Positions 1 through 64,000 of a DNA stretch of 64,000 nucleotides are shown here, in pieces. The stretch's first letter is position 1. Each line of letters starts with the position of its first letter. The DNA is from Psychrobacillus sp. FSL H8-0483 (lineage in GTDB: Bacteria > Bacillota > Bacilli > Bacillales_A > Planococcaceae), in contig NZ_CP152052.1 in the NCBI RefSeq assembly GCF_038637725.1, positions 975,501 to 1,039,500 on the forward strand, read 5' to 3'. The notes below the pieces were generated by a model, which saw only the letters and a program-made list of their open reading frames with translations, was not told the DNA's origin and ran no database searches. The translations under genes and the position numbers were made by a program.

Positions 1-1
1 C

Positions 2-943
2 AGATTAGCACGAAATCGTCTAGCTGAAGTCTCCAAGAATTTTGATTCGTATGAAGAACCACAAGTACGTAGTGCATATGAAACTGCTAATGAAATTCAA
101 ATAAATCTTTTGATTAAACGCAACGAAGAAAGACAACTAAGACAAAGAAGAGATGAATTAGAACGTAGATTACAGGGGATTTTAGAAATGATCGAACGAG
201 CGGACCAGCTCGTTAACCAAGTAAATATTGTAATGAATTATTTAACTTCTGATTTAAAAGACGTTGGTGAAGCGTTGGAAAATGCGAAGATTAAACAAGA
301 TTTCACACTAAAGATTATTGAAGCACAAGAGGAAGAACGTAAAAGACTTTCTCGTGAAATTCATGACGGACCCGCGCAAATGTTGGCCAATGTGTTACTT
401 AGAACAGATTTGATCAACATTACCTATCAACAACGCGGTGGCGACGAAGCGATGAAAGAAATCATTGAGCTGAAAGAAATGGTTCGTAATGCACTTTCTG
501 AGGTTCGGCGTATAATTTATGATCTTCGTCCAATGGCACTTGATGATTTAGGATTGATTCCAACGCTACGAAAGTACATAATGACTACAGAAGAATACAA
601 TCCAATGTGTAGAATAAATTTCCAAACCTTTGGAGAAGAACAACGAATACTTCCAAATTTCGAAGTAGCAATCTTTCGCCTTGTCCAAGAATGCTTAACA
701 AATGGCATCAAACACGGAAAGTTCACAGAAGCATCCGTGAAAATCGAATGGACGAAACAAAAGATGAATATTTTCGTCAAAGATAATGGAGTTGGATTTG
801 ATCCAAAAGTCGTAAAAGAAAAGTCATTTGGTTTAATTGGAATGCAAGAGCGCGTTGATTTGCTTGATGGGACGATGAAAATTATATCAGCACCTGGTCG
901 AGGAACATCCATTTTGTTTAGCATACCAATAAATAAGGAATAG
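2..943 (+). CDS. degS: DegS sensor histidine kinase (5' end truncated by window)
   Basis: Cytoplasmic two-component sensor kinase that phosphorylates DegU. The reading frame is open from base 2, so the N-terminus lies outside the window; 313 residues are visible. The N-terminal part is a charged coiled coil (sensor region without membrane segments). It is followed by a HisKA_3 dimerisation helix with the phospho-acceptor His in REIHDGPAQ, and a HATPase_c domain with N box (CLTNGIKHG), DNGVGF and GLIGMQERV. A TTG at 110 is internal and is not the start, because upstream codons (ARNRLAEVS) continue the family's N-terminal region. It lies 35 bp upstream of degU, the usual pair. The frame and family are clear. 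Confidence 0.96.
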   Translation, partial: RLARNRLAEVSKNFDSYEEPQVRSAYETANEIQINLLIKRNEERQLRQRRDELERRLQGILEMIERADQLVNQVNIVMNYLTSDLKDVGEALENAKIKQDFTLKIIEAQEEERKRLSREIHDGPAQMLANVLLRTDLINITYQQRGGDEAMKEIIELKEMVRNALSEVRRIIYDLRPMALDDLGLIPTLRKYIMTTEEYNPMCRINFQTFGEEQRILPNFEVAIFRLVQECLTNGIKHGKFTEASVKIEWTKQKMNIFVKDNGVGFDPKVVKEKSFGLIGMQERVDLLDGTMKIISAPGRGTSILFSIPINKE

Positions 944-978
944 TAACTATAGCCATTTTTAAATAGGAGGAAATGAAC

Positions 979-1653
979 ATGACAAAAATTATTATTATAG
1001 ATGACCACCAACTTTTCCGCGAGGGAGTAAAACGTATACTAGATTTCGAAGATACATTCGAGGTTGTGGCAGAAGGCAGCGATGGTAGTGACGTACTTCG
1101 TTTGTACGAACAATACTTACCAGACGTTGTATTAATGGATATTAATATGCCTACGAAAAATGGCGTAGATGCAACAGAAGAGTTAATGGAAAAATTCCCA
1201 GAAGCGAAAGTAATTATGCTTTCCATTCATGACGACGAATCATACGTATCCCATGCATTAAAAACAGGTGCACTTGGATACATGCTAAAAGAAATGGATG
1301 CTGTAGCAATCGTCTCTGCTATTAAAGTGGTAGCAAAAGGCGGATCATACCTACATCCAAAAGTAACTCGTAACCTTGTAGCAGAATTCCGTCGCCTAAG
1401 CGAACGTGAAAATAAAGGAAACTTCCATCAAACCGAAATTCGCCGCCCGTTCCATTTACTAACAAAGCGCGAATGCGAAGTACTTCAACTATTAACAGAT
1501 GGACAAAGTAACCGTACAATCGGAGAAACTCTATTCATCTCTGAAAAAACAGTAAAAAACCACGTATCAAGCATACTTCAAAAAATGAATGTAAACGACC
1601 GCACCCAAGCAGTAGTAACAGGCATCAAAAACGGCTGGGTTGAAGTGAGATAA
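979..1653 (+). CDS. degU: DegU response regulator
   Basis: NarL/FixJ-type response regulator of 224 residues, partner of DegS. It controls motility, competence, exoenzymes and biofilm in Bacilli. The receiver domain (about residues 1-120) has IIDDHQLF and the phospho-acceptor Asp in VVLMDINMP. The C-terminal LuxR-type helix-turn-helix has [23 protein letters not shown] and [13 protein letters not shown]. An ATG at 973 is also in frame, but the AGGAGG at 965-970 lies only 2 nt before it and 8 nt before the ATG at 979, which was therefore chosen. A strong terminator follows. DegU could act on the flagellar and competence genes in this window (inference). Confidence 0.97.
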
Positions 1654-1665
1654 ATAAAAGTTATG

Positions 1666-1696
1666 AACCCTCTTGCCCTTGGGCAAGAGGGTTTTT
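1666..1696 (+). terminator. Rho-independent terminator after degSU
   Basis: Perfect stem ACCCTCTTGCCC / GGGCAAGAGGGT with a TTG loop followed by a T-tract, 12 nt after the degU stop codon. Confidence 0.95.
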
Positions 1697-1699
1697 GAA

Positions 1700-2290
1700 T
1701 ACATTAATGTATTGCGCGTATGCGAGTGAATGTTGCGAATAACACCTATAATATTGCGAGTAAGCCCGATAATCTTGCGAGTAACAAAAACATTGCGAAT
1801 ACCGCTCGGAATATTGCGCATAAGCGAGTGAATGTTGCGAATAATGCCCACTATATTGCGAGTAAGCCCGATAATCTTGCGAGTAACAAAAACATTGCGA
1901 TTACCGCTCCAAATATTGCGCGTACGCGAGTGAATGTTGCGAATAATGCCCGCTATATTGCGAGTAGGCCCGATAATGTTGCGCATAACAAAAAATTGCG
2001 AATACCGCTCCAAATATTGCGCGTACGCGAGTGAATGTTGCGAATAACACCTATAATGTTGAGAGTATGCCTGATAATGTTGCGCAAAGCAAAAACATTA
2101 CGATTACGGCTCCAAATATTGCGTATACGCGAGTGAATGTTGCGAATAATGCCCGCTATATTGCGAGTAAGCCTGATAATGTTGCGCATAACAAAAACAT
2201 TGCGAATACAGCTCGGAATATTGCGCATACGAGAGTGAATGTTGCGAATAACCCCCACAATATTGTGAGTAGGCTCGACAAATTTGCGTG
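1700..2290. repeat. 21-bp satellite array with 102-bp higher-order unit
   Basis: About 29 head-to-tail monomers with the core ATNTTGCGNRTA. The TTGCG (or one-mismatch) core starts at 1712, 1733, 1754, 1775, 1793, 1814, 1835 and onwards to 2284. Spacings run 21, 21, 21, 18, 21 and then repeat, giving a 102-bp higher-order unit (one unit is 101 bp) about 5.5 times. Because 21 and 102 are multiples of 3, the array is open in several frames and yields Asn/Ala-rich pseudo-ORFs on both strands (for example repeats like NVANN, NIAS). These lack ribosome binding sites and are treated as artefacts. The array fills the gap between the degU terminator and the 3' end of the opposing NERD gene. The same monomer recurs at 37000 and 49719. 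Confidence 0.95.
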
Positions 2291-2316
2291 TAACAAAACT
2301 TGCTCTCATATTCTCT

Positions 2317-3246
2317 TTATTTATCACTTTTCTGCGTGAAATATCTCCCAGGACCGGAGCCGTGTGCTTCTAAATTCATCTTATTTAACATGCGAGATGC
2401 TGAATAGATGGATTCAATTCCACAAAATCTTCGAATCTCTTTATTAGTAATTTCTTTTTTGATTAACAGAAAATAGTCGTTTACAGCAGAAATATGTGCG
2501 TAGCGATGATTTTTCTTACAGGCTAAGCATGTCCAAGTAGTCGATAAGCGCTTCATTCCCAAAACACCACAATGCGGACACTCCACACCTCTAATCAAAT
2601 CATTCGGAGAAATACGATAATGTTCGCATAACGGAGGATACGTAAACTTGGATTGCTCCCCTCGAATCATGTGCTCAAGAGTAGCCAGCTGTTTATCAGA
2701 CAGGAAATCAGGAGAAGAATGGTTGTACATATGAATAATTTTCTCAATAATGCTTTCTAATTTAAACACGGGATAATGGGAAGGTTTATTCCGGATTCGA
2801 CACGATTTGGATGTCATGACGATGGCTCCGGTTACTTGAAGTTCGGGGAATGACCTGCGTAACAAATCTTTCATAAATCGTATATTACGCATCAATTGAA
2901 AATATGGGTTTGGGAAAGGCGTTTCAAGATTATTTCCTTCTAGTCTATAAAACTCCTCGGTGCTCGTATCGAAATTCAAATCTCCACTCATATTTTTAGA
3001 CTCTAACACAATGCAACAACGATCCGTCACAACAAGGCAATCGATTTGCACCTTCCAATCACCTTCATGCAACGCTACATCCGAAATAATCCGAAACGTA
3101 CCTAGCAATCTTAACTCTCCAAGCTTTACTAAAAGTCTATCCTCACCGCGCTCTCCAGCCTCTTTTTTTCGAATCTCTTCACGAATAAAACTCTCATTCT
3201 CGTGCGTATTACCTAATCTTTTTAATAAAGCTAAATGACCTTGCAA
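2317..3246 (-). CDS. NERD domain protein with C-terminal zinc ribbon
   Basis: Predicted 309-residue cytoplasmic protein. The N-terminal half (about residues 30-150) is a NERD (nuclease-related) domain: GERGEDRLLVKL, an IDCLVV strand and the VLESKN motif that mimics the D-(D/E)-x-K nuclease core. Residues about 225-255 hold a four-cysteine zinc ribbon (CPHCG...CLACK) followed by a basic helical tail. The TTG start is supported by GGAGG 7 nt upstream on the minus strand. Its function is not established; NERD proteins are thought to process or bind nucleic acid. It is transcribed towards the satellite array. Neither it nor the next gene belongs to the B. subtilis degU-degV interval. Confidence 0.85.
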   Translation of the reverse strand: MQGHLALLKRLGNTHENESFIREEIRKKEAGERGEDRLLVKLGELRLLGTFRIISDVALHEGDWKVQIDCLVVTDRCCIVLESKNMSGDLNFDTSTEEFYRLEGNNLETPFPNPYFQLMRNIRFMKDLLRRSFPELQVTGAIVMTSKSCRIRNKPSHYPVFKLESIIEKIIHMYNHSSPDFLSDKQLATLEHMIRGEQSKFTYPPLCEHYRISPNDLIRGVECPHCGVLGMKRLSTTWTCLACKKNHRYAHISAVNDYFLLIKKEITNKEIRRFCGIESIYSASRMLNKMNLEAHGSGPGRYFTQKSDK

Positions 3247-3279
3247 ATACTCACCTCCAATCTACCTACATCACACTTC

Positions 3280-3294
3280 AAAAGTCAGAAAATT
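3280..3294. promoter_or_regulatory. Possible CodY box between divergent NERD and lipoprotein genes
   Basis: The 15-mer AAAAGTCAGAAAATT matches the CodY consensus AATTTTCWGAAAATT at 12 of 15 positions. It sits in the shared upstream region of two divergent genes. Such matches arise by chance in AT-rich DNA, so this is tentative. Confidence 0.35.
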
Positions 3295-3385
3295 TCATTA
3301 TCATTTTAGGCGAAACCTATTAATTGAGTTTTCGTCATAACTATGACAAAATAACTATCAGAATCAGCAGCAGGAGGAGAACTAG

Positions 3386-3967
3386 ATGAAACTCATACAA
3401 GCAATTACTCTCGCAGCATGCGCCCTAACACTTGCTGCTTGCAATAGCACCGAAGATACAAAGCAAAACGCAGGATCTGCAAATGATGCAGCCCCAACAG
3501 ATGCACAAACGGTAACAGACCACGGAGCAAAAGACAAATCCGAAGTCGGCTTCGAAATGGCTGGTGGCAACATCGAAGAGGCAACCAACGTACCAGAAAA
3601 AGAAAAAACAGCTATACTCTCGGCATTCGACGAGTATATGGATGCCTTTAACGCAGAAGATATCGACCGTTACATGAATGTTATCTCCAAAAAACCAGAA
3701 GGCTTCAACTATAACGATGAAAAAGTCGTGGTCGAACAAGCCTTTGATGAGTACGACACAATTCGTACTGCCGAAGACGTAACCATTATTAAATACGACG
3801 ATTCAGAAGCGCAAGCGCAAGTTTTTACCAATTTACATATTGCACTGGAACAAACAGGGACAGGTGCGAAACTCGATCGTAATGGTCGCCAAGTAACTGT
3901 TTTCGCGAAAGAAGACGGCAAATGGTTAGTCACCAGCGTTTACTTTATTGGTGATACAGCTGAATAA
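3386..3967 (+). CDS. Putative lipoprotein with NTF2/SnoaL-like domain
   Basis: 193-residue secreted lipoprotein. A short signal peptide ends in the lipobox LAAC with Cys19 as the lipidated residue, and an acidic Asn/Asp/Thr-rich linker follows. From about residue 65 the protein has the pattern of an NTF2-like/DUF4440 fold: AFDEYMDAFNAEDIDRYM, later VFTNLHIALEQTG and a C-terminal strand KWLVTSVYFIG. AGGAGGAG lies 9 nt before the ATG. It stands alone, with a hairpin downstream. The ligand is unknown; the family assignment rests on pattern only. Confidence 0.75.
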   Translation: MKLIQAITLAACALTLAACNSTEDTKQNAGSANDAAPTDAQTVTDHGAKDKSEVGFEMAGGNIEEATNVPEKEKTAILSAFDEYMDAFNAEDIDRYMNVISKKPEGFNYNDEKVVVEQAFDEYDTIRTAEDVTIIKYDDSEAQAQVFTNLHIALEQTGTGAKLDRNGRQVTVFAKEDGKWLVTSVYFIGDTAE

Positions 3968-3975
3968 CAAAAGAT

Positions 3976-4012
3976 ATCCCCCGCATGTATGTATCATGTC
4001 AGGGGATTTTTT
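3976..4012 (+). terminator. Probable terminator after lipoprotein gene
   Basis: Stem ATCCCC / GGGGAT with an inner GCATG / CATGT pairing, followed by a T-rich run. Confidence 0.6.
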
Positions 4013-4069
4013 CCTTTCATTTCCCTAATACATTCAGTAAACTAGGGAGTAGGAGTGTGATTTTTTTAC

Positions 4070-4915
4070 ATGAAAACGGTAGTAGTAACGGATAGTACGG
4101 CTTATATCCCACAAGAAACTCGCGAAAGCCTAAACATTCGCATGGTACCACTTAGCGTTGTGATCGGAAATGACACTTACCGAGAAGAAATCGACATCAA
4201 CGCAGCTGAATTTTACGAGAAAATCCGAAACGAACGCGCGCTTCCCAAAACATCGCAACCGTCCCTCGGAATCTTTGTTGAAACATTTGAAGAACTATCA
4301 AAAGAATACGACGCAGTCATTTCCATCCATCTATCGAGCGGAATCAGCGGAACACTTGCTGGTGCCGAACAAGCTGGCGAAATGGTGGACAATATAAAAG
4401 TACTTCCATTTGACTCGGAAATTTCCTGTATGGTACAAGGCTTCTACGTCCTTCGTGCTGCAGAAATGGCACAAGCAGGTGCTCATCCAGATGAAATCAT
4501 GCAAGAACTGAACACGATGAAACAAACGGTGCGCGCATACTTCATGGTGGACAGCCTAGATCATCTGCACCGCGGTGGGCGCTTAAACGGCATCGAACGT
4601 GTCATTGGCACGATGCTTCAGGTCAAGCCAGTTCTACACTTCGAAAACAAAGTCATCGTACCATTTGAAAAAGTTCGGACACGCAAAAAAGCGATGAAAC
4701 GAATTGCAGACCTACTTCAAGAAGACGCAAACAAACACGCCAACCTGCAAGCAACCATCATTCATGCGAACAACGAAAACGAAGCAATCACATGGAAAAA
4801 CGAGTTACAACCACTTATGCCAAATGTTCACTTTACGATCAGCTATTTCGGACCAGTGATCGGCACTCACCTAGGTGAAGGCTCGATGGGCCTCGGATGG
4901 GTGAAAATCGACTAG
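4070..4915 (+). CDS. DegV family fatty-acid-binding protein
   Basis: 281-residue DegV (EDD fold) protein, the counterpart of B. subtilis YviA at the same position between degU and comFA. Family members bind a fatty acid and feed it to fatty acid kinase FakA. Typical motifs are visible: VTDSTAYIP at the N-terminus, ISIHLSSGISGT around residues 85-97 and SLDHLHRGGRLNGIER around residues 160-175, which lines the lipid site. TAGGAGTG precedes the ATG. It is probably co-transcribed with comFA, which begins 23 bp downstream. Confidence 0.93.
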   Translation: MKTVVVTDSTAYIPQETRESLNIRMVPLSVVIGNDTYREEIDINAAEFYEKIRNERALPKTSQPSLGIFVETFEELSKEYDAVISIHLSSGISGTLAGAEQAGEMVDNIKVLPFDSEISCMVQGFYVLRAAEMAQAGAHPDEIMQELNTMKQTVRAYFMVDSLDHLHRGGRLNGIERVIGTMLQVKPVLHFENKVIVPFEKVRTRKKAMKRIADLLQEDANKHANLQATIIHANNENEAITWKNELQPLMPNVHFTISYFGPVIGTHLGEGSMGLGWVKID

Positions 4916-4938
4916 CCTAACACGTTAGGAAGATGCCC

Positions 4939-6267
4939 ATGAACGAACAATTACAACAATTTCTTACTGGCCGCATATGGCTTCGCGAACATACCCCATT
5001 CCCGCGCGAAGTCATCGACGCCCACATCGACAGTGGCCACATCCACCTCAAACCAGGTATCGAATCAGACGAAAGCTCTTTTTTGTTTTGGCAATTAAAG
5101 AAGTACGTCTGTAACCGGTGCCACAACACAAACCAAACCTTATTTCACTCATTTCATTGTGCACGTTGTAACCAAATATGCGTTTATTGCCGCCAATGTA
5201 TTCGGATGGGGCGGGTGAGTAGTTGCTCTGAGCTTCTACTTTGGAGCAAAGAGCATGCTCGCGGCGCGAACGCTCATGTGTTTGCATGGAGCGGCCAACT
5301 AACCCCTCCTCAGCAAAAGGCAAGTGAAGAACTTCTAGCAAGTGTCCGTCAAAACAAATCTCATCTTCTTCATGCAGTATGCGGAGCAGGCAAAACCGAG
5401 CTACTATTTCCGTCTATTTTTGCTAGCTTACAAGCAGGAAAACGAGTATGCGTTGCAGCTCCAAGAACGGATGTAATACTAGAACTTTTCCCACGCTTTC
5501 AAAAAGTATTTCCGAAAACGACCATCCATGCACTCTATGGTGGAGCTCCAGATCAAGAAGGCTTCGCTGATTTAGTACTCGCAACAACGCATCAGCTGTA
5601 CCGTTTCGAAAAGGCATTTAATGTTGTATTTGTCGACGAAGCAGATGCCTTTCCTTATTATGCAGACGAGACATTGCAGCAAGCCGTCATCAAAGCTGCC
5701 AAACAACACGCCGCCATTCACTATGTAACAGCCACTCCTACCAAGTCATTGAAAACAACGAACCAATCCATTCTTTCCCGTAGATATCACGGGCATGATT
5801 TACCTGTCCCTAGATTTGCTAGCTTATATGGCTACGCAAGAAAATTGAAGAAAGGCAGCGTTCCTTACAAATTGCAGCAATGGATCGAAGAAAAAACAAC
5901 AAATAATATTCCATTTCTCGTTTTCTTACCAACTATTGAAATGCTCGAAAGCTTTCCAGGTCATTTACCAAGGGTCCACGCCGAGCATCCCAAACGAAAA
6001 GAAATCGTCATGCAGCTTCGTGAAAAGAAAATTCCAGGCCTACTCACAACGACTATTTTAGAAAGAGGCATCACCATTGAAAATGTTCATGTAGCAGTGG
6101 TTGGAGCAGAACAGAAAATCTTTACATCGAGCGCTCTAATTCAAATAAGTGGGCGAGTCGGGCGTTCTTTTCAGTATCCTGCTGGAGATATTGTCTTTTT
6201 CCATCACGGCATTAGCTACGAAATGGACAATGCAAAAGCAGCAATTGAAGGGTGGAATAAGAGTTGA
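4939..6267 (+). CDS. comFA: ComFA competence ATP-dependent DNA helicase/translocase
   Basis: Membrane-associated helicase-like motor of the transformation machinery, thought to pull single-stranded DNA into the cytosol. 442 residues. The N-terminal part has a Cys-rich zinc-finger region (CNRCH, CARC, CVYCRQC). Next come Walker A (CGAGKTE), the DEAD-type box VDEADAF, TATPT (motif III) and ISGRVGRS (motif VI). An ATG at 4933 is also in frame, but TAGGAAG abuts it and lies 6 nt before the ATG at 4939, so the latter is preferred. The last codons overlap comFC by 4 nt. comFB, which lies between them in B. subtilis, is absent. Confidence 0.95.
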   Translation: MNEQLQQFLTGRIWLREHTPFPREVIDAHIDSGHIHLKPGIESDESSFLFWQLKKYVCNRCHNTNQTLFHSFHCARCNQICVYCRQCIRMGRVSSCSELLLWSKEHARGANAHVFAWSGQLTPPQQKASEELLASVRQNKSHLLHAVCGAGKTELLFPSIFASLQAGKRVCVAAPRTDVILELFPRFQKVFPKTTIHALYGGAPDQEGFADLVLATTHQLYRFEKAFNVVFVDEADAFPYYADETLQQAVIKAAKQHAAIHYVTATPTKSLKTTNQSILSRRYHGHDLPVPRFASLYGYARKLKKGSVPYKLQQWIEEKTTNNIPFLVFLPTIEMLESFPGHLPRVHAEHPKRKEIVMQLREKKIPGLLTTTILERGITIENVHVAVVGAEQKIFTSSALIQISGRVGRSFQYPAGDIVFFHHGISYEMDNAKAAIEGWNKS

Positions 6268-6887
6268 ACTGTTTACTTTGCGGAAGCAACTTTCAATCAC
6301 CGCCTACTTGGAGAAGCTTGATTTTATATGAATTAGCAGCCTCTGCATGTAGTAGGTGCTGGAGTAAATTTGAAAAAGCTGAGACAGAAATCGACTTTTT
6401 GAATTTTAAAGGAACTCGCTATGAAGGGGCAGTCGATTCTGTTACTTCACTTTATTCCTATAACGAAGCGATGAAAAGCTATTTACATCAGTATAAATTT
6501 CTCCAAGATGTTGCGTTATCACATATTTTTGCTGAAGAGTTAAGTCATGTATTCGAGAAAAGAGAAGGAATAGTGGTACCGATCCCAATGCATCCGGAAA
6601 AGCTAGTGTTAAGAACCTTTGCACAGGTGGACGAGCTATTAAATAGTGCAGGAATTCCTTTTCAGCATATACTCGCTAAAACTGCAACAAGTGAGCAAGG
6701 GAAAAAGTCGAAAAAGGAACGTTTAGAAGCGAACCCATTATTTGAAGTAATCGGTAAAGTCGAAGAGCTAAATTATATTTTATTCGATGATATTTACACA
6801 ACTGGCGCCACGATTCACCACGCGGCGAAAGTTTTGAAGGAAACAGGAGCAAGGAGAGTGGATGCCATCACTTTAATAAAAGGATAA
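6264..6887 (+). CDS. comFC: ComFC/GntX-like phosphoribosyltransferase-family competence protein
   Basis: 207-residue late competence protein required for transformation and thought to work with ComFA. The N-terminal Cys pairs (CLLCGS and CSRCW) form a probable zinc knuckle. The C-terminal half is a type I phosphoribosyltransferase fold with the PRPP loop ILFDDIYTTGAT at about residues 170-181. The TTG start overlaps the comFA stop as TTGA, indicating translational coupling. Confidence 0.93.
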   Translation: MNCLLCGSNFQSPPTWRSLILYELAASACSRCWSKFEKAETEIDFLNFKGTRYEGAVDSVTSLYSYNEAMKSYLHQYKFLQDVALSHIFAEELSHVFEKREGIVVPIPMHPEKLVLRTFAQVDELLNSAGIPFQHILAKTATSEQGKKSKKERLEANPLFEVIGKVEELNYILFDDIYTTGATIHHAAKVLKETGARRVDAITLIKG

Positions 6888-6898
6888 ACAGCCGATAT
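6872..6898 (+). promoter_or_regulatory. Candidate SigD promoter upstream of yvyF
   Basis: An exact SigD -10 element GCCGATAT lies at 6891-6898, just after the comFC stop. The best -35 at a 15-nt spacer is only TTTA, against TAAA consensus. The perfect -10 and the flagellar gene downstream support it; the weak -35 is the reservation. Confidence 0.5.
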
Positions 6899-6942
6899 AA
6901 AAAAGGAGAAAATGACAGCAAAGTACTTGGGGGGATATCATA

Positions 6943-7353
6943 ATGGGTGAACTAAAAAATTGTCCGTCCTGCGGCGAATTTTTTAACTATACAGGATTAA
7001 GAGAGGTATGTAATAACTGCGCGATGAATGAAGAAAAACTATACGAAATCGTATACCGATTCCTTCGTAAACGTGAAAATCGAGCAGCAACCGTTGAGAG
7101 AATTGTAGAAGCAACTGGCGTAGAGGAATCGCTTCTACATAAATGGGTACGTAAAAATAGACTTCAACCAGCCATGTTCCCAAACCTTGGCTATCCATGT
7201 GACAACTGTGGAAAATTAACAAACGTTGGAAAGCTATGCGCAAGCTGTAGCCAAAAACTACAAGCTGGACTACGTCAATTCGACGCTGCAAAAGAGTTTC
7301 GTGAAAAAGTAAACAACCAAGAAGCTACTACTTATCGTAAAGATAGAAGTTAA
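6943..7353 (+). CDS. yvyF: YvyF-like flagellar operon zinc-finger protein
   Basis: 136-residue protein matching the TIGR03826-type flagellar operon family that sits upstream of flgM. Three CxxC pairs are visible, CPSC and CNNC at the N-terminus and CDNC and CASC near residues 84-105, with a helical segment between them resembling a helix-turn-helix (TVERIVEATGVEESLLHKWV). The molecular role is not established; it may influence flagellar gene expression. The gene order comFC - yvyF - flgM matches B. subtilis. A terminator follows directly. Confidence 0.88.
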   Translation: MGELKNCPSCGEFFNYTGLREVCNNCAMNEEKLYEIVYRFLRKRENRAATVERIVEATGVEESLLHKWVRKNRLQPAMFPNLGYPCDNCGKLTNVGKLCASCSQKLQAGLRQFDAAKEFREKVNNQEATTYRKDRS

Positions 7354-7381
7354 ACTCTCACGTAGCGTGGGAGTTTTTTTG
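7352..7381 (+). terminator. Terminator after yvyF
   Basis: Stem AACTCTCACG / CGTGGGAGTT with TAG loop and seven T residues. It separates the competence transcript from the flgM operon. Confidence 0.9.
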
Positions 7382-7397
7382 TAATCAGGTTCAATCC

Positions 7398-7500
7398 AGT
7401 ATAAACTCATCTGAAGTGAGCATAACCAGGTCTGAATCCAGCATAAACCTCACTGAACTCAGCAAAACAACTTCAAATTAAGACTCGAAGGAGCTATAAC
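7398..7500. repeat. Short 21-bp-period array, AG(C/T)ATAA family
   Basis: AG(C/T)ATAA-type cores start at 7398, 7419, 7440, 7461 and (degenerate) 7481, spaced 21, 21, 21 and 20 bp, with TGAA or TCAA about 6-8 bp upstream of most. The sequence is unrelated to the TTGCG array but has the same period. It lies between the yvyF terminator and the flgM promoter. Confidence 0.7.
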
Positions 7501-7593
7501 CGAACTTCGAAAGAAAACTTAACCCATAATCCATGTTAAAATAGAAATTTTATACGGCACAACCAATATTCCAACATTTCCTACAAAAAACAC

Positions 7594-7620
7594 TAAACAC
7601 ATCGCATTTTTAACCGAAAT
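7594..7620 (+). promoter_or_regulatory. SigD promoter of the flgM operon
   Basis: TAAA at 7594-7597, a 15-nt spacer, then ACCGAAAT at 7613-7620 (consensus TAAA-N15-GCCGATAT). It lies 44 bp before the flgM start. A SigD promoter here would give the known FlgM/SigD feedback loop. Confidence 0.75.
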
Positions 7621-7663
7621 AATCAGTAGACACTTTATAAAGAAGAGGGGAGGCCAACCAATC

Positions 7664-7927
7664 ATGAAAATTTCTAACATTGGTTTAAACCAAGTAAATC
7701 CATATAAACGCAACCAACAGCTATCCGAGAAAGCACAAAACACATCAAAAACAACTGCCGATCAATTGGAGATTTCATCTGTTGCCAAAAGCATGCAAAC
7801 GAAATCACCTGTAGAAGTAGAACAAGCAGAACGCGTTGCTGCAATAAAAGCCGATATAGATGCTGGCACTTATAAAGTAGATGCTAAAAAACTAGCAGCC
7901 AACATTCTCAATTATTACCGTATGTAA
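7664..7927 (+). CDS. flgM: FlgM anti-sigma-D factor
   Basis: 87-residue anti-sigma factor that holds SigD until the hook-basal body is complete. The C-terminal half carries the family pattern RVAAIKADIDAGTYKVDAKKLAANIL, which binds sigma. The N-terminal half is low complexity and probably disordered. A GGGGAGG ribosome binding site lies upstream. First gene of flgM-flgN-flgK-flgL. Confidence 0.95.
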   Translation: MKISNIGLNQVNPYKRNQQLSEKAQNTSKTTADQLEISSVAKSMQTKSPVEVEQAERVAAIKADIDAGTYKVDAKKLAANILNYYRM

Positions 7928-7941
7928 AAGGAGCTTATAAA

Positions 7942-8436
7942 ATGTCCATCGAAAAGATTCTGCAAGCCCTAGATAAACTAGATATGCTACACAAAAGTTT
8001 ACTAGAAGTTGCATATAAAAAAACAGAAGCCATTAAAACAGGTGACATGGACAGTCTAGACCAACTGCTCAAGGATGAGCAAGCACATGTAGCAGGTATT
8101 TCACAGCTTGAGCTACAGCGTCAGCAAGAGGTAACGGATTACCTACGAGCAAAAGGAATTGCTCCTACTGACAACCCAACTGTTGCACATGTCTTAGAAA
8201 ATACCAACACAGACGAAGAAAAAACACTACTAGGAGCAGCCCGTAAAAATTTACTTCTAACGATAGAAACACTAAAGTACCAAAATGATTTAAACCAAAA
8301 ACTAACACTTCAATCACTACAATTCGTCAATTTAACTTTAGATATGTTAAGACCAAAGCCAGACCAAATAAACTACTCAAAAAACGAAGTAAAAGGTCCA
8401 TCCAAGGAGAAAACCTACTTCGATTCTCAAGCTTAA
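7942..8436 (+). CDS. flgN: FlgN-family export chaperone
   Basis: 164-residue, almost wholly helical protein with the FlgN pattern (YvyG in B. subtilis). It is expected to escort the hook-filament junction proteins FlgK and FlgL to the flagellar export gate. A long heptad-like region spans residues 1-125; the C-terminus is charged and probably flexible. It starts 14 bp after flgM, with AAGGAG upstream, and ends 12 bp before flgK. Confidence 0.85.
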   Translation: MSIEKILQALDKLDMLHKSLLEVAYKKTEAIKTGDMDSLDQLLKDEQAHVAGISQLELQRQQEVTDYLRAKGIAPTDNPTVAHVLENTNTDEEKTLLGAARKNLLLTIETLKYQNDLNQKLTLQSLQFVNLTLDMLRPKPDQINYSKNEVKGPSKEKTYFDSQA

Positions 8437-8448
8437 GGAGGCGACCCC

Positions 8449-9969
8449 ATGGGCTCCACATTTATGGGATTAGAAACAAGTAAACGCGGACTTTATACTC
8501 AACAATCCGCTCTTTATACAACAGGTCATAATATATCGAACGCAAATACACTAGGCTATTCACGCCAACGTGTAAATATGGAAGCAACTCTAGGTTATCC
8601 GGGAACTGGACTTAATGCTCCAAAAATGCCGGGTCATTTAGGAACCGGTGTGCAAGCACAATCTGTACAACGAATTCGCGATCAATTTATTGACCGACAG
8701 TACCGCCAAGAAACTACTAAACTTGGCTATTGGGAGTCACGATCGACAGCAATTGCTGAAATGGAAGACATTATGTCGGAACCGTCTGAATTTGGATTAA
8801 ATGCATCCTTAGATCAATTTTGGAAATCACTTCAGGACTTAAGTACAAACCCTGAAAATGCGGCAGCTCGTAAAGTAGTAGTACAGCGCGGTATTGGTGT
8901 AGCGGAATCATTTAACTATATCCATAAACAACTTTCAGATATTCAAGGAAACTTAAAAAATGAAATTCTAACATCCACTGATGATGTAAACTCTATTTTG
9001 AACCAAATTGCTTCTTTGAATGAACAAATTCAAGCAATTGAACCAAATGGGTATATGCCGAACGATTTATATGATGCTCGTGATACATTGCTAGATGAGT
9101 TATCGCAATTTTTTCCGATCGATATTGAATATACAAAATCCGGGGGTAATTCATTAGCAATTGCCGAAGGATCTGTAAAAGTATCTATTAAAACAAAAAC
9201 CGGTAGTATAGAGATAATTAACGGTAAAGATGCAGGGAAGCTTTCACCAAATGGAATGTCCAACAATGAAAATTTTGAACCTTTCAATGGATTCACTGTG
9301 GCAGGAAGTGGCGCTGTAGTAGGTGGACCGATAACATATGATGACATGGAATTAAACAAAGGCAAAATGTTGTCTCAAATAAATTCATATGGGCATGGAA
9401 CAGATTCTAAAAATGCGCAAGGTTACTATCCAGAAATGCTCGCAAAATTAGATCAAATGGCTAATGAGTTTGCAAAAGCCTTTAATGTTATTCATGAAAA
9501 GGGACACCCACTAGCTGGAAGTGCTGATATTGCGGATTTCTTTGATGTTACAAGCTCAGGAGCTGCAGGTATAAAAGTCAATGCTGACATTATCAAAGAT
9601 CCTGGAAGCGTAGCTGCTTCTTCTGGGATAGGTGAAGAAGGAAGCGGAGCAAATGCAATACTCTTGGCAAATATGAAGTCCGGAATACTGACAGGCCTAG
9701 GAGGAGCAACTGTTCAATCATTTTATCAATCAATGATTGGACAACTAGGAGTAGATGGGGAACAAGCAAATCGTTTGGCTTATAATTCAGCAACAATCAA
9801 GTTAACTGTAGAAAATAATCGTGCTGCTGTCAGCTCAGTTTCTTTAGACGAAGAAATGACAAATATGATTACTTTCCAACAAGCATACAACGCATCAGCG
9901 CGAATGATTACAGTAGTGGACGAAACACTCGACAAAATCATCAACGGCATGGGCCGAGTTGGATTATAA
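8449..9969 (+). CDS. flgK: FlgK hook-filament junction protein 1 (HAP1)
   Basis: 506-residue secreted axial protein joining hook and filament. The N-terminal D0 helix and rod-type motif (GLETSKRGLYTQQSALYTTG then HNISNANTLGYSRQRV) and the C-terminal helix (FQQAYNASARMI, ending in LDKIINGMGRVGL) are the conserved export and assembly segments. The middle is the variable domain. AAGGAGGCGACCCC precedes the ATG. Cotranscription with flgN is likely. Confidence 0.96.
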   Translation: MGSTFMGLETSKRGLYTQQSALYTTGHNISNANTLGYSRQRVNMEATLGYPGTGLNAPKMPGHLGTGVQAQSVQRIRDQFIDRQYRQETTKLGYWESRSTAIAEMEDIMSEPSEFGLNASLDQFWKSLQDLSTNPENAAARKVVVQRGIGVAESFNYIHKQLSDIQGNLKNEILTSTDDVNSILNQIASLNEQIQAIEPNGYMPNDLYDARDTLLDELSQFFPIDIEYTKSGGNSLAIAEGSVKVSIKTKTGSIEIINGKDAGKLSPNGMSNNENFEPFNGFTVAGSGAVVGGPITYDDMELNKGKMLSQINSYGHGTDSKNAQGYYPEMLAKLDQMANEFAKAFNVIHEKGHPLAGSADIADFFDVTSSGAAGIKVNADIIKDPGSVAASSGIGEEGSGANAILLANMKSGILTGLGGATVQSFYQSMIGQLGVDGEQANRLAYNSATIKLTVENNRAAVSSVSLDEEMTNMITFQQAYNASARMITVVDETLDKIINGMGRVGL

Positions 9970-9982
9970 GCTAGAAAAGGAT

Positions 9983-10143
9983 AAGCGCCTGTTTTGAGTA
10001 GAACAAAGGCTAAAGTCTCCAAGTCGTGTGGAGAACGCCTTTGTGATCTGCTTCCTGCAAACTTAAGCAAATGGAAAAAATCGAGCATGGTTGTTCATAG
10101 CCACCACAGAATTTATTCCTTTGACTTCGAGTAGCTAGGTGCT
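9983..10143. repeat. Structured dispersed-repeat-like element between flgK and flgL
   Basis: The gap between flgK and flgL is unusually long for this operon. It is bounded by AAGCGCCT (9983) and AGGTGCT (10137), which are nearly inverted copies. It contains a nested hairpin at 10003-10044: ACAAAGGC / GCCTTTGT enclosing TCTCCA / TGGAGA. There is no T-tract, so this is not a normal terminator. Similar terminal AGCGCCT-type ends occur in dispersed repeats of Bacilli (recollection, not checked). Confidence 0.5.
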
Positions 10144-10171
10144 GAAGACTAGACAATAGGAGGTCAATCAC

Positions 10172-11059
10172 ATGCGCGTAACACAATCAATGCTTTCAAC
10201 TAATATGCTTCGTAACTTATCAAAAAGTTATAACAAAATGGGAATACTACAAGAACAAATTAACTCAGGTAAGAAAATAACTCGCCCTTCGCAAGATCCT
10301 GTGGTAGCTATTAAAGGAATAGGTTATCGTACTGATTTAAACAAAGTAGAGCAATATCAACGTAATCTCGGAGAAGTAAACAACTGGTTAGATAGTTCAG
10401 ATGACGCACTTGATAAAGTAGGAATCGCTCTTCATCGTGTGCAAGAACTTATTACACAAGCTTCTACTGACACTTTAACACCAGATGACCGTACGAAAAT
10501 TGAAAAAGAAATTACACAAATTAAAGAACAAATGCGTGATATGAGTAATACAAAAGTTGGGGATAAATATATTTTTTCCGGAACGAATACTAATTCACCT
10601 TTACATGATGGTACAAACTTTTTAACGACGGGAGCAGCACCAGGTGTAAATAAGGATGTTAATATAGAAGTTTACGATGGAGTAGAAATTACAGTAAATA
10701 CTAAGGGACTCGATATATTCCAAAATATAGATGCAATGATTACCGGGTTAGAGGCTGATTTAAAAGATCCAAATAAGACAGGTAAAGATTTTGATAAATA
10801 TTTAACAATGAAAAGTGATAATGAAAAAACTGTTTTAGCCGCCCGTGCAGATATCGGAGCACGTCAAAATCGGGTAGAAATGATGGAAAACAGACTCGGG
10901 GCACAAGAAGTCATTGTGACCAAACAACTTTCAAACAATGAAGATATTGATTATGAAAAAGCCATTACAGAAATGATAACTCAAGAATCTATTCACCAGG
11001 CAGCACTTTCTGTTGGGGCTAAAATTATTCAAGCAACACTAGTAGATTTTATTAGATAA
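10172..11059 (+). CDS. flgL: FlgL hook-filament junction protein 3 (HAP3)
   Basis: 295-residue flagellin-family axial protein located between FlgK and the filament. The N-terminal helix has MRVTQSMLSTNMLRNLSKSY and the SGKKITRPSQDPV signature. The C-terminal helix (IDYEKAITEMITQESIHQAAL) forms the D0/D1 coiled coil. AGGAGG lies upstream of the ATG. The region before it is repeat-derived, so operon continuity with flgK depends on read-through of that structure. Confidence 0.95.
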   Translation: MRVTQSMLSTNMLRNLSKSYNKMGILQEQINSGKKITRPSQDPVVAIKGIGYRTDLNKVEQYQRNLGEVNNWLDSSDDALDKVGIALHRVQELITQASTDTLTPDDRTKIEKEITQIKEQMRDMSNTKVGDKYIFSGTNTNSPLHDGTNFLTTGAAPGVNKDVNIEVYDGVEITVNTKGLDIFQNIDAMITGLEADLKDPNKTGKDFDKYLTMKSDNEKTVLAARADIGARQNRVEMMENRLGAQEVIVTKQLSNNEDIDYEKAITEMITQESIHQAALSVGAKIIQATLVDFIR

Positions 11060-11061
11060 TA

Positions 11062-11097
11062 GAAAGCGTTTGGACAACTTGTTCAAACGCTTTCTTT
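11062..11097 (+). terminator. Hairpin after flgL, probable partial terminator
   Basis: Perfect 11-bp stem GAAAGCGTTTG / CAAACGCTTTC, loop of 11 nt, followed by only three T residues. yviE starts 14 nt further on, so it may attenuate or set the 3' end of the flgL message rather than stop all transcription. Confidence 0.6.
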
Positions 11098-11110
11098 AGA
11101 GGTGAGATAG

Positions 11111-11665
11111 ATGAACTTTCCGCAAATACAGATTCGAACAACAGATGCTAGATTAGGTCTTTCTATTGAAGAACCAAAGCAAATAATTCGTCAACCAAAA
11201 GCAACACAACAAATTGAACAACCTGCAGCAATTGTTGATATTGAAACTACACGAGGATTTATGAGAATTGATTCTTCCCAAGCAAGGCGAGATATAGGGT
11301 TAATTGGTACACTAGAATCTACCAAAAAATATGCCTCAGAAGGTAGTCAAAAAGCAATGGAAGGAATAGCTAGACGTGCAAGTGAAGGCAGGCAAATGAT
11401 GGATATTGCCCATAATTCAAATGCAATAGTCTCGATTTCAAAAAAAAATACTTTTCCAGTTTCAGCAAAGCTAGGGATAGACTTTATACCTTCTATTGGA
11501 TCTGTAAAATTAGATTATACACCTGCGAAACTAGACTTTAATGTACAAACACAAGAAGCGAAAATTAGTGCACAAGTGAATAAACCAGTTCACGAATATA
11601 CACCAGGTAAAGTATCTGGATATATGCTACAAAACCCATCGATAGAAATAGACGTTATTGTCTAA
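11111..11665 (+). CDS. yviE: YviE-like protein (DUF6470 family)
   Basis: 184-residue protein in the position of B. subtilis YviE, between flgL and fliW. Features in keeping with the family are the N-terminal PQIQIRTTDARLGL (an NPxIxI-type start), a central segment of short helices (IGTLESTKKYASEGSQKAME) and a beta-rich end with repeated PV/KLDY-type strands. The function is unknown. GAGGTGAG precedes the ATG. It ends 13 bp before fliW and is probably cotranscribed. Confidence 0.8.
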   Translation: MNFPQIQIRTTDARLGLSIEEPKQIIRQPKATQQIEQPAAIVDIETTRGFMRIDSSQARRDIGLIGTLESTKKYASEGSQKAMEGIARRASEGRQMMDIAHNSNAIVSISKKNTFPVSAKLGIDFIPSIGSVKLDYTPAKLDFNVQTQEAKISAQVNKPVHEYTPGKVSGYMLQNPSIEIDVIV

Positions 11666-11678
11666 AAGGAGCTTAAAC

Positions 11679-12113
11679 ATGAACATCGAAACAAAATTTC
11701 TAGGTGAAGTTACTATAGAAGAAAAAGAAATCATCCACTTTCAAAACGGGTTGCCTGGTTTTGAAGACATAACAGAATTTGTCATCCTACCATTAGAAAT
11801 AGATTCTCCATTTGCAATTTTACAATCAGTAAAACAACGAGAAATAGGTTTCGTACTTGCTCTTCCTTTTTTATTTAAAAAAGATTATGCATTCGAATTA
11901 TCAGATGAAGATAAAGAGGAACTCAAAATAAAATCTTCAGAGAATTTACTAACGTATTCTATAGTAACTTTAAAAGAACCTTTTAATAGTTCAACATTAA
12001 ATTTACAAGCACCAGTACTCATCAATCACGAACAAAAAATTGCTAAACAACTAGTATTACAGGATGGGAACGCATATCCATTAAGATTCCCTATTGAAGG
12101 GAGCGACTTCTAA
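11679..12113 (+). CDS. fliW: FliW flagellin-binding CsrA antagonist
   Basis: 144-residue cytoplasmic protein that binds either flagellin or CsrA, thereby matching flagellin translation to export. Family signatures are [33 protein letters not shown] and [21 protein letters not shown]. An upstream in-frame start at 11658 lies inside yviE; AAAGGAG sits before the ATG at 11679, which was chosen. Its stop overlaps the csrA ATG as TAATG, showing tight coupling. Confidence 0.95.
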
Positions 12114-12337
12114 TGCTCGTACTCTCCCGAAAAAAAGATGAATCCATTATGATAGGCGATCAAATTGAACTGAAAATATTAAGTGTAGATGGTGATCAAG
12201 TAAAAGTTGGTATAGTGGCTCCGAAAAACGTAAAAGTATACCGCTCTGAGGTATATGAAAGCATTCAGCAACAAAATAAAGAAGCATTAAATGTGTCCAA
12301 ATCGTTAATAGAACAAATTACTAAAAAAAATCTTTAA
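12113..12337 (+). CDS. csrA: CsrA translational repressor
   Basis: 74-residue RNA-binding protein. [16 protein letters not shown] and [22 protein letters not shown] are diagnostic. It binds GGA-containing loops and blocks the ribosome binding site of hag. The hag leader 80 bp downstream carries an excellent target hairpin. The C-terminus is extended, as in other Bacilli, where this region contributes to FliW binding. Confidence 0.96.
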
Positions 12338-12345
12338 AAAACTAT

Positions 12346-12371
12346 TAAACATTTTCTGATTGGTACGATAA
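12346..12371 (+). promoter_or_regulatory. SigD promoter of hag
   Basis: TAAA at 12346-12349, a 14-nt spacer, then TACGATAA at 12364-12371 (central CGATA of GCCGATAT conserved). It lies between csrA and hag and gives a leader of about 95 nt, as expected for CsrA control. Confidence 0.7.
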
Positions 12372-12421
12372 TACTAATGTAAGGCAGAAATGGGGCGGCC
12401 GACCTTATACTGCCAAACAAA

Positions 12422-12464
12422 TTCCACATGGACGTGGAACTAAATAAACCAAAATTCAAGGAGG
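12422..12464 (+). promoter_or_regulatory. CsrA-binding leader of hag (hairpin plus Shine-Dalgarno site)
   Basis: A perfect 6-bp hairpin TTCCAC / GTGGAA (12422-12427 / 12434-12439) presents GGA in its hexanucleotide loop ATGGAC. The sequence ACATGGACGT closely matches the CsrA consensus ACARGGAUGU. A second GGA lies in the Shine-Dalgarno AAGGAGG at 12458-12464. The layout of an upstream hairpin plus the ribosome binding site mirrors the B. subtilis hag leader. A further pairing, GGCAG / CTGCC, is possible just upstream. Confidence 0.75.
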
Positions 12465-12473
12465 AATCTCACA

Positions 12474-13292
12474 ATGAGAATTCAACACAACATTTCAGCT
12501 TTAAACACACACAGAAACTTAACAGCTAACCAAGGGTCATCTGCTAAAAACTTAGAAAAATTATCTTCTGGTTACAAAATCAACCGTGCTGGAGACGACG
12601 CTGCTGGTCTTGCGATTTCTGAAAAAATGCGTGGACAAATCCGCGGTCTTGACATGGCAACAAAAAACGCTCAAGATTCTATCTCTTTAATCCAAACTGC
12701 TGAAGGTGCATTAAATGAAACACATTCAATCCTTCAACGTATGCGTGAACTTGCAGTACAAGCGTCTAATGATACAAACGTAGCAACAGACCGTACATCA
12801 ATTCAAGATGAATTAACTGCATTAACTGCTGAAATTGATCGTATTGCTGGAAACACTGAGTTTAATACACAGAAGTTATTAGATGGTAAATTCACAGGAA
12901 AAACATTTCATATCGGTGCAAACTCTGGGCAATCAATTAAATTAAGCATTGGAACAATGGATTCTAAAGCGTTGAAAGTTACTGCGGGTGCTGTGAAGAT
13001 TGCTACTGCAGGGGATGCTAGTAAGTCAATTACTTCTATTAATACAGCGATTGAGTCAGTTTCAACACAACGTTCTAAATTAGGAGCTGTTCAAAATCGT
13101 TTAGAGCATACAATTAACAACCTAGGTGCTTCATCAGAAAACTTAACTGCTGCAGAGTCTCGTATTCGTGACGTTGATATGGCGAAAGAAATGATGAATT
13201 TCACAAAAAATAACATCTTAACGCAAGCTGCACAATCTATGCTTGCACAAGCTAACCAACAGCCACAAGGTGTTCTACAACTTTTACAATAA
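12474..13292 (+). CDS. hag: Flagellin (major filament protein)
   Basis: 272-residue flagellin. The N-terminal D0/D1 region ([36 protein letters not shown]) and the C-terminal region ([33 protein letters not shown]) are fully canonical. The central variable domain is short and Ser/Thr/Lys-rich, offering sites for the glycosylation (Maf) and lysine methylation (FliB) encoded downstream. AAGGAGG lies 9 nt before the ATG. Expected control is SigD transcription with CsrA/FliW translational control. A terminator follows. Confidence 0.98.
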
Positions 13293-13311
13293 TTCAATTT
13301 TTATTTTTTAC

Positions 13312-13340
13312 CCCACTCTATTTTATAGAGTGGGATTTCT
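13312..13340 (+). terminator. Terminator after hag
   Basis: Perfect stem CCCACTCTA / TAGAGTGGG with short T-rich flanks on both sides. Confidence 0.85.
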
Positions 13341-13366
13341 TTATATTCTTATGTATTTGTCGATAT
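13340..13366 (+). promoter_or_regulatory. Possible SigD promoter of the flagellin glycosylation genes
   Basis: GTCGATAT at 13359-13366 matches the SigD -10 (GCCGATAT) at 7 of 8 positions; a TTTA lies 15 nt upstream as a poor -35. It lies 19 bp before the preferred start of the Maf gene. Confidence 0.4.
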
Positions 13367-13385
13367 AAAGTATGAGGTGAAAAGT

Positions 13386-15104
13386 GTGATTCAAGATTTT
13401 AACATCGAAAAAATGCAAACGAAAACAGTATTTCCAACATTGAAAGTCAATAGCTTTTTTTTACATAGTAAATATAATCCGAAAAAAGAAGCTGAGCAGT
13501 TTGCAAGTAGTCAATATACCGAAAATCATGTACATATATTATTTGGTTTGGGTCTTGGTTATTTTGCCGATGCTTTGAAAGATAAATTAACTAAAAATGA
13601 CGGATTAATCATAATTGACCCACTCTTTAAAGAGATAGAATCGCTTACAAATCGAGGAGATTATAATGTAATCTCTGCTGTTACGGAAAAAAATATTGAA
13701 ACAGCCTTGAATAATTTACTAAACGATTATAATGTAAATGTAAAGTTAATATGTTCACCAAATTACGATAAATTATTTCCAAACGAATATAAAGTAGTGC
13801 TGAAAACAGTAAAAGATGTTTTGAGCATGAATACTGTTTTTTTTAACACAGTCAATTTTTTTGCTGAAATATGGCAGGAAAATTACATTCGAAATCTTTT
13901 TTACGTTTTTGAAGATGATAGTTTAACTAAATTAGAGAATAGCTATAATCTTCCAGTAGTGATAGCCTCTGGAGGCCCTTCCTTAACAAAGCAAATTCCT
14001 TTGCTTAAAAAGGTAAGAGATAAAATACTCCTTATTGCAGCAGGATCAACTGTTACCACGCTTTTGCACTACGATATTGAAGCGGATTATATTGTTTCAG
14101 TAGATGGTTCAATAGCGAATTATAATCATTTTAAAGATAGTACCTTTAAAAAATCTAAATTAATATATAGTATAAGGAACCACTATAAAATTAGAGAACA
14201 GTTTAAAGGTCCGGCATTCAGCTTTATTCCTGTATTCGAACCAGGTGTTTATGAACATATTAAAAAAATGACTAAAAAAAATTTACCAACGTTACTTGGA
14301 GGTGCTTCGGTCGCTAATTACACACTCACGATTGCTCAATATATTTCAAACGGTCCTATTGCGTTGATTGGCCAAGATTTATCTTACACGGATAACAAAA
14401 CCCACGCAGAGCATAATAAATATTTTTCTAATGTGAACGATCAGTTCAAAGAAGAAAGGAGAACTTTCTTTACAGAAGGATATGATGGTAACGAGGTACT
14501 AACAGATACTGTCTTTCTTTCGATGAAAAAAGGTTTTGAACAGATTGCTGAAGTTTCGGAAGAAGTAAAGCGTTTCTTTAATTGTACAGAGGGTGGTGTG
14601 AGAATCAAAGGATTTAACCAAAAAACCTTTCAAGAATTTTGTGACGACATTGAACCGATGGAAGCGAAAAATGAGAACAATGATTTGATGAGTTCAATTA
14701 TAGATTTGGTGAGTTGGCGAGAACTACATGAAAGAATTCAAGCAGAAATTAAAGATTATGAAGAAATCACACTTCAATTAAATAAAGGACTACGACATTT
14801 AAAAGAGAATCCTTCTAAAAATAAGTTTAGTCAAAAAGCAATTATAGGCTTGAATCAAGTGGATAAAAAACTAAAACAATTATTTGAAAAGGTTTCAATG
14901 AATAGCATTGTGGAACCAATCACAATGGATGTTTTGGAGAGATTTTTACCAAAAAAAGGAGAAAATATAGAGGGAGAATATAAGCGAGTATTTGAACAAA
15001 ACCAAACTCTGTATGATCGCCTTTTGAATGCAACAAACCTTTCAAGACAATATACAGAAAATTTATTAGATCAAATAAAAAAAACAAAACTTGGAGATGA
15101 ATAG
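13386..15104 (+). CDS. Maf-type motility accessory factor, putative flagellin glycosyltransferase
   Basis: 572-residue protein of the Maf/DUF115 (MptE-like) family, thought to transfer nonulosonic acids such as legionaminic or pseudaminic acid onto flagellin Ser/Thr. The central domain is recognisable: a FGLGLGYFADAL Rossmann-type motif near residue 55, IASGGPSL near residue 195, DYIVSVDGS and LIGQDLSYTDNKTHA. The C-terminal part is helical. GAGGTG lies 5 nt before the GTG at 13386, so that start is preferred over the GTG at 13377. Its position immediately after hag and before the sugar pathway fits the role. Acceptor and donor specificity are inferred. Confidence 0.85.
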   Translation: MIQDFNIEKMQTKTVFPTLKVNSFFLHSKYNPKKEAEQFASSQYTENHVHILFGLGLGYFADALKDKLTKNDGLIIIDPLFKEIESLTNRGDYNVISAVTEKNIETALNNLLNDYNVNVKLICSPNYDKLFPNEYKVVLKTVKDVLSMNTVFFNTVNFFAEIWQENYIRNLFYVFEDDSLTKLENSYNLPVVIASGGPSLTKQIPLLKKVRDKILLIAAGSTVTTLLHYDIEADYIVSVDGSIANYNHFKDSTFKKSKLIYSIRNHYKIREQFKGPAFSFIPVFEPGVYEHIKKMTKKNLPTLLGGASVANYTLTIAQYISNGPIALIGQDLSYTDNKTHAEHNKYFSNVNDQFKEERRTFFTEGYDGNEVLTDTVFLSMKKGFEQIAEVSEEVKRFFNCTEGGVRIKGFNQKTFQEFCDDIEPMEAKNENNDLMSSIIDLVSWRELHERIQAEIKDYEEITLQLNKGLRHLKENPSKNKFSQKAIIGLNQVDKKLKQLFEKVSMNSIVEPITMDVLERFLPKKGENIEGEYKRVFEQNQTLYDRLLNATNLSRQYTENLLDQIKKTKLGDE

Positions 15105-15105
15105 A

Positions 15106-15456
15106 ATGAGCGAAGTACTATATGAAGTGGTTGAATCTTATAATGAATATATTAAAAAAGTTCCTGCCGGATGCCAAACAATTTCCGATAATTTGCGTGG
15201 AAATCATATTACTTTTGCATTGCAACAAATTATAGATTTTACCGATGGTGCTAAATGGTTATCGGAAGCAAGCGATTTATTTCATAAAAATAGCTTGTCG
15301 GTTGATTTGAGAACAGATAAAATAAATTATTTTTTGCAAGAAATTAACAATGGATTAGAGATACAAGATTATGTATTGGTTGCCGATATATTTGAGTATG
15401 AAATTCAACCATTCTTCTTAGAATGTCTAAATGTAGAGGTTTCTGGATTGCAATGA
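15106..15456 (+). CDS. Small uncharacterised protein linked to Maf
   Basis: 116-residue acidic, mainly helical protein that I do not recognise. The ATG at 15106 directly follows the Maf stop codon (15102-15104), and GGAGAT lies 7 nt upstream, so it is translationally linked to Maf. No signal peptide, membrane segment or cysteine motif is seen. The pattern of amphipathic helices (LYEVVESYNEYIKKV, FALQQIIDFTDGAKWL, IQDYVLVADIFEYEIQPF) could suit a small chaperone or adaptor for the glycosyltransferase or flagellin, but that is inference only. Confidence 0.75.
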   Translation: MSEVLYEVVESYNEYIKKVPAGCQTISDNLRGNHITFALQQIIDFTDGAKWLSEASDLFHKNSLSVDLRTDKINYFLQEINNGLEIQDYVLVADIFEYEIQPFFLECLNVEVSGLQ

Positions 15457-15457
15457 A

Positions 15458-15645
15458 ATGGAATTATTTGCGAAAAGGGAAAATTATGTGTTGACAGAAC
15501 CTTAATTAAAACAAACAGTGGAACTACTAAAAGAAGTTAAAAAGGCTTGTTTTGTGTAATGTTGGGATCAACACTAAAAGTGAACTAAAACTATCGGAAG
15601 TTCCTCATACAGTTATCATAACAGACCTTCACCTCAGGTGATAAA
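15458..15645 (+). pseudogene. Possible decayed gene after the Maf operon
   Basis: Starting 2 nt after the preceding stop, an ATG opens a protein-like frame (MELFAKRENYVLTEP, stop, then LKQTVELLKEVKKACFV, stop). A different frame then continues as GINTKSELKLSEVP followed by HTVIITDLHLR. The sequence looks coding but is broken by two stops and a frameshift. The family is not recognised. The rest of the gap, to 15739, holds no clear gene; a weak SigD-like sequence (TAAA at 15642, ACCGATTA at 15659, spacer 13) could serve the next operon. Confidence 0.35.
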
Positions 15646-15739
15646 CAAACTTATAGATACCGATTATCAGTGACTCCGATTATAAAAAGATTTTGTACGA
15701 TACCATAAACAGTAAATAACATGAAAAGGTGTAATAGAT

Positions 15740-16741
15740 ATGACTAAAAAAATCCTAGTAACTGGAGCGGATGGTTTTATCGGCTCTCATTTAACTGAAG
15801 AACTTGTTAAACAGGGGTGTGATGTACGAGCATTTGTTTATTATAACTCTTTTAACTCTTGGGGATGGTTAGATCAATCCTCTAAAGAAGTGAAAGAATC
15901 ATTAGACATTTTCTCTGGAGATATTAGAGATCCATTTGGAGTAAAAGAAGCGATGAAGGGGTGCTCACATGTACTGCATCTGGCGTCTCTTATTGCTATT
16001 CCTTACTCGTATCATTCTCCAGCTACTTATATTGACACAAATATAAATGGGACACTTAATATCGTGCAAGCTGCACGTGAGTTAAATGTAGAGAAGGTTG
16101 TGCATACATCTACAAGTGAAGTTTATGGTACAGCACAATATGTACCGATTGACGAAGATCACCCGTTACAAGGTCAATCTCCATATTCAGCTTCTAAAAT
16201 TGGAGCAGATCAAATGGCCTTATCGTATTATCGTTCATTTGATACACCTATAGCAGTCATTCGACCATTCAATACATATGGTCCTCGTCAATCAGCACGT
16301 GCAGTTATTCCAACGATTATTAGTCAATTAGCAAGTGGACAAACGACAATTAAATTAGGTGCTATTAGCCCAACGCGTGATTTCAACTATGTAAAAGATA
16401 GTGTGGGCGGATTTATTTCTGTCATGAACTCACCAAAATCTATTGGAGAAGTAATTAATGTTGGGTCGAACTATGAAGTATCTATAGGAGAAACAGCCGA
16501 AATGATTGCTGACATTATGGGTGTGAATTTATCGATTGAAACAGATGAACAACGCCTTCGTCCAGAGAAAAGTGAAGTAAATCGTTTATGGGCTGAAAAT
16601 AAAAAAGCAAAAGAATTGATTGGTTGGCAGCCTCAATATGGCAATAAAGATGGATTCCGTCGTGGCTTAGAAGAAACGATTGAATGGTTCACTAATCCGA
16701 AGAATTTAGCTCAATATAAGGCAGATGTATATAATATATGA
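15740..16741 (+). CDS. legB: LegB-like NAD-dependent sugar-nucleotide 4,6-dehydratase
   Basis: 333-residue extended SDR. The first step of legionaminic-type sugar synthesis is the conversion of UDP- or GDP-GlcNAc to its 4-keto-6-deoxy derivative. The NAD-binding glycine motif TGADGFIGSH lies at the N-terminus, STSEVYG near residue 125 and the catalytic YxxxK in SPYSASK near residue 150; RPFNTYGPRQS and RDFNYVKD are typical of this group. It overlaps legC by 4 nt, starting an eight-gene block of overlapping or nearly abutting genes. The nucleotide carrier is not known from sequence. Confidence 0.88.
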   Translation: MTKKILVTGADGFIGSHLTEELVKQGCDVRAFVYYNSFNSWGWLDQSSKEVKESLDIFSGDIRDPFGVKEAMKGCSHVLHLASLIAIPYSYHSPATYIDTNINGTLNIVQAARELNVEKVVHTSTSEVYGTAQYVPIDEDHPLQGQSPYSASKIGADQMALSYYRSFDTPIAVIRPFNTYGPRQSARAVIPTIISQLASGQTTIKLGAISPTRDFNYVKDSVGGFISVMNSPKSIGEVINVGSNYEVSIGETAEMIADIMGVNLSIETDEQRLRPEKSEVNRLWAENKKAKELIGWQPQYGNKDGFRRGLEETIEWFTNPKNLAQYKADVYNI

Positions 16742-17892
16742 ATACACAATGGTTAGCGTTTACAAGTCAGATTAAAGAACATTATAAGAAGGATTTTGTG
16801 CCACTGCATGAACCGACTTTCAATAGTAAAGAACTCGAATACGTAACAGATTGTATTGAAACAGGATGGGTATCGTCAGTTGGCGCGTATGTGACACGTT
16901 TTGAGGAGGATCTAGCACGTTTTACAGGGGTAAAGCGTGCTGTTGCTGTTATGAATGGAACTGCTGCATTACATATTGCGTTAAAGGTAGCAGGAGTACA
17001 AGTGAATGAAGAAGTTTTCATGCCTGCACTGACATTTATTGCAACTGCAAATGCAACTTCTTATCTAGGAGCAGTTCCACATTTTGTAGATGTGTCTGAA
17101 AAGACATTGGGTCTCGACCCGCATAAGCTAGAAGCTCATATTTTAGAGATTGGTGAAGTAATAGGAAATCAGTTGATCAATAAAGAAACAGGGCGTATCA
17201 TTCGTGCCGTCGTGCCAATGCATACTTTTGGACATCCTGTTGAAATAGAGGAAATACAACTTATTTGCGAAAAATATCATTTAGTATTAGTAGAAGATGC
17301 TGCGGAATCATTAGGTTCTTACTATAAAGGGAAGCATACTGGAAGCTTTGGTAAAGTTAGTGCACTTAGCTTTAATGGCAATAAAATCATTACAACAGGT
17401 GGTGGTGGTGCCATTTTGACTGATGATGAAGAACTTGCAAATTATGCAAAGCATATTACGACAACAGCAAAAGTGCCACATCGTTGGGAATATGAACATG
17501 ATGAAATCGGATATAACTATCGCTTACCGAATATAAACGCAGCATTAGGCTGCGCTCAGCTTGAAAAAATGCCAGAATTTATCGAGCAAAAACGTCTGTT
17601 AACAGCTTGTTTTGAAGAACTTGTAGCGCCATTAGAAGGTGTAACGCTCTTTAAAGAGCCAGAGCATACGACTAGTAACTATTGGCTACAAACATTGATT
17701 TTAGATGATACTTTAAAAAGAGACGAAGTACTAACGTTTTTAAATGAAAATGGAGTAATGAGTCGACCGATTTGGACACCTATGCACGAATTGAAGCTGT
17801 ACGCGCAAATGCCAAAAGCTGATTTATCAACTACAGAACGACTCAATCAAAAAATTATTAATATCCCTAGTACGCCAGTAAGGGAGGGGTAG
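16738..17892 (+). CDS. legC: LegC-like PLP-dependent sugar aminotransferase
   Basis: 384-residue DegT/DnrJ/EryC1-family aminotransferase expected to add the 4-amino group to the LegB product. FMPALTFIATANA, VVPMHTFGHPVE and VEDAAESLGSYYKGKHTG are typical. The PLP-binding Lys is in FNGNKIITTGGGG near residue 220. Its ATG overlaps the legB stop. Confidence 0.88.
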   Translation: MNTQWLAFTSQIKEHYKKDFVPLHEPTFNSKELEYVTDCIETGWVSSVGAYVTRFEEDLARFTGVKRAVAVMNGTAALHIALKVAGVQVNEEVFMPALTFIATANATSYLGAVPHFVDVSEKTLGLDPHKLEAHILEIGEVIGNQLINKETGRIIRAVVPMHTFGHPVEIEEIQLICEKYHLVLVEDAAESLGSYYKGKHTGSFGKVSALSFNGNKIITTGGGGAILTDDEELANYAKHITTTAKVPHRWEYEHDEIGYNYRLPNINAALGCAQLEKMPEFIEQKRLLTACFEELVAPLEGVTLFKEPEHTTSNYWLQTLILDDTLKRDEVLTFLNENGVMSRPIWTPMHELKLYAQMPKADLSTTERLNQKIINIPSTPVREG

Positions 17893-17895
17893 GCT

Positions 17896-19023
17896 TTGAA
17901 ACGAAAAATCTGTGTCGTAACTGGAACAAGAGCAGAATATGGGCTATTATCCAACTTAATGAGAGCTATCCAACAATCAACTGATTTTGAACTACAGCTC
18001 ATAGTAACCGGTATGCATTTGTCAGCTGAATTTGGTTTAACATATAAACAAATAGAAGCAGATGAATTTGTTATTAACGAAAAGGTAGAAATGTTACTTT
18101 CTTCAGATACATCTACGGGTGTTGCTAAATCGATTGGACTAGCAACCATTGGATTTTCAGATGCATTTCAACGATTAAAACCTGATTTGCTCATAATATT
18201 AGGTGATCGTTTTGAGATGCTTGCAGCGGCTCAAACTGCACTTGTCATGCAAATTCCAATAGCGCATATTCATGGGGGGGAGTGTACTTTTGGTGCTTAT
18301 GATGATGCGATTCGTCATTCGATTACGAAAATGGCTACATGGCATTTTACAAGTACGGAGTCTCACCGAAATCGAGTGATTCAGCTAGGGGAAAATCCAG
18401 AACGAGTTTGGAACGTAGGGGCAATTGGTATAGAAAATATAATAAATCTTCCATTGATGACAAAGGAAGAGCTGTATGCGAATTTACAGTTAAATGAAGA
18501 TAAACCTATGTTCTTAATTACTTATCATCCTGAAACAAATCTTCAAACAGACGGTATTTATCCCTTATTGAAAGCATTGGACTCATACCAGCATGTGAAT
18601 TTGGTGTTTACGAAGGCAAATGCGGATAATGGAGGACGTCAAATTAATGAAATCCTTGAAAACTATACGTCAAAACACGACAATGCATATTTATTTGATT
18701 CTTTAGGGCAATTGAGGTATTTAAGTGCAGTGAAAGAGGCAACCGTAGTTATAGGTAACTCTTCAAGTGGTTTGATTGAAGTCCCTTATTTAGAAACACC
18801 GACCGCTAATTGTGGAGAACGACAAGCGGGACGTGAGAAACCGAGTTCAGTATTTGATTGTACATTAGAAGTTCAATCAATTGAGAATGCTATAAAAAGT
18901 GCTTTAATGTATAAAGGTCCCTATGATCAAGTTTTTGGTGATGGACATGTGGTAGAAAAAATCATGACCGAATTAAAGAAAATTCTATCATTTGCGATAC
19001 AAAAGGAGTTTTATGATATATGA
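17896..19023 (+). CDS. legG: NeuC/LegG-like hydrolysing UDP-GlcNAc-type 2-epimerase
   Basis: 375-residue enzyme that removes the nucleotide and inverts C2 to give a free mannosamine-type sugar, the substrate for the NeuB-type synthase. The motifs KICVVTGTRAEYGLL, PDLLIILGDRFEMLAAA, IAHIHGGECTFGAYDDAIRHS and GNSSSGLIEVPYL are characteristic of the NeuC/LegG/PtmD group. The start is a TTG 3 nt after legC, with GGGAGGGG upstream. It overlaps the next gene by 4 nt. Confidence 0.88.
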   Translation: MKRKICVVTGTRAEYGLLSNLMRAIQQSTDFELQLIVTGMHLSAEFGLTYKQIEADEFVINEKVEMLLSSDTSTGVAKSIGLATIGFSDAFQRLKPDLLIILGDRFEMLAAAQTALVMQIPIAHIHGGECTFGAYDDAIRHSITKMATWHFTSTESHRNRVIQLGENPERVWNVGAIGIENIINLPLMTKEELYANLQLNEDKPMFLITYHPETNLQTDGIYPLLKALDSYQHVNLVFTKANADNGGRQINEILENYTSKHDNAYLFDSLGQLRYLSAVKEATVVIGNSSSGLIEVPYLETPTANCGERQAGREKPSSVFDCTLEVQSIENAIKSALMYKGPYDQVFGDGHVVEKIMTELKKILSFAIQKEFYDI

Positions 19024-20099
19024 GTCAATCAACGTATATAATTGCCGAAGCAGGAGTCAATCATAATGGCTCCTTTGAAATGGCGAAAAAATTAGTAGAT
19101 GTTGCAAAGGAAGCAGGAGCAGATGCTGTTAAATTTCAAACGTTTCGTGCAGAGAATTTAGTGACAAAAGAGGCTCAGCAAGCAAATTATCAAGTAGAAA
19201 ATTTAGGCGAAGCAACGTCACAATATGAAATGTTGAAAAAGCTAGAATTATCGTTTGAACAATTTAAATCGCTGAAATACTATTGCGATGAAATAGGAAT
19301 TGAGTTTTTATCTACGCCGTTTGACTACGATAGCGTGGATTTTTTAGTTGATGAATTACAAATGCAGACCGTTAAAATTCCTTCTGGGGAATTAACAAAT
19401 TCACCATTTATACACTATATTGCAACTAAGCAAAAGAAAATGATTATTTCAACAGGTATGGCAACTATTGATGAAATACATGAAGCTCTTTCATTTGTAG
19501 CCTATGGCTTAGCAAGACCAAATGTTGATGTTTCAATTAATAGTGTTAGTTCATTTTATCAAACAAATGAAGCGAAAGAAGTTTTACAAAAATACGTAAC
19601 AGTTCTTCATTGTACAACGGAATATCCAGCTCCTTTTGAGACAATTAATTTAAAAGCTATGAATCAGTTGGAAAAAGAACTTAAACTATTTATTGGTTTT
19701 TCAGATCATTCACAAGGTATTGCAGTTCCAATCGCAGCAACTGCTATGGGAGCGACTGTGATTGAAAAGCATTTTACATTAGATAAAGGATTACCAGGAC
19801 CAGATCATGTGGCGTCATTGGAGCCATCCGAATTAGTTTCAATGATCGAAGGCATCCGTCAAATAGAGCGTGCGCAAGGAACGGGTATAAAAGAGCCAAC
19901 AGCAATGGAGATGAAAAATCGCATCGCAGCGAGAAAAAGTATTGTAGCAAGTGGCGATATTAAACAAGGAGAAACATTAGAAGCTTCCAATATGAGTATA
20001 AAAAGACCTGGTAATGGTATACCACCATCAAAATACTGGTCATTAATAAGTAAAAAAGCGACTAAGTTTTATCTTGAGGATGAACAAATCGATGAATAA
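19020..20099 (+). CDS. legI: NeuB/LegI-like nonulosonic acid synthase
   Basis: 359-residue NeuB-family synthase that condenses phosphoenolpyruvate with the six-carbon sugar to form the nine-carbon acid. The TIM-barrel domain (about residues 1-280) has YIIAEAGVNHNGS, DAVKFQTFRAENL, STGMATIDEI, FSDHSQG and the metal-site motif VIEKHFTLDK. The C-terminal SAF antifreeze-like domain (about residues 290-355) has ARKSIVASGDIKQGE and KRPGNGIPPSKY. Context points to legionaminic-type rather than sialic or pseudaminic acid (inference). Confidence 0.9.
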   Translation: MSQSTYIIAEAGVNHNGSFEMAKKLVDVAKEAGADAVKFQTFRAENLVTKEAQQANYQVENLGEATSQYEMLKKLELSFEQFKSLKYYCDEIGIEFLSTPFDYDSVDFLVDELQMQTVKIPSGELTNSPFIHYIATKQKKMIISTGMATIDEIHEALSFVAYGLARPNVDVSINSVSSFYQTNEAKEVLQKYVTVLHCTTEYPAPFETINLKAMNQLEKELKLFIGFSDHSQGIAVPIAATAMGATVIEKHFTLDKGLPGPDHVASLEPSELVSMIEGIRQIERAQGTGIKEPTAMEMKNRIAARKSIVASGDIKQGETLEASNMSIKRPGNGIPPSKYWSLISKKATKFYLEDEQIDE

Positions 20100-20715
20100 G
20101 CCGATAATTATAATAGGAAATGGCGGACATGCATCTGTTTTGACAGAGATATTATTACTTCAACAACGGGATATTCTTGGTTATACAGCACCTAGCCAAG
20201 AAGCGAATTCATACCGTGTAAAGTATCTTGGTACAGATAAGATAATCGAAACATATAGCCCAGAAGAAGTGGAGCTTGTTTTAGGACTAGGAACAGTACA
20301 TATTTCTACTGTTCGTCATACCATTTTTGTGAAAATGAAAAAATTAGGTTTTACATTTGTTACTTGTATCCATCCAAAGTCAATCGTCTCGCTAACTGCT
20401 ATACTAGCTGAGGGAACACAAGTAATGGCTGGTGCTATTATACAACCGCATGCACAAATTGGAGAAAATACGATTATTAATACAGGGGTAATTATTGAAC
20501 ATGATTGTTTAATTGGTGCGCATGTTCATATAGCACCAGGTACGACTCTTTCTGGAGGAGTTATTATAGGGAACGAGTCGCATATAGGAACGGGAAGTTC
20601 TATTATCCAAGGTGTTGAAATTGGGAAAAAAACGCTTATTGGTGCAGGTTCTGTTGTTATTTCAAATATAGGTACGAGCAAAAAAGCTTATGGAGTACCT
20701 GCAAAGGAAGTGTAG
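20092..20715 (+). CDS. NeuD-like sugar O/N-acyltransferase
   Basis: 207-residue PglD/NeuD-type acetyltransferase. The N-terminal Rossmann-like domain (IIIIGNGGHASVLTEIL) is followed by a left-handed beta-helix of hexapeptide repeats (HAQIGENTIINTGVIIEHD, HVHIAPGTTLSGGVIIGNES). It may acetylate the 4-amino group or an O position of the nonulosonic acid. Upstream in-frame starts (20074, 20080) lie inside legI; the ATG at 20092 with TGAGGA 11 nt before it gives the family's usual N-terminus. It is followed 3 nt later by the nucleotidyltransferase. Confidence 0.85.
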   Translation: MNKPIIIIGNGGHASVLTEILLLQQRDILGYTAPSQEANSYRVKYLGTDKIIETYSPEEVELVLGLGTVHISTVRHTIFVKMKKLGFTFVTCIHPKSIVSLTAILAEGTQVMAGAIIQPHAQIGENTIINTGVIIEHDCLIGAHVHIAPGTTLSGGVIIGNESHIGTGSSIIQGVEIGKKTLIGAGSVVISNIGTSKKAYGVPAKEV

Positions 20716-20718
20716 TCG

Positions 20719-21780
20719 ATGAAAAATTGGAGAAGCATCTTAGTCAATGAAAATAGCACACTTTTAGAAACGATGAAAATCATCGATGACTCCACCATGC
20801 AATTTGCGGCAGTTGTAGATAAGAACCAAAGTTTACTTGGAACCGTAACGGATGGAGATATTCGTAGAGGGATATTAAGAGGAGAAGGATTGGATGTTCC
20901 GATTAGACAAATCATGAATCCTTCTCCTATTTGTGCTTCCATTGAAAATACATATAGGGATTGCTTAAATTTACTAAAAAAGCATAAATTAAAGCAAATT
21001 CCGATTCTTAGTGAAGATAATAAAATTATTGATATTATTTTTGCAGATGACGATCCAGCTACAAAAAATAATGAAAATACGGTAATTTTAATGGCAGGTG
21101 GTCTTGGCACACGCTTGCGCCCATTAACAGAAAATATTCCAAAGCCAATGCTAAACGTAGGAAATAAACCAATTTTAGAAACAATTATTGAAGGTTTTAA
21201 GCAATATGGCTTTACTAATTTTATAATATCCGTCAATTACAAAAAGGAAGTTATTCAAGATTATTTTCTAGATGGGGCTGCTTTCGGAGTGTCGATATCT
21301 TATATAGAAGAAAATAAAAGAATGGGAACGGCAGGAGCTTTGTCATTGTTAAAAGAAAAACCTACTAGCCCTATTTTTGTAATGAATGGTGATTTGCTAA
21401 CACAAGTCAATTTTGAACAGCTTTTATACTTTCACGAGGATACAGAAGCAGTGGCAACAATGTGTGTGCGAGAATATGAATACCAAATTCCATATGGCGT
21501 TATTGAAATCGATGGACAGCGGTTGACTTCAATTAAAGAAAAACCAGTACATAGAAGTTTTGTAAATGCAGGGATTTACGTGATTAGTCCAGAAGCGTTT
21601 GATTTAATACCTAAAGATGAATTTTATGACATGCCGGAATTGTTTAAGCGATTAATGGACAAGGGCGAAAATGTTTCGTCATTTCCAATTCGTGAGTATT
21701 GGTTAGATATTGGTCGTATGGATGATTTTGAAAAAGCAAATAATGAGTTTTTTGAAAATGAAAGTAGGTTTACATTTTGA
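20719..21780 (+). CDS. PtmE-like CBS-domain sugar-1-phosphate nucleotidyltransferase
   Basis: 353-residue fusion. Two CBS motifs (about residues 1-115) are followed by a nucleotidyltransferase domain with the signature LMAGGLGTRLRPLTENIPKP at about residue 120, MNGDLLTQVNF and the C-terminal VSSFPIREYWLDIGRMDDFEKA. The same architecture is found in Campylobacter PtmE, which makes GDP-glucosamine for the legionaminic acid route. That would imply a GDP-linked pathway here (inference). Its stop overlaps the next gene's TTG start. Confidence 0.85.
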   Translation: MKNWRSILVNENSTLLETMKIIDDSTMQFAAVVDKNQSLLGTVTDGDIRRGILRGEGLDVPIRQIMNPSPICASIENTYRDCLNLLKKHKLKQIPILSEDNKIIDIIFADDDPATKNNENTVILMAGGLGTRLRPLTENIPKPMLNVGNKPILETIIEGFKQYGFTNFIISVNYKKEVIQDYFLDGAAFGVSISYIEENKRMGTAGALSLLKEKPTSPIFVMNGDLLTQVNFEQLLYFHEDTEAVATMCVREYEYQIPYGVIEIDGQRLTSIKEKPVHRSFVNAGIYVISPEAFDLIPKDEFYDMPELFKRLMDKGENVSSFPIREYWLDIGRMDDFEKANNEFFENESRFTF

Positions 21781-22493
21781 TAGAAAATAAAAAAGTTTTA
21801 GCTATAATACCTGCACGCGGAGGTAGTAAATCTATACCAAAGAAAAATATTGTGCAATTTAATGGGAAACCTTTAATTGCATGGACAATAGAAACAGCAC
21901 TGAAAACAAATGAAATTGATAAAGTAATTGTTTCTACAGATTGTTCAGAAATTGCAAATGTTTCTACTAAGCATGGTGCAGAAGTCCAAATTAGACCTAG
22001 TAAATTGGCAAGTGACGATGCTCTAGTAATTGAAACAATTAAATATGTTTTAGAAGAATTAAAAAAATCAAATGAACAATTCGATTATATTGTATTACTT
22101 GAAGCCACTTCACCCCTTAGATTACCAGAAGATGTAAGTAAATGTATTCAGAAAATCGAAATAGATAAATTAGATTCAATTGCTACATATAAGGAGGCTG
22201 ATTTGAATCCTCATAGAGCGTGGAAGATTGAAGATGGTATACCGAATACATTTATTGAGGGAGTAATTCCGTGGTTACCACGTCAAAAATTACCCAAAGC
22301 ATATCAATTAAATGGAGCAGTTTACGTGGTAAAAGTGAAAGAACTTATGCAATCTAGTAGAGAGTTAGTTCTTGGTAAAAAAGGCGCTATAATAATGCCA
22401 AAAGAAAGATCAGTTGACATTGATGATTCAATAGATTTTATAATTGCAGAGACCATTATGAAAAAAAATGAGGAGAGAGGTAATTTTTTATGA
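21777..22493 (+). CDS. legF: LegF/PtmB-like CMP-nonulosonic acid synthetase
   Basis: 238-residue acylneuraminate cytidylyltransferase that activates the finished sugar acid as its CMP derivative, the donor for Maf. The signature IIPARGGSKSIPKKNI is at residues 10-25, followed by SDDALVIETI, LLEATSPLRLPEDV and YQLNGAVYVVK. A TTG start overlaps the previous TGA. Its stop overlaps the ATG of the SDR gene. Confidence 0.9.
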   Translation: MIENKKVLAIIPARGGSKSIPKKNIVQFNGKPLIAWTIETALKTNEIDKVIVSTDCSEIANVSTKHGAEVQIRPSKLASDDALVIETIKYVLEELKKSNEQFDYIVLLEATSPLRLPEDVSKCIQKIEIDKLDSIATYKEADLNPHRAWKIEDGIPNTFIEGVIPWLPRQKLPKAYQLNGAVYVVKVKELMQSSRELVLGKKGAIIMPKERSVDIDDSIDFIIAETIMKKNEERGNFL

Positions 22494-23275
22494 GTATTTC
22501 TTTAAAAACACTATTTAGCTTAACAGGAAAAACCGCATTGATAACAGGAGGAGCAGGTTACCTTGGCACAGCAATGTGTGAAGCTTTAGCAGAACAAGGG
22601 GCAGATATTATTATTGCGAGTAGAGATTTTCAAAAATGTAATCAGTTAGTTCTCGAATTAAGTGAACAGTATCCAAATCAAAAGTTTAATGCAATGGAGT
22701 TAGATTTGTTAGATAAGGAGTCTATTAAGTCGTGTGTAGAGAAAATAGATAAGTTGGATATTTTAGTTAACAATGCTTGGTCAGGTAATAAAAATTCATT
22801 TGACTCTATTTCTGATGAAGATTGGGAATACGATATTGATATGAGTTTGAATTCGGTATTTAGATTGGTGAAGGCTACTCAACATTTATTAAAAGATTCT
22901 CAAGGTGTAATTTTAAATACTGCATCAATGTATGGTCATGTTGCACCAGATTATAGATTGTACAATGAAGAAAAGTATACAAATCCACCTAGTTATGGGG
23001 CTGCAAAAGCTGGAGTAATTCAATTTAGTAAATATCTATCAAGTTTTTTAGCACCTTATAATATTCGCGTTAATTGTATAAGTCCAGGACCATTCCCATT
23101 TCCAGAAACACAAAAGGATGAGGAATTTATAAAAAGATTAAGCTCAAAAAATCCGTTGAATAGAATTGGACAACCACATGAACTAAAAGGCGTAGTTGCC
23201 CTTTTATGCTCTGATGCGTCATCTTATATGACTGGGCAAAATATTTGTGTTGATGGAGGATGGGGAGCTTGGTAA
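22490..23275 (+). CDS. PtmA-like short-chain dehydrogenase
   Basis: 261-residue classical SDR. The TGGAGYLGTA cofactor motif is near residue 19, LVNNAWSG near residue 90, the catalytic Ser in NTASMYG and Tyr/Lys in SYGAAKAGV, and the C-terminal MTGQNICVDGGWGAW. It resembles PtmA of Campylobacter flagellin modification loci. The exact reaction is unknown. It is followed by an overlapping Gfo/Idh/MocA gene, as ptmA and ptmF lie close together in Campylobacter. Confidence 0.8.
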   Translation: MSISLKTLFSLTGKTALITGGAGYLGTAMCEALAEQGADIIIASRDFQKCNQLVLELSEQYPNQKFNAMELDLLDKESIKSCVEKIDKLDILVNNAWSGNKNSFDSISDEDWEYDIDMSLNSVFRLVKATQHLLKDSQGVILNTASMYGHVAPDYRLYNEEKYTNPPSYGAAKAGVIQFSKYLSSFLAPYNIRVNCISPGPFPFPETQKDEEFIKRLSSKNPLNRIGQPHELKGVVALLCSDASSYMTGQNICVDGGWGAW

Positions 23276-24216
23276 CTCGAATAGGTCTTTTAGGCTTATC
23301 AGAGGGAAACGGTCATCCTTATTCATTTAGTGCCATCATAAATGGATTTGATGAAGTAGGATTTGGAAAATCTGGTTGGGATGTAATCTATAACTATGTC
23401 AAAAAGCGTGATATTTCAGAGTTTGGAATAAGTAATGCGAAAGTAACACATATTTGGACACAAAATGAAGTTCTTAGTAAGAACATTGCGATATCTTGTA
23501 AAATTGAAACTGTAGTTTCTAATTACGAGGATATGATTGGTAAGATAGATGGTGTAATAATTGCAAGAGATGATTATGAAAACCACTATAAGATGGCCAG
23601 ACCATTTCTAGAGTCAGGTATTAAAGTTTTTATAGACAAGCCATTAACTTTAGACATGGAAGAATTAAAGTATTTTAAGAAATACCTTTTAAATGGACAA
23701 TTGATGTCAGTTGCTGGTTTACGTTTTGCAAAAGAATTAGACGACACAAGAGCAGGAATTAGTGAATTCGGAAATCTAAAGGTAATTCAATCTTCAATAA
23801 TTATTAATTGGGAGAAATACGGTATACATATAATAGACGGGGTATTAGGATTATTAGATGAACAACCAATTTCAATTGAATTTATAAATTCAGCTGCAAA
23901 TTTATATGTGGTTACATTCAAAAGCGGTTTAGTTTGGACTATTAATATTCTTGAAGATGCACCTAAAACTTTTAATATAGAAGTTTGGGGAACTAATAAA
24001 CGTTGTAGTGTAGAAATTGAAGATAATTTTACAATGTTTAGAAGAATGTTGTATCGTTTTGTCAAGCTTGTAGAGGAAGAAGAAGTACTTTACAATCCCA
24101 ATAATACTTTTATCTCTATAGCACTATTAATAGCAGGTAGGATATCTAAAACAGAAAAGAGAATTGTAGAGCTAACTGAAATATATTCAGACATAGAATT
24201 TGAGGGGTCGTTGTGA
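23260..24216 (+). CDS. Gfo/Idh/MocA-family oxidoreductase, PtmF-like
   Basis: 318-residue NAD(P)-dependent oxidoreductase. The N-terminal nucleotide-binding loop is atypical (IGLLGLSEGNGHPYSFSA instead of a clean GxGxxG). The DKP motif (VFIDKPLTLD, near residue 125), the family's catalytic Lys position, is present. It overlaps the SDR by 16 nt; a TTG at 23269 is an alternative start. Possibly acts with the flanking SDRs on a sugar or sugar nucleotide. Confidence 0.7.
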   Translation: MGSLVTRIGLLGLSEGNGHPYSFSAIINGFDEVGFGKSGWDVIYNYVKKRDISEFGISNAKVTHIWTQNEVLSKNIAISCKIETVVSNYEDMIGKIDGVIIARDDYENHYKMARPFLESGIKVFIDKPLTLDMEELKYFKKYLLNGQLMSVAGLRFAKELDDTRAGISEFGNLKVIQSSIIINWEKYGIHIIDGVLGLLDEQPISIEFINSAANLYVVTFKSGLVWTINILEDAPKTFNIEVWGTNKRCSVEIEDNFTMFRRMLYRFVKLVEEEEVLYNPNNTFISIALLIAGRISKTEKRIVELTEIYSDIEFEGSL

Positions 24217-25037
24217 AAAAATCATTTTATGATTTATTTAATTTAACTGGAAAAACAGCAATTGTGACAGGTGGGGCGGGTATCCTAGGTAGTCATTTTT
24301 GTATGGGTCTCGCCGATGCAGGTGCAGATGTAGCTGTAATTGACATAAATATTGAAGCTGCACAATCAGTTGTGAAACAAATAAATGATAATTATCGTGG
24401 AAAAGCAATACCTTTTTATTGTGATTTAACTTCGGAGGAATCTGTTAAACAAATGGTACAAGCAGTTGTAGATGAATTTGGCGAAATAAATATTTTACAT
24501 AATAATGCAGCAGGAAAATCAAGTGACTTAAACGCTTTTTTCGCTCCATTTGAAGATTATGATTTGGATCAGTGGAAAGAAATTATGAACACCAACTTGG
24601 ATAGTATGTTTCTTGTTGCCAAACATGTTGGAAAAGTGATGAAGGAACAAGGTAAAGGTGGATCTATTATCCAAACATCCTCCATTTATGGAGTTATGGG
24701 TCCTGATAATCGTATTTATGAAGGGTCCTATTATTTAGATAGACAGATAAATACACCAGCTATATATGCAACTTCGAAAGCGGGAGTAGTAGGCCTCACT
24801 AAATACTTAGCAACTTATTGGGCAAAAGATGGTATTCGAGTAAATACGATTACCCCAGGTGGAGTAGAAAGTGGTCAAAATGATACATTCAAACAAAACT
24901 ACAGTAATCGTATCCCATTAGGTAGAATGGCACAACCAGAGGAAATGACCGGTGCATTAGTTTATCTAGCTTCTGATGCATCAAGCTACGTAACGGGACA
25001 AAATATCATTGTGGATGGTGGATTGAGTGCTTGGTGA
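24213..25037 (+). CDS. Second PtmA-like short-chain dehydrogenase
   Basis: 274-residue classical SDR, a clear paralogue of the enzyme at 22490: DLFNLTGKTAIVTGGAGILG, LHNNAAG, a catalytic Ser in IQTSSIYGV and Tyr/Lys in IYATSKAGVVG, ending VTGQNIIVDGGLSAW. It overlaps the Gfo/Idh/MocA gene by 4 nt. Last gene of the overlapping block that began at legB. Two near-identical reductases around one dehydrogenase suggest a keto-sugar redox sequence (inference). Confidence 0.8.
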   Translation: MKKSFYDLFNLTGKTAIVTGGAGILGSHFCMGLADAGADVAVIDINIEAAQSVVKQINDNYRGKAIPFYCDLTSEESVKQMVQAVVDEFGEINILHNNAAGKSSDLNAFFAPFEDYDLDQWKEIMNTNLDSMFLVAKHVGKVMKEQGKGGSIIQTSSIYGVMGPDNRIYEGSYYLDRQINTPAIYATSKAGVVGLTKYLATYWAKDGIRVNTITPGGVESGQNDTFKQNYSNRIPLGRMAQPEEMTGALVYLASDASSYVTGQNIIVDGGLSAW

Positions 25038-25403
25038 CATTTTTCGTTTAGCCACTTTACAGAAAAAAATATATAGAGAAGTTTCTTTATTTTGATGAGA
25101 ATCTAGAATCTAAAATAGAGCACATGCTGTAAGGCATTCAAATATTTATATTAGTGGGAGTGTAGATATTAGACCTAAGATTATGCGAATGGCTAATGTT
25201 TAATGTCGATTGAAATATAACTATTGAAAAGGATGTCTTAATCTGATGTGGTGTCCATAATTATACAATAAATCACATGTATTTAAAGTAATATAAACAA
25301 TTGGTTTTATTATTCACTCTATATCGTGGTAAATAGATTATATAGTTAAATTTCATGATAGAAAATTGTATGGATAAATAAAAACATTAAAGGAAGTATT
25401 AGT
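25038..25403. other. AT-rich gap in the glycosylation island, no intact gene
   Basis: 366 bp without a convincing ORF. One frame around 25111-25203 reads HSNIYISGSVDIRPKIMRM-like peptide before a stop, which may be the tail of a decayed gene. No terminator-like stem with a T-tract is obvious. The stretch probably carries the promoter of the next three genes, but none is clear enough to call. Confidence 0.4.
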
Positions 25404-26339
25404 ATGAAATCCGTAGCAATTATAGGGGCTGGACAATTAGGAAGTCGACATCTTCAAGGTATTACAAAGTATAAAAATGAATTAAATATATATATAGTCG
25501 ATCCTTTTGAGGAATCACTTGAAATAAGTAAACAAAGGTTTTTAGAGGTAAATAGTCATGAGAATAAAAGACTTATTAGTTTGCAGTCAATTGTAGGATT
25601 ACCACAAGAATTAGATTTCGTAATAATATCAACAAATTCTAAGCAACGTTTGCAAGCTTTAAGAGAGTTATTAAACAATTCTCATGTTAAATATTTATTG
25701 TTGGAAAAATTTTTATTTCCATTAATTGATGAATATGATGAGGCTCTCTCATTAATAAGAGAAAATGGAGTTAATACTTATGTAAACTGTGCAAGAAGAA
25801 TGTGGCCGAATTATCAAGAATTAAGAGATGTTCTATTTAATGAAAAGAATATTAAACTCGAGGTGCAAGGGAGTAATTGGAACTTAGGAAGTAATTCTAT
25901 TCATTTTCTAGATCTGTTCTTTTATTTAACAGGCGAAAGTAATGTAAATATCGATATCTCAGGATTAGATGATGACATTCTAGAAAATAAAAGACCTGGC
26001 TACATAGAATTTTCTGGCACACTAAAAGTAATTTCAGAATCAGGTCATCAGTTAAACCTTACATCAGTAATTAATAGCTCTTTAGAATCAAAAATTAAAA
26101 TTCAATGGAATGAACGCGTTATTAATATTAGTGAACAAAAGCAAGAAATTAATATAGATGGGACGATTAATAAATTTCCAGTGTATTATCAGAGTGAATT
26201 GACCAATAAGGTTTTTGAACAGTTGATTCAAACGGGAGCATGCTCTCTTGTTCCATTTGAAAGAGCAGTTCAGGACCATCTAATTCTATTGAAGGCTTTT
26301 AATGATTTTCAAGGTGATCGAGTAGGAGAGATAACATGA
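25404..26339 (+). CDS. Gfo/Idh/MocA-like oxidoreductase (atypical EKF motif)
   Basis: 311-residue Rossmann protein. IIGAGQLGSRHLQGI at the N-terminus is the expected cofactor motif. At the usual catalytic EKP position it reads LLLEKFLFP, and NCARR follows where related enzymes have a conserved Asn/Arg pair. The C-terminal alpha/beta domain includes SIHFLDLFFYLTG. The substrate is probably a sugar or sugar-like compound. ATTAAAGGAAG precedes the start. It overlaps the next gene by 4 nt. Confidence 0.7.
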   Translation: MKSVAIIGAGQLGSRHLQGITKYKNELNIYIVDPFEESLEISKQRFLEVNSHENKRLISLQSIVGLPQELDFVIISTNSKQRLQALRELLNNSHVKYLLLEKFLFPLIDEYDEALSLIRENGVNTYVNCARRMWPNYQELRDVLFNEKNIKLEVQGSNWNLGSNSIHFLDLFFYLTGESNVNIDISGLDDDILENKRPGYIEFSGTLKVISESGHQLNLTSVINSSLESKIKIQWNERVINISEQKQEINIDGTINKFPVYYQSELTNKVFEQLIQTGACSLVPFERAVQDHLILLKAFNDFQGDRVGEIT

Positions 26340-27289
26340 TGGATGTTTTACTAGTTGGTGCCGGCTATATGGCAAAAGAGTATGTTAAAGTATTGGATGC
26401 TTTAAATGTTAATTATTCGGTAGTAGGGCGAAGTAAAGAGTCTGGAAAGAATTTTGAAGCAGAGACGGGAAAGTCTGTGTTAATAGGGGGATTGGAAACG
26501 GTTTTTGAAGCTAATTTTCTTAATCCAACTCATGCTATTATTGCAACTAGTCTTGAAAGTCTAGAAGAAAATACATTGTATCTACTTCAAAAAGGAATTA
26601 GAAATATATTAGTTGAAAAACCCGCTTCAGTCACTTATGAAGGTATGCAAAAAATTGGGACTGCTGCTGAAAAGTATCATGCTAAAGTTTATATTGCATA
26701 TAATAGACGATTCTATGCATCTGTTATGAAAGCGGAGAAATTGATAGAAAAAGATGGAGGACTACAATCATTTTCATTTGAATTTACAGAATGGAGTCAT
26801 GTGGTAGAAAACCTAAATAAAACAACCTTTCAATTGAATAATTGGTTTATTGGTAACTCTACTCATGTATTAGATACTGCTTTTTATATTGGTGGAAGGC
26901 CAAAAGAAATAAAAAGCTTTGTTCAAAGTAAACTGGATTGGCACCCAAAAGGCAGCATATTCGTAGGTGCTGGAGTAACAGAACAGGATATTCCATTTTC
27001 TTATCATGCTAATTGGCAGGCACCTGGGAGTTGGAAGCTTGAGTTGTTAACGCATAAAAATCGATATATATTTAGACCTTTTGAAAAATTACATGTTCAG
27101 CGTTTAGGACAGATCTCAATAGAAGAGATTTGTATAAGCGATGAGCTTGATAGTAAATATAAGCCAGGTTTATATGAACAAACAAACGCTTTTTTATTTA
27201 ATACATCATTGTCTTCCAATCTTTTAGATATCAATACAGGTTTAGAAATGGTAGAGATTTATGAAAGAATGAATGGGGTAGAAAGATGA
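26336..27289 (+). CDS. Gfo/Idh/MocA-family oxidoreductase
   Basis: 317-residue member with LLVGAGYMAKEYVKVL (cofactor loop), the canonical catalytic VEKPASVT near residue 99 and AYNRRFYAS. The C-terminal domain has NSTHVLDTAFYIGG. Two consecutive Met codons open the gene; the first overlaps the previous TGA. The three genes 25404-28179 form their own overlapping operon downstream of the legionaminic genes and probably tailor the same glycan (inference). Confidence 0.75.
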   Translation: MMDVLLVGAGYMAKEYVKVLDALNVNYSVVGRSKESGKNFEAETGKSVLIGGLETVFEANFLNPTHAIIATSLESLEENTLYLLQKGIRNILVEKPASVTYEGMQKIGTAAEKYHAKVYIAYNRRFYASVMKAEKLIEKDGGLQSFSFEFTEWSHVVENLNKTTFQLNNWFIGNSTHVLDTAFYIGGRPKEIKSFVQSKLDWHPKGSIFVGAGVTEQDIPFSYHANWQAPGSWKLELLTHKNRYIFRPFEKLHVQRLGQISIEEICISDELDSKYKPGLYEQTNAFLFNTSLSSNLLDINTGLEMVEIYERMNGVER

Positions 27290-28179
27290 GAATATTAGTA
27301 GCAGGGGATTCATTAGGTTTACCACGGCCAAACAGAATCAATAATTATTCTCCTGATGAAACTGAGTTGGCAGTTGCATATGAAAATACGTATTCTTCAA
27401 TTGTTAACAAGAATTTATTAGAACATTTTAAAATGGACCCCTTTATAGAGATGATAAATAGATCTCGTAGATTTCAAACTATGAAGAATGTTTATGAGGA
27501 ATTTACAGATCATCTATTTTTCTATGAGCCTGATGTGATTATTATACAAGTAGGCATAGTTGATTGTTGGTTTCGTGAAAGTTTAAATGGTAAACAAATG
27601 GTAGATAAAGTGAGTTTTGAAAAATATTTATCAAATATACTAATGTTACTAAATATGAGACCTCTTTGTAAGTTAATTATAATTGGAATATCTCCAACCT
27701 CTAAGAAAATGGAAAAGAAATTTGTTGGAATTAATAGTGAAATTAGACTATATAATGAAATTTTAAAAGCTCATGTTGATAATAAAAATGTTTTTTATGT
27801 AGACATGGAGAAACACGTAGATTCTGAACAAACGCAAAGATACCTACTTCCTGATGATCATCATTTAAATCGGGATGGGAATAAATTAGTTGCAGAACAA
27901 TTAATCTGTATACTAAAAGGTTTCATCTTCACTAATCTAGGAATACAGAAACATAATAAAGGTAAGTCAAGAGAAGCTTTGAACTATTTCACTAAATCTT
28001 TTAAAGAGTATCCTATGAATACCGATAATATATGTAATTTATTGATCATATATTATGAAATAAAAGATAAAGTAGAAATGAATCTTTTAATAGACTATGT
28101 AAAAGATAATAACATAAAGGATAAAGAAATTTCGGGAATTATTAGTGTTTTTGAAATGGAAAATAATAATTCATTCTAG
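27286..28179 (+). CDS. SGNH/GDSL-type hydrolase or acyltransferase-like protein
   Basis: 297 residues. The N-terminal two thirds is an SGNH fold: block I AGDSLGLP with the nucleophile Ser near residue 9, IIIQVGIVDCW in the block III region and DDHHLNRDGNKL with the Asp/His pair in block V. The C-terminal 90 residues are helical and TPR-like (ALNYFTKSFKEYPMNTDNI). No signal peptide, so a cytoplasmic role such as adding or removing an O-acyl group on the sugar is more likely than cell-surface work (inference). Overlaps the previous gene by 4 nt. Confidence 0.7.
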   Translation: MRILVAGDSLGLPRPNRINNYSPDETELAVAYENTYSSIVNKNLLEHFKMDPFIEMINRSRRFQTMKNVYEEFTDHLFFYEPDVIIIQVGIVDCWFRESLNGKQMVDKVSFEKYLSNILMLLNMRPLCKLIIIGISPTSKKMEKKFVGINSEIRLYNEILKAHVDNKNVFYVDMEKHVDSEQTQRYLLPDDHHLNRDGNKLVAEQLICILKGFIFTNLGIQKHNKGKSREALNYFTKSFKEYPMNTDNICNLLIIYYEIKDKVEMNLLIDYVKDNNIKDKEISGIISVFEMENNNSF

Positions 28180-28395
28180 ATACTGTAAATGGTATTTCGT
28201 AATAAATGAAGTAATCAATAATATAAGTGTACTTAAATCTTATTTCTAAATCTAAGAACGACCTCTTACTTTCTGAGATAGATAGTTTATTTGAAGTTTC
28301 ATGTTTAATATATTTAAATTTTTGAATAGGGAAGAATGATATCACTATACAGATAATTAGTGAAGGTATCATGTCTAAGCAAAGGGATGATAATA

Positions 28396-29616
28396 ATGCA
28401 GGAGAAAATGAGACACGTGTTAGTTCCCTCGTATATGAAGAACTTCCAATGTATTGGCTCTGATTGTGAAGATACGTGTTGTGCTGGTTGGAAAGTAATT
28501 GTAGATAAAGAAACCTTTCAAAAGTATCGTGAAACGAAGCATCCTCTGATGAAAGAATTACTTAAGAAAAGTGTGAGTCGTAATCGACCTAATACTTCTA
28601 AAGATTCTTATGCCAAAATTCAAATGAATGAGGACGGTGCTTGCTCCCTTTTAGATGATGAAGGTTTGTGTAAAGTGCAAGCTTTACTTGGACCAGAGAT
28701 GTTATCAAATACTTGCGCAATCTATCCAAGAATGCTAAATCGTGTAGATGAAACTGTTGAGAAAAGCTTGACTCTTTCATGTCCAGAAGCGACACGTCTT
28801 GCATTGCTTAATCCAAATGGAATTGACTTTCTGGAAGAAGAGGAACCTGCTAATACACCAGGTTTTATGAATCGAGATTTTCAAACGAGTCCAAAACATT
28901 CATATTTTTGGAATCTACGCATTTTTACAATACAACTTTTACAAGATCGTCGACGATCCATTGAAACCCGATTAATAGTGTTAGGATTGTTTTTTCAAAG
29001 AATCGATGCATTGTCTCAGAAAGAGATGTCCGAACATTTATCTTATATTATGACAGAATACCTGGAGAGACTAGGGGATGATGAGTTTTTAGAATCTATC
29101 TCACAACTACCATCCAATCTATCCTTTCAAGTGAATATGGGGAAATCACTAATTGAATACCGCATAACGGATGGTTTAACTAGTAAGCGCTATTTAGATT
29201 GCCTCCAGGATATGATTAGCGGACTTTCCTTAGAGGAAGAGACTGCAATGGAAAAGGTTATTGAGAAATATACCAATTCAAATGAAATATATTATTTTCC
29301 ATATATGAAAGAGCACGAATACATTCTAGAAAATTACTTAGTGAATTATGTGTTCAAAAGTCTATTTCCTAACGATCAACCAAGATTATTTGATAGCTAT
29401 GTAATGCTAATTGTCAATATGGCACTGATTAAATTACATCTCATTGGCATGGCTAACACACACAAAGGACTAACAACTGATATTGTCCTTAAGCTTGTCC
29501 AATCGTATTCCAAAACAATTGATCACAATGCAAGCTATTTAGTCAATGTTCGAGATATTTTAAAAGAGAGTGGATATTCTACGATGGCTCATATGGTAGT
29601 GCTACTAAAAAGTTAA
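28396..29616 (+). CDS. fliB: FliB-like flagellin lysine-N-methylase
   Basis: 406-residue protein of the FliB family, which methylates surface lysines of flagellin. The Cys-rich N-terminal signature (CIGSDCEDTCCAGWKV), CSLLDDEGLCKVQ and LSNTCAIYPR, with YFPYMKEHEYILENYLVNYVF in the second half, are typical. AAAGGG lies 9 nt before the ATG at 28396; longer forms starting upstream (28360) have no ribosome binding site. Coding for both a glycosyltransferase and a methylase beside hag implies doubly modified flagellin. Confidence 0.87.
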   Translation: MQEKMRHVLVPSYMKNFQCIGSDCEDTCCAGWKVIVDKETFQKYRETKHPLMKELLKKSVSRNRPNTSKDSYAKIQMNEDGACSLLDDEGLCKVQALLGPEMLSNTCAIYPRMLNRVDETVEKSLTLSCPEATRLALLNPNGIDFLEEEEPANTPGFMNRDFQTSPKHSYFWNLRIFTIQLLQDRRRSIETRLIVLGLFFQRIDALSQKEMSEHLSYIMTEYLERLGDDEFLESISQLPSNLSFQVNMGKSLIEYRITDGLTSKRYLDCLQDMISGLSLEEETAMEKVIEKYTNSNEIYYFPYMKEHEYILENYLVNYVFKSLFPNDQPRLFDSYVMLIVNMALIKLHLIGMANTHKGLTTDIVLKLVQSYSKTIDHNASYLVNVRDILKESGYSTMAHMVVLLKS

Positions 29617-29688
29617 AAAATACTGTTTTATTCCGTAATTTTGGTAATTATATTTTATGATGGAATATTAAACGGGAGGGTATATTTT

Positions 29689-29832
29689 GTGCGTTTGGCA
29701 GCGCTTTTCTCTAATGGGTGAGAGTCTCTAATAGACCGTAGTGGCGGAAAAGTATTAGACCTGCATCCCCAAAGGAGATAATATGGAAGCCGTATGCGAT
29801 GACCCGCAAGTACGGGGCTGTGAGAGGCAACT
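29689..29832 (+). mobile_element. Group II intron relic (5' fragment, no reverse transcriptase)
   Basis: Begins with the canonical group II 5' end GTGCG, followed by a domain I-like stretch with GGGTGAGAGTCTC. It then contains the hairpin GCCGTATGCG / CGCAAGTACGGGGC followed by CTGTGAGAGGC, which closely resembles the conserved GAGCCGTATG...GTACGG hairpin that normally lies shortly upstream of the intron-encoded reverse transcriptase. Only about 145 bp remain, so the middle, the open reading frame and domains V/VI are gone. It runs directly into a broken sensor gene. Identification is from remembered motifs, not a covariance model. Confidence 0.55.
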
Positions 29833-29833
29833 T

Positions 29834-30202
29834 AGAATTGGGATTTCTGGAAAAGTTGTTTTCGCTATGGTCACTGTTGTTATATCGATCATGCTTCTTG
29901 TTGGATATTACTCCTTTCATCAGTCGAAAAATTTGCTACTCTCTCAATTTGAAAAGGAACTTAGATTAGAAAGTAAGAACATAGTGATGGAAATCACATC
30001 TATTTTTGTGCAAGAAGGAGAGGTTGTACGGCAGCTTTCCAGCAACCCTATAATTAAGGAATTTTTGGCTTCGAATGTGTCGAGAAAAAGAATTTCTGCA
30101 CATGAAAGTTATGAATGGATACCAAGCTATGCTTACTAAAAAGCAATTAGAAAGTGACGAAACTGGAAGTGTATGGATTGGGCAAATGAAGACGAGCATG
30201 TT
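29834..30202 (+). pseudogene. Broken chemoreceptor or sensor N-terminus
   Basis: The frame reads RIGISGKVVFAMVTVVI, a membrane helix (VISIMLLVGYY), then a coiled coil and the start of an extracellular dCache-like sensor (NIVMEITSIFVQEGEVVRQL, IIKEFLA). A frameshift near 30100 ends the first frame at YEWIPSYAY, while another frame continues with MKVMNGYQAMLTKKQ and SVWIGQMKTS. Start codon and everything after the first part of the sensor are missing. The apparent ATG at 29783 lies in the intron relic, so the first 17 or so codons are not native. Parent: methyl-accepting protein or a sensor-GGDEF-EAL enzyme. Confidence 0.65.
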
Positions 30203-30205
30203 TAG

Positions 30206-30393
30206 TCGATTTTCAAATCAATCATTAACTTAGCGCATAACCTTATTTCAAGTAGTTGCGGAGGGCGTCGAAACAAAGGAACAAATGAGTTTGATGGAAG
30301 AATTAAAAGTAAACTTTGCACAAAGATATTATTACAGCAAACCGTTGTCAGAGTAAGACTTTCATCAATTATTTCTGGACGTAAGAAGTTCAT
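30206..30393 (+). pseudogene. EAL-domain (c-di-GMP phosphodiesterase) C-terminal fragment
   Basis: One frame reads SIFKSIINLAHNL; after a frameshift near 30252 another reads VVAEGVETKEQMSLMEELK then NFAQRYYYSKPLSE, stop, DFHQLFLDVRSS. These are the closing motifs of EAL domains (KVVAEGVET, QGYYFSKPL). The catalytic EAL/ExLxR part is absent. It abuts the sensor fragment, so both may be ends of one sensor-GGDEF-EAL gene with a large internal deletion, or two unrelated remnants. Confidence 0.7.
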
Positions 30394-30407
30394 GATCTTT
30401 AGTATTT

Positions 30408-30453
30408 AAAAACCACGTGCTTATTGTAACTATGGCAATAAGTACGTGGTTTT
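30408..30453. terminator. Bidirectional terminator
   Basis: Long stem AAAACCACGTGCTTATTG / CAATAAGTACGTGGTTTT (one mismatch) with A- and T-runs on both sides. It serves the minus-strand flagellin gene and closes the relic region. Confidence 0.88.
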
Positions 30454-30456
30454 CAA

Positions 30457-31266
30457 TTACTTAAATAATTGCAATACATCGCTTACATTTTTGTTTGTTT
30501 GCTGAATAAGGAGCTCGTCCCCTTTTTGGCGTATACCCTGTTTTACAAATTCCATCATCTCTAGCGCCATATCAGGATCTCTTATGAGAGATTCTGTCTT
30601 TTGCAAACTTACTTCAATATTGGAGACGTTTTCTTTGTGGTGCGTGAGTGCTTCATAGTCCGATCCAGTGTTTGCTAAGTGTTTAGAAATGATCGATTGA
30701 GCTTTATCTACTTTTGTGATCAGTTCTTCTGCTTCTTTTCTAGTAGATAGTTTTGCAATTTCAATACCTAACGTAGCCGTGCTGACGTCTACCGTGTCGA
30801 TACGTAAAGTTTGTCCTGTATTCGCGCCAACATGTATGTAAAGTGGTCGCACGTCCCCAAGGATATTTTGCGTGTTAAATTCCATTTTTTCAGCAGTGTC
30901 ATCAATGGACTGAAGTAATTGGTCTAATTCTTTTTGCGCTGCAGTACGATCATTGTCAGTTACTGTTTCTGTAGAAGTTTGTAAAGCTAACTCTCGTATA
31001 CGTTGCAAAACACCGCTAACATGTTTAAGTCCAGCATCTGTGGATTCTAGTACAGAAATTCCATCTTGTATGTTTTGTTGTGCTCGAGCTAATCCGCGGA
31101 TTTGTCCTCGCATTGATTCCGAAATAGATAAGCCAGAAGCATTATCAGCAGCCCGTGTTAGCTTGTCACCACCTGATAATTTTTCAAGCGTCTTTGTAAT
31201 GGCAGAATCATTTTTTTGATACCTATTTGTAGAGAAGGCTATCCATGCCTGATTTTGTAGCTTCAA
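30457..31266 (-). CDS. Divergent second flagellin
   Basis: 269-residue flagellin-family protein, antisense to all neighbours. The D1 signatures are intact ([33 protein letters not shown]). The D0 ends are altered: N-terminus MKLQNQAWIAFSTNRYQK instead of [16 protein letters not shown]-terminus RQKGDELLIQQTNKNVSDVLQLFK, where polar residues replace the usual [11 protein letters not shown]. The TTG start at 31266 has GGAGG 8 nt upstream; a longer frame to 31317 has none. A SigD promoter precedes it. It may be a minor or specialised filament subunit, or decaying in function while still intact. Confidence 0.88.
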   Translation of the reverse strand: MKLQNQAWIAFSTNRYQKNDSAITKTLEKLSGGDKLTRAADNASGLSISESMRGQIRGLARAQQNIQDGISVLESTDAGLKHVSGVLQRIRELALQTSTETVTDNDRTAAQKELDQLLQSIDDTAEKMEFNTQNILGDVRPLYIHVGANTGQTLRIDTVDVSTATLGIEIAKLSTRKEAEELITKVDKAQSIISKHLANTGSDYEALTHHKENVSNIEVSLQKTESLIRDPDMALEMMEFVKQGIRQKGDELLIQQTNKNVSDVLQLFK

Positions 31267-31307
31267 TTGTGTCACCTCCATGTGAAATTTTATTAGCTTC
31301 GTTATTA

Positions 31308-31334
31308 TTATCGGCACTACATTGAAAAATTTTG
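31308..31334 (-). promoter_or_regulatory. SigD promoter of the second flagellin
   Basis: On the minus strand: CAAA (31334-31331), 15-nt spacer, GCCGATAA (31315-31308). Only one mismatch in each hexamer-like element against TAAA-N15-GCCGATAT. Confidence 0.7.
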
Positions 31335-31342
31335 ATAGTCAC

Positions 31343-31369
31343 TGAAAGTTCCCAAAAATATACCGATAT
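31343..31369 (+). promoter_or_regulatory. SigD promoter of flaG-fliDST
   Basis: TGAA (31343-31346), 15-nt spacer, ACCGATAT (31362-31369). It lies 39 bp before the flaG start and is back to back with the promoter of the second flagellin. Confidence 0.65.
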
Positions 31370-31408
31370 ATATTACAAGAAGTTTTACATGTGGGAGGGA
31401 TAGCAAGG

Positions 31409-31789
31409 ATGCGTATTTCAGCTCAGTCACAAATGAAAGATGTTGTTGTAACAGCACAGCCTAGCAAGGATGCAGTTGTGGAAGCTACACAAACAAATGG
31501 GACGGAAAATTCTTTAAAAAAAATGATGCAAGCTGAACAAAAGGCAAATGAAAAAGAAGCTTTGCCGAAAGAAAAAGTGCAAAAAGCAGTTGATGCATTA
31601 AATGATTTTATGACTTTGCAAAATCATAGTTCGAAATTTGTTATGCATGAGGGACTAGAGCGTTATTTTGTACAGGTAGTCGATTCAAAAACAGATGAGG
31701 TTATTCGGGAAGTTCCTCCTCGCAAACTGTTAGATGCATATTACACGATGCAAAAGTTTTTAGGAATGATTGTGGACGAAAAGATATAA
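31409..31789 (+). CDS. flaG: FlaG flagellar protein
   Basis: 126-residue FlaG-family protein thought to influence filament length. The N-terminus is low complexity; the C-terminal 80 residues carry the family pattern (KAVDALNDFMTLQNHSSKFVMHEGL, YFVQVVDSKTDEVIREVPPRKLLDAYYTM). A GTG at 31391 is in frame, but GGAGGG lies 10 nt before the ATG at 31409, which is preferred. First gene of flaG-fliD-fliS-fliT. Confidence 0.9.
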   Translation: MRISAQSQMKDVVVTAQPSKDAVVEATQTNGTENSLKKMMQAEQKANEKEALPKEKVQKAVDALNDFMTLQNHSSKFVMHEGLERYFVQVVDSKTDEVIREVPPRKLLDAYYTMQKFLGMIVDEKI

Positions 31790-31806
31790 TACTAGGAGGT
31801 TTTTTG

Positions 31807-33327
31807 ATGGCAGGATTGAGAATTGGCGGTTTAGCGTCGGGAATGGATATTGACCAGATTGTTGGAGATTTAATGAAAGCAGAGCGGATCCCGCTTGATA
31901 AATTAGTACAAAAGAAAACAACATATGAGTGGCAGCGTGATTCTTACCGTTCTATTAATACAAAGCTAAAGAGTTTTGATGAGTATTTACGCGATAACTT
32001 TACATATTCTAGCAATTTCAATAAAAAGACAGTAAGTATCTCAAACGAAAAAGTTCTTTCATCAACAGCTACATCAGCAGCAAGTGGTTCGATAACAATT
32101 GATTCTATTGAAAAGCTCGCATCATCTTCCAATGGCGTTGGTCAAATAGACGATATTACTAAAAGAGCCAGTACAACAACTATGGCAGAGTTAGGTGTAT
32201 TGAGCGATCAACAGGTTAAACTTGGTGTTCTGCAAGCTGATGGTACGATGAAAGATTTTGAATTCTCTTTTAAGTCAACTGATACTATCAACGATGTTGT
32301 TAAACAGATTAATGACAAGGGTGCTGGAGTAACAGCCTTTTACGATGAGAAATCTGGACAGTTTTCTTTAAGCACAAAAGCAAGTGGAAAAAGTACTGAA
32401 GGTGCAGAAATCATTGATAGAGATGATAGTGATTTTTTTAGTAAATTAGGATTTGTTGATTCCAAAAAACTTGCTGCAAACGGTGAAAATGCAACATTTA
32501 CAGTTAATGGTGCGAAAATAGAGCGTAACTCAAATAATTTCACAATTGCTGGGTTTAATATTACTTTAAAAGAAACTACTGCCGTTGGTGCTGCTCCAAC
32601 AACAATTACAGCAACAACTGACGTCAACTCAATGGTCGATAAAGTAAAAGAGTTTGTTTCTAAGTATAACGAGCTTATTTCTGGGATGAATGATCAGCTA
32701 AAAGAAAAGAAATACCGTGATTTTCCACCATTATCGGTTGAGCAGCGTAAAGATATGTCGGAAAAAGAGCAGGAACTTTGGGATGAAAAAGCAAAAAGTG
32801 GCCTATTAAAAAATGATTCTATTATACGAAGTGGTTTAGGTGACATGCGTAATGCTATTTATGGACGAGTTGCTGGAATCGGCGATAATACGATAGATAC
32901 AATTTCTGAGATGGGTATTACTACATCTAATGTATATACAGACGGTGGTAAATTAATTATTGACGAAGAAAAATTACGAACTGCATTAACTGAAAATCCT
33001 GAAAAAGTGGTTCAAACACTTACTCAATCAGGTTCTAAAACGGATGCATCAGGAGATACTCGTGGAATTGTTACCCGTCTTCGTAATTCAATTACAGATG
33101 TCACTAGAAACATTGAAAAACGCGCTGGTAAAGCAACTTACACAGACCAGCAATATGATATTGGAAAAAATTTAATCGATACGAATAGTCGAATTACGCG
33201 TTTCCAAGATCGCTTGAAGGATGTAGAATCTCGCTACTGGAGACAATTCACCGCAATGGAAAAAGCGATTTCCAAAGCCAATGCGCAATCTTCACAACTA
33301 ATGGGTGCAATGGGTGGCGGGCAGTAA
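31807..33327 (+). CDS. fliD: FliD filament cap (HAP2)
   Basis: 506-residue filament cap protein that folds flagellin subunits at the tip. N-terminal LRIGGLASGMDIDQIVGDLMKAERIPL and C-terminal FLD_C features (ARAGKATY-like segment, DTNSRITRFQDRLKDVESRYWRQFTAMEKAI, then SQLMGAMGG) are diagnostic. AGGAGG lies 7 nt before the ATG at 31807; the TTG at 31804 is discounted. Confidence 0.97.
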   Translation: MAGLRIGGLASGMDIDQIVGDLMKAERIPLDKLVQKKTTYEWQRDSYRSINTKLKSFDEYLRDNFTYSSNFNKKTVSISNEKVLSSTATSAASGSITIDSIEKLASSSNGVGQIDDITKRASTTTMAELGVLSDQQVKLGVLQADGTMKDFEFSFKSTDTINDVVKQINDKGAGVTAFYDEKSGQFSLSTKASGKSTEGAEIIDRDDSDFFSKLGFVDSKKLAANGENATFTVNGAKIERNSNNFTIAGFNITLKETTAVGAAPTTITATTDVNSMVDKVKEFVSKYNELISGMNDQLKEKKYRDFPPLSVEQRKDMSEKEQELWDEKAKSGLLKNDSIIRSGLGDMRNAIYGRVAGIGDNTIDTISEMGITTSNVYTDGGKLIIDEEKLRTALTENPEKVVQTLTQSGSKTDASGDTRGIVTRLRNSITDVTRNIEKRAGKATYTDQQYDIGKNLIDTNSRITRFQDRLKDVESRYWRQFTAMEKAISKANAQSSQLMGAMGGGQ

Positions 33328-33370
33328 CTTAATGGCTTTTTGGATTTAACATAAAAGGAGATGTATCGTA

Positions 33371-33769
33371 TTGGCAGCACAATCGGTTCACCAAGCATAT
33401 AAAAATAATAGTGTGAGCACAGCTTCACCGGGCGAGTTAACGTTAATGCTCTATAATGGATGTCTAAAGTTTTTAGGTAAAGCTAAGGTTGCTATTGTTG
33501 AAAAAAACATTCAAGAGAAAAACATTAATTTGCAAAAGGCACAAAAAATTATTCAAGAGCTTATGGTGACCTTAAATATGGATATCGAAATTTCTAAGTC
33601 AATGATGCAAATGTATGAGTATATGAATCACCGACTTATAGAAGCAAACATCACGAATGATGTGCAAGCTATCGAAGAGGTAGAGGGGTATACGCTTGAA
33701 TTTCGTGATACATGGAAGCAGGTTATTCAGATAAATCGCCAAAAGCAGTTTAGTGGAGGCCAGGCTTAA
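33371..33769 (+). CDS. fliS: FliS flagellin export chaperone
   Basis: 132-residue helical chaperone that binds the C-terminal disordered end of flagellin. HQAYKNNSVSTASPGELTLMLYNGCLKFL and the MNHRLIEANITND segment are characteristic. TTG start preceded by AAAGGAGATG. Its stop overlaps the next start as TAATG. Confidence 0.96.
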   Translation: MAAQSVHQAYKNNSVSTASPGELTLMLYNGCLKFLGKAKVAIVEKNIQEKNINLQKAQKIIQELMVTLNMDIEISKSMMQMYEYMNHRLIEANITNDVQAIEEVEGYTLEFRDTWKQVIQINRQKQFSGGQA

Positions 33770-34119
33770 TGGCCGAAGTCGAGCAATTTTTACAAACTTC
33801 AGAAAGACTATATTCCCATTTGACGAACATTCCTCTGGATGAAGAGCGCACAGCGTTTATTGATCAAATCAACATTTTACTGGATGAACGAGAGGAATCT
33901 ATTCAAGCGCTAGGTTCCACTGTACTTTCTGAACATTCTTTATATGACCATCTACTGGAACTTGATCAAGGCATCAACAAACGCTTATCCAAAGTAATGA
34001 ATGATGTTAAGAGAGACATTAAAGATCTTCAACAAAAAAAACGTCATGAGGGTTCTTATTCAAATCCCTACGCTGCAACACAAACAATTGATGGCATGTA
34101 TTTTGATAATAAGAAATGA
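33769..34119 (+). CDS. fliT: FliT-like flagellar chaperone
   Basis: 116-residue coiled-coil protein in the FliT position, presumed chaperone of the cap FliD. The sequence is poorly conserved; the assignment rests on position, length, helical pattern (LLDEREESIQAL, LLELDQGINKRLSKVMNDV) and the overlap with fliS. A terminator follows immediately. Confidence 0.8.
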   Translation: MAEVEQFLQTSERLYSHLTNIPLDEERTAFIDQINILLDEREESIQALGSTVLSEHSLYDHLLELDQGINKRLSKVMNDVKRDIKDLQQKKRHEGSYSNPYAATQTIDGMYFDNKK

Positions 34120-34120
34120 T

Positions 34121-34156
34121 AAAAACGACTTTTGCTCTAGCGAAAGTCGTTTTTTA
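34121..34156 (+). terminator. Terminator after fliT
   Basis: Stem AAAACGACTTT / AAAGTCGTTTT with a loop of about 10 nt and a T-run. It closes the late flagellar cluster. The following 244 bp have no gene. Confidence 0.9.
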
Positions 34157-34400
34157 TATCTACTCCTCTAACACAACAACACCCCCTCCAACTTCAAAGC
34201 CATTCTCAAGCTCGAATCTACCTTCAGTTCTCCGAACGTGAATGAAGAAGTGCTGTGTTTATTCTTGTTTACAATACTCAATTTTTGTCACGGGCAATCT
34301 TCGTTCCTACTAAAATGAATACTTATTCATTTCAATCATCACATATTTCGACTAAATATATGAAATTTATTTTCATTTGAATAAACTGTTAAAAAATGTC

Positions 34401-34429
34401 TTCAGATAATCAAAAATAAGTGATAAAAT
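34401..34429 (+). promoter_or_regulatory. Probable SigA promoter of LysM-P60 gene
   Basis: TTCAGA (34401-34406), 17-nt spacer, TAAAAT (34424-34429), 33 bp before the start codon. The 34157-34400 stretch upstream has no gene; three loosely similar CTTCAAA/CTCGAAT/CTCCGAA units about 19 bp apart may be the remains of another short-period array. Confidence 0.55.
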
Positions 34430-34462
34430 TAAGTTAAAAGTTATAGAGGGGAGATTTTATTT

Positions 34463-35203
34463 ATGAGGAATAAAGTACTACTAATTACCATTATCCTTTT
34501 ATTATTTGCAACGACAGCGAGTGCAAGCACTTTATATGAAGTGAAAAAAGGAGATTCATTAACTAAAATTGCGAAGGTACATAAAGTGTCTGTTAACGAG
34601 CTTAAAAGTTGGAATAAGCTTACGAAGGATAGTATTTATGTGAAACAAAAATTAATTGTACAAAAACCAAAAGCTGGTCAAGCTCCTCAAAATGTAGTAA
34701 CTGTTAAGCCTGGGACTTCTGCTAAAACGGAAGTAAAAGTGCCATCAGGTGAAGTGAAGTCGGAACAAATTGTTAAACCTCCTACAATTATTAACGAAGC
34801 GAAAGAACTGTCTGTAAGTGGACAAGCTATATACGTATTACTTCAAGATATAGCACCAAGAATGCAAAGTATTCCATATTTATATGGAGGGAATACAATG
34901 GCTGGTTTTGATTGCAGTGGCTTTATTTATTTCGTTCATTCGCAAGCTGGTTTAGGTATTATTCGACAGAGTAGTGAAGGTTATTTTACGCAAAGTGCAA
35001 CTGTTACGAGTCCAGTAGTTGGGGATTTGGCGTTTTTTGAAAATACATATAAAGAAGGTATTTCCCATATGGGAATCTATCTAGGTAATAATGAATTTAT
35101 TCATGCTGGATCTAAAGGAGTAGAGATAACAAGTTTAGATTCTTCTTATTGGAAAGAGCATTTTGTATCGTTTAAACGATTTTACACGGTAAGTATGAAT
35201 TAG
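34463..35203 (+). CDS. LysM and NlpC/P60 cell-wall endopeptidase
   Basis: 246-residue secreted peptidoglycan hydrolase. Signal peptide (residues 1-22, cleavage after ASA), one LysM domain (about residues 24-68, YEVKKGDSLTKIAKVHKVSVNEL), a Lys/Pro/Val-rich linker, then NlpC/P60 (about residues 120-240) with the catalytic Cys in FDCSGFIYF and His in SHMGIYLG. Such enzymes cut stem peptides between D-Glu and the diamino acid. It is followed 18 bp later by a chemoreceptor, probably in the same transcript. Confidence 0.92.
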   Translation: MRNKVLLITIILLLFATTASASTLYEVKKGDSLTKIAKVHKVSVNELKSWNKLTKDSIYVKQKLIVQKPKAGQAPQNVVTVKPGTSAKTEVKVPSGEVKSEQIVKPPTIINEAKELSVSGQAIYVLLQDIAPRMQSIPYLYGGNTMAGFDCSGFIYFVHSQAGLGIIRQSSEGYFTQSATVTSPVVGDLAFFENTYKEGISHMGIYLGNNEFIHAGSKGVEITSLDSSYWKEHFVSFKRFYTVSMN

Positions 35204-35221
35204 AGAGTAGGGTGTTTTTTT

Positions 35222-36910
35222 ATGAAATGGACGATCGGTAAAAAGATGTGGTTTGGGTTTTCTGCAATTCTATTATTATTAATCGTTGTTGCTGCTTCCA
35301 CTATAGGGACAATGTTTAACAACAGTAAAGAATATAAATTCTTATTGGATGATCGCGCAGTGAAAGTGAATCTAGTAAATGAAATTGAGATTGCTCAGAA
35401 GGATATTACTCGAAGTTTATTTGATTTCTTATTATTCAACACGGATGCTTCTCTAAAAAGTGTGAAGGAATTTGAAGAAAAAACAAATAGTTTAACAACT
35501 GAGCTACACAGTAACCTATTTTCTCCAGAAACATTAAAAATGATCGAGGAATTTGAAAGGAAAAGTACAACTTTTACTACTAATAATGCTGATATAATAG
35601 CTGCAAAACAGAAAAAAGACACGATGAATATAAATAGACTCACGGCCAAGTCTAAGTCTATCAATGCGGAAATGTTGAAAATTTTAGAAGAGATTGAGCA
35701 GTTTTTGCAGAATGATATGGATAAAACGAGAGCAGAGCTAACTCGTTTTGAATCTAACGCTACCATGTTTGTCATTTTCTTGTCGATTATAGGAGTTTTG
35801 GTTGGGATTATTTTGGCGTATTTCATTAGTAAAAGTATTTCCAAACCGATTCAAAAGGTTACTGCTGGTTTAGAGGAAATTTCTAATGGTAACTTATTAG
35901 TAGATCCTATCACGATTAAAAATAAAGATGAAGTCGGTGTAATGGCAGTAGCCTTTAATAAAATGTCGAGTGATTTACAAAGAATTGTATCCAGTGTACG
36001 TGATTCATCTATGCAGCTTGCCGCAAATGCAGAGGAACTTTCTGCAAGCTCGGAGGAAAGTCTAGCTTCTTCTCAAATGGTTGCGAGATCTGCTGAAGGA
36101 CAAATGGTCGCAAGTGAACAACAAGTGAACCATTTAGAAACCTCGGTAAATTCAATGATGGAGTTAAAACAAGGAGTTGGACAAATTTCGATAAGTAATG
36201 AAGAAATGCTGCAAGCGACCGATGGAGTAAGAGTTCTTGTGACAAAAGGATCGACTGTTGTCTCTGATGTTGCTACGCAGATGGATACGATTCATTCGAC
36301 GTTTAAAGAAACGACAGAAATAATGCAGAATATGGCGAAGCATTCGGATGCTATTCAGTCCATAACGGCACTTATTACAGATATCTCCGAACAAACCAAT
36401 TTACTTGCTCTAAATGCAGCTATTGAAGCAGCGCGAGCTGGAGAATACGGTAAAGGCTTTGCCGTTGTAGCGGAAGAAGTGCGGAAGCTTGCGGAGCAAT
36501 CAAAAAACTCTGCTTCTGAAATTGAATCAATGGTTCAACTGATCCAATCAGCATCGGGTGATGCAGTTAAAGCAATTACAGTTGGTGGAGATAAAGTAGA
36601 AGAAGGTCTTTCAAAAACAACGGAGTCACTTCATGTATTTAATGAAATTGAATCAAGTGTAGGGGAAGTAGTATTTAAAGTGGAATCCGTTTCTGCTGCA
36701 ATCGAGCAAATTCAAGCAATGGCCGAATCTGTAACAGAAAGCGCACAACAAGTTCAAATTTTAGCAAGTAGCGCATCTGCAGGTGCAAGCGATACAAGTG
36801 CTGCTACAGAGGAACAATTAGCTGTAAATGAGGAAATCTCAACTAGCGCACAATCGTTAGCTAATCTAGCAGAAAAACTACAAAGTGAAGTAAGTCATTT
36901 TAAAATTTAA
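35222..36910 (+). CDS. Methyl-accepting chemotaxis protein with 4HB-type sensor
   Basis: 562-residue membrane chemoreceptor. Transmembrane helices at about residues 9-30 and 178-200 flank an all-helical extracellular domain of about 145 residues (four-helix-bundle type). A HAMP domain follows, then the methylation helices and the signalling hairpin with [19 protein letters not shown] and [13 protein letters not shown]. It lacks a C-terminal pentapeptide tether. The ligand is unknown. Confidence 0.95.
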
Positions 36911-36925
36911 TACATTATCGTTAAC

Positions 36926-36962
36926 GCCCCCTATTCGTGATCTGCGAATAAGGGGCATTTTT
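36926..36962 (+). terminator. Terminator after chemoreceptor
   Basis: Stem GCCCCCTATTCG / CGAATAAGGGGC (one mismatch) plus a T-rich tail. Confidence 0.9.
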
Positions 36963-36999
36963 AGGTGGACAGAGTTATTTGTAGGGGAAATGTCTAATA

Positions 37000-37066
37000 T
37001 TGCCGTATGGGTCGGAATGTTGCAGTTATGGCTCTTTATATTGCGAGCAGGCATAGTAATATTGTA
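37000..37066. repeat. Small degenerate copy of the TTGCG 21-bp array
   Basis: Four monomers with AATATTGCCGTATG-like cores; TTGC/TTGT starts at 37000, 37020, 37041 and 37062. It lies between a terminator and the next gene, as at the other two sites. Confidence 0.65.
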
Positions 37067-37173
37067 AAATACAAAACCTCACCTTTGATTCTAATGCTTA
37101 GTCGTAAAATTTCCTGAACTGGACACATTCTAGTGAAAATAAATATCGTATAATGTACCTAGGTGATGACGCT

Positions 37174-37605
37174 ATGTATACATTCATTCTTTTTGCACAT
37201 GTGATAAGTGCGATTCTTTCTATTGGGCCTTTCTTTGTTCTTTTCCCTGTTTTAAATAGAATGAAAGAGAAAAATAGGGACGTGCTGGATTCGCACATAG
37301 AAGTTTTTCAAGCTGCGATCCGAATCGTAAAGCATGCAGGGCATGTATTAGTAACATCCGGAATTCTGTTGATGTGGCAAGGAAACTGGTCATGGTCTAC
37401 ATCGTGGGTAGTCATGACGATTGTTGTGATGATTAGTTCCATTGTGTTTCTTGCAAAAGCCTTTAAGCCAAAGATTAGACAATTCTATGCAGGCGAAATC
37501 GATTCACATGCACTTATTTTTAAATTACGACGCTCTGTATGGAAATATATTTTCTTATTATTAATGATGCTCTGGTTTATGGTAGCAAAACCAAATTTAT
37601 GGTAA
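37174..37605 (+). CDS. Small integral membrane protein, DUF2269-like
   Basis: 143-residue protein with four predicted membrane helices (TFILFAHVISAILSIGPFFVL; HAGHVLVTSGILLMW; SWVVMTIVVMISSIVFL; YIFLLLMMLWFMVA) and short basic loops. The conserved-looking FAHVISAILSIGPFF resembles DUF2269 proteins. The function is unknown. The start at 37174 is preferred to 37153 because AGGTGATG lies 7 nt upstream. Single gene followed by a terminator. Confidence 0.7.
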   Translation: MYTFILFAHVISAILSIGPFFVLFPVLNRMKEKNRDVLDSHIEVFQAAIRIVKHAGHVLVTSGILLMWQGNWSWSTSWVVMTIVVMISSIVFLAKAFKPKIRQFYAGEIDSHALIFKLRRSVWKYIFLLLMMLWFMVAKPNLW

Positions 37606-37608
37606 TGG

Positions 37609-37639
37609 ACTCTTTCTCGAAAGTGAGAAAGGGTTTTTT
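37609..37639 (+). terminator. Terminator after membrane protein gene
   Basis: ACTCTTTCTC / GTGAGAAAGGGT stem with GAAA-type loop and a T-run. From here to 37850 there is no gene. Confidence 0.85.
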
Positions 37640-37853
37640 AAATTTGCGATTCATCCTACTTCTCATATCTCCCCCTAAGAAAGACGCAATCAATGAAAAT
37701 TTATCGGGTACTGCTATTTATTTCGAGACTTTACTGAGCGAGCCTCGAGTTGCAATTTACATCTAACAAATAACCTCTTCGTCCATATACATCCTCGCGT
37801 TAATTAATTAAATTTTTGCAAAAAGTTCACAATTATTTTAATTGCGTATGAAA

Positions 37854-37867
37854 TGCGATATATCGCA
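37854..37867. promoter_or_regulatory. Perfect 14-bp palindrome upstream of ilvD
   Basis: TGCGATATATCGCA is fully self-complementary and ends 1 bp before the cre site, at about -105 relative to the inferred ilvD transcription start. It could be an operator; no regulator is recognised. Confidence 0.5.
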
Positions 37868-37868
37868 G

Positions 37869-37884
37869 ATGTAAGCGATTACAA
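37869..37884. promoter_or_regulatory. CcpA-binding cre site upstream of ilvD
   Basis: ATGTAAGCGATTACAA matches the cre consensus WTGNNARCGNWWWCAW at every position. Its centre lies about 88 bp upstream of the expected transcription start. In B. subtilis CcpA activates ilv-leu from a similarly distant upstream site, which would tie amino acid synthesis to carbon supply here too. Confidence 0.8.
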
Positions 37885-37929
37885 CAAAAGTGAATATTCA
37901 AAACTAACTGATAATTTTCAAAAAGGGTG

Positions 37930-37958
37930 TTGACGTCGCATTTTAAAGGCGATATGAT
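37930..37958 (+). promoter_or_regulatory. SigA promoter of the ilv-leu operon
   Basis: TTGACG, 17-nt spacer, TATGAT: near-consensus. A CodY-like sequence AATTTTCAAAAAGGG (11 of 15) covers 37913-37927 just before the -35, so CodY could block it, but that match is weak. A second dyad ATTGTG-N8-CACAAT lies downstream at about 37978-37997. Confidence 0.85.
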
Positions 37959-38061
37959 ATCAACAATCTATTAATATATTGTGCGAAAATTCACAATCGA
38001 AAAAAAGTAAAGCTGCAAAGCTAAACGCGAGAAAAGCGGTAAGTATAGGAGCGGATTAAAA

Positions 38062-39729
38062 TTGAGAAGTGACATGATTAAAAAAGGCGTCGATCGTGCC
38101 CCTCACCGTAGCTTACTTTATGCTACAGGGGTTAAGACAAGAGATTTAGATAAACCGTTTATCGGTGTTTGTAACTCCTATATTGATATTATTCCAGGCC
38201 ACATGCATTTAAATAAGTTTGCAGAGGTTGTAAAAGAAGCCATTCGTGAGGCAGGAGGAATTCCATTCGAATTCAACACAATTGGTGTAGATGATGGAAT
38301 TGCAATGGGTCACATCGGAATGAGATATTCACTTCCGAGTCGTGAGCTAATAGCGGACTCAGCCGAAACAGTTATTAACGCACACTGGTTCGATGGAGTG
38401 TTTTACATTCCAAACTGTGACAAAATCACACCGGGGATGTTAATGGCGGCAGTAAGAACGAATGTCCCATCTGTTTTCGTATCAGGTGGACCGATGGAGG
38501 CTGGTGTATCAGCTGACGGGAAACAACTTTCTCTAACTTCGGTTTTCGAAGGTGTTGGTTCTTACAAATCCGGTAACATGTCCGCAGAACAACTTCTTGA
38601 TATTGAACAAAATGCATGTCCTACATGCGGTTCCTGTTCGGGAATGTTCACAGCGAACTCGATGAACTCTTTAATGGAAATGCTAGGTGTGACATTGCCA
38701 GGTAACGGTACAATTGTTGCGACGTCAGACGAACGTCACCAACTTATTAAAGAAGCTGCTAAACATCTTGTACGTATGATTAAAGAAGATGTGAAGCCGA
38801 GAGATTTGATTACGAAAGAAACAATTGATGATGCTTTTGCGTTAGACATGGCAATGGGAGGTTCTACCAATACAGTACTTCACACATTAGCAATTGCACA
38901 TGAAGCGGAAATTGATTATAACGTTAGAGAAATAAATGAAGTGGCAAAACGTATTCCTTATTTATCGAAGATTATGCCAGCATCTGATTACTCCATGCAT
39001 GATGTACATCTAGCAGGAGGAGTTAGTGCCATTATAAAAGAGCTTTGCGAGATTCCAGGAGCTGTTCACCCGGATCGTATGACGATTACAGGTAAGACGC
39101 TCTATGAAAATGTAAAAGAGTCAGAGATTAAAAATGATCAAGTCATACGCCGAAAAGAAAACCCATATAGTCCTGTAGGTGGTTTGTCCGTTTTATTCGG
39201 GAATATTGCTCCTGAAGGAGGGGTAATCAAGGTTGGTGCTGTGGATCCTTCGATTAAAGAGTTTACTGGGAAAGCAATTGTGTTTGAATCACAAGAAGCT
39301 TCTCAAGAAGCAATTGATAACGGTACAGTTCAAGAAGGCCATGTAGTTGTTATTCGCTACGAAGGGCCAAAAGGTGGACCAGGGATGCCAGAAATGCTTG
39401 CTCCGACATCAGCGATTCAAGGTCGCGGTTTAGGAACGAAAGTGGCACTCATTACAGACGGGCGATTCTCCGGCGCATCTAGAGGGATTTCCATTGGACA
39501 TATTTCTCCAGAAGCAGCAGATGGTGGACCGATTGCATTAATAAAAAATGATGACATTATCGCTATTGATTTAACTAATAGAACAATAGAATTACTCGTT
39601 AGTGATGAAGAACTAGCTGCAAGAAAAGCAAACTTACATCCCTTTGAACCCAAAATTAAAAAAGGTTATTTAGCAAGATATTCAAAGTTAGTAACATCTG
39701 CAAGCACAGGTGGAGTTATGAAGATCTAA
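38062..39729 (+). CDS. ilvD: Dihydroxy-acid dehydratase
   Basis: 555-residue Fe-S dehydratase converting dihydroxy-isovalerate and -methylvalerate to the 2-keto acids of valine and isoleucine synthesis. Cluster ligands are visible in [17 protein letters not shown] and [18 protein letters not shown]-terminal [12 protein letters not shown] and [15 protein letters not shown] are typical. TTG start with AGGAG about 10 nt upstream; the next ATG (38074) has no ribosome binding site. Here ilvD leads the operon, ahead of a T-box. Confidence 0.97.
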
Positions 39730-39754
39730 AGATAAATATTTAAATCTATGATGA

Positions 39755-40042
39755 GGCAAAAGTTAAAGGAATCTTGTATTCACAGAGAGCTGGTGTAGCT
39801 GGAAGCCGGCAATACAACCTTTAGCGACATCCCCTCGGAGTGAAGTGTTGAACGGGAAACCTATTAGATACTTCCGGGTGTAGTAACTGACTACTCTCGT
39901 TATAAATGGATGGCTGGCGTTCGTCGGTTGTCTGGGAGGTAGCGGTTGCGCTGCGAACTAGGGTGGTACCATGAAAAGAATTTCATCCCTATACAAAAGA
40001 ACGATGGTTTCTTTGTGTGGGAAGAAGTTCTTTTCTTTTTTT
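39755..40042 (+). promoter_or_regulatory. T-box riboswitch controlling ilvB-leu genes
   Basis: The 14-base T-box motif appears as AGGGTGGTACCATG (39960-39973). Upstream is a Stem I-like region with AGAGAGCTGG, CCGGCAATAC and CGGAGTGAAG. The terminator AAAAGAAC / GTTCTTTT (39995-40034) plus a T-run follows and competes with the antiterminator (GAACTAGGGTGG with CCATG...TTTCATCCCT). Uncharged tRNA would favour read-through into ilvB. CTC triplets (Leu) are present in likely specifier regions, but the specifier was not resolved with certainty. Confidence 0.88.
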
Positions 40043-40122
40043 ATAAAACAAGGTGTTGTCTAGACTTCAGCACCTGCAGCTTTTCTTTAAAACTGGACGA
40101 TTTGAACAAAAAGGAGGAAATT

Positions 40123-41877
40123 ATGATGAAGTTGAGTGTAGAAGAAGCAGAACAAACCTATGAAGATACTGAAATGCCCGCTGCTCCCAAGCAATTAGTC
40201 GGAGCGGATGTTTTAATCGAAACACTGAAAAAGCATCAAGTGGAAGTAGTATTTGGTTATCCAGGTGGGGCGGTTTTACCGATTTATGATGCATTATACA
40301 AAAATCCAATTAAGCATATCTTAGCCCGTCACGAACAAGGTGCAATTCATGCAGCGGAAGGATATGCAAGAGTTTCAGGAAAAGTCGGAGTGGTTCTCGC
40401 TACTTCAGGACCTGGAGCAACGAACTTAGTAACAGGAATTGCAGATGCCATGATGGATTCCATTCCACTGGTTGTATTAACGGGGCAAGTTGCTACTACT
40501 GTTATTGGTACGGATGCTTTCCAAGAAGCGGATATTATCGGTATTACGCAACCAATTACGAAACATAATTATCAAATCAAAGATATCGCTGATTTACCAA
40601 GAATTATTAACGAAGCTTTTCATATTGCTTCCACAGGTCGTCCAGGACCAGTCGTCGTAGATATTCCAAAAAATATGGCAACAGGCATGTTTGTTTCAAC
40701 AGATGATATCGATCAGGAAGTCAATCTTCCAGGATATCAACCAACGACAACGCCTAACTTTTTACAAATTCAAAAAGCGGCTCAAGCTATTTCTACTGCC
40801 AAACAACCATTGATCTTAGCTGGTGCAGGTGTATTATTCGCAAAAGCATCAGATCAATTAGCAGCATTTGCAGAGAAATATCAAATTCCTGTCACAAACA
40901 CACTTCTAGGACTCGGAAGTATAGAAGGGGATCATGAACTATTCTTAGGGATGGCAGGAATGCATGGTACGTATACAGCAAATATGGCGATTCAAACTTG
41001 TGACTTACTAATCAATGTTGGAGCTAGATTTGATGATCGCTTGACAGGAAATTTAAATTACTTTGCTCCGAATGCAAAAGTAGTTCACATCGATATAGAT
41101 CCTGCAGAAATCGGAAAAAATGTTCCAACTGAAATTCCGATTGTGGCAGATGCAAAGGAAGCGTTAGAAGCTTTACTAGCACAGGCTGTACCTAATGGAA
41201 ACACAACAGCTTGGTTAGAGAGTTTACATGTTTCGAAGATACAATATCCATTCCATTACCAAGCAAGTGAAGAAAGAGGTCTTCTTCCACAGCAAGTTCT
41301 AGAGCTTGTGCACGAGTATACAAATGGAGATGCCGTTGTGACTACTGACGTTGGGCAACATCAAATGTGGACAGCACAGTATTATAAATTCAATCATCCA
41401 CATAACTGGGTAACTTCTGGTGGACTCGGCACGATGGGATTTGGATTCCCAGCAGCAATTGGTGCACAGCTTGCAAAACCAGAAGCTAAAGTAGTTTCTA
41501 TCGTTGGGGATGCTGGTTTCCAAATGACACTTCAGGAATTATCTCTATTACAAGAGATGCGAATTCCGGTCAAAATAATCATTTTGAACAATCAAGCACT
41601 TGGAATGGTTCGCCAGTGGCAAGAAACATTCCACGGAGAGCGTTTCTCTCAATCATTGATTCCGGTACAACCAGATTTCGTCAAATTAGCAGAAGCTTAC
41701 GATATTAAAGGCTACAAAATCGAAACATACGAGGATGCGAAGGTGCAATTAAAAGAAGCGTTAGCATCGAATGAGCCAGTATTAATTGATTGCCGAGTGG
41801 TTCAAAAAGAAAGTGTCTATCCAATGGTTGCTCCAGGAAAAGGACTACACGAAATGATTGGAGTGAAGCCAGAATGA
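40123..41877 (+). CDS. ilvB: Acetolactate synthase large subunit
   Basis: 584-residue thiamine-diphosphate enzyme forming acetolactate or acetohydroxybutyrate. [14 protein letters not shown] with the catalytic Glu in [32 protein letters not shown] and the TPP/Mg motif [14 protein letters not shown]...[14 protein letters not shown] are clear. AAGGAGG lies 5 nt before the ATG at 40123 and 8 nt before the ATG at 40126; the true start is one of the two. The longer frame reaching back to 39946 runs through the T-box and is not coding. It overlaps ilvN by 4 nt. Confidence 0.97.
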
Positions 41878-42386
41878 AAAGAATCATAACGGTAACCGTG
41901 ATGAATCAAAGCGGCGTACTAAACCGCGTAACTGGCCTTCTGATGAAGCGTCAATTCAATATTGAAAGTATTACAGTAGGGCATACGGAGCAAAAGCAAA
42001 TATCTAAAATGACGTTTGTTGTGAATGTAGAGGATGAACAAAAGTTGGAGCAGCTATTAAAACAACTCCAAAAGCAAGTAGATGTTTTAAAAGTAAACGA
42101 TATTACCGAAAAATCGATTGTCGTACGAGAGTTGGCGCTGGTGAAAGTCGTGTCGCCACCAGCTGTGAGAGCGGAAATCAATAGTATTGTAGAACCTTTC
42201 CGAGCTGCTACCATAGACACTGGTAAAAATGTTGTTACTTTCCAAGTGACAGGTAATCCTGAAAAAATCGATGCATTTATTGATTTGCTCAAGCCATATG
42301 GCATTAAAGAGCTTACAAGAACCGGTGTCACGGCATTTGTTCGTGAAACACAGAAAGCAATTACACCACAGTTATCCATTTTATAA
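41874..42386 (+). CDS. ilvN: Acetolactate synthase small (regulatory) subunit
   Basis: 170-residue regulatory subunit giving valine feedback. The N-terminal ACT domain ([34 protein letters not shown]) is followed by an ALS_ss C-terminal domain ([24 protein letters not shown]). The ATG overlaps the ilvB stop as ATGA. Confidence 0.96.
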
Positions 42387-42394
42387 AAATATAA

Positions 42395-44984
<2,590 letters not shown>

Positions 44985-45003
44985 TCAAACGGGAGTGAAT
45001 GAG

Positions 45004-46104
45004 ATGGAAAAAACGATTACGGTATTACCCGGAGATGGAATTGGTCCGGAAGTAATGGAAGCTGCTGTAAAGGTACTTCAAACAATTGCAAAACGATATA
45101 ATCATACGTTTAATCTGCAATATGCTTTGATTGGTGGAGCTGCTATCGATGCTTATGAAAATCCACTTCCAGAAGAAACAATAAACGTGTGTAGTAAAAG
45201 TGATGCCATTCTCTTAGGCGCAGTTGGCGGGCCAAAATGGGATCAAAATCCATCTCATTTACGCCCGGAAAAAGGGTTGCTAGCAATTCGTAAACATTTT
45301 GGATTGTATGCAAATATTCGTCCTGTTAAAGCTATCCCTGCATTACTAGACGCTTCTCCTCTTAAAAAGGAAGTGGCGGAAAGTGTGGATTTGGTAATCG
45401 TTCGTGAACTTACAGGAGGACTTTATTTCAGTGAACCACGTGAGAAAACGAAGGATCATGCATTAGACACGCTTATTTATTCGAGAACTGAAATTGAACG
45501 TATTGTCGATACAGCTTTCCAGATTGCGAGAAGCCGCAGAGGAAAACTGGCTTCTGTTGATAAGGCGAATGTATTGGACACAAGTAAATTATGGCGTGAA
45601 ATCGTAGAAGAGAAAAAACATGCTTATCCAGACGTAGCAGTAGAGCATATGCTTGTTGATTCTACTGCGATGAAATTGATTACAAAACCTAGTGCATTTG
45701 ATGTTATCGTAACGGAAAATATGTTTGGCGATATTTTAAGTGATGAGGCTTCTGTCATCACTGGTTCACTAGGAATGTTACCATCTGCCAGTACTCGCGA
45801 AGATGGCTTCGGATTATATGAACCTGTCCACGGTTCTGCTCCTGATATTGCAGGTCAAAACAAAGCAAATCCAGCAGCAACTATTCTTTCGGTTGCTATG
45901 ATGCTACGTGAAGCCTTCCAATTGGAAACAGAAGCAGCAGCGGTAGAAGCAGCGGTGTTTAATGTATTAAACGATGGCCATTTCACAGGTGATTTACAAG
46001 TAGAAGGAAAACCAGCTCTATCTACTACGGAATGGACATCAAAAGTATTAGAAGAGTTAGACTCAGAATTTGTATCTGATAGCATTATGTTTTCTTATGT
46101 CTAA
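45004..46104 (+). CDS. leuB: 3-Isopropylmalate dehydrogenase
   Basis: 366-residue NAD-dependent beta-decarboxylating dehydrogenase. PGDGIGPEVM, LLGAVGGPKWD, VRELTGGLYF and the metal/NAD motif NMFGDILSDEASVITGSLG are all present. An in-frame GTG at 44995 exists, but GGGAG lies 8 nt before the ATG at 45004. Confidence 0.97.
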   Translation: MEKTITVLPGDGIGPEVMEAAVKVLQTIAKRYNHTFNLQYALIGGAAIDAYENPLPEETINVCSKSDAILLGAVGGPKWDQNPSHLRPEKGLLAIRKHFGLYANIRPVKAIPALLDASPLKKEVAESVDLVIVRELTGGLYFSEPREKTKDHALDTLIYSRTEIERIVDTAFQIARSRRGKLASVDKANVLDTSKLWREIVEEKKHAYPDVAVEHMLVDSTAMKLITKPSAFDVIVTENMFGDILSDEASVITGSLGMLPSASTREDGFGLYEPVHGSAPDIAGQNKANPAATILSVAMMLREAFQLETEAAAVEAAVFNVLNDGHFTGDLQVEGKPALSTTEWTSKVLEELDSEFVSDSIMFSYV

Positions 46105-46123
46105 CCAAAAGGAGAGGGACTAA

Positions 46124-47539
46124 ATGGCAAAAACGATTATTGAGAAAATTTGGGATGAACATATTGTATACGAGGAAGAAGGTAAACCAGACCTTCTCTA
46201 TATCGATCTTCACTTGCTTCATGAAGTAACATCTCCTCAGGCTTTTGAAGGGTTACGACTAAATAATCGTAAGGTTCGTCGTCCAGATCTTTGCTATGCA
46301 ACAATGGACCATAACGTACCAACTCGCAATAGAGAACAGATTAAAGATGTGATTGCACGTAAACAAATCAGCACGCTTCAAGAAAACTGTGAACAATTTG
46401 GTGTTCCACTTGCGAATATGGACCATCCAGATCAAGGGATTGTACATATAATCGGACCAGAACTTGGCCTAACTCAACCCGGAAAAACAATTGTGTGTGG
46501 AGATAGTCACACATCTACTCACGGTGCGTTCGGTGCAATCGCTTTTGGTATTGGAACAAGTGAAGTGGAACATGTTCTTTCCACTCAAACACTATGGCAA
46601 GCTAAACCGAAAACAATGGAAATCAAAGTAACTGGCGAACTTGGTTACGGTGTAGCGGCAAAAGATATTATTTTGGCGATCATTTCAAAATTCGGTATCG
46701 ATATGGGTACTGGATATATTGTGGAATATACGGGAGAAGCTATTCGTAAGTTGACAATGGAAGAGCGTATGACGATTTGTAATATGTCGATCGAAGCAGG
46801 AGCTCGTGCTGGTTTGATTAGTCCAGATGAAACGACGGTTGAATTCCTAAGAGGTCGTGAGCATGTTCCGGCAGGAGAGGCTTTTGAACAAGAAGCAGCT
46901 CGTTGGTTAGCATTAGCGTCAGACGAAGGTGCAACTTACGATAAAACAGTAGAGATTTCCGCTGACGAAATCGAACCGTTTGTTACATGGGGTACAAATC
47001 CTTCGATGGGTTCTGGAGTTTCACAAAACATTCCTTATACTTCAGATTTCACTGAAATAAGCGATCAACAAGCGCATGAAAAAGCAATAGCATATATGGG
47101 TCTAGAAGAAGGCATGGCTTTAGTAGATATTCAAATTAGCAATGTATTTATTGGTTCTTGTACGAACGCACGTCTAAGCGATTTACGAACAGCTGCAAGC
47201 GTTGTAGAAGGTTGCAAAGTGCATCCAAATGTAAAAGCAATCGTCGTTCCAGGATCTAAAGCCGTGAAAAAACAAGCAGAACAAGAAGGTTTAGACAAAA
47301 TATTCCTTGATGCAGGATTTGAATGGCGCGAATCTGGTTGCAGTATGTGCCTAGCGATGAATGATGATATTGTACCAGCGGGCGAACATTGTGCATCTAC
47401 ATCCAACCGTAACTTCGAAGGTCGTCAAGGTGCAGGATCTAGAACACATCTTATGAGCCCAGCAATGGCAGCGGCTGCAGCAATTGAAGGTCATATTGTA
47501 GATATTCGCAAATTTCAACTTTATCTGGCAGGAGTTTAA
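46124..47539 (+). CDS. leuC: 3-Isopropylmalate dehydratase large subunit
   Basis: 471-residue aconitase-family subunit carrying the 4Fe-4S cluster. Cys ligands lie in [10 protein letters not shown] and in [23 protein letters not shown] and [20 protein letters not shown] are conserved. AAAGGAGAGG precedes the ATG. It works as a heterodimer with LeuD, from which it is separated here by a 268-bp structured insert. Confidence 0.97.
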
Positions 47540-47559
47540 ACTCTTGCTGATTAGAGGAA

Positions 47560-47790
47560 CTCGGCTAAGATCGCTGCAAAAGAACTTTTGCGGCAACGTC
47601 TGAGTGACCAACATCCTGTTGGCCAAATCCTTTGGTGGAGGTTACAGATAATAAAGGAGTAATAAGTATGTTGTTAGCCTAAATCCGTCGCATCCATGCG
47701 ACAATGGCTAACTGACCTGCATCACGCAGGCCTTAGCTCAATTCAAAATCTGGACGCAATTACGCCAAGGCGAAATTGATTTAATAAATG
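47560..47790. repeat. Hairpin-rich dispersed-repeat-like insert between leuC and leuD
   Basis: Four hairpins in series: GCAAAAG / CTTTTGC (47576-47591), CCAACA / TGTTGG (47608-47622), GTTAGCC...GGCTAAC enclosing GTCGCAT / ATGCGAC (47673-47712), and CCTGC / GCAGG (47716-47730). A tail containing TTACGCCAAGGCGAAAT follows. The middle holds a perfect micro-ORF: AAAGGAG, 8 nt, ATG TTG TTA GCC TAA (47668-47682). None of the stems has a T-tract. It looks like mobile intergenic repeat DNA lodged in the operon. Confidence 0.6.
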
Positions 47791-47807
47791 CGCAAGGAGG
47801 AAAACCC

Positions 47808-48386
47808 GTGGAGCCTATTAATGAAATCAAAAGTGTCATTACACCATTAAATCAAAAAAATGTTGATACTGACCAAATTATTTCGAAAGAATTTCTGAAA
47901 AGAATCGAGCGTACAGGATTCGGTAAATACTTGTTTTATCACTGGCGCTTCGATACTGAAGGAAATCCAATAAAAGATTTCGTCTTAAATGACGAACGAT
48001 TTAAAGATTCCACTATATTAGTAGCGCATGAGAACTTCGGTTGTGGATCGTCTCGTGAGCATGCACCTTGGTCGATTTTAGACTATGGTTTCCGTGTAGT
48101 CATTGCACCAAGTTTCGCAGATATTTTCTATAATAATTGCATGAAAAATGGGATTCTTCCTATTAAATTGTCCGTAGAAGAAGTAGAAGCGATTCTTAGC
48201 AAAGAAGTATATAATGTGGCAGTTAATTTAGAGGAACAAAAAGTGATCGGTGAGGACGGAGTAGTTTATTCGTTCGACATTGACCCGTACCAAAAGAAAA
48301 TGCTTCTTAATGGATGGGATGAGATTTCACTGACATTCCAATACGAAGAACATATTAAAGCGTACGAAGAAAAAGTGAAACTATAA
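47808..48386 (+). CDS. leuD: 3-Isopropylmalate dehydratase small subunit
   Basis: 192-residue partner of LeuC that supplies the substrate-binding swivelling domain. NVDTDQIISKEFLK, HENFGCGSSREHAPW and APSFADIFYNNCMKNGILP are typical. GTG start with AAGGAGG 8 nt upstream. Its last bases are the first part of a 12-bp direct repeat flanking a MITE-like insert. Confidence 0.97.
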   Translation: MEPINEIKSVITPLNQKNVDTDQIISKEFLKRIERTGFGKYLFYHWRFDTEGNPIKDFVLNDERFKDSTILVAHENFGCGSSREHAPWSILDYGFRVVIAPSFADIFYNNCMKNGILPIKLSVEEVEAILSKEVYNVAVNLEEQKVIGEDGVVYSFDIDPYQKKMLLNGWDEISLTFQYEEHIKAYEEKVKL

Positions 48387-48580
48387 TCAACGAGGCCACT
48401 GAAAATCTAGAAATTTGTATTTTAGTAAGAACTATTTGCTGTATTTAATTTAAGAGAATTTAGCGCGACGCATGAGACTCCTGCGGGAAAGTGAATGCCA
48501 AGGCGCTAAATTCTCTTAGCGGCTATTTGATAGATAATTTATTAAAATGACACTTTTAAAGTGGCCACTAATCAACGAGG
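48384..48580. mobile_element. MITE-like insertion between leuD and ilvA
   Basis: Flanked by perfect 12-bp direct repeats TAATCAACGAGG (48384-48395 and 48569-48580), which look like a target duplication. Just inside are inverted ends GGCCACTGAAAA / TTTTAAAGTGGCC. The interior has a perfect 15-bp palindrome AAGAGAATTTAGCGC / GCGCTAAATTCTCTT (48452-48517) enclosing GACTCCTGCGGGAAA, the core seen in three other repeats of this window. No coding capacity. Confidence 0.65.
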
Positions 48581-49625
48581 GTTTTTTCATCACCCATATG
48601 CTTTACAAAAAAATAGTGAATTAGGAGATGGTTTTGTTGGGAATTCATACGACACTGTAGGTTTATATCGAGCATCGGAAAAAGTAGCGGAGTTCGTTCA
48701 TCGTACACCATGTAAAAATTCGTCTACCATAAATGAACTTTGTGGAAAGAAAGTATTTCTGAAAATGGAGAACTTGCAAAAAACGGGTTCATTTAAAATT
48801 AGAGGTGCAATGAATAAAGTTTCACAGCTGACCGAAGCAGAATGCGCAAAAGGCTTAATCGCGGCATCCGCAGGGAACCACGCACAAGGTGTCGCTTACG
48901 CAGGAAAAGCCCGCAATGTGCCAGTCACTATTTATATGCCAATCGGGACACCTGCTGCTAAAGTGAACGCAACAAAAGGCTACGGAGCAACGGTCAAACT
49001 TGTTGGACAGAATTTTGACGAAGCATATGTTGCTGCTAGAGAAGAGCAACTTCGTACAGGAGCAACATTCATTCATCCATTCGACGACTTAGCCGTAATC
49101 GAAGGCCAGGCAACGGTTGCGATGGAAATGTTACAGCAACGGCCGGAGATTGACACGATTATCGTGCCAGCCGGTGGAGGAGGACTTCTTGCGGGTACTT
49201 TACTTGCAGTGAAATCCATTCGTCCAGATATCCGAGTAATTGGCGTTCAATCCATTAACTCAGCTGCGATTGCGATTGCTTATAAAGGAAAGAACGATGG
49301 ATTGGTTCCATTTCAAGGTAAGACGATTGCGGAAGGCATTAACGTGAAAATCCCAGGAAAGCTGACGATGAACATTATTCATTCCTTCGTGGACGACATC
49401 ATCACAGTGACAGAGCAAGAAATTGCTTCGGCAATTATCTTCATGCTTGAACGAGAAAAGACACTTATTGAAGGTGCAGGAGCTGCCGCAGTAGCAGCAG
49501 TGTTGAATAATCGCATTCCATCCATCGCTGAAAACGTAGGTATTATCGTAAGCGGAGGCAATTTCGACGTTGGCAAACTATCGGAATGCCAACAAATGTC
49601 TATCCAAGTTCCATTAGCAAAATAA
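48561..49625 (+). CDS. ilvA: Threonine dehydratase, short form lacking the regulatory domain
   Basis: Up to 354 residues. PLP-dependent deaminase making 2-ketobutyrate for isoleucine. PLP Lys in GSFKIRGAMNK (near residue 76), SAGNHAQGVAYA, the phosphate-binding GGGGLLAG and VSGGNFDVGKL are present. The ACT-like C-terminal domain of biosynthetic IlvA is absent, as in catabolic TdcB-type enzymes, so isoleucine feedback is not expected. The only start is a GTG with no ribosome binding site that lies inside the MITE; the first real family residues begin near residue 30, and there is no in-frame ATG/GTG/TTG between. Translation start is therefore unclear. Confidence 0.85.
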   Translation: MATNQRGFFHHPYALQKNSELGDGFVGNSYDTVGLYRASEKVAEFVHRTPCKNSSTINELCGKKVFLKMENLQKTGSFKIRGAMNKVSQLTEAECAKGLIAASAGNHAQGVAYAGKARNVPVTIYMPIGTPAAKVNATKGYGATVKLVGQNFDEAYVAAREEQLRTGATFIHPFDDLAVIEGQATVAMEMLQQRPEIDTIIVPAGGGGLLAGTLLAVKSIRPDIRVIGVQSINSAAIAIAYKGKNDGLVPFQGKTIAEGINVKIPGKLTMNIIHSFVDDIITVTEQEIASAIIFMLEREKTLIEGAGAAAVAAVLNNRIPSIAENVGIIVSGGNFDVGKLSECQQMSIQVPLAK

Positions 49626-49636
49626 ATTAAGAATGG

Positions 49637-49668
49637 ACCACTAGTCGATGAGACTGGTGGTTTATTTT
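49637..49668 (+). terminator. Terminator of the ilv-leu operon
   Basis: ACCACTAGTC / GACTGGTGGT (one G-T pair) with a 5-nt loop, then TTTATTTT. Confidence 0.85.
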
Positions 49669-49718
49669 GCGTGGAGTATAAGCGATGAAGTGATTGGACT
49701 AGGTGTGTACTGGGGATG

Positions 49719-49873
49719 TTGCGAATAATGGCCAAAATATTGCGAGTATGAAGTGTGATATTGCGAATAACAGAGTTAATATTGCGAGTAAGCCAATCGA
49801 TGTTGCGAGTAAATGGTTCGATCTTGCGTATGCCACTATATATTGCGAGTACCAGGTACTATATTGTGCGTAA
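49719..49873. repeat. TTGCG 21-bp array, third copy
   Basis: Eight monomers: TTGCG (last TTGTG) at 49719, 49740, 49761, 49782, 49803, 49824, 49843 and 49864, that is 21-bp steps with one of 19. Core AATATTGCGAGTA as in the array at 1.7-2.3 kb. It sits between the ilvA terminator and the catE promoter. Any ORF read through it is artefactual. Confidence 0.9.
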
Positions 49874-49933
49874 TGGGTACAATAATAGAAGTATGCCTCT
49901 CCTCATGACATTTCACCAGATTAATTTGCAAAT

Positions 49934-49987
49934 TAGTTACTTGACTTTATTAGGTAACTAAAATATAATAACTTACTATAAGTAACT
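49934..49987 (+). promoter_or_regulatory. SigA promoter with overlapping operators upstream of the CatE-like gene
   Basis: Near-consensus promoter TTGACT (49941-49946), 17-nt spacer, TATAAT (49964-49969). The -35 is bracketed by the inverted repeat TAGTTAC / GTAACTA (49934-49940 / 49954-49960). A second dyad TTACT-ATA-AGTAA (49973-49985) covers the likely start site. This is the layout of a repressed promoter. B. subtilis catDE is controlled by the HxlR/MarR-like regulators CatR and YodB, so a related repressor is plausible (inference). Confidence 0.75.
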
Positions 49988-50012
49988 GATAAAAAAATTG
50001 GAGGAATTATAA

Positions 50013-50858
50013 ATGAAATATCAAAATAAACCATATACTTTCGTGGAATTAGTAGAATTAAAAGTATCGGATTTAGAACGTTCTCTTAGCTATTATCAGG
50101 AGATAATCGGATTTAAAGTACTTGAAAAGAAAGACAACAAAGTATTTTTGACTGCTGACGGAAAAACAGCATTATTATCTTTAGAGCAACCAGCAAATTC
50201 TAAGCCTAAGCCACAAAACACAACAGGCTTGTACCACTTTGCACTTCTATTACCAAGTCGTGCAGATTTAGGAGCTGTATTAAAGCATTTCATCGAAATT
50301 AATGCGCGCGTTGGAGCAGGAGATCATTTAGTAAGTGAAGCATTATATTTAAATGATCCAGATGGGAACGGCATCGAAATTTATAATGACCGTCCAGATA
50401 CAGAATGGAAATGGAATGGTGAGTTTGTTGCAATGGATACACTTCAAATCGATGCACAAAGCATTTTGGCAGAGGGTGCAAATACTAAATGGGTTGGCTT
50501 ACCAGAAGGAACTGTAATGGGTCATATTCATTTACAAGTTGCAGATTTAGCAGCTACAGAGAAATTCTATAATTTATTAGGATTTGAAGTTGTCACTCCA
50601 TATCCAGGTGCTTTATTTATGGCAACGGGTAAATATCACCACCATATCGGATTGAACACATGGGCTGGAGTAGGAGCACAACCAGCTGGGGAAAACGCTT
50701 TGGGTCTTGAAGCATTTAATTTAGTATATCCAAGCAATGAAGTGCTAAGTACTGCACTAGAAAACTTGAATACAAACAATATATCTGTAGTAGAAGAAAA
50801 CGGGATCTACATCACAAAAGATCCATCTCAAAATAAAATCAAATTGATCGTAAAATAA
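50013..50858 (+). CDS. CatE-like extradiol dioxygenase (VOC fold)
   Basis: 281-residue protein with two tandem vicinal-oxygen-chelate modules (about residues 8-125 and 165-280). YHFALLLPSRADL, SEALYLNDPDGNGIEIYND, MGHIHLQVADL and YHHHIGLNTWAG place it with CatE (catechol-2,3-dioxygenase) of Bacilli. Metal-binding His and Glu are visible in GHIHL, KYHHHIGL and the conserved NGIEIY. It probably detoxifies catechols or related quinone precursors. GGAGG precedes the ATG. Single gene with its own terminator. Confidence 0.88.
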   Translation: MKYQNKPYTFVELVELKVSDLERSLSYYQEIIGFKVLEKKDNKVFLTADGKTALLSLEQPANSKPKPQNTTGLYHFALLLPSRADLGAVLKHFIEINARVGAGDHLVSEALYLNDPDGNGIEIYNDRPDTEWKWNGEFVAMDTLQIDAQSILAEGANTKWVGLPEGTVMGHIHLQVADLAATEKFYNLLGFEVVTPYPGALFMATGKYHHHIGLNTWAGVGAQPAGENALGLEAFNLVYPSNEVLSTALENLNTNNISVVEENGIYITKDPSQNKIKLIVK

Positions 50859-50860
50859 TG

Positions 50861-50892
50861 AAATGACTCCGAGCAATCGGAGTCATTTTTTG
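50861..50892 (+). terminator. Terminator after CatE-like gene
   Basis: Perfect stem AAATGACTCCGA / TCGGAGTCATTT, GCAA loop, T-run. Confidence 0.95.
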
Positions 50893-50920
50893 TATAAAAA
50901 TTTACAAATAATGTATAAAC

Positions 50921-51020
50921 GAGACCAATTCCTCCAAACCGAGACCAAATCGCCAAATTCGAGACCATTTTCTCCTCAACCGAGACCTACTCCTCCAAAC
51001 CAAGACCAATTCGCAAAATC
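50921..51020. repeat. 20-bp-period array, GAGACC family
   Basis: GAGACC starts at 50921, 50941, 50961 and 50982, with AAGACC at 51002 (steps 20, 20, 21, 20). Variable CTCCAAAC/CGCCAAAT-type sequences fill the rest of each unit. Unrelated in sequence to the TTGCG arrays but of the same period and also directly after a terminator. Confidence 0.85.
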
Positions 51021-51066
51021 GGCATCAAAAAAACTGAAACCCAAAGTTATTAGTCTTCTCCCTCTT

Positions 51067-51858
51067 TTATAAGGCCTTCAACATACCGCCATCGACTACT
51101 AAGTTTTGGCCAGTCATATACGTGTTAGCTTCCGAGCACAAAAATGCAATAATATTCGCAAATTCAGCAGGCTCACCATATCGTCCAGCTGGAATCATTT
51201 GCTTATTTCCTGCTTGAATTTCGTTAATCGACACGTTTTTCTTTACAGCTGCAATTTGATCAAGCTCTGTAATACGATCCGTCTGAATTCGACCTGGTCC
51301 GACAGTATTTATTAGTATGTTATTAACTGCATACTCGCGAGCAATACTTTTTGAAAGTCCAACCATCCCTAGACGGAATGTATTCGACAAAATAAGACCA
51401 TCTATTACTTCTTTTGTAGAAGAAGAGGAAATGTTGACGATTCTCCCGAAATTTTGCTCTTTCATGTAAGGGAGCGCTAAACGAATCGTACGTATATAGC
51501 TTAATAAATTTTTCTCGAATGCGGTGTTCCAATCTTCGTCTGTTACCTGTGAAAAGCCTCCAGGACTAGGACCGCCAGCGTTATTCACTAAAATATCGAC
51601 ACCACCTAGTAACGCGCTTGCTGTCTCAAATAGACGATTAATGTCATCTTCCTTTGTCACATCGCATACTACATAATAGACTTCTTGATTGTTACTCGCT
51701 GCTTTAATTTCTTCAGCGGTTGTTTTCAGTTCTTCCTCATTTCGACTCGATAGGAGGATTTTTGCGCCTTCCATAGCAAATTGGAGAGCTGTTGCTTTTC
51801 CTAGACCTTTGCTTGAGGCAGTCACAATGACGCGTTTATTTTGTAGTCCTAAATTCAT
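51067..51858 (-). CDS. Atypical short-chain dehydrogenase lacking the YxxxK motif
   Basis: 263-residue SDR. The cofactor loop TASSKGLGKATA (near residue 13), LVNNAGG (near residue 90), the catalytic-region Ser in NISSSST and the end NTYMTGQNLVVDGGML are conserved. Where classical SDRs have YxxxK before GLxKSxA, this protein reads SNTFR (ILSNTFRLGMVGLSKSIARE), replacing Tyr by Ser and Lys by Arg. Either it belongs to a divergent SDR subgroup or its activity is altered. AGGAATTTTAAA-type weak ribosome binding site. Annotated homologues are usually called 3-oxoacyl-ACP reductase, a label not supported here. Confidence 0.82.
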   Translation of the reverse strand: MNLGLQNKRVIVTASSKGLGKATALQFAMEGAKILLSSRNEEELKTTAEEIKAASNNQEVYYVVCDVTKEDDINRLFETASALLGGVDILVNNAGGPSPGGFSQVTDEDWNTAFEKNLLSYIRTIRLALPYMKEQNFGRIVNISSSSTKEVIDGLILSNTFRLGMVGLSKSIAREYAVNNILINTVGPGRIQTDRITELDQIAAVKKNVSINEIQAGNKQMIPAGRYGEPAEFANIIAFLCSEANTYMTGQNLVVDGGMLKAL

Positions 51859-52004
51859 TTTAAAATTCCTTTCAATTATGTGATAGTTTTATATTACACT
51901 GAATTTTCTGATTCGTAATTGTAAAGTTCATGTAAAGTTTCTCAAAATCCATTCTTTCCTCTTGTTTCATATGCTATATTTCCTTTTAGGAGGTCTCAAT
52001 ACCT

Positions 52005-53693
52005 ATGAAAAAATGGTCTAGTATTCCACTGCGAATGAAGTATTTAATAACAACTTTTAGTTCTTTTATCTTATTTGGTATTATGACGATTTTATTAATT
52101 GTGCAAGTTATTCAGAATCAACGGCTTTCCGACAAATTAGAGATATCTTCTGAAAATGTCGAAAGTGCAGATATGATGCGAGCAGAAGTTGCAAGTTTAT
52201 ACATAGCCATATCACATTTTGCAGGTGATCCGTTAGAAGAATACGACAAAGAATATGAAATGAAAAAAGAGAGTTTGAATCAACTAGTTACTACTGCTAC
52301 TCAACGTATGGCCCATGTTGAATGGGAAACCTTTCAGAAAACATTAAATGGTATTCAAACAACATATGAAAATAATTTAAAAGACTCTGTGGTAAATAAA
52401 GAGAATGTCGCAAAGCGTAGACAGCTTCAGTCTATTAATGAGAAATATAATATGTTAACGGCTATGCTGGATGCAACAAGAAAAGATGAGTCTGTAAATC
52501 GACAACTTATAATTGAAGAAATGAACAAAAGTCAGCAACAAACAATTGTAACTGTTATTATAGCCTTTCTAATTTCTGGGTTATTTTCAATTACTTTGTT
52601 ATTAGTAACGAATCGTCAAATTAAAGGTCAGCTTTCTATCGTCGCAGCTTCAGCGAAAGAAATATCAAAAGGGAATTTATTAGTTAATCCTATCCCTATT
52701 TCGACAAAAGACGAAATTGGGGAAGTCTCGCAAGCTATGAATGAAATGAAAACTAGTTTAACAAGCATGGTACAAATGATTAAAGAAACAGCAGAGAGAT
52801 TAAATGAAGATAGTACATTATTAAAACAATACTCGAACAATACAGTTGCTGGCACAAACACTGTGCAACTGGCAATAAATGAATCTAGTACCAGTATGAT
52901 GGAGCAAAGAGAAGCTTCCATAGGTATACGAACTTTTCTAGAGGAGTTTTCAGGTACCTTTGGAGAAGTGACAGAAAAAGCATTAACTTTAAATAATCAT
53001 GCGACAAGTGCTGTTAAAATTGCAGATGAAAGTGCAGATGCTATGAAAATTGCAGCATTGGAAGCATCACGACTACGGACTTTATTTAAATCAGCGGATA
53101 AAGAACGACTTTTGTTACAAGAGCGAACAGAAGAAATTGCCAGAATGACGACCATCGTCCAATCTATATCGAAACAAACCAATTTGCTTGCTTTAAATGC
53201 TGGAATTGAAGCGGCTCGATCTGGTGAACATGGAAAAGGCTTTGCAGTTGTTGCAGAAGAAGTGAAAAAGTTGGCAGACGAGGTTTCCTTAACTGCAAAT
53301 ACCATTCGCGAAATTTCTAACTCTATTACGCTTCAAGGGAATGATATGGAGAAAGTGTTTGCTGAGGGTCTGTCCACTTCTAAAAATAGCGCCAATACGT
53401 TTCAATTACTGCATGAAAAATTGGACGCTATTGTTTCCTTTATTCATGAATCCAAAAATCAAAACGATCATATGGCAGAGTCTATCCTTACAATTGAGCA
53501 TGAAAAGAATGAATCAGAAAAGCTAATATTTGAATTGACTAGATCTATTGACGAAAATACAGCACATATGGAACAAACCGTACAATTACTTTCCGTAAAT
53601 GTCCAAACGATTGAATCTTTGTCTAAACTAGTCACTAATGTGAGCGAACAAGCGAACAATTTGGAAACATCGACATCACGTTTCATAATGTAA
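52005..53693 (+). CDS. Methyl-accepting chemotaxis protein
   Basis: 562-residue chemoreceptor, second in the window. Transmembrane helices at about residues 14-36 and 182-205 flank a helical extracellular domain. The HAMP follows ([26 protein letters not shown]), then the signalling hairpin [19 protein letters not shown] with [23 protein letters not shown] precedes the ATG. Similar in length and layout to the receptor at 35222 but clearly divergent in the sensor. A weak CodY-like sequence (11 of 15) lies at 51902-51916. Confidence 0.95.
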
Positions 53694-53694
53694 C

Positions 53695-53738
53695 AAAAGC
53701 CTGAAAAGTCATTTCATTGACTTTTTGGGCTTTTTTTT
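53695..53738 (+). terminator. Terminator after second chemoreceptor
   Basis: AAAAGCC...AAAAGTCA / TGACTTTT...GGCTTTT stem, T-run. Confidence 0.9.
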
Positions 53739-53813
53739 ATTTCGTAAACATTGATATATCAAGGTTTATGCAATATTTAAGGTTGAAATTTTATAGCTTA
53801 ATTAGACGTGTTT

Positions 53814-53830
53814 TGTAACATAATTGTTAC
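53814..53830 (+). promoter_or_regulatory. WalR box upstream of NlpC/P60 gene
   Basis: TGTAAC-ATAAT-TGTTAC fits the WalR (YycF) direct-repeat consensus TGTWAH-N5-TGTWAH exactly. It is embedded in a wider palindrome TTTTGTAAC / GTTACAAAA (53811-53834). A TAAGAT -10-like hexamer follows at 53864. WalR controls NlpC/P60-type cell-wall hydrolases in B. subtilis, which matches the gene downstream. Confidence 0.7.
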
Positions 53831-53915
53831 AAAACTGTAAAGTTAAAAACGTTTAAATCGTGGTAAGATGAATTTAGTTAATTATCAGAAAACTTTTTTT
53901 ACTTGGGGGAACAAC

Positions 53916-54410
53916 ATGAATACTAAATCTATGTCGCAAAAAGTCATTACTATATTTGTATTAACTATTCTATTAGCTACGGCATCATTCGTAGGAAATG
54001 CAGAAGCATCAAGCTCTGTTAATTCAAACGAATTAGTTGCAACTGCTAAAGATTTAGTAGGAATAAAATATCGTGGTGGCGGTACGACTACAGCAGGATT
54101 TGATTGCTCTGGATTTGTAGGATATGTGTTCGATGATGTAGGTATTAATCTTCCCAGAACATCGTCAGGTATGCATGCCTCGGGAACAAAAATCGACCGA
54201 GATGATTTAATATCCGGAGATCTAGTATTCTTTAACACGACAGGTAAAGGTGTCTCACATGTTGGTATATATATAGGAGAGGGCAAGTTTATCCATTCTT
54301 CCTCTTCAAAAGGTGTTAAAATTGATAAATTAAATGACCCATACTATTGGGGTGATCGTTATATTGGAGCTAAACGAGTTGCTGATGTTACAGTTGCAGT
54401 GAACAAATAA
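53916..54410 (+). CDS. NlpC/P60 cell-wall endopeptidase
   Basis: 164-residue secreted hydrolase consisting of a signal peptide (about residues 1-32, cleavage after AEA) and a single NlpC/P60 domain. Catalytic Cys in FDCSGFVGYVF, His in SHVGIYIGEGKFIHS; no LysM or SH3 binding domain. TGGGGGAAC precedes the ATG at 53916; the longer frame from 53868 has no ribosome binding site and would bury the signal peptide. Likely a WalR target. Confidence 0.92.
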   Translation: MNTKSMSQKVITIFVLTILLATASFVGNAEASSSVNSNELVATAKDLVGIKYRGGGTTTAGFDCSGFVGYVFDDVGINLPRTSSGMHASGTKIDRDDLISGDLVFFNTTGKGVSHVGIYIGEGKFIHSSSSKGVKIDKLNDPYYWGDRYIGAKRVADVTVAVNK

Positions 54411-54421
54411 AACATATAACA

Positions 54422-54460
54422 AAATGTTCTATCGTATAATTAACGGTAGAACATTTTTTT
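54422..54460 (+). terminator. Terminator after NlpC/P60 gene
   Basis: AAATGTTCTA / TAGAACATTT stem with inner CGT/ACG pairing and a T-run. Confidence 0.9.
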
Positions 54461-54466
54461 ATTCTT

Positions 54467-54648
54467 GGCACTGTTAAATGATCTTATTGTAACCTACCAA
54501 AAATCCGCTCGCTTTCCGCGGACGAACTGCCAAGCCTCCTCACTTGCAAGCTCGTAGTGGGGTCTTGGCAGCCCGTTTTTCCGCAGGAGTCTCGCGGATT
54601 TTGTCACAAAATATATTCTAAAAAACAAAAGCCAGATTTAACAAAGCC
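54467..54648. mobile_element. MITE-like palindromic element
   Basis: Imperfect 13-bp inverted ends GGCACTGTTAAAT / ATTTAACAAAGCC, flanked by TTATTCTT and TTATTCTA, a likely target duplication of 7-8 bp. Inside lies a palindrome (AAATCCGC / GCGGATTT and CTGCCAAG / CTTGGCAG) with the shared CCGCAGGAGTC core. About 180 bp, non-coding. Fills most of the gap between the terminator and the PilZ-like gene. Confidence 0.65.
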
Positions 54649-54771
54649 TTATTCTAACAAAATTTTTTATACAGTTTTTTAATTATAAAAATATTGAAAA
54701 ACAATAAGTCCATAGTCATAATGGAGGAAAGTCGACACAGCTTCTTTGTGTGGATGCTGGGAGGGAAAAAC

Positions 54772-55155
54772 ATGCAGTACAAACGCAATGAATATTTTCG
54801 TTATACCTTCGGAGAACCGTGTGAGGCAACTTTTCGATTAATAAAAAATGCTAGTGAAACATCTCCACAGGAAATATCAAATAAGGGGACATGTAAAATA
54901 ATTGATATTAGTCCGAATGGGTTGAAAATTTACTCAGAACTTTTTATCTCTATTGATAAATTAAAACAAGTAGAAATAAATTTCAATTTAGATGAAGCAC
55001 CTCTTACAATGATTGGTGAATTTATATGGTCCAAAGGAAAATTCAGTGGTTATGAGTATGGTGTTCGCTTATTAGGGGACACTGAAAGCGAGCAATTAAT
55101 CATTAGTGAACTTAAAAGTCGTCGAAGAAAAGAAATGGAAATAAAAAAACAATAA
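54772..55155 (+). CDS. PilZ-like domain protein
   Basis: 127-residue protein with the outline of a PilZ c-di-GMP receptor: N-terminal KRNEYFRYTFGEPCEATFRL, then IIDISPNGLKIYSE (the D/NxSxxG motif) and a beta-barrel strand pattern ending GYEYGVRLLGD. The RxxxR motif is imperfect (RNEYFR), so ligand binding is uncertain. GGAGGG lies 7 nt before the ATG at 54772; the longer frame from 54694 is not supported. The EAL fragment elsewhere in the window suggests c-di-GMP signalling exists in this organism. Confidence 0.7.
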   Translation: MQYKRNEYFRYTFGEPCEATFRLIKNASETSPQEISNKGTCKIIDISPNGLKIYSELFISIDKLKQVEINFNLDEAPLTMIGEFIWSKGKFSGYEYGVRLLGDTESEQLIISELKSRRRKEMEIKKQ

Positions 55156-55198
55156 TTTGTCAAAGTTCGACAAAAAAATAAATAAATTTTTATCTAAA

Positions 55199-55226
55199 GA
55201 AGGATATTTCAGATAGGATGTTGAAA
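55199..55226 (+). promoter_or_regulatory. Candidate SigH promoter of hpf
   Basis: GAAGGATAT, 12-nt spacer, GTTGAAA; the consensus is RnAGGAwWW-N11-12-RnnGAAT, so only the last base differs. B. subtilis hpf (yvyD) also uses SigH. No clear SigB promoter was found. Confidence 0.55.
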
Positions 55227-55261
55227 TATATATATAGAGTTAAATCAAAGGAGGAGTTTAC

Positions 55262-55819
55262 ATGCTAAACTTTAACATTCGTGGAGAAAACATTGAGGTG
55301 ACTCCTGCAATTCGAGAATACGTCGAAGGAAAAATCGATAAAGTGGATCGCTACTTCAACGAAGAAATACAAGCTACAGCTAACGTCAATTTAAAAGTGT
55401 ACAATGACAGACAAACAAAAGTTGAAGTGACAATTCCAATGAAAAATCTTACATTGCGTGCTGAAGAACGTCACGCAGATATGTATGCGGCGGTTGATTT
55501 AATTATAGATAAGCTGGAACGTCAAATTCGCAAATATAAAACAAGAGTAAATCGAAAATCCCGTGAGCGAGAAGGCTTACCTTCTTACTTTGTAACAATC
55601 GAAGGACCTGATGCGCCTGTAATGCAATCGGATGAAGAAGAATTTAATATTGTACGTACTAAACAATTTGATTTAAAGCCAATGGATCAAGAAGAAGCTG
55701 TTTTACAAATGAACATGTTAGGCCATAATTTTTTCATCTTCACAGATGCTGATTCGAATGGTACTAATATTGTTTACAAACGAAGTGACGGTAAATACGG
55801 GTTAATTGAAACGAACTAA
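55262..55819 (+). CDS. hpf: Long-form ribosome hibernation promoting factor
   Basis: 185-residue protein that dimerises 70S ribosomes into inactive 100S particles. The N-terminal HPF/YfiA domain (about residues 1-100: FNIRGENIEVTPAIREYVEGKI, ERHADMYAAVDLIIDKLERQIRKYK) and the C-terminal dimerisation domain (about residues 125-182: IVRTKQFDLKPMDQEEAVLQMNMLGHNFFIF) are both complete. AAAGGAGGAG precedes the ATG. Confidence 0.97.
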   Translation: MLNFNIRGENIEVTPAIREYVEGKIDKVDRYFNEEIQATANVNLKVYNDRQTKVEVTIPMKNLTLRAEERHADMYAAVDLIIDKLERQIRKYKTRVNRKSREREGLPSYFVTIEGPDAPVMQSDEEEFNIVRTKQFDLKPMDQEEAVLQMNMLGHNFFIFTDADSNGTNIVYKRSDGKYGLIETN

Positions 55820-55985
55820 ACTAATCTTGAGCGAACGTTTTCAGTTTGTTTTTTAAGCCTAAAGATGTACTGCTAGTGCTGCCAGATGCAGCCCCAAAAA
55901 AGTTGGTCTAACGCCTTTAATGGAGAACTTAGGTTGCTACAATGACCAGTGTGTTTCATCCGTTAGATATTATTTTGACAATACG

Positions 55986-56018
55986 AACTCTCCTCTATGC
56001 AAGAGGAGAGTTTTTTTT
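55986..56018 (+). terminator. Terminator upstream of secA
   Basis: Perfect 11-bp stem AACTCTCCTCT / AGAGGAGAGTT plus eight T residues. It ends the hpf transcript about 165 bp after the stop; the 55820-55985 stretch holds no recognised feature. Confidence 0.93.
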
Positions 56019-56037
56019 ACATTGTGCACTACCTTAT

Positions 56038-56066
56038 TTGCGTGACTTTGTAACGAATGGTAAAAT
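56038..56066 (+). promoter_or_regulatory. Probable SigA promoter of secA
   Basis: TTGCGT, 17-nt spacer, TAAAAT, 32 bp before the secA start codon. Confidence 0.6.
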
Positions 56067-56098
56067 GGAGAGTAAGACTAAATGGGAAGTGAAAATAG

Positions 56099-58609
56099 AT
56101 GCTTGGTGTACTCAATAAAGTATTCGATTTAAACAAACGTGAATTAAAACGATTAGAAAAAAAGGTCAATCAAGTAGAAGCATTAGCTAGCGAAATGGAA
56201 GCTAAGTCGGATGAAGCATTACGTGCGAAAACCGATGAATTCCGCAGCCGATATGCGAATGGAGAAACTTTAGATCAGTTATTACCTGAAGCGTTTGCTG
56301 TAGCTCGTGAAGCAGCAAAACGTGTACTTGGCATGTATCCATTCCGGGTACAAGTTATGGGAGCAGCTGCTCTACATGAAGGGAATATTGCAGAGATGAA
56401 GACAGGGGAAGGGAAAACGTTAACTTCTACCATGTCTATGTATTTAAATGCAATTCCTGGCCTTGGCGCACATGTCGTGACGGTAAATGAATATTTATCT
56501 GCTCGTGATGCTGCAGAAATGGGACAACTATATAACTTCTTAGGATTGTCCGTTGGATTAAATTTAAATTCACTATCTAAAGAAGAAAAACGCGAAGCTT
56601 ATGCGGCGGATATTACGTATTCGACAAATAATGAGCTTGGGTTTGATTATTTACGAGATAACATGGTGTTGTACAAAGAAGATAAAGTACAACGTCCGCT
56701 TCACTATGCTGTTATTGATGAAGTCGATTCTATTTTAATTGATGAAGCGAGAACGCCTTTAATTATTTCAGGACAAGCAAATAAGGCAGCAGCTTTGTAT
56801 AAACAGGCAAATGCTTTTGTAAGAACATTAACTAAAGAAGAAGACTATACGTACGAAGAATCTACAAAGGGTGTTACGTTAACAGATACGGGTGTAGAAA
56901 AAGTAGAAAAAGCTTTTGGTATCGAGAACTTATTTGATTTAACACATGTACGTTTAAATCACGCTGTCAATCAATCCTTAAAAGCTCATGTATCCATGCA
57001 TTTAGATGTGGACTATGTAGTGCAAGATGGCGAAGTTGTTATTGTTGACTCATTTACAGGTCGTCTTATGAAGGGCCGCCGTTATAGTGATGGATTACAT
57101 CAAGCGATTGAAGCAAAAGAAGGCTTGGAAATTCAAAACGAGTCCATGACGATGGCTACGATTACGTTCCAAAACTTTTTCCGTATGTACGATAAACTAT
57201 CCGGAATGACTGGTACCGCGAAAACGGAAGAAGAGGAATTCCGTAATATTTACAATATGAACGTTATTGCTATACCAACGAACCGTCCAATTATGAGAGA
57301 TGACCGTGCGGATTTAATTTATGCATCGATGATTGGAAAATTTGAAGCTGTTGCTGCTGATATTGCAGAGCGACATAAAAAAGGTCAACCCGTATTAATT
57401 GGTACAGTAGCAATTGAAACATCTGAAATCATTTCCAAGCTGTTAACAAAACACGGTATTAAGCATAATGTATTAAATGCGAAAAACCATGAGCATGAGG
57501 CAGAAATAATTGCAACTGCTGGTCATCTTGGTTCTGTTACAATTGCGACAAACATGGCTGGTCGTGGTACCGATATTAAACTAGGTGAAGGTGTTATAGA
57601 AGTTGGAGGGTTAGCGGTAATTGGTACGGAACGACATGAGTCACGTCGTATTGACAATCAGTTACGTGGACGATCTGGTCGTCAAGGAGATGCAGGGATT
57701 ACACAATTCTATCTTTCAATGGAAGATGAATTAATGCGTCGCTTTGGATCGGATAATATGCGTAATATGATGTCCAAACTTGGTATGGATGATTCCCAAC
57801 CAATTCAGTCGAAAATGGTTTCTCGTGCAGTAGAATCAGCACAAAAACGTGTAGAAGGAAATAACTTCGATTCACGTAAACGTTTATTACAATATGATGA
57901 TGTTTTACGTCAACAACGTGAAATTATTTATAAAGAACGTAATGAAGTGTTAGAAACAGAAAACATGCGTGCGCTAGTGGAATCCATGCTATTCGGTGCC
58001 ATTGAAAGTTTGGTAGCATCCCATACAAGCTCTGAGAATAAAGCGGACTGGAGTTTGAAAGGAATAGAAGACTACGTACAAGCGAATTTATTGCCAGAGG
58101 GCATTATTACGCAAGGACTTTTAGCGGATCTATCTCCGGAAGAAATGACCGAGAAAATTAAAGAAGAAGTCATCCGTTTCTATGATGCAAAAGAAGAAGA
58201 AATGACTTCTGAACGCATGCGTGAATTCGAGAAAGTTGTATTACTTCGCTCTATCGATTCTAAATGGATTGATCATATTGATGCGATGGATCAACTACGT
58301 CAAGGTATTCACTTACGTGCTTATGGTCAAACAGATCCTCTTCGTGAATATCAAAGTGAAGGATTTGCTATGTTCGAAGCGATGGTTGATTCCATCCAAG
58401 AAGATGTTGCGAAATATGCGATGAAAGCAGAAATTCGAAACAATCTGGAACGTGAAGAAGTAGCAAAAGGCCAAGCGGTAAATCCAAAAGAAGACGGCGC
58501 GCCTGTGAAGAAAAAGCCTGTACGCAAACAAGCTTCTGTTGGTCGAAATGATCTATGTCCTTGTGGAAGCGGAGAAAAATTTAAAAATTGTCACGGTGCC
58601 GTGCAATAA
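56099..58609 (+). CDS. secA: SecA preprotein translocase ATPase
   Basis: 836-residue motor of the Sec pathway. NBD1 Walker [11 protein letters not shown] (near residue 105), [19 protein letters not shown], the preprotein cross-linking domain, NBD2 ([23 protein letters not shown]), helical scaffold/wing, and the C-terminal zinc-binding SEC-C motif [14 protein letters not shown] that contacts SecB-like partners or ribosomes. Length is normal. Confidence 0.98.
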
Positions 58610-58635
58610 ATGAGAAAGTCGGAGGAACAAATAGC

Positions 58636-59740
58636 ATGATAGAAATCTCAGTAGTAAGAAATGAATTAGACCGAACAGCTGGAAAGTTAAAAGACTTTAG
58701 GGGGTCTCTTTGACTTAGAAAACAAAGAGGTTCGTATTCAAGAATTAGAGGAATTAATGACTTTTCCAGACTTTTGGGATGATGCACAAGGTGCACAAAA
58801 AGTAATTAATGAGTTAAACGGATTAAAAGGAATTGTAGAACAATATAATGGTCTTGTATCCACACAAGAAAACTTAGAAATGACTCTGGAGCTAATTAAA
58901 GAAGAACCAGACGAAGAATTACAAGAAGAACTTGGTTCAGAACTGAAAGAATTTAGTTCTGAACTAGGAGAATTTGAATTGCAATTACTATTGAGTGAAG
59001 AATATGACAAGCATAATGCCATTTTAGAGTTGCATCCAGGTGCTGGTGGAACAGAGTCCCAAGACTGGGGTTCTATCTTACTTCGTATGTACCAACGATG
59101 GGCAGATAAACGCGGCTTTAAGGTTGAAACAATTGATTACTTACCAGGAGATGAAGCTGGTATTAAATCGGTAACTCTACTGATTAAAGGTCATAATGCT
59201 TACGGCTATTTAAAAGCAGAAAAAGGGGTACATCGTCTTGTGCGTATTTCGCCTTTCGATTCATCTGGTCGCCGCCATACATCATTCGTATCTTGTGAAG
59301 TTATGCCGGAATTCAACGATGAAATCCAAATCGACATTCGAACAGAAGATTTAAAAATAGACACATATCGTGCAACTGGTGCAGGTGGTCAGCATATTAA
59401 TACGACAGACTCAGCTGTTCGTATTACCCATTTACCAACGAATAGCGTTGTTACTTGTCAAACCGAACGTTCACAAATTAAAAACCGTGAGCAAGCTATG
59501 AAACTATTAAAATCTAAGTTATATCAATTAAAAATTGAGGAACAAGAAGCGCAACTTGCGGAAATCCGTGGAGAACAAAAGGAAATTGGCTGGGGAAGTC
59601 AAATTCGTTCATATGTATTCCACCCATATTCTATGGTAAAAGATCACCGTACAAATGAAGAAAGCGGAAATGTTCATGCTGTCGTAGATGGTGAAATTGA
59701 TTCATTTATTCACGCTTACTTACGCTCCAAAATAAATTAA
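58636..59740 (+). CDS. prfB: Peptide chain release factor 2 with programmed +1 frameshift
   Basis: Recognises UGA and UAA stop codons. Translation starts at the ATG at 58636 (GGAGGAAC upstream), reads 25 codons to CTT, meets an in-frame TGA at 58711-58713 and must shift +1 to continue [16 protein letters not shown]; the joined product is about 367 residues. RF2 features follow: the [13 protein letters not shown] motif (SPF recognition tripeptide) and the catalytic GGQ in [20 protein letters not shown]. The frame that opens at 58757 alone lacks the first domain. Confidence 0.97.
58699..58713 (+). promoter_or_regulatory. RF2 autoregulatory frameshift site
   Basis: Internal Shine-Dalgarno AGGGGG (58699-58704), 3 nt, slippery CTT then TGA C. 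This is the classical prfB recoding signal: low RF2 lets ribosomes slip by +1 and make more RF2. Confidence 0.96.
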
Positions 59741-59783
59741 TAGACGATAAAATGGGGCTGTCCATTTAGCCCATAAATTGAAG

Positions 59784-59828
59784 CAGGTGTAGAAAAACGA
59801 GTCTTTTTCTTTTCTACACCTGTTTTTT
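59784..59828 (+). terminator. Terminator after prfB
   Basis: Perfect 13-bp stem CAGGTGTAGAAAA / TTTTCTACACCTG with a 13-nt loop and a T-run. Confidence 0.93.
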
Positions 59829-59850
59829 GTATACTTTTTATTAAACTAAA

Positions 59851-59980
59851 TGTATTGATTTCCGTTCCAGACGGACGCTTTCCGCGGGCATGGCTTCAGT
59901 CTCCTCGTCGCTTTCGCTCCTGCGGGGCCTTCAGCTCATGCTATTCCCGCTGGAGTCGCCGTCTTCCACTACAATCAATT
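59851..59980. repeat. Dispersed palindromic repeat
   Basis: Imperfect inverted repeat from ATTGATT (59854) to AATCAAT (59973) with GACGGACGCTTTCCGCGGG on the left and CCCGCTGGAGTCGCCGTC on the right. This is the common Bacillales palindrome with a TTTCCGCGG / CTCCTGCGGG core. A 69-codon frame starting inside it (59979-60188) has no ribosome binding site and is not called as a gene. Confidence 0.75.
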
Positions 59981-60231
59981 GCCTACAAAAATTGGAAAAA
60001 GGACCATCTCTCAGTCACTATATGATTTTAGGGACAGGCCCATTTTTTTAATAGAAGTAGACACTATCTATGAAAATAGTGAAGCAATAAACATTAGGTC
60101 AAATGAGTTTGCAACAATAATCGAAGAAAGCACTGATACAGTAACGCTACTATTACGGAATATTAAAAGTAATTGCAGCCCATATTAATGAAACTTATTA
60201 TGAAGCGCAATCGATAAGTAAATAACAGATT

Positions 60232-60263
60232 AGAACTATCCTTATTTGGGTAGTTCTTTTTTT
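60232..60263 (+). terminator. Orphan terminator-like hairpin
   Basis: AGAACTATCC / GGGTAGTTCT with a T-run, but no supported gene lies immediately upstream. It may belong to a lost gene or act as a second terminator for prfB. The rest of 60264-60480 shows nothing recognisable. Confidence 0.6.
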
Positions 60264-60487
60264 ATAATCAGAGACTCCAATGGATTATATACCTCGATTC
60301 TAAATATGCACTCAGGAAACGATTGAAAACAAGTTGCTCTGATAATACTTCTACTAAGATGGTTTTCCTTCTTCTAAGCACGATTCACGTTTTTTAATGT
60401 TTTCTCCTTTTTCGAGTACCAATAAAGACGATATAAAACCTTTACTTCTCTGTTGCTTTACTTCTTCATCGTGCCATCTTACTGAAG

Positions 60488-60516
60488 TTCACAAACTTTC
60501 CTTCAGTTGTTATACT
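60488..60516 (+). promoter_or_regulatory. SigA promoter of YitT-family gene
   Basis: TTCACA, 17-nt spacer, TATACT, 43 bp before the start codon. Confidence 0.65.
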
Positions 60517-60559
60517 AGTTCAGTCAATAACAAGTATTTGAAACGAAAGAGGATATTTA

Positions 60560-61429
60560 ATGGAAACAAATCACAGACTACATAAAGAATTGCCACCGTT
60601 TTTGGAGCAAGGAAGAGATTATTTATATGTAATTATTGGTGCCGCCATAATTGCGGTTGGGTTTAATGTATTTTTATTGCCAAATCAAATTGCTTCTGGT
60701 GGAGTGAGCGGAATTAGTACCATTCTAAAAGGTGTCTTTGGATGGGAACCAGGAATTGTTCAATATGCATTTAATATTCCGCTCTTCATCGCAGGTTTAT
60801 TTTTCTTAGGCGCGCGATTTGGAATCAAATCATTAGTTGGAACATTAACACTTCCAGCGGTTGTATTAGCTACTTCGAGCTGGGAACCTTGGACAGACAA
60901 TCCACTTTTAGGTGCGTTGTTTGGAGGAATTGCAGTTGGTCTTGGTTTAGGCATCGTTTTTCGTGGTGGTGCTTCTACCGGAGGAACCGATTTAGCGGCG
61001 CAAATTATTACAAAGTATACAGGTTTATCTCTTGGTACAAGTGTATTATTGATCGATGGCTTAATTGTTATAAGTGCAGCATTTGTTTTTGATATTGAAA
61101 AGGCACTTTATGCATTAATAGGTCTTTTTGTGACGACTAAAACGATCGATATTGTACAGTTAGGTTTTAGTCAATCCAAAATGATTTATATTATTACGAA
61201 TAAACAAGACGAAATTAGGGATGCTATATATAAAGAGATAGATCGCGGGGTGACAAAACTTCCAGCATTTGGGGGTTATACGAATAAAGAACGACCTATT
61301 ATAATGGTTGTTGCTTATCAAACCGAGTTCACAAAATTGAAACATATTGTCCGAGTCATTGATCCTGCTGCTTTTGTCATAGTATCAGATGCATATGAAG
61401 TTCTTGGAGAAGGTTTTAAAAAGTACTAA
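60560..61429 (+). CDS. YitT-family membrane protein
   Basis: 289 residues: five predicted transmembrane helices in the first 180 residues (YVIIGAAIIAVGFNVFLLP, GVSGISTILKG, FNIPLFIAGLFFLG, ALFGGIAVGLGLGIVFRGGASTGGTDL, VLLIDGLIVISAAFVF), then a cytoplasmic DUF2179 domain (KMIYIITNKQDEIRDAIY, GGYTNKERPIIMVV, IDPAAFVIVSDAYEVLGEGF). The transport or binding role is unknown. AAGAGG precedes the ATG. It is followed after 50 bp by cccB. Confidence 0.9.
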   Translation: METNHRLHKELPPFLEQGRDYLYVIIGAAIIAVGFNVFLLPNQIASGGVSGISTILKGVFGWEPGIVQYAFNIPLFIAGLFFLGARFGIKSLVGTLTLPAVVLATSSWEPWTDNPLLGALFGGIAVGLGLGIVFRGGASTGGTDLAAQIITKYTGLSLGTSVLLIDGLIVISAAFVFDIEKALYALIGLFVTTKTIDIVQLGFSQSKMIYIITNKQDEIRDAIYKEIDRGVTKLPAFGGYTNKERPIIMVVAYQTEFTKLKHIVRVIDPAAFVIVSDAYEVLGEGFKKY

Positions 61430-61479
61430 AAATGGTATAATAAGAAAGTAATACCACTATTTTTGGGGAGGCAATAGCA

Positions 61480-61818
61480 ATGAACAAAAAACTATTAGCT
61501 GTAATATTTGGAACTGGCTTAATTTTAGCTGCTTGTGGTGGAAATAAGGAAGCAGAACCTGCTGAACCTTCTAATGGCACTACTACAGAAAATGTTAAAG
61601 TAGATGCAGAAAAAATCGTTACTTCTAAATGCATTAGCTGTCACGGTGGTAATTTAGAAGGTCAAGGTAACTTCCCATCACTAGCGGATGTTGGTGCACG
61701 CCTATCTCAAGATGAAATCTTAAATGTTATTGAAAATGGTCGAAATGCAATGCCAGCTGGAATTATTACTGGTGAAGAAGCTCAAGCAGTTGCTGCATGG
61801 TTAGCTGCTAAGAAGTAA
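61480..61818 (+). CDS. cccB: Cytochrome c-551, membrane-anchored lipoprotein
   Basis: 112-residue small c-type cytochrome. The signal peptide ends in the lipobox LAAC with lipidated Cys19; an acidic linker; the haem site CISCH near residues 51-55 and the axial Met in NAMPAG near residue 91. An electron carrier on the outer membrane face. An extended -10 promoter TGG-TATAAT (61433-61441) lies upstream. GGGGAGG precedes the ATG. Confidence 0.94.
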   Translation: MNKKLLAVIFGTGLILAACGGNKEAEPAEPSNGTTTENVKVDAEKIVTSKCISCHGGNLEGQGNFPSLADVGARLSQDEILNVIENGRNAMPAGIITGEEAQAVAAWLAAKK

Positions 61819-61844
61819 GTCTTAAACTACATGTTACTTACGAA

Positions 61845-61879
61845 AAAACAGTTGCGTACTTTAGGCAGCTGTTTTTTTA
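61845..61879 (+). terminator. Terminator after cccB
   Basis: AAACAGTTGC / GCAGCTGTTT stem (one bulge) with a run of T residues. Confidence 0.9.
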
Positions 61880-61960
61880 TGTACGCTCGACACTTTTTTT
61901 TAATAGAGTTTATTTCATAAATAGTACTTTGTCATTGAAATACCAACATTAATCACTTCT

Positions 61961-62090
61961 TTGATTGAAGCGGCAGGCGGCGACTCCTGCGGGATGAGTG
62001 AGACAGATAAGCCATCACAAACGACGCGTGAGCTATGGTGATGGCTTATCGCTCACCCCGCGGAAAGCGTCCGCCTATAGTGGAAATCAA
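61961..62090. repeat. Long dispersed palindrome between cccB and ftsE
   Basis: Ends TTGATT / AATCAA. Inside are GGCGGCGACTCCTGCGGG on the left and CCCCGCGGAAAGCGTCCGCC on the right. A central perfect 13-bp inverted repeat GATAAGCCATCAC / GTGATGGCTTATC sits at 62006-62050. Same family as the elements at 48.4, 54.5 and 59.9 kb. From 62091 to 62345 no gene or other feature is seen. Confidence 0.8.
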
Positions 62091-62349
62091 CTATACTTTA
62101 TTCCATGTGAAATATATATTTCTTTAGTTTCCTTTAGTATTGTTCGTGTTTTTTCATGTAAATTGGAATTATGAAATTGATTCAATAAAGAAGGATTATG
62201 GACGAAGGATGTAGAAATTAGATATTGTAGTACAATTGTCGGTATGAATTTATAACTATTTAGTATAAAGCAATAGGATAATATTTATTATGCTCTCACT
62301 TATTACCTACAAATTGAAATGAAACTGTAACAATCGAGTGGTCGTCTAG

Positions 62350-62358
62350 TGTTATAAT
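62350..62358 (+). promoter_or_regulatory. Extended -10 promoter of ftsEX
   Basis: TGTTATAAT: a perfect TATAAT with the TGn extension and no good -35, 48 bp before ftsE. Confidence 0.6.
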
Positions 62359-62405
62359 AGGCATGTTGTATTTTATTAAACGAAATTAACTAGGTGGTAT
62401 ATAGA

Positions 62406-63092
62406 ATGATAGAAATGATAAACGTCTACAAAAAATATCCGAATGGAATAGTTGCTGCAAACGGGATTGATGTAGAAATAAAGCAAGGTGAGTTTGTTTA
62501 TGTCGTAGGTCCGAGTGGTGCAGGAAAATCGACATTTATCAAAATGATGTATCGAGAAGAACGACCAACTTCAGGAACTATTAAGATTAACGGTAGTGAT
62601 TTAAGCACATTAAAAAATAAAAACGTACCCTATTTAAGAAGACAAATTGGGGTAGTCTTTCAGGACTTTAAATTACTTCCTCGCCTTAATGTGTATGAAA
62701 ATATAGCTTTTGCGTTAGAAGTTATTGAAGAGTCTCCTAAAATTATACGTAAGCGTGTCATGGAAGTTTTAGAATTAGTTGGGTTAAAACATAAGGCAAG
62801 AATGTTTCCAACAGAGCTTTCTGGAGGAGAGCAACAACGAGTATCCATTGCACGATCTATTGTAAATACTCCTAAACTTGTTATTGCGGACGAGCCTACA
62901 GGAAACTTAGATCCAGATACTTCATGGGAAATTATGAATATTTTCGAAGAGATTAATGCCCGAGGAACTACGATTGTAATGGCAACACATAATAGAGAAA
63001 TTGTAAATACTATTAGACACCGTGTTATTGCAGTGGAGGGTGGATTAATCACTCGAGACGAATACGGAGGAGAATATGGTTATGAAAGCTAG
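62406..63092 (+). CDS. ftsE: FtsE cell-division ABC ATPase
   Basis: 228-residue ATPase that with FtsX activates cell-wall hydrolases at the membrane. Walker A VGPSGAGKST, ABC signature LSGGEQQR, Walker B LVIADEPTGNLD and the H-loop MATHN are present. AGGTGG lies 9 nt before the ATG at 62406; the GTG at 62394 is discounted. Overlaps ftsX by 17 nt. Confidence 0.97.
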   Translation: MIEMINVYKKYPNGIVAANGIDVEIKQGEFVYVVGPSGAGKSTFIKMMYREERPTSGTIKINGSDLSTLKNKNVPYLRRQIGVVFQDFKLLPRLNVYENIAFALEVIEESPKIIRKRVMEVLELVGLKHKARMFPTELSGGEQQRVSIARSIVNTPKLVIADEPTGNLDPDTSWEIMNIFEEINARGTTIVMATHNREIVNTIRHRVIAVEGGLITRDEYGGEYGYES

Positions 63093-63969
63093 AACAGCAG
63101 GACGACACTTCAGAGATAGCCTGAAAAGCATCAGTCGTAATGGCTGGATGACTTTTGCTTCGGTTAGTGCAGTAACAGTAACTTTACTACTTGTTGGTGT
63201 TTTCTTTATGATAATGATGAACTTAAACAAGGTTGCGGATGATTTAGAAAGAGATGTAGAAGTTAAAGTCTATGTAGAACTTACCGCGGATGAAGAAGCT
63301 AGATTGAAATTAGAAGAAGAGATTAAAAACACATCAGGAGTAGCTGAAGTGGTGTATTCTCCAAAAGAAGATGAATTAAGTAAGTTAGTAGTAGATTTTG
63401 GAGAAGATTTACGTTTGTTTGAACAACAAAACCCTCTACATAATGTGTATTATATAAAAGCTGTCAACCCACAAGAAACAGCGAAGATTGCACAAAAAAT
63501 CGATCGTTTAGATAATACGTTCGAAGTAAAATATGGCGAAGGAAAAATAGAAAAACTATTCTCTTTCTTAAACACAAGTAGAAATGTAGGGCTAGTATTA
63601 ATTTTGGCGTTGCTATTTACGGCAATGTTTTTAATTTCTAATACGATTCGTATCACTATTGTTGCAAGACGACGTGATATTGAAATTATGAAACTTGTTG
63701 GAGCAACGAATTGGTTTATTCGTATTCCTTTCATATTAGAAGGAATGTGGCTTGGGATATTAGGAGCAATCATTCCGATAACTTTAGTAACAGTACTCTA
63801 TTATAATATTCACAAAATGCTAGCACCTAAGTTGGAACAAGGGAACTTGTTTGAACTGCTGGAATTTTCGCCTTTCATCTATCAAGTGAATGCCTTGATT
63901 TTATTAATGGGAGTATTGATAGGTATCTGGGGTAGTTTCATGTCTGTACGTAAATTCCTACGAGTATAA
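63076..63969 (+). CDS. ftsX: FtsX cell-division ABC permease-like subunit
   Basis: 297-residue membrane partner of FtsE. The first transmembrane helix is at about residues 27-47, followed by an extracellular loop (KVADDLERDVEVKVYVELTADEEAR onward) that in Bacilli contacts the NlpC/P60 hydrolase CwlO. Three further transmembrane helices follow in the C-terminal half (LILALLFTAMFLISN; LGILGAIIPITLVTVLYY; ALILLMGVLIGIWGSF). GGAGG is 5 nt before the ATG at 63076; the ATG at 63082 (11 nt) is an alternative. Confidence 0.96.
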   Translation: MVMKARTAGRHFRDSLKSISRNGWMTFASVSAVTVTLLLVGVFFMIMMNLNKVADDLERDVEVKVYVELTADEEARLKLEEEIKNTSGVAEVVYSPKEDELSKLVVDFGEDLRLFEQQNPLHNVYYIKAVNPQETAKIAQKIDRLDNTFEVKYGEGKIEKLFSFLNTSRNVGLVLILALLFTAMFLISNTIRITIVARRRDIEIMKLVGATNWFIRIPFILEGMWLGILGAIIPITLVTVLYYNIHKMLAPKLEQGNLFELLEFSPFIYQVNALILLMGVLIGIWGSFMSVRKFLRV

Positions 63970-64000
63970 GCTTTTGCAGCAAATGACTTCTGTGGAAGCA

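Follow-up and report, generated by a model that had tools for sequence, protein, structure and literature searches.

Behind the degU gene of Psychrobacillus sp. FSL H8-0483 lies a satellite array of ~21-bp monomers with a TTGCG core, and across the genus we have found that the array sites persist while the monomer sequence turns over. As the main text of PMC8161180 describes it, the published class of constant-length 20–21-nt repeats includes arrays of this kind, and the degU array belongs to it. The window, i.e., the whole stretch of 64,000 nucleotides analysed here, is part of a single-contig genome of 4,136,829 bases. The features at the degU site are given below, with the array coordinates accurate to ~10 bp.

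973–1653, plus strand: degU response regulator gene (Response_reg and GerE domains), the upstream neighbour
1666–1693, no strand assigned: terminator-like hairpin between degU and the array, with a 12-pair stem read on the minus strand
1709–2298, plus strand: satellite array of 29 monomers of ~21 bp, 5.8 units of 101–102 bp (TRF and core positions)
1709–1810, plus strand: higher-order unit 1, steps 21, 21, 21, 18, 21 (core positions)
1775–1792, plus strand: short 18-bp monomer with the A-tract spacer AACAAAAACA, which has a counterpart in each of the five complete units
1811–1912, plus strand: higher-order unit 2 (core positions)
1913–2013, plus strand: higher-order unit 3, 101 bp, containing the 17-bp step (core positions)
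2014–2115, plus strand: higher-order unit 4, with the mutated cores TTGAG and TTACG (core positions)
2116–2217, plus strand: higher-order unit 5 (core positions)
2218–2298, plus strand: higher-order unit 6, partial, with the mutated core TTGTG (core positions and TRF)
2317–3246, minus strand: NERD-domain gene (E=7.8e-14), the convergent neighbour of the array

TRF describes the array with a period of 102, 5.8 copies, 86% matches and a score of 800 (1710–2298), and weaker rows of period 21 are nested inside it. The exact TTGCG is found in 26 of the 29 in-register monomers, while the three deviant cores, TTGAG (2059), TTACG (2098) and TTGTG (2263), fall in units 4 and 6. Counted from core positions, the array has 28 steps, with 23 measuring 21 bp, four measuring 18 bp and a single one measuring 17 bp. 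These data confirm the original prediction of 21-bp monomers in a 102-bp higher-order unit, as well as its step series of 21, 21, 21, 18, 21 with a single 17, which belongs to unit 3; they also support its proposal that a unit of five monomers was amplified block-wise. The further claim that every core faces the same side of the helix is only partly true, since a 17–18-bp step interrupts every complete unit. Actually, 102 bp corresponds by arithmetic to 9.7 helical turns at 10.5 bp per turn, so that neighbours 21 bp apart lie on the same side and the phase slips at each short step. The view that such order is rare in bacteria fails within the genus, where higher-order units with no fewer than 2.4 copies were obtained for 12 of 19 degU-downstream stretches.

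With at most one mismatch, ATNTTGCGNRTA occurs 52 times in the window, 27 of them within the degU array, whereas 100 dinucleotide shuffles gave 11.5 ± 3.2 occurrences and never as many as 52. At least 60% of the repeats in the array are of identical length (±1), which is the SATFIND criterion, here judged from core positions. A search of 1700–2300 for inverted repeats (12 bp or longer, within 60 bp) gave 0 hits, and the RNA fold of the array is no better than that of shuffles (z 0.35). No Rfam family reached its cut-off, the one match up to E=1 having 21.8 bits against 48 (E 0.025), and plasmid records gave no match. The array is not built like a CRISPR locus: it has a 5-bp core and spacers recurring every 102 bp instead of near-identical repeats with unique spacers.

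The array begins directly past the degU terminator and is in sense orientation to degU. The DegU protein of the window is 100% identical to that of Psychrobacillus faecigallinarum over residues 3–226, and the hairpin search near degU gave 3 sites in 1 kb compared with 1.3 ± 1.3 in shuffles. On the other side, the NERD-domain protein also shows a sub-threshold transposase-type zinc ribbon.

TTGCG repeats downstream of degU are present in 18 of the 19 genomes of the genus (the own genome included), each with at least five TTGCG (5 to 37) within 1,200 bases after the gene. In the 19th genome (G017), the assembly stretch stops 156 bases past degU, and the end of that stretch resembles the start of an inserted gene. 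Likewise, the nine closest named degU loci, eight from Psychrobacillus and one from Bacillus sp. FJAT-22090, all carry an array behind the degU terminator, though these loci overlap with the 19 genomes. When three cores 18–22 bp apart are required, all 19 genomes have matches, 839 in sum compared with 10 for the reversed pattern. Outside the genus, two Paenisporosarcina loci have neither the array nor the NERD gene at the degU place, that is, the NERD gene is missing together with the array, and a third Paenisporosarcina locus has a 21-bp array with another core there.

The same persistence can be followed at a second place, where two more arrays of the window flank a glyoxalase-family gene on opposite sides.

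49716–49872, plus strand: second TTGCG array, between a PALP-family gene and the glyoxalase-family gene
50920–51012, no strand assigned: third array, ~20-bp period with core CGAGACCA (TRF periods 20 and 41)

The PALP-family gene appears to be threonine dehydratase-like. At the site of the second array, at least three TTGCG are found in 14 of the 19 genomes; in three (G001, G013 and G018) the array there is built on a TATSACCG-type core, and the remaining two, G003 and G016, show at most remnants. The turnover can be fast: G013 and G018 carry different arrays behind degU although their degU genes are 98.1% identical.

We have then compared the changes between unit copies inside and outside the core. 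In 12 degU arrays, located by position and with units aligned to their own consensus (7 of the 19 genomes have no unit of 2.4 copies), 32 of 1168 core sites are changed compared with 250 of 3565 sites in the rest of the 21-column frame. That is, the rate is ~2.6 times lower in TTGCG (odds ratio 0.37, Fisher p 1.3e-8), with the reservation that counts inside one array are not independent events. The lower core rate holds in 11 of the 12 arrays, and the exception is G001 (7/110 core, 18/332 other). By offset, changes are rarest at T1 (0/234), T0 (2/234) and A-3 (3/231) and most frequent at +9 to +11 (0.11–0.13), which indicates a protected stretch of ~12 bp with a gradient, as expected of a binding site. 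Constraint is uneven even within the core, from 0/234 at T1 to 14/233 at C3. A base-matched test in 7 arrays found 17 of 730 core sites changed where 46.9 are expected from the spacer rates; its set, the window plus the named loci (9 stretches, 2 without a usable unit), overlaps with that of the 12 arrays. A second set, which was chosen via its cores, comprises 10 arrays out of 17 loci and shows 8 of 744 core sites changed compared with 148 of 2442 in the rest, and in one of these arrays (L154) core and spacer rates are equal.

The original prediction held that a functional reading fails if the array is absent or randomly spaced in close relatives and its core is no better kept than the spacers. 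Instead, the array occurs in 18 genomes, steps of 21 bp dominate and the core is less changed, so a sequence-specific reading at the DNA level is favoured over pure slippage. Still, homogenisation without function may also account for these data.

The higher-order unit varies in length over the genus. It is 101–103 bp in seven genomes (G000, the genome of the window, and G001, G003, G005, G007, G011 and G014), 112–113 bp in G009, G015 and G016, 124 bp in G002 and 203 bp in G004. The short step is associated with an A-tract: AAAA occurs in 29 of 42 spacers of 17–20-bp steps compared with 18 of 245 spacers of 21–22-bp steps (Fisher p 9e-18, though spacers within an array are related). Among the genomes with short steps, the A-tract is present in 7 of 9 at the degU site and in 3 of 6 at the glyoxalase site. 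Since the short A-tract step recurs across genomes, the higher-order unit is largely a shared architecture and not a single accident.

Outside the core, the degU array and the glyoxalase-site array of the same genome have a similarity of 0.423, though the two sites are 48 kb apart in the genome of the window. Across genomes, the value is 0.351 for different sites, 0.350 for two degU arrays and 0.357 for two glyoxalase-site arrays. This excess within genomes has a permutation p of 5e-5 in the 13 of 19 genomes with three TTGCG in both arrays (the other 6 being omitted), and the own partner ranks first in 4 of the 13. The two arrays thus change in concert, which fits a shared reader as well as conversion between arrays.

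In a wider sample, the period is much more constant than the core. Among 80 named degU loci (972,517 bases, not picked for repeats), nearly all titled as Planococcaceae genera and the others as near relatives, TRF reports 66 non-genic arrays with a period of at most 60; of them, 36 have period 21, and 15, three and two have periods of 42, 41 and 40, respectively. In other families, none of 7 non-genic arrays has a period of 21 or 40–42, the sample being 16 stretches from 15 genomes (288,707 bases; one stretch per genome, with two of G026 and none of G033). This contrast is valid for non-genic arrays only, because period 21 is common inside long ORFs (10/24 in the family set and 4/6 outside the family), as expected of coding repeats. 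After merging, lag 21 gives the best autocorrelation in 52 of 58 arrays, lag 20 in 2 and another lag in 4; as the seeds of this list were picked by period (18–23 or 78–260), the unseeded TRF count is the fairer one.

The cores, in turn, differ from genus to genus, and arrays of ~21 bp whose core is not TTGCG are a common feature of Planococcaceae. Of the 151 genomes from the family, 84 contain the three-core TTGCG pattern (17 of them in the genus); here, single matches may be chance and the reversed control rings in some genomes as well. Where this control reaches tens (34 in G045, 31 in G103), we read the counts as arrays with other cores. In the class sample, 124 of 299 genomes have the pattern, with 28 of the 299 belonging to the family. 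A restriction to the family is not supported: most of the 271 outside genomes are control-like, but several are above, namely G311 (16) and G385 (14), whose matches are array-like, G195 (14), G281 (9), G218 and G288 (6 each), and G297 and G333 (5 each), while the reversed control outside the family reaches 15 (G325) and 12 (G317). TTGCG as an invariant of the class is ruled out by the other cores of other genera, and within Psychrobacillus it is contradicted by the TATSACCG-type arrays and by TAGCG monomers abundant in G003. One genome of the genus g34 (G051) is very rich in ~20-bp TTTATTTGCG arrays and has 183 three-core matches.

The arrays favour convergent gaps and the 3' sides of genes. 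In the 80 loci, which are orthologous, 25 arrays are in convergent gaps (113 such gaps), 23 in tandem gaps (386) and 2 in divergent gaps (163). Of the 58 arrays, 8 were left unclassed, as 4 lay in mechanical ORFs and 4 at the edge of a locus; 9 of the 25 convergent arrays are the degU site of L042–L050, and some gaps contain two arrays. For TTGCG arrays, 58 rows minus 6 inside mechanical ORFs leave 52, of which 23 are convergent, 3 are divergent and the others lie between tandem genes, 10 in sense and 16 in antisense. Some of the 52 are parts of split arrays, some represent the degU site of orthologous loci, and one (L043) is a plus-strand array read on the minus strand. The counts indicate that promoter regions are avoided and that orientation is independent of transcription; a transcription-linked polarity is ruled out by the mixed orientations.

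A replication-linked polarity was considered and not kept. In four genomes with dnaA located, TTGCG points towards the origin in 22 of 27 arrays, all 5 exceptions lying in the degU region. Among the matches listed, the towards/away counts are 4/7 in G008 and at least 5/6 in G004, and one place points away in G003, as read by hand with the terminus assumed opposite the origin. Of the 27 arrays, 24 have a positive leading-strand AT skew, so base skew may account for the origin-ward trend.

How should these observations be explained? We tentatively read the array, with its observed position, lattice, lower core substitution, dialect sharing, A-tract step and lack of excess RNA fold, as a DNA-level lattice of sites for a putative sequence-specific protein, placed behind terminators and between converging genes, and we hold that this reading comes close to an even chance. 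The site would be approximately A-N-N-T-T-G-C-G-N-N-N-A, once per 21 bp of double-stranded DNA, and the protein might spread or cooperate along the lattice. Its location between converging genes points to a possible topological or insulating role: the lattice could help to arrange the nucleoid or take up the supercoiling that transcription generates, and the shorter A-tract step once per ~102 bp may punctuate it as a hinge or a phase reset. The recognised motif and the satellites would drift together, which would lead to species-specific dialects. Several observations speak against such a lattice. Core conservation is missing in G001 and L154, homogenisation between monomers could protect a shared core without selection, and the difference between the degU arrays of G013 and G018 is fast even for a functional site. 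In addition, the dialect effect is modest with several dialects at once per genome, and AAAA is absent from the short steps of 2 of 9 genomes at degU and 3 of 6 at the other site. A strong rival is a functionless, concerted-evolving satellite, neutral or selfish, which we regard as a serious possibility though clearly below even. In this view, 21-bp units would multiply by unequal crossing-over and conversion in gaps that lack promoters, and conversion of short tracts from monomer to monomer would keep the core alike and spread dialects between arrays. The evident block amplification, the rapid replacement of whole arrays, the location at places of least expected harm (2 arrays for 163 divergent gaps) and a dialect common to two distant sites all agree with it, but it does not predict a single period with different cores (36 of 66 at 21 and 20 more at 40–42), the long persistence at the same sites, or the uneven constraint inside the core from T1 to C3.

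The placement at convergent and 3' positions and the multi-site arrays would also suit a BIME/REP-like gyrase or topoisomerase site at which the positive supercoils that build up between converging genes are relieved, given the link between BIME and gyrase. We consider this improbable, because the repeats are direct and show no inverted repeat within the 12-bp and 60-bp limits given above, in contrast to the palindromic REP units, and because the motif differs between genera though gyrase is conserved. Acting at the RNA level, a read-through transcript of the array could serve as a small RNA, sponge or pause element, a role that has been proposed mainly for 52-nt satellites (PMC8161180, PMC8625621); the array is just past the terminator and in sense to degU, and B. 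coagulans is reported to have satellite transcripts (PMC8625621). However, orientation to the flanking genes is mixed (tandem 10 sense, 16 antisense), no fold signal is seen and the sole Rfam match is below cut-off, which makes it quite improbable. That the array encodes a small protein with a 7-residue unit is hardly credible. Both 21 and 18 are multiples of 3, and both strands have open frames of ~100 codons that run through the array, but the 17-bp step breaks the frame, relatives have steps of 20, 22 and 29 bp, and the listed G051 arrays are of ~20 bp, so this coding reading is largely refuted by spacing. Returning to the protein lattice, a bolder extension would be a chromosome-wide system of Planococcaceae, in which a fast-changing DNA-binding protein co-evolves with 21-bp lattices behind convergent genes and an A-tract hinge sets the ~102-bp unit. 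We regard it as rather unlikely; if true, it would be a bacterial counterpart of the races between satellites and their binding proteins.

Several known systems resemble the arrays in part. BIME/REP elements of enterobacteria are palindromic units of ~35–40 bp that occur at gene 3' ends in many copies with fast turnover. They share this location, multiplicity and turnover with the arrays, but have no 21-bp direct lattice, and paired palindromic units were not found in the inverted-repeat and fold tests of the array. In eukaryotic alpha-satellites, which have 171-bp monomers, megabase scale and centromere function, each monomer of a higher-order repeat likewise has its match in the next unit and not among its neighbours in the same unit, and a short protein-binding box can stay while the rest drifts; size and centromere function are different. 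Plasmid iterons and ParB-type centromere repeats are protein-bound direct repeats of about two helical turns. They differ from the arrays here, since the TTGCG arrays of the window adjoin degU, NERD, PALP and glyoxalase-family genes and not initiator or partition genes, and several chromosomal arrays exist per genome.

The closest match is the work of Subirana and Messeguer, whose main text describes bacterial tandem repeats with constant length of 20–21 or 52 nt and variable sequence (PMC8161180). It remarks that the length is two helical turns, proposes a polymerising protein or a small RNA, and gives a short signal common to the repeats, TCGCGG in B. weihaiensis. The arrays here agree with that description in their non-coding 20–21-nt period, in species-specific sequence that differs in other species, in several families per genome and in a short signal. 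Beyond what that text offers, we describe higher-order units in which one step carries an A-tract, sites that persist throughout the genus, a quantified constraint on the core, a preference for convergent gaps and gene 3' sides, and dialects shared between arrays. The main text of PMC8161180 nowhere uses 'intergenic', 'convergent' or 'higher order', nor did we find there higher-order units, site persistence, core constraint, convergent placement or the A-tract step, some of which the supplements or the J. Bacteriol. 2020 paper may contain. Our literature search listed no paper on Psychrobacillus arrays. So far as the main text goes, site persistence with turnover, core constraint, convergent/3' bias, dialect sharing and the short A-tract step should be new. 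The keeping of constant-length non-coding repeats with changing sequence is called enigmatic there (PMC8161180). Because the sites are genus-wide, the constraint on the core can be measured and the unit is defined, this enigma can now be put to a direct test, with one known site, a predicted motif and many natural dialects to work with.

The genome of the window carries several array families, namely TTGCGNRTA, TTGCGATT and CGAGACC-type arrays. Arrays of the TTGCGNRTA dialect are also found at 1,025 kb (window 49,716), 1,045 kb and 1,070 kb, and TTGCG arrays with other extensions, e.g., TTGCGATT, at 664, 877, 882, 1,470 and 3,170 kb. This makes nine TTGCG array places, the matches at 969,797 and 2,748,331 being excluded from the count; eight of these places fall in 0.66–1.47 Mb, and four of the eight lie inside 93 kb. 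The third array of the window (50920–51012) has a CGAGACC core, with TTGGTCTCG on the opposite strand, and in the array at 664 kb TTGCGAA and TTGGTCTCG are mixed. The window also contains a 41/42-bp tandem repeat (two ~20.5-bp units) at 7382–7468, between ORFs 6943–7353 and 7664–7927. At ~965.5 kb of the same genome (L132 5484–5761), there is a repeat of 21-bp period with 13 copies, which may be coding. Finally, a 103-bp higher-order array made of a different 21-bp monomer, TTGGGGAACTCAAGAGGTGTA, was observed at L043 2187–2807, in a 12-kb locus shared with a TTGCG array.
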